Positions 1 through 39,549 of a DNA stretch of 39,549 nucleotides are shown piece after piece. Under the pieces are notes generated by a model. That model saw nothing but the letters and a program-made list of their open reading frames with translations, did not search any database and was not told the DNA's origin. The translations under genes and the position numbers were made by a program. The stretch comes from Bacteroidales bacterium (GTDB lineage: Bacteria > Bacteroidota > Bacteroidia > Bacteroidales > UBA12077): the NCBI GenBank assembly GCA_027859205.1, contig JAQIBH010000108.1:1-39549 (forward strand), read 5' to 3'. Each line of letters begins with the position of its first letter. Position 1 is the stretch's first letter.

Positions 1-116
1 ATAATAATCATTTGATGGATGTTCTAGTAAATAAAATGCAAAATATATCGGGCGTTGGACGCACAGAATCTTTTATTTCGCTTGAACAAACAATTGATAG
101 AGAATTTAGTATATAA
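1..116 (+). CDS. Lrp/AsnC-family transcriptional regulator, C-terminal fragment
   Basis: Only the last 37 codons are in the window; the reading frame starts at base 3 and ends with TAA at 114-116. The fragment ends in a V-G-R-T-E-S-F-I-S-L run followed by E-Q-T-I-D-R. That is the usual end of the ligand-sensing RAM (AsnC_trans_reg) domain of Lrp/AsnC regulators, where the GV-RTES strand forms the amino-acid-binding dimer interface. Family members are about 150 residues and regulate amino-acid metabolism genes. The N-terminal helix-turn-helix lies outside the window. The convergent neighbour is a D-amino acid PLP enzyme, a plausible but unproven target. A structured RNA candidate and a terminator follow directly. 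Confidence 0.8.
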   Translation, partial: NNHLMDVLVNKMQNISGVGRTESFISLEQTIDREFSI

Positions 117-135
117 AAACAAAAACTAAAATAAA

Positions 136-218
136 AGAGCCGCCACACAGGGTACTCTGGTATGTGGATGAAAGTTCCACCGGCTTATAAGGCCCGGGAA
201 AGTCCCGGGTTTCTTTTT
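136..218 (+). ncRNA. Structured RNA candidate with intrinsic terminator
   Basis: This is a GC-rich island in AT-rich DNA, just after the Lrp-type gene. An outer helix pairs AGCCG (138-142) with CGGCT (181-185). Inside it, CCACA (143-147) can pair with TGTGG (163-167), or GTGGA (164-168) can pair with TCCAC (176-180). The two inner helices share bases and exclude each other. A strong terminator hairpin follows at 193-209. No plus-strand gene lies downstream, so a 3'UTR-derived small RNA or stand-alone sRNA fits better than a riboswitch. I do not recognise the family, and the call rests only on visible pairing. Confidence 0.35.
193..218 (+). terminator. Rho-independent terminator
   Basis: A 7-bp stem CCCGGGA (193-199) pairs with TCCCGGG (203-209) across the 3-nt loop AAG. 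A T-rich tail (210-218) runs into the stop codon of the convergent gene. The T tract exists only on the plus strand, so it ends transcription from the Lrp-type gene and the RNA candidate. Confidence 0.85.
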
Positions 219-1326
219 ATTTCAAATTTCCTGATAAATGATCAATTATTTCATCATCTGTTGAAAGATATTCTTTCATAAGATTAGCGGTTAAACAAGA
301 ATGTACTGGAATAATTCCAACTAAATCTCCAATATTAATTTTGTTTAATATACTATCTGAAACCTGAAGTGTCCCATGTTCTTGAGACAGTTTTGTTAGA
401 TAAAAGTCATCATCTAATCTTTTCCAACCTTTTTCATCTAATATAACTAATTGACCAAAAATCTTTTTATCTTCAATTGTTAAATACTCTTTAGAGAAAT
501 GGATTCCTCCACCATGAATAATTATTTCTTTTCTGTTCTTGTGTTTGGCAACTACAGGACAAGTTACAATTGTTGCTATTTGATCAAAATTACACGAACC
601 TAGTTTATTTTGCGTCAGATCATAAAAAACAAAATTCCCAGGACGAATCTCATTAATTTCGGAAAAATCATCAGCTAAACTACACGATGGAGTATCGCCT
701 ATTGACATTATTAATTCAGGATATTTATCGATATATTGTTTTTTAAGGAGAGATAATTTATAAATAGCATCTTTGTGGATATCAATTATTTCATTGGTGT
801 TTTTAGTATTATAAGTGTTTCCTGAATGAGACAAGAAACCCTTGAAAACAAATTTGTCACTTGCAGATGCCAGCTTTAAAATTTTGTCAATTAGCAAGAA
901 AATATCAAATGAAATACCCGTTCTGCCATATCCTGTATCAATCTTTATAAAGAAACCAACTTCATATTTTAATTCTTTGGATAAAAACTCAACAGATTCG
1001 ATATTTTCAAGCGTTAAATTCAATTGTGTTTCTTCTGCTAAAGAATTAATTGTTTCAATTTCACGAATATTAACTGGGAACGCTACAGTTATATCTTTCC
1101 AATCGTCGTTAGAAAAGTATTCTGCCATTTGTAACGACGAAACAGTTATTTTATTAACTCCAAATTTTTTAATCCATCTTCCGATTATTCGCGATTGGTG
1201 AGTTTTAAAATGTGGTCTGAATATAAGATTATGTTTTTTGGCTTTTTCAGACATTAATCGAATATTACTCAGACACTTTTTTTTATTTAGAATTAAAGTT
1301 GGAGATACAATATTTTCAAGATTCAT
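217..1326 (-). CDS. D-threonine aldolase / D-serine dehydratase-like PLP enzyme
   Basis: This 369-residue protein has the alanine-racemase-like TIM-barrel fold with a C-terminal metal-binding domain. The P-H-F-K-T-H motif near residues 38-43 holds the presumed PLP lysine (K41). The P-V-H-S-C motif near the C terminus supplies H342 and C344, matching the His/Cys metal pair known in eukaryotic-type D-serine dehydratase and D-threonine aldolase. The likely reaction is cleavage or deamination of a D-hydroxy amino acid in the cytosol; the exact substrate cannot be read from the sequence. Length fits the family. It is convergent with an Lrp/AsnC regulator and appears monocistronic. Confidence 0.8.
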   Translation of the reverse strand: MNLENIVSPTLILNKKKCLSNIRLMSEKAKKHNLIFRPHFKTHQSRIIGRWIKKFGVNKITVSSLQMAEYFSNDDWKDITVAFPVNIREIETINSLAEETQLNLTLENIESVEFLSKELKYEVGFFIKIDTGYGRTGISFDIFLLIDKILKLASASDKFVFKGFLSHSGNTYNTKNTNEIIDIHKDAIYKLSLLKKQYIDKYPELIMSIGDTPSCSLADDFSEINEIRPGNFVFYDLTQNKLGSCNFDQIATIVTCPVVAKHKNRKEIIIHGGGIHFSKEYLTIEDKKIFGQLVILDEKGWKRLDDDFYLTKLSQEHGTLQVSDSILNKINIGDLVGIIPVHSCLTANLMKEYLSTDDEIIDHLSGNLK

Positions 1327-1450
1327 AATGTATGTTACAAAGTTTGTGTAAAGATACTTATTAATACGGAATCACTGTTTCTCAATCCGATTTTAATGCA
1401 TCGGCATTTTAGATAATTTATTCTAATTTTGAAGAAATTTATTCATATAT

Positions 1451-1494
1451 AAAAATAGCAGTTAATCATTAAGTCTAGATATGATTAACTGCTA
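1451..1494 (-). terminator. Rho-independent terminator of the octaheme cytochrome gene
   Basis: A perfect 14-bp inverted repeat pairs 1456-1469 with 1481-1494 across an 11-nt loop. On the minus strand it is followed by five T residues (the A run at 1451-1455). It lies about 100 bp past the stop of the octaheme cytochrome gene at 1599 and is oriented to end that transcript. Confidence 0.8.
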
Positions 1495-1598
1495 AATCAG
1501 CTATGTTTATCTCATTACGTAGTTCAACAGTAACAACAGCTATTCAATAAATATTACCGTCAGTTCAATTTATGTTAAACTATTAAATTCAATTTTGT

Positions 1599-2972
1599 CT
1601 ATTTGAATCTTCCACCTGTTTTCATTGGGTCTCCTTCATATCCTAACTTTTCCCAGTCAAGTATTGATTCACCATTTTTATTATGACAATCGGTACAACT
1701 TAGAGCTTGCTCACCACCAACAACCATATGATTAATTGGCCAGTACATTTCTGTTTCAACAAAACCGTGTTTCCCGGAGTATGCTAATTCAATAGATTTC
1801 ATACCTAATTCTGCCGCTCCGTTCCAATCAAAAGTTTTCCAGTATCCACCCGCTCCAAAAAGTTTAGGTACAACCAGGTAATTATTTTCAGTATCAAAAA
1901 TTTGTTTACCTCGCATTACTTTAAACGGAGTAATTTTAGATTCTGGATCTTTAATATTTCCTGCAAGAGAGTTTAACTCAAGTATTTTGGCAGGATCAAT
2001 TACATCACCAAACTGGTAGTAATCTGCTTGTCCGTTATGCCAGCTGTATTCAGGAATAACATCCATACCCCAGGTAAAATCACCTTTCTTTTTGTTGTAA
2101 GTTGGCATACCAAATTCATCATTCTCAACAGTTTTGTCTTGCCCTGCAGTTGACCAATCCCACCATGTTTTTGTAGCCATTTCTCTGGCATATGTTGGAA
2201 TATGACATGTTTCACAAGCAATAGAACTTCCGTGAGTATTTAATGTTTTATTTTCATGTGGTGCTTCCGTATGACAATCAGTACAATTAATATGATTGGT
2301 TCCTTCCAATAAAGAGCCGTGGCTTGCTCCGCGTATCTTGTGGTTTTCACCAGCATGACAGTCGGAGCATTCAAATCCAAGTCCTCCCATATGAACATCA
2401 AGTTCGGCAGTTGCATTTATTAAACTTTCATCCATATCGCCATGTTTAACTCCTGTTCCACCACCACCATTAGCATGACAAACAAGACAGTTTTCGCTTT
2501 TTGTAGGACCAACACTTTGAGCAACTTTAAGCAAATCAACGCTTTCATCAGGCATTCCTGCTCCGGTAGGAACCTTTTTATAAGTTCCTGTTTGATCATG
2601 ACAAACTAAACAGTCAATATTTTCTCCTTTTTTAAAATCAAAAGAATCATCTTTCCATCCATATCCAATATGGCAACTTGTACATCGAGGCCAATTTGAT
2701 GGAACAGCAACACAAAAATTATTGATTATGTTTTGTTTACCAAAATTAGCTTTTTCACCATTTTTATTTGTAAACTCATCACCCAACCAATTCCAATGCC
2801 TGGTTTTCATAATTGAAGTATCGACACCTTCGTGGCATTCAAGACAAGTGGCAGTAACTTCTTGGGGAGAATTAAAAAGACCCTCAAAATATTCTGAATG
2901 ATCTTCTTGAGCATTAATAGTTATTCCAATAACAAGTACAGAAAATAAAGTAAGTAGTTTTTTCATAATCAT
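1599..2972 (-). CDS. Octaheme c-type cytochrome, tetrathionate reductase family (Otr-like)
   Basis: This 457-residue exported protein has a signal peptide ending near N-A-Q at residues 20-22. Eight CXXCH haem sites are seen near residues 43, 97, 121, 162, 202, 230, 253 and 426. The number, the spacing and the T-G-T-Y-K-K segment after the third site match the octaheme tetrathionate reductase family, where a lysine ligates the active-site haem. Family members reduce tetrathionate, nitrite or hydroxylamine in vitro; the physiological substrate here is unknown. There is no membrane anchor and no adjacent quinol dehydrogenase, so electrons must come from elsewhere. The start could also be the ATG two codons downstream (2966). 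The gene stands alone with its own promoter-like box and terminator. Confidence 0.88.
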   Translation of the reverse strand: MIMKKLLTLFSVLVIGITINAQEDHSEYFEGLFNSPQEVTATCLECHEGVDTSIMKTRHWNWLGDEFTNKNGEKANFGKQNIINNFCVAVPSNWPRCTSCHIGYGWKDDSFDFKKGENIDCLVCHDQTGTYKKVPTGAGMPDESVDLLKVAQSVGPTKSENCLVCHANGGGGTGVKHGDMDESLINATAELDVHMGGLGFECSDCHAGENHKIRGASHGSLLEGTNHINCTDCHTEAPHENKTLNTHGSSIACETCHIPTYAREMATKTWWDWSTAGQDKTVENDEFGMPTYNKKKGDFTWGMDVIPEYSWHNGQADYYQFGDVIDPAKILELNSLAGNIKDPESKITPFKVMRGKQIFDTENNYLVVPKLFGAGGYWKTFDWNGAAELGMKSIELAYSGKHGFVETEMYWPINHMVVGGEQALSCTDCHNKNGESILDWEKLGYEGDPMKTGGRFK

Positions 2973-3032
2973 TTATCTATTTATATTAAAAATCGTTTAC
3001 AAAAAAATATGTTTTAAAAGGATTGTAATTTA

Positions 3033-3040
3033 CAAATATA
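3033..3040 (-). promoter_or_regulatory. Putative -7 promoter box for the octaheme cytochrome gene
   Basis: The minus strand reads TATATTTG here, a full match to the Bacteroidota TAnnTTTG -7 element, about 60 bp upstream of the gene start at 2972. No clear -33 TTG is seen at the right distance, so confidence is limited. Confidence 0.4.
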
Positions 3041-3392
3041 TACATATCTATATCTATATGCTAGATTAACTTAATTGCTCATTTAATTGTCCTTTCTGAT
3101 AAAAAAAACTAGTTGTATTGTAAGTATTTTGTGAGTGGGTTAAATACTTTTTATCGAATCGATTTTATTTAACCTTTAGCTAAGTTGTTGTAATTTTAAT
3201 TGCTTGTCTGTCAGATTGTATTACCCTTGAATAATGTAAGAAATAACATGTAGTTTTATTCCTAAATGAACAATTGAAAAAATACTTTGTTTAAATATTT
3301 TGAAAGTGTCTGATTTCTATTTTAATGTTAAATTATATAAAAAAGAATTGACGGTATACATAGGATGATAATATTATAAACTTGCTGTTGTA

Positions 3393-3503
3393 GTTAAGCA
3401 CCCCTCAGTCTATAAGAATAGGTTAATAGTTTGATGATTGATTAATTTATTTTGTGATTGTGAATGATTAGATTTTAGGGAACGGAATGAGGGGTGTTTT
3501 AAC
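3393..3503. repeat. 111-bp segment bounded by imperfect inverted repeats
   Basis: GTTAAGCACCCCTCA (3393-3407) is repeated in inverted form at 3488-3503, differing by one small indel/substitution. The 80 bases between contain no ORF. This layout suggests a small non-autonomous element or a remnant of one. No target-site duplication was identified. Confidence 0.5.
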
Positions 3504-3526
3504 TTTTAAATTTTTCCTCTGAGTTT

Positions 3527-4570
3527 TTATAATATATCAAGTCGTTTTGCTTTTCCTTCCCACACTTTTTTGGCAAGCTCTTGCATGTCTTCCACATTAT
3601 CAAATTCATCCATTATTTCTGTACCTAAAAGTGTTTCAATAATGTCCTCAATGGTAACAATACCAACCATTTCACCATATTCGCCTACAACCATTGCTAT
3701 GTGTTCTTTTTCTTCTATAAGCTTATAGAACAATCTCATAATAGGCATTTGTTCGTTAACAACTTTTATTTCTCGGCTTAAACTTTTAAGTTTTTCACTA
3801 TGCTTTTTCTCAATTATGAATTGCATAATTTCATCTTTTAAAACATAGCTGGTAATATTTTCAATATTATCTTTATAAATTGGGATTCTTGAAAATCTGA
3901 TTTTGTCATTTTTTTCAAAAAAATCGTTAATTGTGATTTCTTCATTATCAGCAAAAACCACAGTTCTGGGAGTCATAATACTTTTCACAGAAATTTTATT
4001 AAACACCATTAGGTTTAAAAGGATTTTCGATTCTTCTTTCTTGAAAATTCCTTCCTTTACACCAATTTTAGCCATTGCATGAAATTCGGATCTACTTACC
4101 ATATCTTGATTTTCATCTTTTTTTAGTTTTCTTGTAATAAATTTAGCAAGAATAATTACTGGATAAAAAGGTGAGTAGATCATTACTTTTAAAAAATAAG
4201 GTACAACAGGAGCAAGATTTCTCCAGTAGTTTGCTCCAAGAGTTTTAGGTATTATTTCTGAGAATATTAAAATTGTTAGTGTTAATATTCCCGATGTTAT
4301 TGTTAGATATTCATTTCCCCAAAGTTTTTGTGCCTGTGCACCAACACCAATAGCTCCAATTGTGTTGGCAAATGTATTTATAGTTAGAATTGCAGCCAAT
4401 GGCATGTCAATTTCATCTTTAAACCTTTTCAATGATTTGGCAAAAGATTTCTTTTCATTTATTTTCCCAGCTAAAAATGTCGGAGTTATACTTAATAGCG
4501 AAGCTTCAAGTATTGAACATATAAAAGAAATTATTACGGCAATTAAAAAATATATAATTAGCAATCCCAT
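3527..4570 (-). CDS. CNNM/DUF21 and CBS-pair membrane protein (hemolysin-like, HlyC/CorC relative)
   Basis: This 347-residue protein starts with the DUF21/CNNM transmembrane domain (about residues 1-150, three or four hydrophobic segments). A charged linker and a CBS pair (about residues 185-315) follow; the second CBS ends in G-E-Y-G-E-M-V-G-I-V-T-I-E-D-I. The family includes magnesium/cobalt efflux and resistance proteins. It stops shortly after the CBS pair, so the C-terminal CorC/HlyC domain of about 80 residues found in many relatives is absent. It is the last gene of the yicC-gmk-nadD operon, 27 bp after nadD. Ion specificity is inferred from the family only. Confidence 0.85.
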   Translation of the reverse strand: MGLLIIYFLIAVIISFICSILEASLLSITPTFLAGKINEKKSFAKSLKRFKDEIDMPLAAILTINTFANTIGAIGVGAQAQKLWGNEYLTITSGILTLTILIFSEIIPKTLGANYWRNLAPVVPYFLKVMIYSPFYPVIILAKFITRKLKKDENQDMVSRSEFHAMAKIGVKEGIFKKEESKILLNLMVFNKISVKSIMTPRTVVFADNEEITINDFFEKNDKIRFSRIPIYKDNIENITSYVLKDEIMQFIIEKKHSEKLKSLSREIKVVNEQMPIMRLFYKLIEEKEHIAMVVGEYGEMVGIVTIEDIIETLLGTEIMDEFDNVEDMQELAKKVWEGKAKRLDIL

Positions 4571-4597
4571 TTATTCATACTTTTTGTTAAATGTAAT

Positions 4598-5173
4598 TTA
4601 ATTTCTGTAAAAATTCATTTTATCAATATGTTTGTACACTTCCGCTGGAAGAAAATACCTAATATCTTTTTTCTTCTTAATAGCTTCACGAATAAAACTA
4701 CTCGACACCTCAATTAATGGCGCATTTATTAAACAAACATTTTTATGATCCTTGAAAACATTTAAATCACAATTTGGACGCGGATACACATAAAGCTTGT
4801 ACTGTTTTAATATCTCTTCGTAATTTTTCCATTTATGAAAAGATTGTAGACTATCCGCACCAACTATTAAGTTGAAATTAAGTTTAGGATTTTTCTCCGA
4901 TAAATAAGTAAGTGTATCTATTGTATATGATGGTTTCGGAAGATTGAATTCAATATCGTTGGGTTTTATTCTTAAATCATCCTTTACGGCAAGTTCAACC
5001 ATCTCAAATCTATCAAATTCATTCAATAAGCTACTTTTCTTTTTTAAAGGATTTTGAGGACTAACGATAAGCCAAATTTCATCTAAGTCGCTATATTCAA
5101 CCAAATAGTTTGCAATTGCTAAATGACCAATATGTATTGGATTAAAAGAACCAAAATATAAACCTATATTCAT
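4598..5173 (-). CDS. nadD: Nicotinate-nucleotide adenylyltransferase
   Basis: This 191-residue cytosolic enzyme converts nicotinate mononucleotide and ATP to deamido-NAD in NAD synthesis. The nucleotidyltransferase signature G-S-F-N-P-I-H-I-G-H is at residues 8-17, with the catalytic HxGH at 14-17. The C-terminal S-S-S-F-I-R-E segment matches the family's ISST-x-IR motif. Length is typical. It starts 1 bp after the gmk stop and is clearly co-transcribed. Confidence 0.95.
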   Translation of the reverse strand: MNIGLYFGSFNPIHIGHLAIANYLVEYSDLDEIWLIVSPQNPLKKKSSLLNEFDRFEMVELAVKDDLRIKPNDIEFNLPKPSYTIDTLTYLSEKNPKLNFNLIVGADSLQSFHKWKNYEEILKQYKLYVYPRPNCDLNVFKDHKNVCLINAPLIEVSSSFIREAIKKKKDIRYFLPAEVYKHIDKMNFYRN

Positions 5174-5174
5174 T

Positions 5175-5744
5175 TTAAGAATGATTAATAAATTCTTTTA
5201 CAGCCTTTTCAGATTCATGAATTGCCTTTTCTAATTCATCGTTAATAATAACGAGATCAAATTCATTAGCGAAGCTAAGTTCTTCTTTTGCTTTGTTAAG
5301 GCGTACTTCAATATCTTTGAAACTGTCTGTAGATCTTAGCTTAAGTCTTTCTTCAAGTTCTTCGATACTTGGAGGCATAACAAATATTGATAATGCTTTT
5401 TCTGGATATTTCTTTTTAATGTTTAAGCCACCAATAACATCTACATCGAAAATTACATGTTTACCTTTATTCCAGATTCTTTCTAATTCGGTTTTTAGTG
5501 TACCATAAAAACGATTCTCGTAAACTTCTTCCCATTCAACAAATTCATCTTTCTTAATTTTTTCTTTAAAGTCTTCTACTGAAAGAAAATAATAATCTTG
5601 TTTATTGATTTCATTATCTCTTTTGTAACGACTTGTAGCTGAAATAGAAAATTCCAGATCAAGGTCTTTTTCCAGAAGATTTTTTACAATTGTAGTTTTC
5701 CCTGATCCTGATGGTGCTGAAAATATAAATAGTTTGCCTTCCAT
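5175..5744 (-). CDS. gmk: Guanylate kinase
   Basis: This 189-residue P-loop kinase phosphorylates GMP to GDP. The Walker A motif S-A-P-S-G-S-G-K-T is near residues 9-17. The GMP-binding region follows with S-A-T-S-R-Y-K-R and the Y-Y-F-L-S segment typical of guanylate kinases. It lies 6 bp downstream of yicC and 1 bp upstream of nadD in the same operon. The yicC-gmk pairing is widely conserved in bacteria. Confidence 0.95.
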   Translation of the reverse strand: MEGKLFIFSAPSGSGKTTIVKNLLEKDLDLEFSISATSRYKRDNEINKQDYYFLSVEDFKEKIKKDEFVEWEEVYENRFYGTLKTELERIWNKGKHVIFDVDVIGGLNIKKKYPEKALSIFVMPPSIEELEERLKLRSTDSFKDIEVRLNKAKEELSFANEFDLVIINDELEKAIHESEKAVKEFINHS

Positions 5745-5750
5745 TGTAAA

Positions 5751-6623
5751 TTATAGAATGTTTAGCATTTGTTCTTTAATTTTTTCCAATTCATCCTTCA
5801 TTAATACAACTAGTTTCTGTATGTCCGAATCATTGGCTTTTGATCCTATTGTATTAATTTCTCTGCCAATTTCCTGACCAATAAAACCTAATTTTTTACC
5901 ATTAGATTCTGAATCATTAAGCATTTCAAGAAAATAATTACAATGATTTGAAAGTCTCACTTTTTCTTCTGTAATATCAAATTTTTCTAAATAGTAAATA
6001 AGCTCTTGTTCGAGTCTGTTTTTATCAAAATCTGGTTCGTTTAACTTACTTAAGTTCTCTTCTAATTTCGAAATTATTTTTTCTGTTCGTTGAATCTCAA
6101 ATGGAGTTACAGCCGTTTTATTATCATCAATTATTTTAATTCTTTGTTCAATATCTTCTTTAAGAAATTTTCCTTCTTGAATTCTAAATTCGTCAAGCTG
6201 ATCTAAAGCATGTATTACGGTCTCTTTAATTATTTTCCAATCGTCTTCGTTAATTTTTTCACGTTCAATATTTAGGGTGTCTGGCAGACGAATAGCCATT
6301 TGTAACAATTGCTCTGAGGTTTGAATTTTCAAATTATCAGCAATTGATTTTAATTGATTGTAATAATTTTCAACTACAGCAGAATTTATTGAAGTAGCTT
6401 TATTAACATCTGAAGTTTCATAGTAAAGAACAAATTCAACTTTTCCTCTTTGTAATTTTTTAGATACAATGTTTCTAATTTCAAGTTCTTTTTCACGATA
6501 AATTCCTGGTATTTTAGTATATATATCAAGGTTTTTACTGTTCAAAGATTTTATTTCTATAGTTACTTTTTTATCTTTTAATTCACAATCGGCCTTACCA
6601 AAGCCTGTCATCGATTTTATCAT
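5751..6623 (-). CDS. yicC: YicC-family endoribonuclease
   Basis: This 290-residue protein begins M-I-K-S-M-T-G-F-G, the hallmark start of YicC proteins. It ends in the DUF1732 domain with E-I-G-R-E-I-N-T-I-G-S-K-A-N, another family signature. YicC is described as an endoribonuclease that influences small-RNA decay in enterobacteria; its role in Bacteroidota is not established. It is the first gene of the operon leading into gmk and nadD. The upstream region holds a TAnnTTTG-type box and a 12-bp imperfect dyad (near 6648-6708) in the presumed leader. Confidence 0.93.
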   Translation of the reverse strand: MIKSMTGFGKADCELKDKKVTIEIKSLNSKNLDIYTKIPGIYREKELEIRNIVSKKLQRGKVEFVLYYETSDVNKATSINSAVVENYYNQLKSIADNLKIQTSEQLLQMAIRLPDTLNIEREKINEDDWKIIKETVIHALDQLDEFRIQEGKFLKEDIEQRIKIIDDNKTAVTPFEIQRTEKIISKLEENLSKLNEPDFDKNRLEQELIYYLEKFDITEEKVRLSNHCNYFLEMLNDSESNGKKLGFIGQEIGREINTIGSKANDSDIQKLVVLMKDELEKIKEQMLNIL

Positions 6624-6768
6624 AGTATATTTTTGAAATGATTGAATTTATGCCGATTATGAAATAAAATGTCGCAAGAATGCTCCTTATATTTTTAAAT
6701 CGGCATTAACCATTGTAAAGTTTATAAATTGATATGCTATATTATAAACTACAATTGGTATAATAGTG

Positions 6769-6776
6769 CAAAGGTA
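6769..6776 (-). promoter_or_regulatory. Putative -7 box for the yicC operon
   Basis: The minus strand reads TACCTTTG, a match to TAnnTTTG, about 146 bp upstream of yicC. A matching -33 TTG is not evident. Between the box and the gene, TGCCGATT (6651-6658) and AATCGGCA (6698-6705) form a dyad that could fold in the leader RNA. Confidence 0.4.
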
Positions 6777-6782
6777 ATAAAA

Positions 6783-6884
6783 AGTTAAATAGTTTCTAGT
6801 TCCTTGTTCCTTGTACAAAGTTTTTAGAACTGAATGTTTTTTAATAATTGTACTCTTGGAACTATGTACTTGGAACTTTTAACT
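6783..6884. repeat. Imperfect inverted-repeat element built on TTCCTTG / TTGGAAC units
   Basis: The left arm (6783-6816) contains AGTTAAA and two TTCCTTG units; the right arm (6850-6884) contains two TTGGAAC units and TTTTAACT. The arms are imperfect inverse copies about 30 bp long around a short centre. The right arm overlaps the stop codon of the MATE gene at 6883-6885. It resembles the dispersed intergenic repeats seen in many Bacteroidota genomes. Confidence 0.5.
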
Positions 6885-8211
6885 ATATAATGACTTTCTT
6901 TTTCCATTTCCCGGTTAAATAATATATGAATGAAAGCAAGAACCCAATAAACCATCCTAAAGGTATTGCCCACCAAATACCAATTTCATCAAATTCTCGG
7001 GAAAGAATCCATGCTCCGGGGATTCGAACTACCCAAAGCGCAATTAAAGAAATAAACATTGGGATGATGGTATCTCCTGCGCCACGCAAAACTCCCGATA
7101 TTGTGAACATAGCAGTAAAGACAATATAGAATGGACCAACAATAGTAAGATATTCTTTTCCAATTCGAATAACTTCCGGATCATTAGTAAATAAATCAAT
7201 AATAAAATACCCGAAAATTAGTACTACTGCAGATATTATAAGGGAAACAACGGATGACATTTTGAGTGTTGCTATAAGCCCTGCTTTAATTCTTCCAATT
7301 TTTTTGGCGCCTATATTTTGTCCTGTAAACGTTGCCAAAGCGGCTGCAAAGTTCATCCCTGCTAATGCTGCTAAAGAATCAATTCGTGCAGCCACCGAAT
7401 ACGCAGCAATAACATTAGTTCCAAAACCATTAACAATACTAATTAAAGCCATCATTCCCAATGCAACAAAAGATTGTTGTAGTCCGGTAGGTAATCCGAT
7501 TTTAACGCTTTTCTTGAAAATTTCTTTATCGAATGATAAACCTCTTAATGCGAAGCGTACAACTTTATGTGTTTTATTTAAATAGATTATTGCTGTTAAA
7601 AAAGCTCCACCTTGAGCCATAACAGTTGCAATGGCCACCCCAGCTATTCCCCATTTAAAGACTAAAACAAAAAGTAAATCGAGTCCTATATTAATAAATG
7701 TGGAAATAATTAAAAAATATAATGGAGTTTTAGAATCACCTAAACCACGTAAAATGGAACTTATACCATTAAATCCAAAAGAAACAACTACACCACCCAT
7801 AAAAATATTGAAGTAGGTTGTTGCTTGTGGAATAACCTCTTCAGGAAGTTTTAATAGTCTAAAAATTTCTTCACTGAAAAATATACTAATAATACTTGCT
7901 GCGATTGAGGCAAAAAATAAAAATATAAAAAGAGTATCAATTGTACGTTTTACTTTTTCAATATCTTTGGCTCCAAAGTATTGGGCAATAACAATTGTAC
8001 TTCCCGAACCAATCCCAATTATTAAAGACAGAAACAAGAAAATTATTGGGAATGAAGCACCAACTGCGGCTAAAGCCTCTTTGCCTATAAAATTACCAAC
8101 AACAATGCTATCAACAATATTATATAATTGTTGAAAAACATTACCCAATAGCATTGGGAGAGCAAATTTTAGAATCCGGGAGCCTTCTTTACCTACTGTT
8201 AAATCTTTCAT
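6883..8211 (-). CDS. MATE-family multidrug/cation exporter
   Basis: This 442-residue protein has about 12 hydrophobic segments in two homologous halves, as in MATE transporters. The N-terminal L-K-F-A-L-P-M-L-L-G-N-V and Q-Q-L-Y-N-I-V-D-S-I-V-V-G segments are typical of the NorM/DinF superfamily (PF01554). These inner-membrane antiporters export drugs or metabolites using a Na+ or H+ gradient; the substrate is unknown. The gene is monocistronic, with a 20-bp perfect palindrome 26 bp upstream of the start that could be an operator. Its stop codon lies inside an inverted-repeat element. Confidence 0.9.
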   Translation of the reverse strand: MKDLTVGKEGSRILKFALPMLLGNVFQQLYNIVDSIVVGNFIGKEALAAVGASFPIIFLFLSLIIGIGSGSTIVIAQYFGAKDIEKVKRTIDTLFIFLFFASIAASIISIFFSEEIFRLLKLPEEVIPQATTYFNIFMGGVVVSFGFNGISSILRGLGDSKTPLYFLIISTFINIGLDLLFVLVFKWGIAGVAIATVMAQGGAFLTAIIYLNKTHKVVRFALRGLSFDKEIFKKSVKIGLPTGLQQSFVALGMMALISIVNGFGTNVIAAYSVAARIDSLAALAGMNFAAALATFTGQNIGAKKIGRIKAGLIATLKMSSVVSLIISAVVLIFGYFIIDLFTNDPEVIRIGKEYLTIVGPFYIVFTAMFTISGVLRGAGDTIIPMFISLIALWVVRIPGAWILSREFDEIGIWWAIPLGWFIGFLLSFIYYLTGKWKKKVII

Positions 8212-8236
8212 TTAGGGTTTAGTATTGTAGCAAAAC

Positions 8237-8256
8237 TGCTTAAATTAATTTAAGCA
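8237..8256. promoter_or_regulatory. 20-bp perfect palindrome upstream of the MATE gene
   Basis: The sequence 8237-8256 is a perfect dyad (TGCTTAAATT and its complement) centred about 35 bp upstream of the MATE start. Its position is suitable for a dimeric repressor or activator. There is no T tract after it, so it is not a terminator. An operator role is inference. Confidence 0.4.
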
Positions 8257-8350
8257 TCAAAGTTTATAATGTAAATTTAGATTAACAAAGATCTTTGAAT
8301 AAGGTTGAAAAAAAGGAGGATATCTAAAATGTCTTAATCATTATCATATT

Positions 8351-8409
8351 TTGACAAGCTCAATACGACAAGATATTGATATTCATCAAGTCATGCTGAG
8401 CTTGTCGAA
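8351..8409. repeat. Inverted repeat of the GACAAGCTCA / TGAGCTTGTC type
   Basis: TTGACAAGCTCA (8351-8362) and TGAGCTTGTCGAA (8397-8409) form inverted arms with a 34-bp spacer, between tnaA and the MATE gene. This core recurs as an intergenic repeat in many bacterial genomes. There is no T tract, so termination is unlikely. Confidence 0.5.
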
Positions 8410-8450
8410 GCATTTTACATTTTTAATTACTTTTTGAACCCCCTTTTTTA

Positions 8451-9827
8451 TTAAACTCTTTCTAGTTTGACAGTAAAATGTCTCATAATTGGAGCTTCGT
8501 CTAAAATTCTAAAACCTTTTGTAATTTGATCTCTTCGATCGAAAACATTTTTTAGAGCAACTGCAATAACATCCATATGGTTATTTGTATATACTCTTCT
8601 GGGTATTGCTAAACGTAAAAGTTCAAGTGCAGGATAACGATTCTCTCGTGTTTCCGGATCACGATCGGCAAGTAATGTTCCAATCTCAACACCACGAATA
8701 CCAGCTTCAATATATAATTCAATAGCTAATGTTTGCGCTACAAACTCTTCCTTTGGTAAGTTGGTTAAGAATTTCTTAGAATCAACAAATATAGCATGTC
8801 CCCCATAAGGTAATTGAATAGGTATTCCAAAATCAGTGAGCCTTTGTCCAAGATAAGCAACTTGTTTGATTCGAGTATCCAAATAATCAAATTCGGTACC
8901 TTCATCAAGTCCTTGAGCTAAAGCGTTCATGTCTCTTCCCGACATGCCTCCATAGGTAATAAATCCTTCAAAAATAATGTTGAATACAGTAGCTTTTTTA
9001 AAAACTTCCTCACTTCTAAGAGCAATAAAACCACCCATATTAACGATAGCATCTTTTTTACTACTCATGGTCATTCCATCGGCATATGAAAACATTTCTT
9101 TAACTATTTCTTTAATAGTTTTGTTTTCATATCCTTTTTCACGTTTTTTAATAAAATAAGCATTCTCGGCAAATCTTGCTGAATCGTAATAAACAGGTAT
9201 ATTGTATTTGTCAGATATTGTTCGAATATCTTTCATATTAGCAATTGATACAGGCTGACCACCCGATGAATTACAAGTTACAGTAAGAACTATGAAAGGA
9301 ATTTTTTCAGAGCCATGCTCTTTTATTGTGTTTTCAAGTTTTTCGATATTTACATTTCCTTTAAAAGGATGATCTGTTTCTGTATCAAAAGCTTCATCAA
9401 TAGTACAATCTATTGCTTTTGCTTTTCTGAACTCAATATGACCTTTTGTTGTGTCGAAATGCGAATTACCAGGAATAATGTCACCTTCTTTTATAGTTGC
9501 TGAAAAGAGAACATTTTCAGCTGCTCTTCCCTGGTGAGTTGGAAGGAAATATTCGAATCCTAACAGCTCCTTTATGGTATCTTTTAATTTATAATACGAT
9601 GAAGCACCTGCATAACTTTCGTCACCAAGCATCATTGCTGACCATTGTTTGTCGCTCATTGCGCCAGTTCCGGAATCAGTTAATAAATCGATAAAGACAT
9701 ATTCGCTTTTTAAATTAAATAAGTTATAATTAGCATCTTTAATCCATTGTTCGCGTTCTTCCCGAGTACTCCTTTTGATGGTTTCCACCATCTTAATTTT
9801 ATATGATTCTGCAAATGGAAGTTCCAT
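8451..9827 (-). CDS. tnaA: Tryptophanase (tryptophan indole-lyase)
   Basis: This 458-residue PLP enzyme cleaves L-tryptophan to indole, pyruvate and ammonia. Family signatures include D-L-L-T-D-S-G-T-G-A-M near 47-57, P-T-H-Q-G-R near 96-101, S-A-R-F-A-E-N-A-Y near 216-224 and the PLP lysine in S-S-K-K-D-A near 255-260. Tyrosine phenol-lyase is the close alternative. The R-G-V-E-I-G-T stretch lacks the arginine that tyrosine phenol-lyase has at the matching M-E-R-G position, so tryptophanase is preferred. No tryptophan permease gene is adjacent. The 5' leader is about 180 bp and holds a stem-loop and a 24-codon ORF. Confidence 0.92.
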   Translation of the reverse strand: MELPFAESYKIKMVETIKRSTREEREQWIKDANYNLFNLKSEYVFIDLLTDSGTGAMSDKQWSAMMLGDESYAGASSYYKLKDTIKELLGFEYFLPTHQGRAAENVLFSATIKEGDIIPGNSHFDTTKGHIEFRKAKAIDCTIDEAFDTETDHPFKGNVNIEKLENTIKEHGSEKIPFIVLTVTCNSSGGQPVSIANMKDIRTISDKYNIPVYYDSARFAENAYFIKKREKGYENKTIKEIVKEMFSYADGMTMSSKKDAIVNMGGFIALRSEEVFKKATVFNIIFEGFITYGGMSGRDMNALAQGLDEGTEFDYLDTRIKQVAYLGQRLTDFGIPIQLPYGGHAIFVDSKKFLTNLPKEEFVAQTLAIELYIEAGIRGVEIGTLLADRDPETRENRYPALELLRLAIPRRVYTNNHMDVIAVALKNVFDRRDQITKGFRILDEAPIMRHFTVKLERV

Positions 9828-9884
9828 GTTATATTAATTTTATGATTAACAAAATTGAAAAATTGATATTTGGAAATCGATAAG

Positions 9885-9902
9885 TTCTCTTACGAAAGAG
9901 AA
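9885..9902 (-). promoter_or_regulatory. Stem-loop in the tnaA leader
   Basis: TTCTCTT (9885-9891) pairs with AAGAGAA (9896-9902) around a 4-nt loop, about 60 bp upstream of tnaA and just after a 24-codon leader ORF (9905-9979, minus strand). It lacks a T tract. A regulatory role is possible but unproven. Confidence 0.3.
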
Positions 9903-10008
9903 TACTAAAAGAAGAATGAGTCTCTCTTTTTAATATTGAGGTAAACGTTTTTTGCTGAAAATAATTCGTTCTTTAACATTTTTGATCAGCTTAATTTAAT
10001 TTGTGGTA

Positions 10009-10016
10009 CAAATATA
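10009..10016 (-). promoter_or_regulatory. Putative -7 box for tnaA
   Basis: The minus strand reads TATATTTG, a full TAnnTTTG match, about 180 bp upstream of tnaA. No good -33 TTG was found. If used, it would give a long leader RNA. Confidence 0.4.
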
Positions 10017-10047
10017 CGAGTTTCTAGATTAATTGCATAAAATTAAA

Positions 10048-10055
10048 TATTTTTG
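10048..10055 (+). promoter_or_regulatory. Putative -7 box for the DUF3078 gene
   Basis: TATTTTTG matches TAnnTTTG and lies 32 bp upstream of the GTG start at 10088, a normal distance for a short leader. No -33 TTG at the standard spacing was found. It is divergent from the tnaA box. Confidence 0.4.
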
Positions 10056-10087
10056 TACAATTTTAATTCCTTAAAAGATAATATATA

Positions 10088-11755
10088 GTGATAAAATCCA
10101 TTTTTATTTCGGGTAAGTTGTTTTTTGTTATTGTTCTACTCTTAGTTATTAATTTGAATTCAAATGCACAAAATCATGATTTGGATACTACAAGTATATT
10201 AAGAGAAAGAGACTCAGTAACAGATAGTTTGAACTCTATTTTAAATATTACAGATACTCTCATATCTGAAATTTATGCTGACACATCAAATCTTATTATT
10301 CATTCTGACACAATCCCTTCTGAGGATAGCATCGCTCAGTTTAGTTCTTATGATCAAATCCTAAATTTTGTTAGGGATTCATTGTATTTTGATGAGCCAG
10401 ACTCAATACATTATGTTATTTCGAATTTAAGGAATGTGTTTAATAGTGAGTTGATTTTTTTAAATGATACTACAAAACAAGCTATTAATAAACTTATTGA
10501 TTACGTTAGCAGTCGGGAAATTAAACCGGTTATAAGCTATTTGCAATCTGGTTTAGGAAAGTCAGAATTATTGTATGAGGTAAGCGATTCGTCTCAAAAA
10601 TTATTTATTAAATCAATAAATAATGCGGTAGAATATTTAATAAATAGCATTCCAGAAGACTCAATAAAATTCATCGTAATTAATACAAATCGAGATTCAA
10701 CATCATTTAAATCAGCAGAACAAGAGAATGATTCTATTCGTGTGAATTTATTTGATAATAGAGGCGAATATTCTGTGTTGTGGATAAAAAAGACGGACAC
10801 AAATGTTTTTGAAATTTATTTGGAGGATGGAACGTATCTTGAAAAAGCAAAGCAACAGAAGGTTGTTAGTCATGGAGTTGGCTCTAAACTTATTATCCCT
10901 AAATTAAAGAATGTAAAAAAAGTTCAAATGATTATACCAATATGGAAATTTGATGGATTAGCAGATGTTAGGTTTAATCAAGGATATATTTCTCCATCTT
11001 GGGCCGAAGGAGGGGAAAGTAGCATAGCTGCTTTATCAATTTTAAAATATAGTGCAGATTATACTTATGGTAAAATAAGAAATTTTGATACTGATATTGA
11101 ATACAGATTAGGTTATTTAAAGGCTGGAGAGAATGAATTGCAAAAAAATGATGATAAGTTTGAGATCAATGTAAAATATGGAAAGTCTGCTTTTAATAAT
11201 TGGTATTATAGTGGAGTATTAAATTTTAAAACACAGTTTTTAAAGGGATACGATTATTCCAATGATACAACAATAAAAGTTTCTCAGTTTCTATCCCCTG
11301 CATATTTAGTTTTTTCTCTGGGTTTAGATTATAAGCCCAATAATGAGTTAACCATATTATTTTCGCCGGTAACATCGAAATTTACGATAGTAGCAGATAC
11401 TATTAAATATGATCAAACAAGGTTTGGAGTTGGACAAGATGAGTTTATAAGAAAAGAGCTTGGAGCTTATATCAAAGCTATTTATAAAATCAAAATTAGA
11501 GATTATTTAACGCTCGAAAATAAAGTGAATTTCTTTACAAATTATGCTGATAATCCTCAGAATATTGATGTAGACTTGGAAGTTGACCTTGTTGTTAGCT
11601 TAACCGATTATATTAAAATGTCTATTAATGCACATTTTATTTACGATGATGATGTAGATATCCCTGTAATGGATGATGCAGGAGTGCAAGTTGGTACAAC
11701 AAAAGGAGGTCAGTTTAAGGAGTTGTTTGGTATTGGATTTTCTTATGCCTTTTAA
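10088..11755 (+). CDS. DUF3078-family outer membrane protein
   Basis: This 555-residue protein has a signal peptide ending in N-S-N-A-Q (near residues 24-28), then a long S/D/T-rich region of about 240 residues that lacks clear domains. The C-terminal half fits DUF3078: W-K-F-D-G-L-A-D-V-R-F-N-Q-G-Y, S-P-S-W-A-E-G-G-E-S-S and alternating strands ending in a terminal phenylalanine (F-S-Y-A-F). These point to an outer-membrane beta-barrel. The start is GTG at 10088, chosen because it gives the complete signal peptide and no ATG is available. The long N-terminal extension is unusual for the family. Function is unknown. Confidence 0.75.
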   Translation: MIKSIFISGKLFFVIVLLLVINLNSNAQNHDLDTTSILRERDSVTDSLNSILNITDTLISEIYADTSNLIIHSDTIPSEDSIAQFSSYDQILNFVRDSLYFDEPDSIHYVISNLRNVFNSELIFLNDTTKQAINKLIDYVSSREIKPVISYLQSGLGKSELLYEVSDSSQKLFIKSINNAVEYLINSIPEDSIKFIVINTNRDSTSFKSAEQENDSIRVNLFDNRGEYSVLWIKKTDTNVFEIYLEDGTYLEKAKQQKVVSHGVGSKLIIPKLKNVKKVQMIIPIWKFDGLADVRFNQGYISPSWAEGGESSIAALSILKYSADYTYGKIRNFDTDIEYRLGYLKAGENELQKNDDKFEINVKYGKSAFNNWYYSGVLNFKTQFLKGYDYSNDTTIKVSQFLSPAYLVFSLGLDYKPNNELTILFSPVTSKFTIVADTIKYDQTRFGVGQDEFIRKELGAYIKAIYKIKIRDYLTLENKVNFFTNYADNPQNIDVDLEVDLVVSLTDYIKMSINAHFIYDDDVDIPVMDDAGVQVGTTKGGQFKELFGIGFSYAF

Positions 11756-11765
11756 ATAGAAGAAA

Positions 11766-12905
11766 TTATTCTGATTTACTTAATTGAATAATGTATTTCT
11801 GAAGAAGATCTGTTTTAAACTTTTCTGCTCTTAATTGTCTCTCTTTATATTCAGCTCTAGATTCAGAAGGTTTTTTATCATCAAATAAGTTTGATGCGTC
11901 TATGTCTTGCTGAAATTCTTTTGCAAAGTAATAATCAATCAAAATCTCTGGATTTATTTCCCAAACATTAATTGTATTATCACTTGAGCCACTAATAATG
12001 TATTTATTGTCAAAACTTATGTCAATATCATTTACAGGTAAACTATGACCAAGAAATGTATATATTTCTTCACCGTGTTTTACATCCCATAATTTAACCG
12101 ATGCATCGTATGATCCAGAAACAAGATATCGATCATCCTTACTAAATTTAATACTCATTACACTTCTTTCGTGATTGGTAAGTACATGGAAGATATCCAT
12201 TGTCTCTAGATTCCAAACTCTAATATTGTTGCCACGAGATGAACTTGCTAAGTATTTACCATCATTACTAAATGCCAAAGAGTAAACATTACTTGCGTGT
12301 CCCGAAAAAGTGTGAATAAGATCGAAGTTGTCAAATGTGTATATTTCAATTGATCCATCTTTAGATCCACATGCAATTAAATTGTTAGCTTTCGAAAATG
12401 CAACTGCTAAAATACTTTTTTTATTATTTTCAAAAGTATGAATGGTTTTACCTTCAGTTATATCCCAAAGTCTAAAATTGTTATCAAAAGAACCGCTAAC
12501 CAAATACTGGTCATTTTTTGATATTCCTACAGACCAAACTGCTGTTGTGTGTCCGGAGAGTGATTTAACATATGTCCCATCTTTATCCCAAATATTAATT
12601 GTTTTATCACCGCCACTAATAAAAAAATTGCCATTTGTTGAATATTCTAATTCGTATATTGTGGCATAATGTCTTTGGAGTGTGTTTATTACTTGAAAAG
12701 TTGAAACATCCCAAATTTTTATAGTTTCATCTTTTGAACCGCTAATGAATTGTTTGCCATCGGGGCTAAAAGCAAGTGAGTGTACTTCGTTGGAATGTTC
12801 TTTAAGTGAAGTTACAAGACATTTTTCTTTTTGAGCGTACAAATGAATATTTACAACGGAAATTAAAAGAAATAGAACTAATAATTTTAGTTTTAGATAT
12901 TTCAT
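11766..12905 (-). CDS. Exported seven-repeat WD40 protein
   Basis: This 379-residue protein has a signal peptide ending near L-Y-A-Q (residues 22-25), then seven WD40 repeats (about residues 30-320) that each end in variants of I-K-I-W-D or V-K-L-W-D. Seven repeats make one complete propeller. A charged helical tail of about 55 residues follows, with R-A-E-Y-K-E-R-Q-L-R-A-E-K. The propeller is expected in the periplasm or on the surface and probably serves as a protein-binding scaffold; no partner can be named from sequence. It lies 22 bp downstream of a small membrane protein on the same strand, and is convergent with the DUF3078 gene with a 10-bp gap. Confidence 0.85.
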   Translation of the reverse strand: MKYLKLKLLVLFLLISVVNIHLYAQKEKCLVTSLKEHSNEVHSLAFSPDGKQFISGSKDETIKIWDVSTFQVINTLQRHYATIYELEYSTNGNFFISGGDKTINIWDKDGTYVKSLSGHTTAVWSVGISKNDQYLVSGSFDNNFRLWDITEGKTIHTFENNKKSILAVAFSKANNLIACGSKDGSIEIYTFDNFDLIHTFSGHASNVYSLAFSNDGKYLASSSRGNNIRVWNLETMDIFHVLTNHERSVMSIKFSKDDRYLVSGSYDASVKLWDVKHGEEIYTFLGHSLPVNDIDISFDNKYIISGSSDNTINVWEINPEILIDYYFAKEFQQDIDASNLFDDKKPSESRAEYKERQLRAEKFKTDLLQKYIIQLSKSE

Positions 12906-12927
12906 ACAAACAAAAAAAGTTATTGTT

Positions 12928-13332
12928 TTATCGACCTTTATCTACGAAATGTTTGGCTACAATCATACCGCAAGCGATAGTACCGCCTATGCTAATTCCA
13001 AGATTTACACCGCTTGCGCTATTGCTAGTGAAATTCTCCGGATTATTTGTCAGAATAAGAGTTGCTGTTGCTACTGCTAAACCTCCTGCAACATATAACA
13101 TAAGATTATCATCTTTTTTTCTTCTTCTCTTTTTTAAATAGGCATAATCCATAATGCTGTTTGCTTCAAAATTCACAACTTCATACTTAAACTGCTGATA
13201 ACTTTTGTTAACATTAATTTCAGTATTGTTGGTAACATTAAGCAATAATGCATTATTCGATTCCCCCGGACTTATTGAGTAAGATAGTTTGAGAAAGAAT
13301 ACGCAAAATATTAGTAATACAATCTTCTTCAT
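12928..13332 (-). CDS. Small exported or membrane protein of unknown function
   Basis: I do not recognise this family. From the ATG at 13332 it is 134 residues, starting M-K-K-I-V-L-L-I-F-C-V, a good signal peptide. An upstream in-frame ATG at 13365 would add 11 polar residues and bury the signal, so the inner start is preferred. After a polar region comes a very basic patch (K-K-R-R-R-K-K-D-D, about residues 67-75). Two hydrophobic glycine-rich segments follow (L-Y-V-A-G-G-L-A-V-A and G-I-S-I-G-G-T-I-A-C-G), then a K/R end. It precedes the exported WD40 gene by 22 bp and is probably co-transcribed with it. Confidence 0.6.
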   Translation of the reverse strand: MKKIVLLIFCVFFLKLSYSISPGESNNALLLNVTNNTEINVNKSYQQFKYEVVNFEANSIMDYAYLKKRRRKKDDNLMLYVAGGLAVATATLILTNNPENFTSNSASGVNLGISIGGTIACGMIVAKHFVDKGR

Positions 13333-13506
13333 TTTTAAATTGCTTTTTAAAGCAAAAACCTTCACTTAATTCAAAACTACTATAATTAACTTACTAATTC
13401 TATAATATAAAGATAAAAGTTATTAACTATTTGTTATGTCATTAATTACAGTTTAGAGTATTTGTAAAATTATTAACAATTTTTTATTGTTTTTCAACAG
13501 ATTCCG

Positions 13507-13514
13507 CAAATATA
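13507..13514 (-). promoter_or_regulatory. Putative -7 box upstream of the small protein/WD40 pair
   Basis: The minus strand reads TATATTTG, matching TAnnTTTG, about 175 bp upstream of the 13332 start. No clear -33 TTG is at standard spacing. The rest of the 13366-13645 gap is AT-rich with nothing recognisable. Confidence 0.35.
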
Positions 13515-13645
13515 TACTCAAAATATAGTTTTAATGTTACAGTTGAGTATTTTTTTCTAAATTTTATTCTCTAACATGTTTTTAACAAGGTAATTCACAA
13601 TATATTAAATCTTGATATAGATAAATAGGAACAAGTATTTATTAT

Positions 13646-14530
13646 TTATATCCAGATATCCATAATAAGTTCGGTTATAATAAATACGGCAAAAATTACA
13701 CTAGCTATTCCATTAGTAGTGAAAAAAGCCAGGTCTATTTTACTTAAATCATTTGGTTTTACTAAAGTATGTTGGTAAAATAATAATGCAATAAAAATAA
13801 AAGTCCCAATCCAATAAAATATCCCAAATTGTCCCAGATAACCTGCAAGAATTAAAAGAGAAGCTGTTAAAATATGTAATAATGTTGATGCTAATAAAGC
13901 CCCTTTTTTTCCAAAAAATACAGGAAGTGATTTTAATTCTTGTTCTTTATCAAAATCCAGATCTTGTAAAGCGTAAATAATATCGAAGCCACTAACCCAA
14001 AATAATACTACTAATGAGTATAATACAGGTAGCAAAGCAAATTCGCCAGTAACAGCTAAGTAAGCTCCAATAGGAGCAAGGGATAAGCCTAGTCCTAAAA
14101 CCAAATGACAAAGTGAAGTGAATTTTTTTGTTAAGCTATAACCTAAGATTATTAAAAGAGCGATTGGTGATAATCTGAATGTTAAAGTATTTATAAAATA
14201 TGTTGTAATTATAAAAAGTACAGAGTTAATAATTACAAATAAAAATGCAGATTTTGCTTTAATTATACCTGCAGGAATTTCTCGAATTGCTGTCCGTGGA
14301 TTTTTTACATCAATTTCTCTGTCAATAGACCGATTGAATGCCATAGCTGCATTACGTGCGAATACCATACAAAGAATTATAAATAAAAAAAGTTTCCACT
14401 CAAATTCTGATTCAGTTTGGTGTAAAGCCAGAAAGTAGCCAATTAAGGCAAAAGGCATTGCAAAAATTGTATGTCCAAATTTTACTAACGATAAGTAGTT
14501 TTTAACTTTTTTCTTAGTTTTTTTGATCAT
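13646..14530 (-). CDS. mqnP: UbiA-type prenyltransferase, probably MqnP of the futalosine menaquinone pathway
   Basis: This 294-residue integral membrane protein has about eight or nine hydrophobic segments. The first aspartate motif N-R-S-I-D-R-E-I-D (66-74) and the second, D-L-D-F-D (190-194), bind the polyprenyl diphosphate through Mg2+. The enzyme attaches a polyprenyl tail to an aromatic acid. It resembles the UbiA-like group used in futalosine-pathway organisms, and mqnA occurs in the same window, so MqnP is favoured over ubiquinone UbiA. Symbol assignment is partly inference. It is the last gene of the pheT-macrodomain-mqnP operon, 33 bp after the macrodomain gene. Confidence 0.8.
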   Translation of the reverse strand: MIKKTKKKVKNYLSLVKFGHTIFAMPFALIGYFLALHQTESEFEWKLFLFIILCMVFARNAAMAFNRSIDREIDVKNPRTAIREIPAGIIKAKSAFLFVIINSVLFIITTYFINTLTFRLSPIALLIILGYSLTKKFTSLCHLVLGLGLSLAPIGAYLAVTGEFALLPVLYSLVVLFWVSGFDIIYALQDLDFDKEQELKSLPVFFGKKGALLASTLLHILTASLLILAGYLGQFGIFYWIGTFIFIALLFYQHTLVKPNDLSKIDLAFFTTNGIASVIFAVFIITELIMDIWI

Positions 14531-14563
14531 CTTAAATAAATATTATTCAATTCGAATATCGGT

Positions 14564-15085
14564 TTAACTGCCTAGAGATAACTTGATTAGATTCTCTTTA
14601 TAGATGTTATAATTTTCTTCGTCATAGCAAATGAAGTAAACCTTTTTGATTTTCTTATTTTGATTCAGAAAACTATTGACAGTTCGAATTGCAATATTTG
14701 AAGCCAAATCTTTAGGAAAACGATAAACACCAGTACTTATATTTGGAAAAGCTATGCTTGATAATTTATTATCTAAAGCTATTTGCAAACTGTTTTTATA
14801 ACAATTTGCTAAAAGTTGAGATTCATTATTTATTCCACCATGCCACACCGGACCAACAGTATGAATGATAAATTTGGCAGATAAATTATACGATCTTGTT
14901 ATTTTTGATTCACCTGTTTCACAACCGTTTAAAATACGACACTCGTCTAATAGCTCATGCCCTGCAGCACGATGAATAGCTCCATCAACACCACCACCGC
15001 CTAACAAAGTTTTGTTAGCTGCATTTACAATGGCATCAACTTCCATTTTAGTTATGTCGCCTTTTACAAGTTCTATATTTGGCAT
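14564..15085 (-). CDS. Macrodomain protein, O-acetyl-ADP-ribose deacetylase type
   Basis: This 173-residue single-domain protein has the YmdB/MacroD-type signatures: G-D-I-T near 9-12, [18 protein letters not shown] (21-38), H-T-V-G-P-V-W and I-S-T-G-V-Y-R-F-P. These form the ADP-ribose pocket, with the N-A-A-N asparagine and the G-G-V-D aspartate being catalytic in relatives. It probably removes acetyl or ADP-ribose groups from O-acetyl-ADP-ribose or modified proteins in the cytosol. It sits 37 bp after pheT and 33 bp before mqnP. Confidence 0.9.
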
Positions 15086-15122
15086 TTTTTTAGATTTTAG
15101 CCTGTCTGCGGTGAACTCAAAA

Positions 15123-17570
15123 TTATCTTATTTGGGCTCCTAATTCTTTTTCAAATATCCTAATAAAGTTATTTGTAATCTTATCTATTTGTTTGTCAGT
15201 TAGTGTTTTATTTTCATCTTGTAAAATAAAACTAACAGCATATGATTTTTTATTTGCTCCTAATTTTTCACCTTCGAATACATCAAATAATGAAACTTTC
15301 TTTAAAAGTTTTCTTTCGGCTTTATATGCTAAATTTTTAATTTCAGTAAATCGAACTTCTTTATCTAATAATAAAGCTAAATCACGTCGAACTTCTGGAT
15401 ACTTAGGGATCTCGGAATAACGAATAGTGTTTTTTGTAGAAAGTTTTAAAACAGTATCCCAAGAAAATTCTGCAAAATAAACTTTACTTTCGATGTCAAA
15501 TGCTTTTAATATTTTTTTATTTAATATGCCAAAGTTTACAATTTGATTTTTATTGTATTGGTAGCTTAAACCTTCGTTAAAAATGTCAGAAGAAACTTCT
15601 TCGCTTTCAATTTGATTTAGATTAAAACCTAATTTTTCAATTATATTTTCAACATAAGATTTTAATAAAAAGAAGCTTGTGGCTTCCTCATTGTTTATCC
15701 AATTTTCTTCGGTTTTATTACCTGTAATGAAAATCGCTAAATGTTGTTCTTCATCATATTTTTTAAGAGGGTTCTCGTTATCGGAATCTTTCAGATAATA
15801 GCAATTTCCGAATTCATATAATTTTAAATCAGCATTTTTTCTGTTTTGGTTATACATTACAGATTCTAATCCACCAAACAATAATGTCTGTCGCATTACA
15901 TTTAAATCATTACTTAAAGGATTTAAAATTTTAACGCAATTTGTTGGCTTGTATGATTCCAAATCATTATAATAATCATCTTTTGTAAGTGAATTACACA
16001 TAATCTCGTTAAACCCGTTTCCACTTAAGATATCCGAAATAGTATTCTGAATTTTTTCTCTGTCGGGTTTTGACGAATATGATAAAGAAGAGTTTACATG
16101 TTCCAATATATCAATATTATTATATCCGTAAATTCGTAATACTTCTTCAATTACATCAACTTCACGTTGTACATCAACCCTATATGTAGGAATCTCAAGG
16201 CTAAGTTTCTCGTTATCTTCAACAATAATTTTTATATCTAAAGATTCGAGAATACTTTTTACCTTTTCTTTTTCAATTTCTTTTCCAATAAGTCGTTTCA
16301 AATTTCTGAAAGTCAAATCAACCTTATAATCAGCAACTGGTTCGGGATAAACATCTACAATTTCCGATGAAATTTCACCACCTGCAATTTCTTTTAATAA
16401 TATCGCTGCACGTTTTAGCGCATAAACTGTAATGTTTGGATCAGATCCACGCTCAAAACGGAAAGATGCATCAGTATGTAAATCGTGTCGTTTAGCTGTT
16501 TTTCTTACAAAAACAGAATCGAAATGAGCACTTTCAATAAATATATTTTTGGTCTGTTCGGTAACACCAGAAGTAATACCTCCAAAAACTCCGGCAATGC
16601 ACATTCCATTATTTTCATGACATATCATTAAATCTTCGGCAGAAAGTTTTCTTTCTTTTTCATCAAGTGTTATAAAAGGAGTTTCTTTAAGTAAAGTTTT
16701 AATAATAACTTTATTACCTTCAATTTGGTCGGCGTCGAAAAAGTGTAAAGGTTGACCGGTTTCATGCAAAACATAATTTGAAATATCAACCAGATTGTTA
16801 ATCGGATTTAATCCAATCGCTTTTAATCTGTTTTGCAACCATTCTGGCGAAGCGCCAACTTTAATATTACTTACAGTTACACCTGTATAACGAGGACAAG
16901 CTTTTTTATTTTCTACAATGATTTCAATTGGTAAGTTGTTATTATCAACTTTAAAAGCTTCAACTGAAGGTATTTTTAGTTCTGTTTTTTTGGTTAAACT
17001 TAAAAAAGCAGCTAAATCACGAGCAGTCCCAATATGTGAGGCACCATCAATTCTATTCGGTGTTAAGCCTATTTCAAAAACTGTATCCGCCTCTATGTTA
17101 AAAAATTCTTTTGCTGGCATTCCAATTTTTGCAGAATCATCTAAAACCATTATTCCATCATGCGAAGTTCCTAATCCAATTTCATCTTCAGAGCAAATCA
17201 TTCCTTCAGAAGCTTCGCCACGTATTTTGGCTTTCTTTATTATCATTTCTTCATTTCCAAAGTAAAGCTTTGTTCCTACTGTTGCAATTACAACTTTTTG
17301 TCCTTCAGCAACATTTACAGCCCCACATACAATTGGTAACTCATTTTCAGATCCAATATTAACAGTAGTAACAGAAAGTTTATCAGCATTCGGATGTTTT
17401 TTACAAGAAGAAACTTGGCCAATTACTAATCCCTCTAATCCACCTTTTACAGATTCGAATTCTCCAATTCCTTCTACTTCAAGCCCGGTATCCGTAAGTA
17501 TTTCAGAAACTTTATCAACCGTTAAGTCAGTTTCAATATAGTCTTTTAGCCAGTTGTATGATATCTTCAT
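15123..17570 (-). CDS. pheT: Phenylalanyl-tRNA synthetase beta subunit
   Basis: This 815-residue subunit pairs with PheS to charge tRNA-Phe. Domains run in the standard order: an N-terminal EMAP/tRNA-binding OB fold (about residues 40-150, with K-K-H-P-N-A-D-K-L), the B3/4 editing domain (about 215-390), B5 (about 410-480), the catalytic-like core (about 490-690) and the C-terminal ferredoxin-fold anticodon-binding domain (about 720-815). Length is typical for the bacterial long form. pheS is not in this window, so the subunits are split, as is common in Bacteroidota. It is the first gene of the operon with the macrodomain and mqnP genes. Confidence 0.96.
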
Positions 17571-17607
17571 TTGTATATAATTTATCTATATGCTTTAAAA
17601 CGAGTAG

Positions 17608-17615
17608 CAAAAATA
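17608..17615 (-). promoter_or_regulatory. Putative -7 box for the pheT operon
   Basis: The minus strand reads TATTTTTG (TAnnTTTG), about 40 bp upstream of pheT, a normal leader distance. No -33 TTG was found at the usual spacing. Confidence 0.35.
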
Positions 17616-17724
17616 TAAAAAAATGGGCAGGAAATTGTAATAGTTTGATGTAATAGTTGATAGTTCAATTATCTTGTTTTTATAAGAAAGCTTTAAATGA
17701 ATTCATTTTTAATTATGCACTTTG

Positions 17725-17754
17725 TTGAAATGAATTATAAATATTCTACATTTG
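17725..17754 (+). promoter_or_regulatory. Bacteroidota-type promoter
   Basis: TTG (17725-17727), a 19-nt spacer and TACATTTG (17747-17754) match the TTG-N19-TAnnTTTG consensus well. It lies about 215 bp upstream of the 120-residue STAS-like gene and would give it a long leader. Confidence 0.55.
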
Positions 17755-17968
17755 TGTGTTTTTAAAAATTCTAATGTTTATGTTACTCATATCAATTATC
17801 TGAATCAAAATAAATTTTGTTTTTGTGATTTTGATAATACGTTGGAGCTACTGAGTTTCAGATAGTTCTTAAATAAATCAAAATTTGTGGTTGTTAGATA
17901 TTAAGATTAACCTACACATAATAAAGTATTAAATGATAAAATAAACTATTTAAACTATTATTATAAAA

Positions 17969-18331
17969 ATGGAATTAAACGAAGTAGATATAAAGTGGAT
18001 TCAAAAATTTGAAAAGAAATGTTTAAGATTGGCTATTAATGGTTTCTTAAATGATAAAAATGCTTTGGCAGCAGTTTCAAAATGGAGAGAAGAATTTGCT
18101 CACAAACTTAAATCAGGAGAAAAGGCAAATATTATTTGTAATTGTCTTGAAATGACTGGATACGAGACAAGTGCTAGAAAACAATGGCAACAAGTAATTA
18201 GTGAATTAAATTCTCAAATTGGAAATGTTTGGATAATTAGTAACAATAAACTTTTCTTAGCTGCTGCAAATACTATGGGTTTCTTGTCAAAGTTTACAAT
18301 AAAAACGGCAAGTTCTGAATCAGAAATTTGA
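17969..18331 (+). CDS. Small STAS/SpoIIAA-like protein of unknown role
   Basis: This 120-residue soluble protein has a helical start, then alternating strand-helix segments: A-N-I-I-C-N-C-L-E-M-T-G-Y, a helix with A-R-K-Q-W-Q-Q-V, the strand N-V-W-I-I-S-N and a helix A-A-A-N-T-M-G-F. This order and the central E-M-T-G-Y loop resemble STAS or SpoIIAA-like single-domain proteins, which act in regulatory switches or lipid/nucleotide binding. No serine is obvious at the usual phosphorylation site. It is monocistronic, with no partner kinase or sigma factor nearby. The family call is tentative. Confidence 0.55.
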   Translation: MELNEVDIKWIQKFEKKCLRLAINGFLNDKNALAAVSKWREEFAHKLKSGEKANIICNCLEMTGYETSARKQWQQVISELNSQIGNVWIISNNKLFLAAANTMGFLSKFTIKTASSESEI

Positions 18332-18501
18332 GAAGAATAAACACTTAGTCTTATTTATTATTATTTTTTAATTTGATAATAGTTTTAGAGTTTTTATTCT
18401 TTAAATATTTATTATATCAAGTTGTATTTTAAATATGAAATTTTATAAAGCTTCCTATTTAATAACATATACTTCTATATTTTAAGAATTTAGCATAACA
18501 T

Positions 18502-18531
18502 TTGATACTTCCTGCTATTTGAATATCTTTA
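18502..18531 (+). promoter_or_regulatory. Putative promoter for surE
   Basis: TTG (18502-18504), a 19-nt spacer and TATCTTTA (18524-18531) approximate the TTG-N19-TAnnTTTG promoter, differing in the last base. It is 30 bp upstream of the chosen surE ATG. Confidence 0.45.
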
Positions 18532-18560
18532 CACATTAATAAAATAACGATGAAGTGGAG

Positions 18561-19340
18561 ATGAGTAAACCTTTAATTTTTGTAACAAACGATGATGGTG
18601 TTAATGCAAAAGGAATTTCAGCATTAATAGAAATGGTAAAGCCTTTGGGAGAGGTAGTTGTAATGGCTCCTTTTCATGGTAATTCTGGAATGTCGCATGC
18701 AATTACTGTAAAAGTTCCTATTCGATATAAAAAAATACGCGAAGAGGAAAATGTTACTGTATATGCTTGTAGTGGAACTCCTGTTGACTGTGTTAAACTG
18801 GCTATAAGCGAAGTATTGCATCGTAAACCGGATATCCTGGTATCGGGAATTAATCATGGTTCAAATTCATCAATAAGCATTATATATTCTGGTACAATGG
18901 GTGCAGTAATTGAAGGTTGTGTTAATGGAATTCAATCGGTTGGATTTTCATTACTTGATTATGCAAGTGATGCTGATTTTTCGCAAACTATTGAGTATGG
19001 ACGCAAAATAGTCTCAAATGTATTAGAAAATAGTTTGCCAGATCTTACATGTTTAAATGTAAACTTCCCTCTTATTGAAAAAGACGAAATTAAAGGAATA
19101 CAAATATGTAGACAAGCAAAAGGTTTATGGAAAGAAGAATTTGAGAAAAGAATGGATCCTCGTAGGGGTGAGTATTTCTGGTTAACCGGATATTTTGAAA
19201 ATAATGAAAACGGTTCAACAGATACAGATGAATGGGCTTTAGCAAATAATTACATTTCAATTGTTCCGGTTGAAGTTGATTTTACTGCATACGATAAAAT
19301 AGATTATTTGAAAAAATGGAATTATGAACTCAAAGATTAA
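18561..19340 (+). CDS. surE: 5'/3'-nucleotidase SurE
   Basis: This 259-residue metal-dependent phosphatase acts on nucleoside monophosphates, mostly in stress or stationary phase. The signature T-N-D-D-G is at residues 9-13, with the metal-binding D-D pair; V-S-G-I-N-H-G-S-N and S-G-T-M-G-A complete the site. An in-frame GTG lies two codons upstream (18555), but ATG at 18561 gives the usual start and is preferred. The 3' end overlaps the next gene by 17 bp, suggesting translational coupling to it and to lpxB. Confidence 0.95.
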   Translation: MSKPLIFVTNDDGVNAKGISALIEMVKPLGEVVVMAPFHGNSGMSHAITVKVPIRYKKIREEENVTVYACSGTPVDCVKLAISEVLHRKPDILVSGINHGSNSSISIIYSGTMGAVIEGCVNGIQSVGFSLLDYASDADFSQTIEYGRKIVSNVLENSLPDLTCLNVNFPLIEKDEIKGIQICRQAKGLWKEEFEKRMDPRRGEYFWLTGYFENNENGSTDTDEWALANNYISIVPVEVDFTAYDKIDYLKKWNYELKD

Positions 19341-19617
19341 TAATATTAAATTGGGAATGCTTCTTGGAATAATTGCTCCGGTAATTACTTTGATAGTAAT
19401 TTATCTGATTAAATTCACAGAATATAACTTTCAAGAATTAATTGATTTATTAATTGCAAAAAGAATTTTTACTAAAATTATAAGCCTTTGTGTTTTTCCA
19501 AATTTAGCATTATTTTTTTTATTTTTAAATAGGAATTATTACTCTTCTGCACGTGGAGTCTTAATGTCAACTGTTTTATTTGCAATGTTTGTTTTTATAA
19601 TCAAATTCGCTTTGTAA
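19324..19617 (+). CDS. 97-residue three-helix membrane protein between surE and lpxB
   Basis: I do not recognise a named family. Three hydrophobic segments are visible (about residues 9-27, 49-67 and 78-96) with short polar links. It overlaps surE by 17 bp and its TAA is followed directly by the lpxB ATG, so the three genes form one translation-coupled unit. The position beside lpxB suggests an envelope or lipid A role, but that is context only. Confidence 0.75.
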   Translation: MNSKINNIKLGMLLGIIAPVITLIVIYLIKFTEYNFQELIDLLIAKRIFTKIISLCVFPNLALFFLFLNRNYYSSARGVLMSTVLFAMFVFIIKFAL

Positions 19618-20739
19618 ATGAAATACTACATTATTGCAGGTGAAGCTTCTGGTGATTTACACGGATCAAATCTTTTAAAAGGTTTAAAATTGGTTGATTC
19701 TGAGTTAGAATTTCGATTTTGGGGTGGCGATTTAATGAAAGCACAAGGTGGGGAGCTGGTTAAACATTACAAAGAAACTGCAATAATGGGATTTGTTGAG
19801 GTTTTAATGAATTTCGGGAAAATAAAAAAATTCTTAAGCGAATGCAAAGATGATATCCTTCAATATAAACCTGATGTTGTAATTTTAATTGATTATCCAG
19901 GATTTAATCTTCGTATAGCAGAATTTGCAAAATCAAAAGGAATTAAAACCTACTATTATATTTCGCCTAAAATATGGGCATGGAAAGAATCTCGAATTAA
20001 AAAGATCAAAGCATTTGTAGATAAGATGTTTGTGATCTTCCCCTTTGAGGTGGATTATTTTAAAAAGCACAATTATTCTGTCGATTATGCAGGAAATCCT
20101 CTGTTAGATGCTGTTCAGGAAAAAATCGACGAAAAAAGTAGTTTGGATGATTTTATCAACAGAAATAATCTGGAGAATAAACCTGTCATTGGCATCTTGG
20201 CTGGAAGCAGAAAACAAGAAATCGATAGAAATTTGGGTATTATGCTTAAAATAATTCCTAATTATAAAGATCATCAGTTTGTAATAGCAGCAGCACCTTC
20301 TATAGAACATGATTACTACAATAAATTTATTGAAGGGCATAAGGTTAAAGTTGTATTTAATCAAACTTACGATGTGTTACAGTATTCAAGTGCAGCATTG
20401 GTAACATCCGGAACTGCAACTCTCGAAGCTGCTTTGTTTAATGTACCTCAAGTAGTTTGTTATCGTGCTGGAAACTTGACGTATTTTATTGCCAAGCAGT
20501 TTATTAAAATAGAATATGCTTCTTTGGTTAATCTTATCATGGATTACGAAGTGGTTCGAGAATTAATACAGTTCGATATGACGACTGAAATGTTAAAAAA
20601 TGAATTAGATAAAATTCTTTTTGATACAGATTCTCGAAAAAGGATTTTGGACGCTTACAAAAAACTTAGAGAAGTTCTGGGTGGCACTGGTGCTTCAGAA
20701 AGAGTGGCAAGCTTAGTTTATAATTATCTTCAAAAATAA
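19618..20739 (+). CDS. lpxB: Lipid-A-disaccharide synthase
   Basis: This 373-residue glycosyltransferase family 19 enzyme joins UDP-diacylglucosamine and lipid X to form the lipid A disaccharide at the inner membrane. Signatures are A-G-E-A-S-G-D-L-H-G near residues 6-15, I-S-P-K-I-W-A-W-K, and T-S-G-T-A-T-L-E-A-A in the nucleotide-binding half. The length is typical. It starts right after the stop of the 97-residue membrane protein. Its end is convergent with the DUF2807 gene, with a 1-bp gap and no visible terminator. Confidence 0.96.
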   Translation: MKYYIIAGEASGDLHGSNLLKGLKLVDSELEFRFWGGDLMKAQGGELVKHYKETAIMGFVEVLMNFGKIKKFLSECKDDILQYKPDVVILIDYPGFNLRIAEFAKSKGIKTYYYISPKIWAWKESRIKKIKAFVDKMFVIFPFEVDYFKKHNYSVDYAGNPLLDAVQEKIDEKSSLDDFINRNNLENKPVIGILAGSRKQEIDRNLGIMLKIIPNYKDHQFVIAAAPSIEHDYYNKFIEGHKVKVVFNQTYDVLQYSSAALVTSGTATLEAALFNVPQVVCYRAGNLTYFIAKQFIKIEYASLVNLIMDYEVVRELIQFDMTTEMLKNELDKILFDTDSRKRILDAYKKLREVLGGTGASERVASLVYNYLQK

Positions 20740-20740
20740 A

Positions 20741-21463
20741 TCAGTCCAATTTTATTAATTGATTTTCGGTATTTTCATTTACATATTCAATTGTTTCAGG
20801 ATTTCCAGAATAATAAATATTCCCGGAATTTAATATTTCAACTTTAAGGCTTTGACTAGCTTTAACGTAGCAATTACCAATACTTTCGGTTTTTACGGTA
20901 ATATTTTTTGCTTCACAATTCTCGGTATTAACTTGAAGTGAACCTCTAGCCCAAAATGTAAATGTATTAGTATTTCCACTTATATTAATAATTCCGCCTG
21001 ATGGCTCCGAATTTACAATATAAAAATTCCCACATATTATATCAATATCAATTTCAGAAAAATCTGTAATAGATAATATTTTAAGCTCTGGCGTAAGTAT
21101 GGTGTTTTGCGAAATTACTTTGGATGGTGCATTTAATTGTAAAAAACGCAAGGAATCTACCGAAATGAATAACTCAATTTTATCGTAATCTCTTGACCAT
21201 CGTGCCGAATTATTGTCGTAAATCGATAGTTTGTTATTTTCATTAATAAGAAATTCTAAATTGGGTAAAAGATTACTACCACCTTTTGCTTCAATTCCAC
21301 ATATAGTGTCTTGAATTAAATAAATTTCAAATATATCATTCACATAAATTTCATTAAAATCAGAAATATCTATACTTTTTGAAACAATATTACCTGCATC
21401 AAATAAAGCATCATCACAAGAAAAGATGAATAATAAAAGTATAATATAAATTAGATTTCTCAT
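20741..21463 (-). CDS. DUF2807 (head GIN domain) lipoprotein
   Basis: This 240-residue protein has a lipoprotein signal: M-R-N-L-I-Y-I-I-L-L-L-F-I-F-S-C, with the lipidated cysteine at residue 16. The rest is beta-rich and begins with F-N-E-I-Y-V-N-D-I-F, then V-I-S-Q-N and repeated short strands typical of the putative auto-transporter adhesin head-GIN domain. The family forms right-handed beta-solenoids and has no well-established function. It lies 16 bp downstream of the PagL-like gene on the same strand and is presumably co-transcribed. It is anchored in the periplasm or exposed on the outer membrane. Confidence 0.75.
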   Translation of the reverse strand: MRNLIYIILLLFIFSCDDALFDAGNIVSKSIDISDFNEIYVNDIFEIYLIQDTICGIEAKGGSNLLPNLEFLINENNKLSIYDNNSARWSRDYDKIELFISVDSLRFLQLNAPSKVISQNTILTPELKILSITDFSEIDIDIICGNFYIVNSEPSGGIINISGNTNTFTFWARGSLQVNTENCEAKNITVKTESIGNCYVKASQSLKVEILNSGNIYYSGNPETIEYVNENTENQLIKLD

Positions 21464-21479
21464 TTTTAATTCTTCATCC

Positions 21480-22583
21480 TTAATTTAATACATATCCAAT
21501 TCCCCATTCAAGAAAACTGGCTTTTGCGTAATGCGATTTTAAAGTAAAGTTAGTAATGATTTTATTATTTATTCTGTAACGTAAACCAATTCTACTATAT
21601 ATAGGAGCAAGCACTTCAACTGGAGCATAAATATATCCTCCAATATTAATTACAAGAGATAATTGATCCATTATCATTTCGTGTCCTGCGTGTATTCCAA
21701 TCTGATATAAATCAGTATTAATAATATCGGCCTTTTCTGTATTGGTAGAATATTGAATGTTCGTAGCATCAAAAAATATATCAGTTCCAATACTCCATCT
21801 TCTTTTCAAAGAATAATTTCGGTTATAATCAAATATTAAAGATGATGCATAGAAATATCCAGATTCATAATGCGATAAAGTCTTAATACCTCCAGCATAT
21901 ATTACAGTATATTCATCCCTGTTTTTAATTTGAGGTAGCTCCGTAAGAATTGGCTTGGGCCTTTCATTTATATGATATAAAATACCAACTGATCCTGAAA
22001 CTGCATTTAAACCTTTGTTTGGGGACTCAACTTTCCCATTCGAAAAGTGAGTAAAACGCACGCCATTTGTTAGTAACAATTTCTTAGATAATGGAATCGA
22101 CGACTGTAAGCTAAAATCAAGAAACATATTTAAATGAGAAGCAATTGCAAGATTTTGTGGATTGTCAATAATGTCGAAATGCTTAGTTAAGTAAGAAGCT
22201 CCAAAGGCAAATTGCCAACTCAAATGGGCTTTGTTAGAAGCTCCAATTATAGGAGCTTTTGCAAAGACGTACAATGCATTTGCATATCCAAAAACGTCAT
22301 CGTTTCCAAGATTTGACCTGTAAAACCCAACTCCGTAATAAGGGTATCGGAACAATTGATTCCAATATTTATTTCCAAATGTTAGTTTAGTTAATTTTAT
22401 ATCAAATGTACTGACATGATCTTCCAAAAGATATTCTATTGATTTATGGTGTGGCATTATGAATCCATAGCCTAAATTGGTTTCAATGCCTAAACCTTTT
22501 TTTATAGATTCAGAAGATTGTCCATTAATAAAAAAAGGAAATATAAAAGCAATGATTATTACTATAAATCGTTTAACTAACAT
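21480..22583 (-). CDS. PagL-like acyloxyacyl hydrolase (lipid A deacylase family)
   Basis: This 367-residue exported protein has a signal peptide ending near F-I-N-G-Q (residues 18-22). Beta strands follow that fit an outer-membrane barrel. The segment T-H-F-S-N-G-K-V-E-S-P-N-K-G carries the H-x-S-N catalytic motif of PagL, which removes a lipid A acyl chain. Bacteroidota homologues of the acyloxyacyl hydrolase family (PF09411) are of this length, longer than enterobacterial PagL; the extra C-terminal strands may form a second barrel part. Substrate is by family only. It precedes the DUF2807 lipoprotein gene by 16 bp and is divergent from gldF. Confidence 0.8.
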   Translation of the reverse strand: MLVKRFIVIIIAFIFPFFINGQSSESIKKGLGIETNLGYGFIMPHHKSIEYLLEDHVSTFDIKLTKLTFGNKYWNQLFRYPYYGVGFYRSNLGNDDVFGYANALYVFAKAPIIGASNKAHLSWQFAFGASYLTKHFDIIDNPQNLAIASHLNMFLDFSLQSSIPLSKKLLLTNGVRFTHFSNGKVESPNKGLNAVSGSVGILYHINERPKPILTELPQIKNRDEYTVIYAGGIKTLSHYESGYFYASSLIFDYNRNYSLKRRWSIGTDIFFDATNIQYSTNTEKADIINTDLYQIGIHAGHEMIMDQLSLVINIGGYIYAPVEVLAPIYSRIGLRYRINNKIITNFTLKSHYAKASFLEWGIGYVLN

Positions 22584-22608
22584 TTAACTATTTTCAAAGG
22601 ATGCAGTA

Positions 22609-22616
22609 CAAAATTA
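22609..22616 (-). promoter_or_regulatory. Putative -7 box for the PagL-like operon
   Basis: The minus strand reads TAATTTTG, matching TAnnTTTG, about 26 bp upstream of the ATG at 22583. No good -33 TTG is visible. Confidence 0.35.
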
Positions 22617-22626
22617 ATATTTGATT

Positions 22627-22655
22627 TTGATTAAAAAATTTTAAGGCTAAATTTG
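22627..22655 (+). promoter_or_regulatory. Bacteroidota-type promoter for gldF
   Basis: TTG (22627-22629), an 18-nt spacer and TAAATTTG (22648-22655) match the TTG-N18-20-TAnnTTTG consensus. It lies 21 bp before the ATG at 22677 and so argues against using the in-frame TTG at 22653 as the start. Confidence 0.6.
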
Positions 22656-22676
22656 TGTTCAAATAAAAACCAAACT

Positions 22677-23408
22677 ATGTATACGCTTTTAAAAAAAGAA
22701 ATTAGCGGATTTTTTAGCTCATTAACAGGATATATTGTAATAATTGTCTTCTTAATTATCAACAGCCTGTTTATGTGGATATTTCCCGGTAACAATAATG
22801 TCTTAGATGGAGGATATGCAAGCTTGAATAGTTTATTTTTAATTTCTCCATGGGTATTCTTGTTTCTTGCTCCAGCAGTTACTATGCGCATGTTTGCCGA
22901 CGAGAAAAAATCAGGAACAATAGAATTATTACTTACGCGTCCTTTATCTGATTTTCAGATAATATTTGCCAAATATTTGGCAGGATTGATTTTAGTTTTA
23001 TTTTCAATTTTACCAACTCTAATATATTTTTATTCGGTATATCAGTTGGGTAATCCTGTTGGGAATATTGATACTGGCGGTACTTGGGGTTCATTTATTG
23101 GTTTGTTCTTTTTAGCTGGAATTTATGTTGCTATAGGTGTATTATCTTCATCAATTACCGAAAATCAGATTATCTCATTTATTATTGGAATGCTTTTATG
23201 TTTTGTTGTTTATATTGGATTTGATTATATAAGCGAGTTAATCATATTTAAAAATATAGATGGATTTGTTATCAATCTGGGAATAAATGAACATTATAAA
23301 TCAATGAGTAGGGGAGTTATTGATAGTCGAGATATAATATATTTTTTTAGTTCAATTGCATTTTTCTTAATAATTACCAAAACAATTTTACAAAGTAGAA
23401 AGTGGTAA
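22677..23408 (+). CDS. gldF: GldF-like ABC transporter permease
   Basis: This 243-residue protein has about six transmembrane segments and the A-D-E-K-K-S-G-T-I-E-L-L-L-T-R-P motif of ABC-2 permeases. It matches GldF, the permease of the GldAFG ABC complex needed for gliding in Flavobacterium but present in many non-gliding Bacteroidota. The start M-Y-T-L-L-K-K-E-I is family-like; a possible TTG start 24 bp upstream lies inside the -7 box and is rejected. It is followed 11 bp later by gldG. The ATPase gldA is not in the window. Confidence 0.9.
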   Translation: MYTLLKKEISGFFSSLTGYIVIIVFLIINSLFMWIFPGNNNVLDGGYASLNSLFLISPWVFLFLAPAVTMRMFADEKKSGTIELLLTRPLSDFQIIFAKYLAGLILVLFSILPTLIYFYSVYQLGNPVGNIDTGGTWGSFIGLFFLAGIYVAIGVLSSSITENQIISFIIGMLLCFVVYIGFDYISELIIFKNIDGFVINLGINEHYKSMSRGVIDSRDIIYFFSSIAFFLIITKTILQSRKW

Positions 23409-23419
23409 AACCAATACTA

Positions 23420-25120
23420 ATGAGAAAAAATCTAAAAAAACAAAACTTAACACAATTGATTATTGCTTTAATAATAATCTTATTTGTTAATTATATATCT
23501 TCAAATAAATACTTTCGATTAGATCTTACAACTGATAAAAGGTACACGCTTTCTGAGGCTACGCATGAAATATTAGATTCTTTAAGTGATGTAATTTATA
23601 TTGAGATTTATTTGGATGGCGAAATGCCAATTGGTTTTCAGCGAATGCAAAAATCTATTCATGAATTAATGGATGAGTTTAGGGTTATTGCAGGTTCTAA
23701 TATTCAGTATCAGTTTGTAAATCCCTCAAAATCAAATGATGAATCTAAACGTAATGCCATTTATCAGGATTTATACGAAAGAGGTTTAAATCCGACAAAT
23801 GTTAAAGATCGTGATGATGAAGGTGGAGTAGCTGAAAAGATATTATTCCCAGGTGCTTTTATTACTTATAAAGATTTTGAAACACCTGTAAATTTATTAG
23901 TTAATAACCCAAGCCTCTCGGCAGATTTAAATTTGAATAATTCGATTCAATCATTGGAGTATGAATTTGTAAATGCAATTAGTAAAATTACTGCCACAAA
24001 AAGAAAGAAAATTGCTTTTGTCGAAGGACAAGGAGAATTGGATGAGTTTTATACCGGGGATATTACTCGATCATTAAATGAGTATTATGATATTGACCGA
24101 GTAACAATAAAAGAGCACGCAAATATTCTTGACACTTATGATGCCGTGATTATTGCAGGACCAACAAAGCAATATTCTGAGAAAAGTAAATTTATTGTCG
24201 ATCAATATATTATGAAGGGTGGAAAAGTGTTATGGTTTGTTGAGTCTGTAAATATTAGCATGGATAGTTTATCGACTGGTGATGCTACTTTTGCTTTAAT
24301 GAATGATGTAAATTTAGGCGATCAATTGTTTAAATATGGAGTTCGAATAAATCCAAATATTATTCAAGATTATCAATGTGCTGTTATTCCTGTTAATACT
24401 GCTATTTCGGGAGCACAAGCTAAATTTGTTCCGGCACCCTGGCTGTATTTCCCTTTACTAAATGCTCCTGAAAATAATCCAATCACTAAAAATCTAAATA
24501 TGATTAAATCAGAATTCCCAAGCGATATTGATATTGTCGGAAATAATTCTGATGTAAAAAATAAAATTATTTTATCATCATCACGTAATTCCAAGCTTTT
24601 AAATGTTCCTTTATTGGTAAGTTTAAATCAAGTGAGCGAAACTCCCGATCCTATTACTTTTAAGCAATCATATTTGCCTATTGCAGTCATTCTTGAAGGG
24701 CAATTCGAATCGGTATTTAAAAATCGTTTAACAAAAGAATATACTTTAGGTTATGACTTTAATTTTAAGGAAAAAAGCGAAAATACTCGAATGATAGTTG
24801 TTTCAGACCTTGAAATTATTAAAAACGAAGTAAATCAAAGAGCTGATGGTATTTTTATTTCACCTTTAGGTTACGATAGATACACAAAGCAAACGTACGG
24901 TAATAAGGAGTTTGTTATGAATGCTGTTCATTATTTAGTTGATGAAAGTGGTATATTGGATATTCGATCTCGTGAATTTAAATTACGTACTCTCGATAAA
25001 TCAAAGGTACTAGAGGAAAAGACCAAATGGAAAATGATAAATACTGTTCTGCCTATTATATTTGTTATATTGTTTGCAGTTTTTGTAGCTTATATCAGGA
25101 AACGAAAATATACTTATTGA
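23420..25120 (+). CDS. gldG: GldG-like ABC-associated substrate-binding protein
   Basis: This 566-residue protein has an N-terminal membrane segment (about residues 10-27), a large periplasmic region with the L-D-L-T-T-D-K-R-Y-T-L-S motif typical of GldG, and a C-terminal membrane helix ending in I-R-K-R-K-Y. It works with GldF and an ATPase as an ABC complex; the cargo is unresolved. The ATG at 23420 is preferred; an in-frame GTG at 23402 would overlap gldF. In related genomes gldF, gldG, a DUF4340 gene and dnaN are often adjacent. Here an OmpA-type gene lies between gldG and the DUF4340 gene. Confidence 0.9.
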   Translation: MRKNLKKQNLTQLIIALIIILFVNYISSNKYFRLDLTTDKRYTLSEATHEILDSLSDVIYIEIYLDGEMPIGFQRMQKSIHELMDEFRVIAGSNIQYQFVNPSKSNDESKRNAIYQDLYERGLNPTNVKDRDDEGGVAEKILFPGAFITYKDFETPVNLLVNNPSLSADLNLNNSIQSLEYEFVNAISKITATKRKKIAFVEGQGELDEFYTGDITRSLNEYYDIDRVTIKEHANILDTYDAVIIAGPTKQYSEKSKFIVDQYIMKGGKVLWFVESVNISMDSLSTGDATFALMNDVNLGDQLFKYGVRINPNIIQDYQCAVIPVNTAISGAQAKFVPAPWLYFPLLNAPENNPITKNLNMIKSEFPSDIDIVGNNSDVKNKIILSSSRNSKLLNVPLLVSLNQVSETPDPITFKQSYLPIAVILEGQFESVFKNRLTKEYTLGYDFNFKEKSENTRMIVVSDLEIIKNEVNQRADGIFISPLGYDRYTKQTYGNKEFVMNAVHYLVDESGILDIRSREFKLRTLDKSKVLEEKTKWKMINTVLPIIFVILFAVFVAYIRKRKYTY

Positions 25121-25143
25121 AATACTAAAGATTTAATTACTAA

Positions 25144-26715
25144 ATGATTGCTAATAAATATTATTTCAAATATATTTTTACCATTGGCTTTTTTCTAATA
25201 TTTATATTCGATATTTTTTGTCAAACAGAAAAAGTTAAAACTTTTTACAATAATGGACAGTTGAAAACTGTAGGGAAAGTTTTAACTTATAAAACACACG
25301 AACATAAGAGACTTGATTGTTTTTCCAAAACTATAATTAAAAAGAAAGGTGTTTGGGAATATTACAATTCAATAGGTCAGCTTATTAGAACTGAAAAATA
25401 TAAAGTTGTAATTAATTGCGATAAAAAAAGTATTCCTACTGGGAAATGGAAATACTGGAACGAACAAGGTGTTTTGTACCGGGAAGAAATATATGAAAAT
25501 GGAATTGTTCATACTTCAAATATTGAGATTTTTAAAGAAACATTTCCAATTGGAGTAATTAGAATTAAAAATAAGAAAGTTGATACAATTATAGCTTTAA
25601 ATGAAGAAAGTCAGAACTTGATAGTTAATGCAGGTTTTGAAATATATAAATATAAACCTGTAATTCTCTTCAGTAATGGAAAAAATAGAATTGAAGATTT
25701 AATTCCATATTGGATTACTCCAGGTGATTTTACTCCAGATTATTTTAATCCTTTTAGGAGAATTAAAAATTATAATATATTTTCAATTGATAATTACGAA
25801 GATGAGCAATTCTATAGTTATGTTGGCTTGGGTTTATATCAATACAATGAAAGTTATTCAGAATTTATTCAGGGTAAATTAAAAACGAAACTTGATTCAG
25901 GAAAGTTATATTGTTTAAAGTTGATTGTTAAATTAAGCCCTTATTCAGGCTATTCTATTGATAAAATTGGTGTGTTATTTTCAGATAACACTCCAATATT
26001 TAACAAAAAGAATGTAAATGTATATAAGCCACAAATTGTTTTAAACGGTTTAAAAAGCAATAATACTGATTGGCTAGAATTGTGTAATGCTTTCGTTGCA
26101 GGTGGTAGAGAGAATTTCATTACAATTGGTAGGTTTGAACATCATGATAGTATCTTAATAAATAAAATAAAACCGCAATATGAGAGTTTATTTGGTTTAG
26201 ATCAAGCGGCATATTATTTATTAGATAAAGTGGAATTGTATCAAATTAATTCTATCTCTGAATGCAATTGCAGAAGAAAGGAAACTTTATTAAAAGAGAT
26301 TAATGAGACAAATATTGAAATTTTTGACAATTTGCGTTTTGAAGATTTTGAGTATTTAGATACAAGTATGGCTATTATACTTACAAATGTAAATTTTGAA
26401 TTTGGTAAATACGAATTATTACTTTCATCAGAAAAAGATTTACTAAAGTTATATAGTTATTTAAATAAGAATCAAAAAGTAAAAATTGAAATCATTGGTC
26501 ATACCGATAATATGGGATCTAAAGAATATAATCATGAACTTTCTGAAAACAGGGCTAAGGCAGTTATTGAATGGCTTATGAATAAGGGGGTTGATCAAGA
26601 AAGGTTAAATTATATAGGATTCGGAAAAGAAAAACCATTATTTGATAATATGTCAGAAGAAAATCGGGCAAAAAATAGAAGGGTTGAATTTAGAGTAATA
26701 AATAACAGTAACTAA
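25144..26715 (+). CDS. OmpA-domain protein with N-terminal MORN-like repeats
   Basis: This 523-residue protein has an N-terminal signal region (about residues 9-27, ending at F-C-Q). Three MORN-type repeats follow: F-Y-N-N-G-Q-L-K (about 34-41), W-E-Y-Y-N-S-I-G-Q-L and W-K-Y-W-N-E-Q-G-V-L, as in YwqK-type proteins. A middle region of about 270 residues has no family I recognise. The C-terminal OmpA domain (about 410-520) has N-F-E-F-G-K-Y-E, G-H-T-D-N-M-G-S and N-R-R-V-E-F, which bind peptidoglycan. It is probably an outer-membrane-associated protein tethered to the cell wall. It is 23 bp after gldG and 58 bp before the DUF4340 gene. Confidence 0.8.
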   Translation: MIANKYYFKYIFTIGFFLIFIFDIFCQTEKVKTFYNNGQLKTVGKVLTYKTHEHKRLDCFSKTIIKKKGVWEYYNSIGQLIRTEKYKVVINCDKKSIPTGKWKYWNEQGVLYREEIYENGIVHTSNIEIFKETFPIGVIRIKNKKVDTIIALNEESQNLIVNAGFEIYKYKPVILFSNGKNRIEDLIPYWITPGDFTPDYFNPFRRIKNYNIFSIDNYEDEQFYSYVGLGLYQYNESYSEFIQGKLKTKLDSGKLYCLKLIVKLSPYSGYSIDKIGVLFSDNTPIFNKKNVNVYKPQIVLNGLKSNNTDWLELCNAFVAGGRENFITIGRFEHHDSILINKIKPQYESLFGLDQAAYYLLDKVELYQINSISECNCRRKETLLKEINETNIEIFDNLRFEDFEYLDTSMAIILTNVNFEFGKYELLLSSEKDLLKLYSYLNKNQKVKIEIIGHTDNMGSKEYNHELSENRAKAVIEWLMNKGVDQERLNYIGFGKEKPLFDNMSEENRAKNRRVEFRVINNSN

Positions 26716-26773
26716 ATCTCGTTTTTTATATATGAAATCTCAATTATTAGATAAATAAATATGAAATTGCACT

Positions 26774-27763
26774 ATGAAAATTAATAAATCACTTATTGCA
26801 CTCGTAATTTTATTTATAATCGCTGGAATATATTTCTTTTCAAATACGAAAGGATCACTTAATATAAGAAATTCTTCTTTTGCAATTGAAACTCCTGAGG
26901 TTGTTACAAAAATTCAGATTACTACGCCAAATAAAAACCTTTTGCTTGAAAAGGAATTTAATCAATGGAAAGTTAACGGTAAATACCAAGTTACAGATAA
27001 AAGTATAGGAAATTTTTTGACTACAATAAACAGAATTGTCGTATCAACTCCTGTTTCAAAAACTGAAAAAGAACAAGTTGCATCAATTTTAAAAGCAGAT
27101 GGTTTAACGGTTGAAGTTTTTAAAAAGAATAGAACACTTAAAAAATATTATGTACGTAAATCAGAAATGAATAAGAATAAAACTTACATGATGATGTATA
27201 AGTCCTCAGAACCATTCATTGTTCGAATACCTTCATTTAAAGGCTTAGTGGTGGATTTATTTATTATTGATGAAAATTACTGGCGCGACAAAACAATTTT
27301 TGATTACCAGCCTCAAAACATTAGCAGTATTACAGTTGAATATCCCGAGAATAAGTCAAAGTCATTTCGAGTTATAAATTATAATAATGGAACATTTGTA
27401 ATACAAGAACTTGATAATAATGCATTTGTCGAAAAGTTTAATGTTGATAATGTTGCTAGATATTTTACATATTTTCAACGAATAGTTTTCGAAGATGTTG
27501 TAAAAGGTATAAACCAAGGCAATACTGATTCTGTAATCAATTCAACACCTTTTAGTATAATTACAGTTGAGGATATTCAAGGAGTTAGAAATAAAATTGC
27601 AACATATAGAATGCCCTCCAAAAAAGGTGTGGATGAGTTTGGTCAAAAAATTAATTTCGATTATGATAGGGCTTATGCTTCTTTTAACAATAATAAAGAG
27701 CTTGTAACAATTCAATATTATATTTTTGATCCTTTATTAAAAGAAATTGATTATTTTCGCTAG
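26774..27763 (+). CDS. DUF4340-domain protein
   Basis: This 329-residue protein has one N-terminal membrane segment (about residues 7-23). A periplasmic domain follows with paired strand patterns (K-I-Q-I-T-T-P-N, W-R-D-K-T-I-F-D-Y), typical of DUF4340. The family often accompanies GldF/GldG-type ABC genes and is thought to be part of that complex, but its function is not established. It is the last gene of the gldF-gldG-OmpA-DUF4340 group. An 111-bp gap separates it from dnaN. Confidence 0.8.
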   Translation: MKINKSLIALVILFIIAGIYFFSNTKGSLNIRNSSFAIETPEVVTKIQITTPNKNLLLEKEFNQWKVNGKYQVTDKSIGNFLTTINRIVVSTPVSKTEKEQVASILKADGLTVEVFKKNRTLKKYYVRKSEMNKNKTYMMMYKSSEPFIVRIPSFKGLVVDLFIIDENYWRDKTIFDYQPQNISSITVEYPENKSKSFRVINYNNGTFVIQELDNNAFVEKFNVDNVARYFTYFQRIVFEDVVKGINQGNTDSVINSTPFSIITVEDIQGVRNKIATYRMPSKKGVDEFGQKINFDYDRAYASFNNNKELVTIQYYIFDPLLKEIDYFR

Positions 27764-27874
27764 CACAAAAATCATGGAGGCTTATTGTCTACTTGATTTT
27801 TTTTTCGTATTATTGATAATTAAATGTGAAGATAATATCGAATAAAATCATAAAAAATTTAAACACATATACAG

Positions 27875-29005
27875 ATGAAATTTGTTATTTCCAGTACCGA
27901 ATTATTAAGTCATTTACAGGCAATTAGTCGAGTAATTAGTAATAAAAATACATTACCAATTCTTGATAACTTTCTTTTCCAATTATCTGATAAGGAATTG
28001 AAAATTACGGCATCAGATTTGGAAACTACCTTAATTACAACAATTGAATTGGAAAATGTAACTGATGAAGGTTTAATCGCTATTCCTGCTAGAATAATTA
28101 CTGATACATTAAAAGAGTTTCCTGATCAACCACTTACATTCGATATAAATACAGATACTTTTGGAGTTGTAATTACAACAGAAAACGGAAAGTATAATGT
28201 AGTTGGATTGAATGGTGAGGATTTTCCTCAATTACCAGTTATAAAGGATGATCAAAAAACTTCAATTAATTTAACGGCCGATGTGCTTTTAAGTGGTATA
28301 ACGAAAACTTTATTTGCAACTGCCGATGATGAACTTCGTCCTGTAATGAATGGTGTATTTATTGAACTTGCTCCAGATGGCATGACATTCGTAGCTTCTG
28401 ATGCGCACAAACTGGTTCGATACAAAAGATTAGATGTTAAAGCTGATCAGGAATCAGCATTTATTTTACCTAAAAAACCAGCTTCATTGTTAAAAGCAAT
28501 TCTTCCTAAAGAAGAAAATGAAGTGGTTATGGAATTTGACGATAAAAACGCATTCTTTACTTTATCAAATTATAAGTTAGTTTCAAGATTAGTTGAAGGC
28601 AATTACCCAAGTTACAATTCAGTAATACCTACAAATAATCCAAATAAATTAACAATAGATAGATTAGAATTGTACAATGCATTAAAACGCGTTGCATTAT
28701 TCTCAAATCAGGCGAGCAATTTAGTAAAACTTGATTTAAAAGGAAATCAGTTAAATGTTTCTGCTCAAGATATTGATTTTTCAATTTCGGCGAACGAACG
28801 TTTAAATTGTCAATACGAAGGCGATGATATGGAAATTGGATTTAAATCATCTTTTCTAATTGAAATTCTATCTAACATCGCATCAAGTGATGTGTTGGTT
28901 GAGTTATCAGATCCTTCCCGTGCTGGAATATTATTCCCTGCCGAAAAGGAAAACGCCGACGAGGACGTATTGATGTTATTAATGCCTATGATGATTAACG
29001 TTTAA
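27875..29005 (+). CDS. dnaN: DNA polymerase III beta sliding clamp
   Basis: This 376-residue protein has the three-domain clamp fold: M-K-F-V-I-S-S-T-E-L-L start, I-L-D-N-F, and the C-terminal M-L-L-M-P-M end typical of DnaN. Two subunits encircle DNA and tether the replicative polymerase and repair factors. dnaA and an origin are not in the window, so dnaN is not beside oriC here. An intrinsic terminator follows 20 bp after the stop. Confidence 0.97.
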   Translation: MKFVISSTELLSHLQAISRVISNKNTLPILDNFLFQLSDKELKITASDLETTLITTIELENVTDEGLIAIPARIITDTLKEFPDQPLTFDINTDTFGVVITTENGKYNVVGLNGEDFPQLPVIKDDQKTSINLTADVLLSGITKTLFATADDELRPVMNGVFIELAPDGMTFVASDAHKLVRYKRLDVKADQESAFILPKKPASLLKAILPKEENEVVMEFDDKNAFFTLSNYKLVSRLVEGNYPSYNSVIPTNNPNKLTIDRLELYNALKRVALFSNQASNLVKLDLKGNQLNVSAQDIDFSISANERLNCQYEGDDMEIGFKSSFLIEILSNIASSDVLVELSDPSRAGILFPAEKENADEDVLMLLMPMMINV

Positions 29006-29025
29006 TATTATTTAAATGATATTTT

Positions 29026-29054
29026 AAAAGAGTTTCATGCGAAACTCTTTTTTT
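29026..29054 (+). terminator. Rho-independent terminator after dnaN
   Basis: AAAAGAGTTTC (29026-29036) pairs with GAAACTCTTTT (29041-29051) over the 4-nt loop ATGC, and T residues run to 29054. The stem is perfect over 11 bp. Confidence 0.9.
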
Positions 29055-29080
29055 ATAAGTAAGAAATAAATACAGTTATA

Positions 29081-29848
29081 ATGGAATTAAATTTAAAAAA
29101 GCCTATTGTGTTTTTCGATTTAGAAACAACAGGTATTGATGTTACAAACGACAGAATAGTTGAGATTTCGCTACACAAAGTAAATCCTGGGGGGAATGAA
29201 GAAACAAAAACACTAAGAGTAAATCCTGAAATGCCAATCCCTCAACAAGCATCTGAGATTCATGGTATTTATGACGAAGATGTAAAAGACGAACCAACTT
29301 TTAATCTTATTGCTAAAGAAATTGCAAAATTCATTGAAGGATGTGATTTGGCTGGTTATAACTCCAATAAGTTTGATATTCCATTACTTGCTGAAGAGTT
29401 CTTAAGAGTTGATGTTGAAATAGACATGAAAAAAAATCGTTTTGTTGATGTGCAAGTTATCTTTCATAAAATGGAGCAACGAACTTTGAGTGCAGCTTAT
29501 AAATTTTATTGTCAGAAGAACTTGGATAATGCACATAGTGCCGAGGCGGATACAATAGCCACATACGAAATTCTTAAAGCACAAATTGAGCGGTACGATA
29601 ATTTAAATAATGATATCGAAGAGCTTGCTAAGTTTTCAACACATAATAAAAACGCTGATTTTGCTGGAAGAATTGTCTTCAACGATAAAGATGAAGAGGT
29701 ATTTAATTTCGGTAAATACAGAGGACAAACTGTAGAATCTGTTTTGGAAAAAGATCAGGGATATTTCAGCTGGATGCTTAATAGCGATTTCCCACTTTAT
29801 ACTAAGAAAGTATTAACTGCAATAAAACTTAGGAATTTTAATAAGTAA
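29081..29848 (+). CDS. DEDDh 3'-5' exonuclease (DnaQ/RNase T superfamily)
   Basis: This 255-residue nuclease has Exo I F-D-L-E-T-T-G (D13, E15), Exo II around G-Y-N-S-N-K-F-D and Exo III A-H-S-A-E-A-D (H and D), so it is DEDDh type. The C-terminal 50 residues (F-N-F-G-K-Y-R-G-Q-T, then Y-F-S-W-M-L) match the DUF3820/ExoX C-terminal module. It probably acts in proofreading or DNA repair. It follows dnaN but is separated by a terminator, so it may have its own promoter or rely on read-through. Confidence 0.88.
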   Translation: MELNLKKPIVFFDLETTGIDVTNDRIVEISLHKVNPGGNEETKTLRVNPEMPIPQQASEIHGIYDEDVKDEPTFNLIAKEIAKFIEGCDLAGYNSNKFDIPLLAEEFLRVDVEIDMKKNRFVDVQVIFHKMEQRTLSAAYKFYCQKNLDNAHSAEADTIATYEILKAQIERYDNLNNDIEELAKFSTHNKNADFAGRIVFNDKDEEVFNFGKYRGQTVESVLEKDQGYFSWMLNSDFPLYTKKVLTAIKLRNFNK

Positions 29849-29855
29849 ATAATTA

Positions 29856-29981
29856 AAGTATCAAGATCAAAGATGTTAGTATCAAGACTTATTTTTAAAA
29901 TTTAAAAATGGTTGAATATTTAACTCTTTGATTTAATTAATTTTCTGAGAACAAATAATACAATTTAGGTACTTGATACTT
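29856..29981. repeat. Inverted repeats of the AAGTATCAAG type
   Basis: AAGTATCAAG (29856-29865) and CTTGATACTT (29972-29981) are perfect inverted 10-mers; a third direct copy, AGTATCAAG, is at 29878-29886. The 126-bp intergenic segment has no ORF. The layout resembles small dispersed Bacteroidota repeats. Confidence 0.4.
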
Positions 29982-30000
29982 AAATTTATCATCTAATTAT

Positions 30001-30612
30001 ATGAAAATAATAGCTATAGGTAGAAATTATATTAATCATGCAAAGGAGTTGAATAATCCAATTCCTAAGGAGCCTATATTCTTTCTTATGCCTGATTCTG
30101 CGTTGATTCGAAATAATAAACCGTTCTTCTATCCTGATTTTTCAAACGATATTCATTATGAAGTCGAAATTGCAGTTAAAATTAGTCGTCTGGGAAAAAA
30201 CGTTGCATCAAAATTTGCTCATCGATATTATAAGGAAATAGGTATTGGTATTGATTTTACAGCACGCGATTTGCAACAAAAATGTAAAGAAAAAGGATTG
30301 CCTTGGGAAATTGCAAAATCATTTGACGGAGCTGCTCCAATAAGTAATTTTATTTCATTGGATAAATTAAGTGATATAAATAATATCAATTTCAGATTAG
30401 AGATTAATGGTAAAGTAGTTCAAAAAGGAAATACTAGTGACATGATTTTTAAGGTTGATGATTTGATACAGCATGTTTCTCAATTTATGACAATTAAAAT
30501 TGGTGACTATTTGTTTACAGGAACGCCTTCAGGTGTTGGTCCAGTTAAAATAGGTGATCGGCTCACTGCGTATATCGAGGATGAGAAATTGTTAGATTTT
30601 GAGGTTAAATAG
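30001..30612 (+). CDS. Fumarylacetoacetate hydrolase (FAH) family protein
   Basis: This 203-residue protein has the FAH-family core: G-R-N-Y near residues 7-10, the metal ligands in H-Y-E-V-E-I near 55-60, G-I-D-F-T-A-R-D-L and the C-terminal T-G-T-P-S-G-V-G-P. Small single-domain members act on acylpyruvates or oxaloacetate-type substrates; the specific one cannot be told. The stop overlaps the convergent HD gene by 8 bp. Confidence 0.88.
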   Translation: MKIIAIGRNYINHAKELNNPIPKEPIFFLMPDSALIRNNKPFFYPDFSNDIHYEVEIAVKISRLGKNVASKFAHRYYKEIGIGIDFTARDLQQKCKEKGLPWEIAKSFDGAAPISNFISLDKLSDINNINFRLEINGKVVQKGNTSDMIFKVDDLIQHVSQFMTIKIGDYLFTGTPSGVGPVKIGDRLTAYIEDEKLLDFEVK

Positions 30613-31258
30613 TTTCTTTTAATAAGTCTTCAAAAAACATTTTTGTAATTAAATAACGAGATTCATGTTTCATATATAAATCTGGAAAATTCTTAAATGT
30701 ATTCTTAAAATTAAGGAATCGCTTGTCTAAATTTATTAATACTAATTTTGGTAAATCGTTAATGTTTACACCTCTGAGTAAATAAATTTCAGTATACCTA
30801 ATTACACCTATCATCCCATATGCATCTAAATCATCTGCATTACAAAGAATTGCTAATATAGTAGGTGTATTATCGTTTAGTTTGTACTCTTTATCATCAT
30901 GCTTTTCAATGGCTAAAAGTATTTCTTCAAAATTATCAGGTTTAGTTAAATTACAATCTTCAAAATATTGAGAGCATATTTCTCTGCTTTCTTTACCGTG
31001 ATTTTCGTTTGTAGTTTTTGTAAAGCCAGTGTCATGAAACAAAGAAGCTATTAAACATGATTCTACCAAATTGTAGTTAATATCGGTTGAAAGATCTAAC
31101 GTAAAAAGTATTTCTTTTGCATATTCCCATACTCGCAAGTGATGAGTATGATCGTGCGAGGGTATCTTTTTATCTGTAAAAAGATTTTTGCAATAGTTAT
31201 ATAATGGTTCTAACAGTTTTTGTTCTGCATGTAATATGTTATTTTTTAGTTCACTCAT
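30605..31258 (-). CDS. HD-domain phosphohydrolase
   Basis: This 217-residue protein contains the HD signature: H-D-H-T-H-H near the N-terminal third, L-F-H-D-T-G-F (the HD pair), a downstream E-K-H-D-D and the D-D-L-D-A-Y-G motif. HD proteins hydrolyse nucleotides or cyclic nucleotides; the substrate is unknown. It is convergent with the FAH gene and overlaps its 3' end by 8 bp. The upstream region 31259-31432 has no other recognised feature. Confidence 0.85.
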   Translation of the reverse strand: MSELKNNILHAEQKLLEPLYNYCKNLFTDKKIPSHDHTHHLRVWEYAKEILFTLDLSTDINYNLVESCLIASLFHDTGFTKTTNENHGKESREICSQYFEDCNLTKPDNFEEILLAIEKHDDKEYKLNDNTPTILAILCNADDLDAYGMIGVIRYTEIYLLRGVNINDLPKLVLINLDKRFLNFKNTFKNFPDLYMKHESRYLITKMFFEDLLKETI

Positions 31259-31432
31259 TAATTATAAAAATAGAATTGTATGTAATCCCTACAAGAACAA
31301 AGTCTTAGATAAGAAAACGCCAAGAATGAGGCTTTCGTAGTTTTGATAATTAGGAGTTTACTATTGTAATCGACTGATTTCAAAACAAGAGTAACGAAAT
31401 TATTGATGTTTTCTTGCTGAGACTATTTAAAT

Positions 31433-31466
31433 AAAAAAGCAGAAAAGATGACTTTTCTGCTTTTTT
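31433..31466 (-). terminator. Strong bidirectional-type terminator
   Basis: AAAAAAGCAGAAAAG (31433-31447) pairs with CTTTTCTGCTTTTTT (31452-31466) over the loop ATGA, a perfect 15-bp stem. On the minus strand the T tract follows the hairpin, 17 bp after the stop of the small HTH gene. It could also act on the plus strand. Confidence 0.9.
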
Positions 31467-31482
31467 AAGGAATTTTTCAATC

Positions 31483-31737
31483 TTAATTTTGAGATTGTGT
31501 TTCATCGGTCATTTTGATAGCCATATCTATTATTGTGGTGTCGTCAATTGCTACAATTCCTCCATCAGGACCTTGTCCAAAATGGATTCCTACAGATTCT
31601 CCTTCACTGTAATTTGTACCGCCGAAGTAATTCCTTACGGTTTCCTCATTCATGTTTAAATTGCCAGCAATTCTTTTTATTGCACCATGAGGTAACCGAT
31701 CTTTGATTTTTCGTAACTCGTTGAATGTTAATGTCAT
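31483..31737 (-). CDS. 84-residue putative DNA-binding HTH protein
   Basis: This small acidic protein has a helix-turn-helix-like stretch (about residues 15-40) with K-R-I-A-G-N-L-N-M-N-E-E-T-V-R-N-Y-F, similar to Cro/LacI-type recognition pairs. A glycine-rich loop follows (E-G-E-S-V-G-I-H-F-G-Q-G-P-D-G-G), then I-D-D-T-T-I-I-D-M-A and a polar tail. Small HTH proteins of this size occur in Bacteroidota, but no function is established. It is monocistronic with a strong terminator immediately downstream. Confidence 0.7.
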   Translation of the reverse strand: MTLTFNELRKIKDRLPHGAIKRIAGNLNMNEETVRNYFGGTNYSEGESVGIHFGQGPDGGIVAIDDTTIIDMAIKMTDETQSQN

Positions 31738-31840
31738 AACAATATATTTTTTAGGTTAGACACGAAGCATAAAAGTACAATTATTTGGCGTAGAAAAAAA
31801 TTTAAATAAGATTTTAACCAAAAATTAATGATTTTTAACA

Positions 31841-32281
31841 CTAAGAAATTATGGATTCGGGATCTCTAACAATGTATACATCGTAGTCACCTAAAAATGT
31901 AAATCCGAGTTTTTTGTAAATATCAATTGCCTTTTTATTACTTTGATGTACTTCAAGTTTTATTTGATAATTTTTCTGTTTTGCAAATTTCAGTGATTCC
32001 TTAGTTAGCAATTTCCCAAATCCTTTGTTCTGATATGATTTTTTTACACCAATATGATGCAAATGAATTCGTCTTCCATCGAATGTCATCCACGATGAAC
32101 CAAATACTTCATTTGTATCTACATTCTCAAGTAAAATAAGTTTGCCACCAAGCTTTACGCTATGCTTTATTGTTTTGGCATTATCTCCACGAATGGCACC
32201 TCCTAATTCTGTTTCTTCCCACAACTTGTTTAAGCTCTCAAAATCGTCATTATTGTAATCACGAATAATGTAATTTCTCAT
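31841..32281 (-). CDS. GNAT-family N-acetyltransferase
   Basis: This 146-residue protein has the GNAT core: a beta strand H-H-I-G-V, the acetyl-CoA pyrophosphate loop Q-N-K-G-F-G-K (motif A) and the C-terminal I-Y-K-K-L-G-F segment. The acceptor is unknown. It starts 1 bp after the nfeD-like gene on the same strand and is co-transcribed with it. Confidence 0.88.
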   Translation of the reverse strand: MRNYIIRDYNNDDFESLNKLWEETELGGAIRGDNAKTIKHSVKLGGKLILLENVDTNEVFGSSWMTFDGRRIHLHHIGVKKSYQNKGFGKLLTKESLKFAKQKNYQIKLEVHQSNKKAIDIYKKLGFTFLGDYDVYIVRDPESIIS

Positions 32282-32282
32282 A

Positions 32283-33710
32283 TTAGTCAGTTTTCATTAC
32301 AGATATTTGACCAGATCTGTAATCAATTACTTTAACTTCTTGACCTTTATTTATAAAACCTATTTCTGATATAGCATCATATATTTCGTCATCAATTTCT
32401 ACTTTACCGCTTGGACGTAGGTTGGTTGAGGCAATTCCAATACTACCGATTAATTCTTTTTGTTTGCTTTCAACTCCAATAAATCCATCTTCTTTCTTTT
32501 GTGTTGAATTTAAAACGATCCAAGAAAAGGCATGTGAGGTAAGCATCTTTTTACTTAAATATAGCGATAGTATAAATGATAAAAATATAGAAACAGAAAC
32601 AATCAGTAATGATTTCAATACAGTTACAACAGCTTCTGTGGCATGAAATTCAAATTCAAAAATAATATTATCAACCATGCTTAATACCAAACCTGTTAAA
32701 GCTAATGTAAAACCTCCGATTCCTGCAATTCCAAATCCCGGAATAACAAATATTTCAAGGATTATTAAAATCAAACCTACAGCAAAAATCACCATTTCCC
32801 AGTTTTCTGCTAAACCTTCCAAATATAATGGAGCAAAGTATAATATTGCAGCCAAAACTGCTGCTCCAAGAGGGAATCCAATTCCTGGACTTTGTAATTC
32901 AAAATAAATACCGCCTACTATTAGCATAATTAATATACCTTGGATAGCAGGGCTTATCAAAAGACCAATAAAGCTTTCTAGTTTAGTAGGTTCGTATTTG
33001 CTTATTTCATAATTTTCAATTTCGGCGTGTATTAGCAGTTCTTTAATATTTTCAACTGTTGCTTCACTATATCCGTTTTCTAAAGCCTCGTTAGCTGTGA
33101 ATGCTACAATTTGTCCTGTATCTGAAACATTTTCAATATATATTCTTGGATCAACCATTGCTTCCGCAATTTTTGGATCTCTTTTCCATTTCATTATAGT
33201 ATCGCCGGTTTCAGTTACAATTGTATCTTTTCCGTGTGCTTCAGCTGTTGCTCGCATTGTAGATCGCATATACGATTGGTATTTTTCGGGCATTATTTTT
33301 CCTGTTTGGTCAACTACCGATGCTGATCCAATTTTGGCTCCGGTTTTCATATAAATTCTGTCGGCGGCAATGGAAATTAATGCTCCGGCCGAAGCCGCAT
33401 TATTCACGATAAACACATAAACAGGAATAGAACAGTCAAGAATTTTTGTTCTTATAGAATCTGCCATATTTACCATTCCACCATATGTGTTCACATTAAT
33501 TATAATATAATCAGCATTAGCTTTTTTAGCTTCATCAAAACTTTTCATGGTTTGTCGCCACATTCCAGGATCAATATCTTTATTAATATCAAAAACAAAA
33601 ATATTGGTTTTTGTGGAATCAGAAATTTGGATTGTATCGCTTTGAGCAACTAAAATTGAACTGTGAAATATTATTGCAATTAGAATAATTAGAGTTTGTA
33701 TATTTTTCAT
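32283..33710 (-). CDS. NfeD/ClpP-class membrane serine protease
   Basis: This 475-residue protein has a signal peptide (about residues 1-23). A ClpP-like domain follows (about 35-220) with the serine in N-N-A-A-S-A-G-A (S107) and a lysine in P-E-K-Y-Q (K143), the Ser-Lys dyad of NfeD/PH1510 enzymes. Four or more membrane segments (about 240-395) and a C-terminal NfeD OB-fold domain complete the long form. These proteases cut C-terminal hydrophobic regions of partner membrane proteins such as stomatin-like proteins; none is adjacent here. It precedes GNAT by 1 bp. The gene starts 39 bp from the edge of a MITE, which therefore occupies its upstream region. Confidence 0.88.
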   Translation of the reverse strand: MKNIQTLIILIAIIFHSSILVAQSDTIQISDSTKTNIFVFDINKDIDPGMWRQTMKSFDEAKKANADYIIINVNTYGGMVNMADSIRTKILDCSIPVYVFIVNNAASAGALISIAADRIYMKTGAKIGSASVVDQTGKIMPEKYQSYMRSTMRATAEAHGKDTIVTETGDTIMKWKRDPKIAEAMVDPRIYIENVSDTGQIVAFTANEALENGYSEATVENIKELLIHAEIENYEISKYEPTKLESFIGLLISPAIQGILIMLIVGGIYFELQSPGIGFPLGAAVLAAILYFAPLYLEGLAENWEMVIFAVGLILIILEIFVIPGFGIAGIGGFTLALTGLVLSMVDNIIFEFEFHATEAVVTVLKSLLIVSVSIFLSFILSLYLSKKMLTSHAFSWIVLNSTQKKEDGFIGVESKQKELIGSIGIASTNLRPSGKVEIDDEIYDAISEIGFINKGQEVKVIDYRSGQISVMKTD

Positions 33711-33749
33711 ATTTCTTTATTTTTTGTCAATGTTGATTATATAATTTTT

Positions 33750-33892
33750 TAGTAGTGTCCGATAAAAGTATATGGACTAAAGTCCATCAATGAATTATTT
33801 TCTGTAACCCCAGCCTTAAGGCTGGGGTTATTCAAGTTCACAAACCAATTGGGCTTTAGCCCTATTATTTGATCTTATTTCGGACACTACTG
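33750..33892. mobile_element. 143-bp MITE with terminal inverted repeats and 9-bp target duplication
   Basis: The ends TAGTAGTGTCCGA (33750-33762) and TCGGACACTACTG (33880-33892) are inverted repeats with one mismatch. The 9-bp direct repeat ATAATTTTT flanks them on the left (33741-33749) and the right (33893-33901). Inside are three nested palindromes: 33772-33787, a perfect 26-bp dyad at 33805-33830 and 33851-33862. There is no ORF. The right target copy overlaps the mqnA stop codon, and the left end is 39 bp upstream of nfeD. It is a non-autonomous element of unknown parent. Confidence 0.8.
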
Positions 33893-33899
33893 ATAATTT

Positions 33900-34661
33900 T
33901 TATTGAAAGTCTTTAGCATATTCTAAAAATAAATTCATTCCTTCAATTTTTTTATCATCAAGTTGATAATCAATGTTTTTTTCAAGATATGTTTTGGTAT
34001 CTATATGATTCAATAAAACGGAGAAATCATAAGTTCTTATAACATCATCAATATGTTCAATTCCGTTTTTTAAGGCTGCATTAAATTCAGATTTAAAAGT
34101 TTCACCCAAATTTTTATTACTAACCCATGCAGCAAAAACAAATGGTAAGTCAGTGTTTTTAATCCATTCTTCGGCAAGGTCATAAACATAAGGGAAATTA
34201 TTAGCAACAACTAATGCTTTATCACCAATAATAACTGCTGCTTCATTATCTTTAATTCTATTTTCAAATCCCTCGGATGTATCAGTCCACTTAACATTTA
34301 TTTTCCAAAACCGTTTTGCAAGAATACGAGTTAGCATTACTGAGGATCTTGAATGATAATCAAGATATATAGTGTCAATCTCATTTAATGGTTTGAATGA
34401 TGCTAAGATAACTGAACGTACAGGTCCTGATGCTCCAATGCAATAATCCGAAATAATTTCAGAGTGATTAAGTTTTGGAATCACTGCAACAGGAATTAAT
34501 CCCAGATCAACTTTATTATCCAATAATTTTTGTGCACAAACCGATGGAATATCCTTGGAAAGTTCAATATGGTTTATTATTTTACTATTTTCAATTCCAT
34601 AAATAAATGGAAGAGTATTTGTATAAGATACAGCTGATATTCTAATTTTTGTCATTTGCAT
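33900..34661 (-). CDS. mqnA: Chorismate dehydratase of the futalosine menaquinone pathway
   Basis: This 253-residue cytosolic enzyme makes 3-[(1-carboxyvinyl)oxy]benzoate from chorismate, the first step of futalosine menaquinone synthesis. Family motifs include V-S-Y-T-N-T-L-P-F near residues 11-19, V-D-L-G-L-I-P-V-A and L-D-Y-H-S-R-S-S-V. The length fits MqnA. It is upstream of nfeD on the same strand, but a MITE separates the two. The TAA stop lies in the MITE's target duplication. An mqnP-like gene is elsewhere in this window. Confidence 0.92.
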   Translation of the reverse strand: MQMTKIRISAVSYTNTLPFIYGIENSKIINHIELSKDIPSVCAQKLLDNKVDLGLIPVAVIPKLNHSEIISDYCIGASGPVRSVILASFKPLNEIDTIYLDYHSRSSVMLTRILAKRFWKINVKWTDTSEGFENRIKDNEAAVIIGDKALVVANNFPYVYDLAEEWIKNTDLPFVFAAWVSNKNLGETFKSEFNAALKNGIEHIDDVIRTYDFSVLLNHIDTKTYLEKNIDYQLDDKKIEGMNLFLEYAKDFQ

Positions 34662-34786
34662 AAGATTAAGCTTAACAAATATACAATTGCTCTTAATATT
34701 ATAATAGTAAAGTAAATTGTTTTTGTTTATTTTGTAGTTGAATTTATTTTTACGCGTAATATCGATACATAAAAAAAAATATTATC

Positions 34787-36130
34787 ATGAGTATTTCAAC
34801 TTTAACAGCGATATCCCCAATTGATGGACGGTATAGAAATAAAGTAGATGAATTGGGAAATTATTTTTCTGAATTAGGCTTAATTAAATACAGAGTTTTA
34901 GTTGAGATAGAGTATTTTATTGCTTTATGCGAATCGCCTATCCCTCAATTGGCCGATTTTGAGAAAAAATTGTATATAGATTTACGTGACATCTACAAGG
35001 ATTTTAATAATGATGATGCTCAAAAAATTAAGGATATAGAGAAAGTTACAAATCATGATGTTAAGGCGGTTGAGTATTTTTTAAAAGAGAAATTCGATGA
35101 GCTTAAAATAGAGAAATATAAAGAGTTTATTCATTTCGGTTTAACATCTCAAGATTTGAACAATACTGCAACTCCTTGTACACTAAGAGATGCTATTGAA
35201 AATGTTTACTATCCGGTTTATTATGAGTTATTAAATAAATTAAAATCTTTAGCATCGGAATGGAAAGATATACCAATGCTGGCACGTACTCATGGTCAGC
35301 CTGCTTCTCCAACTCGCCTGGGAAAAGAAATAAGTGTTTTTGTAGAAAGACTTGAGCGACAAGTAGAGCAGTTAAAATCTATTCCTTTTTCTGCAAAATT
35401 CGGAGGAGCAACAGGAAATTTCAATGCGCATCATGTTGCATATCCTGAAATTGACTGGAACCAGTTTGGAAACCATTTTGTGAATGATATATTAAAATTA
35501 CATCGTTCTCAGCCAACAACACAAATTGAACATTACGATAATATAGCTGCTACATTTGATGCAATGAAAAGAATAAATAATATTCTAATTGATTTATCTC
35601 GGGATTTTTGGACCTATATCTCAATGGATTATTTTAAGCAAAAAGTTATTAAAGGAGAAGTGGGTTCATCAGCAATGCCACATAAAGTAAATCCAATTGA
35701 TTATGAAAATGCAGAAGGAAATTTAGGTATTGCAAATGCGTTGAATGAGCATTTAGCTGCGAAGCTTCCAATTTCCAGACTGCAAAGAGATCTTACTGAT
35801 TCTACTGTTCTTAGAAATATAGGTGTTCCAATTTCGCATTCAATCATTGCATTTAAATCTTTACTAAAAGGTTTGGGTAAAGTCATTGTAAACGAAAACG
35901 CTATTAAGGCAGATTTAGAAGAAAATTGGGCAGTCGTCGCAGAAGCAATTCAAACTGTATTGCGTCGAGAATCTTATCCTAAACCCTACGAAGCGTTAAA
36001 AGATTTAACACGTACAGGTGATAAAATTACAAAAGCCAGCATTCATCAATTTATTGAAAACTTAAATCTTTCAGATGAGCTTAAAGATGAATTGAAAAAG
36101 ATTACTCCTTTTAATTACACCGGAATTTAA
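34787..36130 (+). CDS. purB: Adenylosuccinate lyase
   Basis: This 447-residue enzyme catalyses two fumarate-releasing steps in purine synthesis (SAICAR to AICAR and adenylosuccinate to AMP). The fumarase/aspartase-superfamily signature G-S-S-A-M-P-H-K-V-N-P is near residues 292-302; T-S-Q-D-L-N-N-T (118-125) and the R-T-H-G-Q-P loop complete the active site. The length and helical bundle pattern fit the family. The start M-S-I-S-T-L-T-A-I-S-P-I-D-G-R-Y is typical. It is followed 66 bp later by an ABC exporter. Confidence 0.97.
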   Translation: MSISTLTAISPIDGRYRNKVDELGNYFSELGLIKYRVLVEIEYFIALCESPIPQLADFEKKLYIDLRDIYKDFNNDDAQKIKDIEKVTNHDVKAVEYFLKEKFDELKIEKYKEFIHFGLTSQDLNNTATPCTLRDAIENVYYPVYYELLNKLKSLASEWKDIPMLARTHGQPASPTRLGKEISVFVERLERQVEQLKSIPFSAKFGGATGNFNAHHVAYPEIDWNQFGNHFVNDILKLHRSQPTTQIEHYDNIAATFDAMKRINNILIDLSRDFWTYISMDYFKQKVIKGEVGSSAMPHKVNPIDYENAEGNLGIANALNEHLAAKLPISRLQRDLTDSTVLRNIGVPISHSIIAFKSLLKGLGKVIVNENAIKADLEENWAVVAEAIQTVLRRESYPKPYEALKDLTRTGDKITKASIHQFIENLNLSDELKDELKKITPFNYTGI

Positions 36131-36161
36131 TTTGACTTTCAGAAAATAAACTAAATTGTTT

Positions 36162-36169
36162 TACCTTTG
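36162..36169 (+). promoter_or_regulatory. Putative -7 box for the ABC exporter
   Basis: TACCTTTG matches TAnnTTTG and lies 27 bp upstream of the chosen ATG at 36197. A TTG at 36132-36134 is 27 nt from it, longer than the usual spacer. Confidence 0.4.
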
Positions 36170-36196
36170 GTTACAACCAAGGGTAAAATTATTTAT

Positions 36197-38020
36197 ATGA
36201 ACAAGTTTTTGTCAATATTAAAGTATTTAATACCATATTGGTTTACGGCATTGCTAAGTGTGATATTTAATTTATTGGCTGCAATTTTTTCAGTAATTTC
36301 ATTTACAATGGTAATTCCGTTCTTAGGATTACTGTTTTCTACACAGCAATTTGTTTCAAATCCTGTTATTTTTAAATTATCGGTTGAGGCTATTCGTCAA
36401 AACTTTAATTATTATTTAGGACAAATTGTAACAGATAAGGGACAACTTCAAGCCTTACTATTTATTATTCTCATTGTTTTAATTTCTACTATTCTTAAAA
36501 ATATTTTCTTATTTATTGCTAAAGTTTTAGTTATTAATATTCGCACAGGTGTTGTTAAAGATTTGCGAAATGAGCTTATGAATAAAATATTGAATTTTGA
36601 TTTAAGTTATTTTTCAGATGAGAAACGAGGTGATATTATTTCAAAGATGATAATTGATGTTAAAGAAATCGAAATATCAATTATAGCATCTCTTGAAATG
36701 CTTTTTAAAGATCCCATCTTGATTATTGTTTATTTTATTGTATTGATTTCGATGAGTATGCAGCTGTCGCTTATGGTCATTTTAATTATTCCTGTTTCTT
36801 CTATAGTTATAAGCCAAATTGGAAAAACCTTAAAGAAAAAAACGATACGTGGCCAGCAAAAAATGGGTGCCTTGGTTGGGATGCTTGAGGAAACATTATC
36901 TGGAATTAAAATTGTTAAGGCATTTAATGCTGAAAAATTAGTTGAAGATAGATTTAAAAAATTGAATCAGTTTTACAGTAATTTATTTAGTAATGTATGG
37001 AAAAGAAGAACTTTAGCTAATCCGATTAGTGATATCTTAACAACAGTATCAATTTTGCTTATTATGTGGTTCGGAGGGAAAATGGTTTTGAATGAAGATG
37101 GAGGACTTAGTTCACAAGTCTTTATTGGATATTTGGCTGTATTTGCACAAGTTATTAGTCCTGTCAAATCATTTTCAAATGGTTATTTTAATATAATAAA
37201 GGGATTAGCTTCTGTCGATAGGATTAATTCAATATTATTACATAAATTTAAAATTGCTAATATCCCAAATGCAATTGATATTAGTGGATTTAAAAGTAAA
37301 TTAGAATTTAAGGATATTATTTTTACTTATGAAAATGATTCTAAAATCATTCTAAATGGAATTAATTTTACTATAGAGAAAGGTCAAACGATTGCTCTAG
37401 TTGGTCAGTCGGGTTCTGGTAAATCAACAATCGTAGATTTGATACCTCGCTTTTTCGATCCAACTGAAGGAGATATTTTAATTGATGGCATTTCATTGAA
37501 AGATTATAATATTAATTCATTAAGAGGATTATTTGGCTATGTGAATCAAGAACCTGTACTATTTAATGATACTATTTATAATAATATATTATTTGGAAAT
37601 CCAAATGCTTCTGAGCATGAAATAATGGAAGCTGCAAAATTATCTTTTGCTCATGATTTTATTCTTGAAAAAGGAATGGCCTATGATTCTAGCTTGGGTG
37701 AAGACGGCGGTAAATTATCATTAGGTGAAAAACAGCGTATAAGCATTGCAAGAGCAATATTAAAAAACGCTCCTATATTAATTCTAGATGAAGCTACATC
37801 AGCATTAGATTTCGAATCGGAATTAATAGTTAGAAAAGCCTTAGCATACTTAATGAAAGATAAAACAACAATTGTTATTGCACATCGTTTATCAACAATT
37901 AAAAGGGCAGATAAAATTATTGTTGTTGATCAAGGTAAGATAGTTGAGCATGGAACACACGATGAATTACTAAAACTAAATGCTCACTACAAGAAATTAA
38001 CTGAATTTGAATTCTTATAA
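36197..38020 (+). CDS. MsbA-like ABC exporter (permease-ATPase fusion)
   Basis: This 607-residue half-transporter has six transmembrane helices (about residues 15-320) fused to a nucleotide-binding domain (about 365-607). The domain has Walker A V-G-Q-S-G-S-G-K-S, signature L-S-L-G-E, Walker B I-L-I-L-D-E-A-T-S-A-L-D and the switch H in A-H-R-L-S-T. The signature differs from the usual LSGGQ, as it does in some ABC exporters. MsbA-type proteins flip lipid A or other lipids across the inner membrane, but substrate is not proven. ATG at 36197 is preferred over an in-frame TTG at 36167, which lies within the -7 box. Confidence 0.88.
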   Translation: MNKFLSILKYLIPYWFTALLSVIFNLLAAIFSVISFTMVIPFLGLLFSTQQFVSNPVIFKLSVEAIRQNFNYYLGQIVTDKGQLQALLFIILIVLISTILKNIFLFIAKVLVINIRTGVVKDLRNELMNKILNFDLSYFSDEKRGDIISKMIIDVKEIEISIIASLEMLFKDPILIIVYFIVLISMSMQLSLMVILIIPVSSIVISQIGKTLKKKTIRGQQKMGALVGMLEETLSGIKIVKAFNAEKLVEDRFKKLNQFYSNLFSNVWKRRTLANPISDILTTVSILLIMWFGGKMVLNEDGGLSSQVFIGYLAVFAQVISPVKSFSNGYFNIIKGLASVDRINSILLHKFKIANIPNAIDISGFKSKLEFKDIIFTYENDSKIILNGINFTIEKGQTIALVGQSGSGKSTIVDLIPRFFDPTEGDILIDGISLKDYNINSLRGLFGYVNQEPVLFNDTIYNNILFGNPNASEHEIMEAAKLSFAHDFILEKGMAYDSSLGEDGGKLSLGEKQRISIARAILKNAPILILDEATSALDFESELIVRKALAYLMKDKTTIVIAHRLSTIKRADKIIVVDQGKIVEHGTHDELLKLNAHYKKLTEFEFL

Positions 38021-38219
38021 AAAAGCATTAATATTATTTTTCTACTATCTATTTTCAGATTTAAGATTTTAAATCGTAAAACTGATTTAGATTATTGCTC
38101 ACTACATATTCTATCATTCGCTTTTAAAAGCTTTATATTAGTGGTAAGCTATTGACCTTCTGTTACAAATCACTTAACCCGAAAAATTCATGATAAATGC
38201 AAATAATTGGATGTAATGT

Positions 38220-38253
38220 GTTATATTTAAAGTAGTTATCCAATAAATATAAC
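38220..38253 (+). promoter_or_regulatory. Hairpin just upstream of the transposase start
   Basis: GTTATATTT (38220-38228) pairs perfectly with AAATATAAC (38245-38253), 20 bp before the transposase ATG. Outer bases TGTG and CACA could extend it after a 4-nt bulge. It might restrain transposase translation from read-through transcripts; this is inference. Confidence 0.35.
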
Positions 38254-38272
38254 TAACACAAAACACCCAATT

Positions 38273-39549
38273 ATGAGGACTAAAAATACACTATTTTACA
38301 AGCAAAATCAAGCGTATATTGTAGATTTTTCAGCAGAAGAGATCAGTTCTGATACTCCTGTTTTTTTAGGTGAAAAGATAGAGCGTAAGCATCATTTAAT
38401 AAGACACATAAGTAACTTAATTAATGACACAAGAGATAAAGATAAAATTACATATAGTAATGAGCACATATTAAAGCAGCGAGTTTTTCTAATGATGCAA
38501 GGTTATGAAGATGCAAATGATGTTGATCATTTAAAGCATGATCCTGTCATAAAAAATGTACTGGGTGGAGATTTAGCTTCACAACCAACAATATCCCGCT
38601 TTGAAAACAATATTGATAAATCCACTATTTTTAACATTTTATATGGCTGGCTTAATAAATATGTTGAAAGCTTAGCAGGAAGAAAACAAGTAATTATTGA
38701 TATTGATGCAACTGATGATCCGACACATGGTACACAACAACTATCAATGTATAATGGCTATTATGGACAATTTATGTATAATGAGCTTTTATTTCATGAT
38801 GGAGAAACTGGACAAATAATATTACCCGTTTTAAGACCAGGGAATAGTCATTCAAATAAATGGTATGTATCCATTCTAAAGAGAGTAATTAAAGCGATTA
38901 AATTGCAATATCCAGAAATAAAGATATTTATTAGAGCAGATAGTGGTTTTAGTAATGCGCCTTTCTACAAGTTGGCAGAAGATGAATCATTGTATTACGC
39001 TATAGGTTTAGCAACAAATGAAGTATTAAAAAGAAAGGTTAAACGAGCAGAAAATGCAGTAAGGCATTTGCATTTATCCCAAAAAGAAAAACACCAGCAT
39101 TTCATAAGCTTTCAATATCAAGCTGGTTCGTGGCATGCTCCACAACAATGTTATTCAAAAATTGAAAGTACCGGTATTGGAATGAATGTTAGACATTTTG
39201 TGAGCAATCTACCAGAAAAAGAAGCAAGAGAAATATATTTTGGTTTTTATGTAAAAAGAGGAGATACTAGCGAGAATAGGATTAAAGAATTGAAAAATAT
39301 GTGTTTTTCCGATAGGCTTTCTAATCATAATTTTTGGGCAAACTTCATGAGATTAATAATTAGCAGCTTAACTTATGAGATGTTTCTTATTATTAAGAAT
39401 ATGATCAGAAAAACAAGATTTAAGAAAGCTCATAAATGGCAAATAGATAACATTAGGTTATACCTTTTAAAAGCTGGTGGCACAATCAAAAAAACAACAA
39501 AACGAATCTATTTTAAAATATCTAAAGCCTTTGTTTATAAAGATTTACT
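38273..39549 (+). CDS. IS1380-family transposase (3' end outside window)
   Basis: The frame is open from ATG 38273 to the window edge, 425 codons with no stop seen. Features of DDE IS1380 transposases are visible: I-D-I-D-A-T-D-D (about 142-149), R-A-D-S-G-F (about 221-226) and E-N-R-I-K-E-L-K (about 334-341). The N-terminal region has P-T-I-S-R-F-E-N, also typical. No frameshift was seen in the visible part, so the copy appears intact so far. Codon use is like the neighbours. Confidence 0.88.
   Translation, partial: MRTKNTLFYKQNQAYIVDFSAEEISSDTPVFLGEKIERKHHLIRHISNLINDTRDKDKITYSNEHILKQRVFLMMQGYEDANDVDHLKHDPVIKNVLGGDLASQPTISRFENNIDKSTIFNILYGWLNKYVESLAGRKQVIIDIDATDDPTHGTQQLSMYNGYYGQFMYNELLFHDGETGQIILPVLRPGNSHSNKWYVSILKRVIKAIKLQYPEIKIFIRADSGFSNAPFYKLAEDESLYYAIGLATNEVLKRKVKRAENAVRHLHLSQKEKHQHFISFQYQAGSWHAPQQCYSKIESTGIGMNVRHFVSNLPEKEAREIYFGFYVKRGDTSENRIKELKNMCFSDRLSNHNFWANFMRLIISSLTYEMFLIIKNMIRKTRFKKAHKWQIDNIRLYLLKAGGTIKKTTKRIYFKISKAFVYKDL

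Follow-up and report, generated by a model that had tools for sequence, protein, structure and literature searches.

The stretch of DNA analyzed here, referred to below as the window (39,549 nucleotides), contains between the genes mqnA and nfeD a segment which raises a twofold question: what kind of sequence it is, and how it came to lie there. The segment is a non-coding element of 143 bp (33750-33892) with 13-bp inverted ends, TAGTAGTGTCCGA at 33750-33762 and TCGGACACTACTG at 33880-33892, which differ by one mismatch. It is bracketed by a perfect 9-bp target duplication, the direct repeat ATAATTTTT, whose left copy lies at 33741-33749 and whose right copy, at 33893-33901, extends over the final two bases of the mqnA stop codon. 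Between the duplicated bases the element may be divided into a left “shell” of 24 nt (33750-33773, a length common to eight copies of the element), a “core” of 89 bp (33774-33862), and a right shell of 30 nt (33863-33892), defined by the sequence and by the same eight copies. The core contains three palindromes: GGACTAAAGTCC on the left (33774-33785), the perfect 26-bp dyad TAACCCCAGCCTTAAGGCTGGGGTTA in the centre (33805-33830), both defined by sequence and paired changes, and GGGCTTTAGCCC on the right (33851-33862), a motif found also beside the Y1 transposase genes that make up one clade. All of these features are given on the plus strand, apart from the central palindrome, to which no strand is assigned.

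The neighbouring genes, identified by Pfam, both lie on the minus strand, with mqnA (33900-34661; PF02621) as the upstream and nfeD (32283-33710; PF25145, PF24961 and PF01957) as the downstream member of the pair. The element proper begins 39 nt upstream of the nfeD start, so that the first-pass annotation was accurate in placing it at that distance with a duplication reaching the mqnA stop codon. No open reading frame of at least 80 amino acids overlaps 33750-33892, and the annotation's description of a segment with no reading frame and three palindromes, one of them a perfect 26-bp dyad, likewise stands. In the rest of the window, neither the end pattern TAGTGTCCGA nor the arm pattern has a second match at up to one mismatch. 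The core model, built from an alignment which includes the window's own copy, scores 92.8 bits here, and its next match in the window scores 13.6 bits (E 0.47).

A segment of this kind could be a functional RNA or regulatory structure belonging to the mqnA-nfeD pair (a terminator, a processing hairpin or a protein site) instead of a passenger. The predicted RNA fold of 33741-33901 is very stable, at -61.1 kcal/mol where shuffled sequences average -28.5 (z = -8.4, with none of 200 shuffles as good), the segment occupies the spacer of a gene pair which is kept in 16 of 17 relatives, and one terminator-like site is present on the nfeD strand where 0.1 would be expected. The stem of this site, however, is weak, comprising 6 pairs only, and the matches to Rfam families, a rimP leader at 29.3 bits (gathering score 47) and rnk_pseudo at 20.7 bits (gathering score 55), fall below threshold and are taken as chance matches of a strong hairpin. 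Promoter-like matches are near the shuffled level (3 compared to 2.0). The regulatory reading is further opposed by the absence of the element from this position in all 17 relatives and by the presence of a sister copy and of core copies at other loci, and we consider it very improbable. As to the suggestion of the first-pass annotation that the element may separate or control transcription of mqnA and nfeD, the one candidate feature is the weak terminator-like site on the nfeD strand.

The search for mqnA found the locus in 17 relatives of the genus, none of them from G001 or G002, and the element is absent at the locus in every one. In 16 of the 17, nfeD adjoins mqnA with no core between them. 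In the seventeenth, G019, whose locus L283 is cut at the contig start and begins inside mqnA, an acetyltransferase-like gene (L283:488-973) directly follows mqnA, nfeD does not lie between the two, and there is again no core. The mqnA-nfeD spacers in the relatives measure 2-134 nt when computed from the first listed start and 7-134 nt when computed from the homologous start, which is defined as the start 73-77 amino acids before the conserved motif. The corresponding gap in the window is 189 nt (37 + 143 + 9), of which 37 nt remain once the element and a single repeat copy are taken away. Because a sister copy exists, copies are found in relatives, an insertion sequence has matching ends and 17 of 17 relatives lack the element at this site, we identify the window element as a MITE-like insertion which duplicated its target. 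The claim of the first-pass annotation that a 143-bp MITE with a 9-bp duplication lies between mqnA and nfeD is thus borne out by the ends (12/13), the perfect repeat, the sister copy and the empty sites; other copies do exist, and the orthologous junctions do not share the segment as ancestral sequence. At this place, between two genes which are conserved as a pair, the insertion is probably near-neutral.

The outer parts of the element can be traced through its copies. A search of the window's own genome with the 143 bp yielded one sister, together with several copies of the inner part alone. The sister is 85% identical over element positions 9-143, and is bounded by ends and a 9-bp duplication (ATTTTTTGT) of its own. 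When the relatives were searched with the element, with the best 8 candidates per genome scored and the search repeated for 11 genomes, further copies appeared, of the kind for which the first-pass annotation had proposed a search. Altogether eight copies, picked by eye from five assemblies (G000, G001, G016, G019 and UBA2287), share the 24-nt left and 30-nt right shell round the core, here called “shell A”; L071 and L130, which when cut at 24/30 nt have no matching right end, are not counted. The 9-bp duplication is exact in four of the eight (L001, L002, L033 and L171), agrees at 8/9 positions in three (L035, L051 and L189), and is absent in L034.

Ends of the shell-A type are also present on insertion sequences, and so are not confined to core-bearing elements. 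In G016 an IS4/DUF4372 transposase gene (L120:2224-3468) is bounded by CATTAGTGTCCGACTAAA and the inverted TTTAGTCGGTTAATAATG, the contig ending two bases past the right end of the insertion sequence. A second IS4/DUF4372 insertion sequence, whose transposase gene was assigned by a PF14294 search, is found in G014 (L285) with both ends present and no clear 9-bp duplication. Insertion sequences with matching ends, such as the first-pass annotation had proposed to look for, are present in these two genomes. Of the 20 genus genomes, 5 have DUF4372 matches, some of them partial. The draft genome to which the window belongs (209 contigs, 95.5% complete) yielded no DUF4372 gene and no such full-length relative, so that no current mover of shell A is known there. 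In G006, a family of coreless 250-bp MITEs (L110, L111, L113 and L115-L118) has IS4-type ends like those of shell A; a 9-bp duplication was recognized by eye in six of the eight copies that were read, in one case beside a point change at the end, while L110 (7 matching bases) and L117 have none.

The DDE_Tnp_1 loci of the window's own genome (L065-L068) were also considered as a source of shell A, and are not taken as such because they show the end patterns only at three or more mismatches. One of them is the IS1380-type gene at the right edge of the window, where an IS1380-family transposase frame (NF033539, PF13701) occupies 38273-39547 and is cut short by the contig's right end. At about 1700-1970 of L121 in G016, an IS4-type end has beside it a short palindromic element which is AT-rich and has TAGGTGTCCGAT-like ends.

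The inner part of the element is distributed differently from the shell, since cores occur also without shell A, and many are in no recognizable shell at all. The core model, applied to the best 150 candidates per genome so that counts may be low, has at least 22 matches in the window's own genome when both strands are counted, corresponding to about 11 cores, and matches in at least 13 of the 20 genus genomes. A core-pattern search of genome contigs gave 36 stretches, of which 35 lie in records titled Bacteroidota or groups within it. The remaining stretch (L200:6083-6171) lies in a contig titled as a Nitrospinota MAG, and represents either transfer or mis-binning.

The first-pass annotation suggested selection for a folded arm, a proposal which can be evaluated by asking whether changes in the palindromes are paired. 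The alignment comprises 40 cores, chosen by eye for spread from 81 filtered cores of 84-91 bp (90 having been found). In these the spacers vary freely, and 840 of 840 paired cells stay paired. Four pairs (23 cells) have changes on both sides, more than in slid controls and in all but a few shuffles: of 500 shuffles, 15 attain the observed count of pairs with double-sided changes, and none attains the count of cells. The central pair 43-50 takes six standard pair types with no unpaired cell. The cores were picked using degenerate arm and centre filters, which leave central pairs 43-50 and 44-49 unfixed, and because these filters are palindromic the pairing counts are partly circular, above all in the two arms. 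The paired changes in the sequences accordingly lend support to some force which would keep the core palindromes paired, support that is in part circular, and the suggestion of selection is upheld to that degree.

The relationship between core and shell is clarified by the occurrence of the same core in a second, unrelated MITE-like shell, “shell B” (GGCTCTAGTTTAATTTAGCGTTG), which has 8-bp duplications. A plain inverted-repeat score, computed around 84 of 85 cores (one being left out), gives 18 cores above the 95th and 3 above the 99th percentile of a cross-locus control, and 24 and 18, respectively, above those percentiles of a shuffle control; this score is only moderately informative, and was replaced by a joint end-plus-duplication test covering all shells. 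In the joint test 21 of 89 cores pass, whereas 20 control runs in which right flanks were exchanged between loci averaged 2.15 and never exceeded 5 (one of 90 cores was left out because its flanks are too short). The cores were collected by homology searches with the full 143 bp, a route biased towards shell A, by a core-pattern scan, and by a shell-B pattern search (L212 and L215). Those that pass include the window element and sister copies, and comprise ten shell-B ends (5 with exact duplications and 5 with one mismatch), six shell-A ends and five weaker cases. At most 20 of them are independent, because the shell-B pair L057/L159 appears to be a single inherited site present in two genomes. 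Shell B in turn is found with a different interior, a repeat of the CTTAGTG...TTTGTGGC type, at six loci (L206, L211, L217, L222, L225 and L232) which have the same ends and an exchanged middle. An autonomous shell-B element was sought between distant shell-B ends, and no transposase-like frame was recognized there by eye. In other genomes the core is enclosed by four further shells (C-F), which are defined by inverted repeats only.

These observations bear on the simplest alternative, in which the element is a plain MITE, the palindromes are the original interior of its family, and the solitary cores are decayed MITEs that have lost their ends. Such a history would fit the constant position of the core in all eight shell-A copies, and has a parallel in Coxiella, where truncated QMITE2 copies resemble REPs (PMC5896051). 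But the same core occupies the unrelated shell B, with duplications of 8 bp, as well as further shells recognized by inverted repeats; shell B and ends of the shell-A type are each found with other interiors; and the core palindrome abuts Y1 transposase genes. Since the decay of one MITE family does not yield such mixing of shells and cores, we regard the plain-MITE history as improbable. What holds of the simple-MITE reading in the first-pass annotation is the MITE-like insertion; the three palindromes, by comparison, constitute an independent repeat family, which is linked to a Y1 transposase and is found alone and in other shells as well.

The link to Y1 (HuH) transposases is specific to one clade. 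The palindrome GGGCTTTAGCCC or its inverse, allowing at most one mismatch, lies within about 115 nt of the Y1 gene at all 11 loci examined of a single IS200-like clade, whose members are 56-100% identical to the C20 gene of the window's own genome, and at 0 of 19 other Y1 loci; the count covers 30 of 40 matches, contig ends truncate several of the 19 loci outside the clade, and the ten other matches include G016:C76, a 40-residue fragment 70% identical to the clade. In five of the 11 clade loci the stop codon of the Y1 gene is inside the palindrome GGGC-TAA-AGCCC, with further palindromes outside (flanking palindrome GGGCTAAAGCCC; L236, L238, L239, L240 and L243). All 11 members carry the motif Y---Q--HH, and their HuH motif is DHIH, EHIH, DHLH, EHLH or DHVH, the strict form DH[IV]H occurring in only some. 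Because the same Y---Q--HH motif is present in the 19 palindrome-free Y1 loci (18 in one comparison, and L253), the palindrome is linked to the one clade and not to the subclass as a whole.

The abundance of the core across genomes points in the same direction. Among the best 150 candidates from each genome, core matches are commoner in clade-bearing genomes (medians 13 vs 0 per genome, Mann-Whitney P = 0.007). A first count, which compared the presence or absence of any core with that of the clade, was not significant (Fisher P = 0.20), and a split at five or more core matches gave P = 0.002 with a cut chosen after the counts had been seen. Cores occur without the Y1 clade in G011, G012, G017 and G002, with one marginal match in G014, and G010 has a Y1 clade gene with no core match among its best 150 candidates. 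At L133:596-763, two tandem cores beside a Y1 gene share one palindrome arm, in the manner of a BIME, and at L064 in the window's own genome (contig C89) a Y1 transposase gene is broken by a TAA stop. Because the palindrome is found at 11 of 11 clade loci and at none of the 19 others, the likeliest identity of the core is that of a REP/BIME-like repeat which belongs to the Y1-clade transposase and is carried by the MITE. The repeat may be termed REP-like but not a GTAG REP, because a GTAG/GTGG head is rare and inconsistently placed: of 90 cores, 8 have a GT[AG]G within 9 nt of an outer palindrome, and its distance varies among them.

The manner in which cores enter shells is a separate matter. 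The Y1 transposase could target the single-stranded or cruciform loops of palindromic MITEs, in which case cores would be placed preferentially in the centres of MITEs. In one representative of each of the six shells the core is near the centre (left fraction 0.39-0.48), with P = 0.004 if 13-nt arms suffice and 0.047 if 18-nt arms are needed, and shells A and B have target duplications. However, the centrality test is post hoc and uses one copy per shell, with C-F defined by inverted repeats alone and the outer ends of shell A set at 35/41 nt instead of 24/30. Insertions away from the centre would moreover destroy the MITE and so go unseen, and many cores lie in no recognizable shell. Loop targeting is in our estimation unlikely. 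A broader proposal, that a Y1 clade of the TnpAY1 subclass 1.2 type in Bacteroidota has its own REP-like units and inserts them in the middle of palindromic MITEs that are unrelated to one another, a single-stranded DNA system thus spreading on the back of several DDE transposon families, is put forward only tentatively, as unlikely.

The explanation that best accommodates the comparisons made here is that the element is a composite MITE, in which a DUF4372-type IS4 shell surrounds a REP/BIME-like core linked to the Y1 clade, the whole having been inserted as a unit. Judged from the sequences, this is very likely. Two mobile systems appear to be nested, because the ends match one kind of mobile DNA and the middle matches a second, unrelated kind. 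Given the observed nested anatomy, the separate occurrence of core and shell, the target duplications, the empty sites and the association of the palindrome with Y1 genes, we infer which enzyme moved which part and in what order, as follows. A Y1 transposase most likely generated the core and would earlier have put it into a MITE. The MITE would then have taken the core to new sites as a passenger, a role suggested by the eight shell-A copies, which keep identical 24-nt and 30-nt shells round the core; this fixed 24/30 geometry suggests that the shell-A composites may all descend from one nesting event. The outer 24 and 30 nt would represent the ends of a DUF4372-type IS4-family insertion sequence, and a transposase of that type, acting in trans, would have brought in all 143 bp as one unit, 7 bp past the stop codon of mqnA, duplicating 9 bp, as the ends, the duplication and the empty sites indicate.

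The spread of REP repeats is described as poorly understood (PMC8266576). A core which is found beside a Y1 gene, alone, and in MITEs with target duplications provides insertions that can be compared with one another, and it suggests a testable second route of REP spread, by hitchhiking on DDE transposons. The pairing of Y1 gene and palindrome also supplies a candidate substrate for a type of transposase for which none is listed.

Each layer of the element can be compared with known systems. The shell resembles the IS4-family insertion sequences with DUF4372 (NCBIfam NF033592, Pfam PF14294) in its CATTAGTGTCCGA-type terminal inverted repeats and in the 9-bp duplications seen in MITEs with such ends; the window element differs in having no transposase gene and in having the core as its interior. 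The whole resembles QMITE2 of Coxiella burnetii, a MITE of 150-190 bp with 7-11 nt direct repeats which contains a REP, and whose small end-less copies look like REPs (PMC5896051). The REP of QMITE2, however, is of the GTAG type, whereas the present core has no consistent GTAG/GTGG head, is linked to a Y1 clade, and occurs in at least two unrelated shells; in the available portion of the QMITE2 description (PMC5896051) no REP with these palindromes was found. In the available text of PMC2817692, GGGCTTTAGCCC appears only within a GTAG REP of Haemophilus influenzae. The core and its Y1 gene resemble the REP/RAYT system (REPtron), in which inverted palindromes lie on either side of a Y1 HuH gene and are scattered elsewhere in the genome as well (PMC2817692, PMC6006769), but they differ in the lack of a consistent GTAG/GTGG head and in Y1 proteins which carry Y---Q--HH, the signature of TnpAY1 subclass 1.2 (PMC6006769). 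For this subclass the available portion of the same source gives the HuH motif as DH[IV]H and describes a conserved subclass-specific C-terminal domain, lists no REPs, and reports generally no IS200-type ends (PMC6006769). No published description of the core, or of a MITE carrying it, was found in the open-licence full texts searched. MITEs with a REP inside, as in QMITE2, and REPtrons are already known; as far as the literature searched shows, what is new is the Bacteroidota core family, the linkage of this family to one Y1 clade (the type being listed without REPs), and the occurrence of its cores in MITEs of more than one family.
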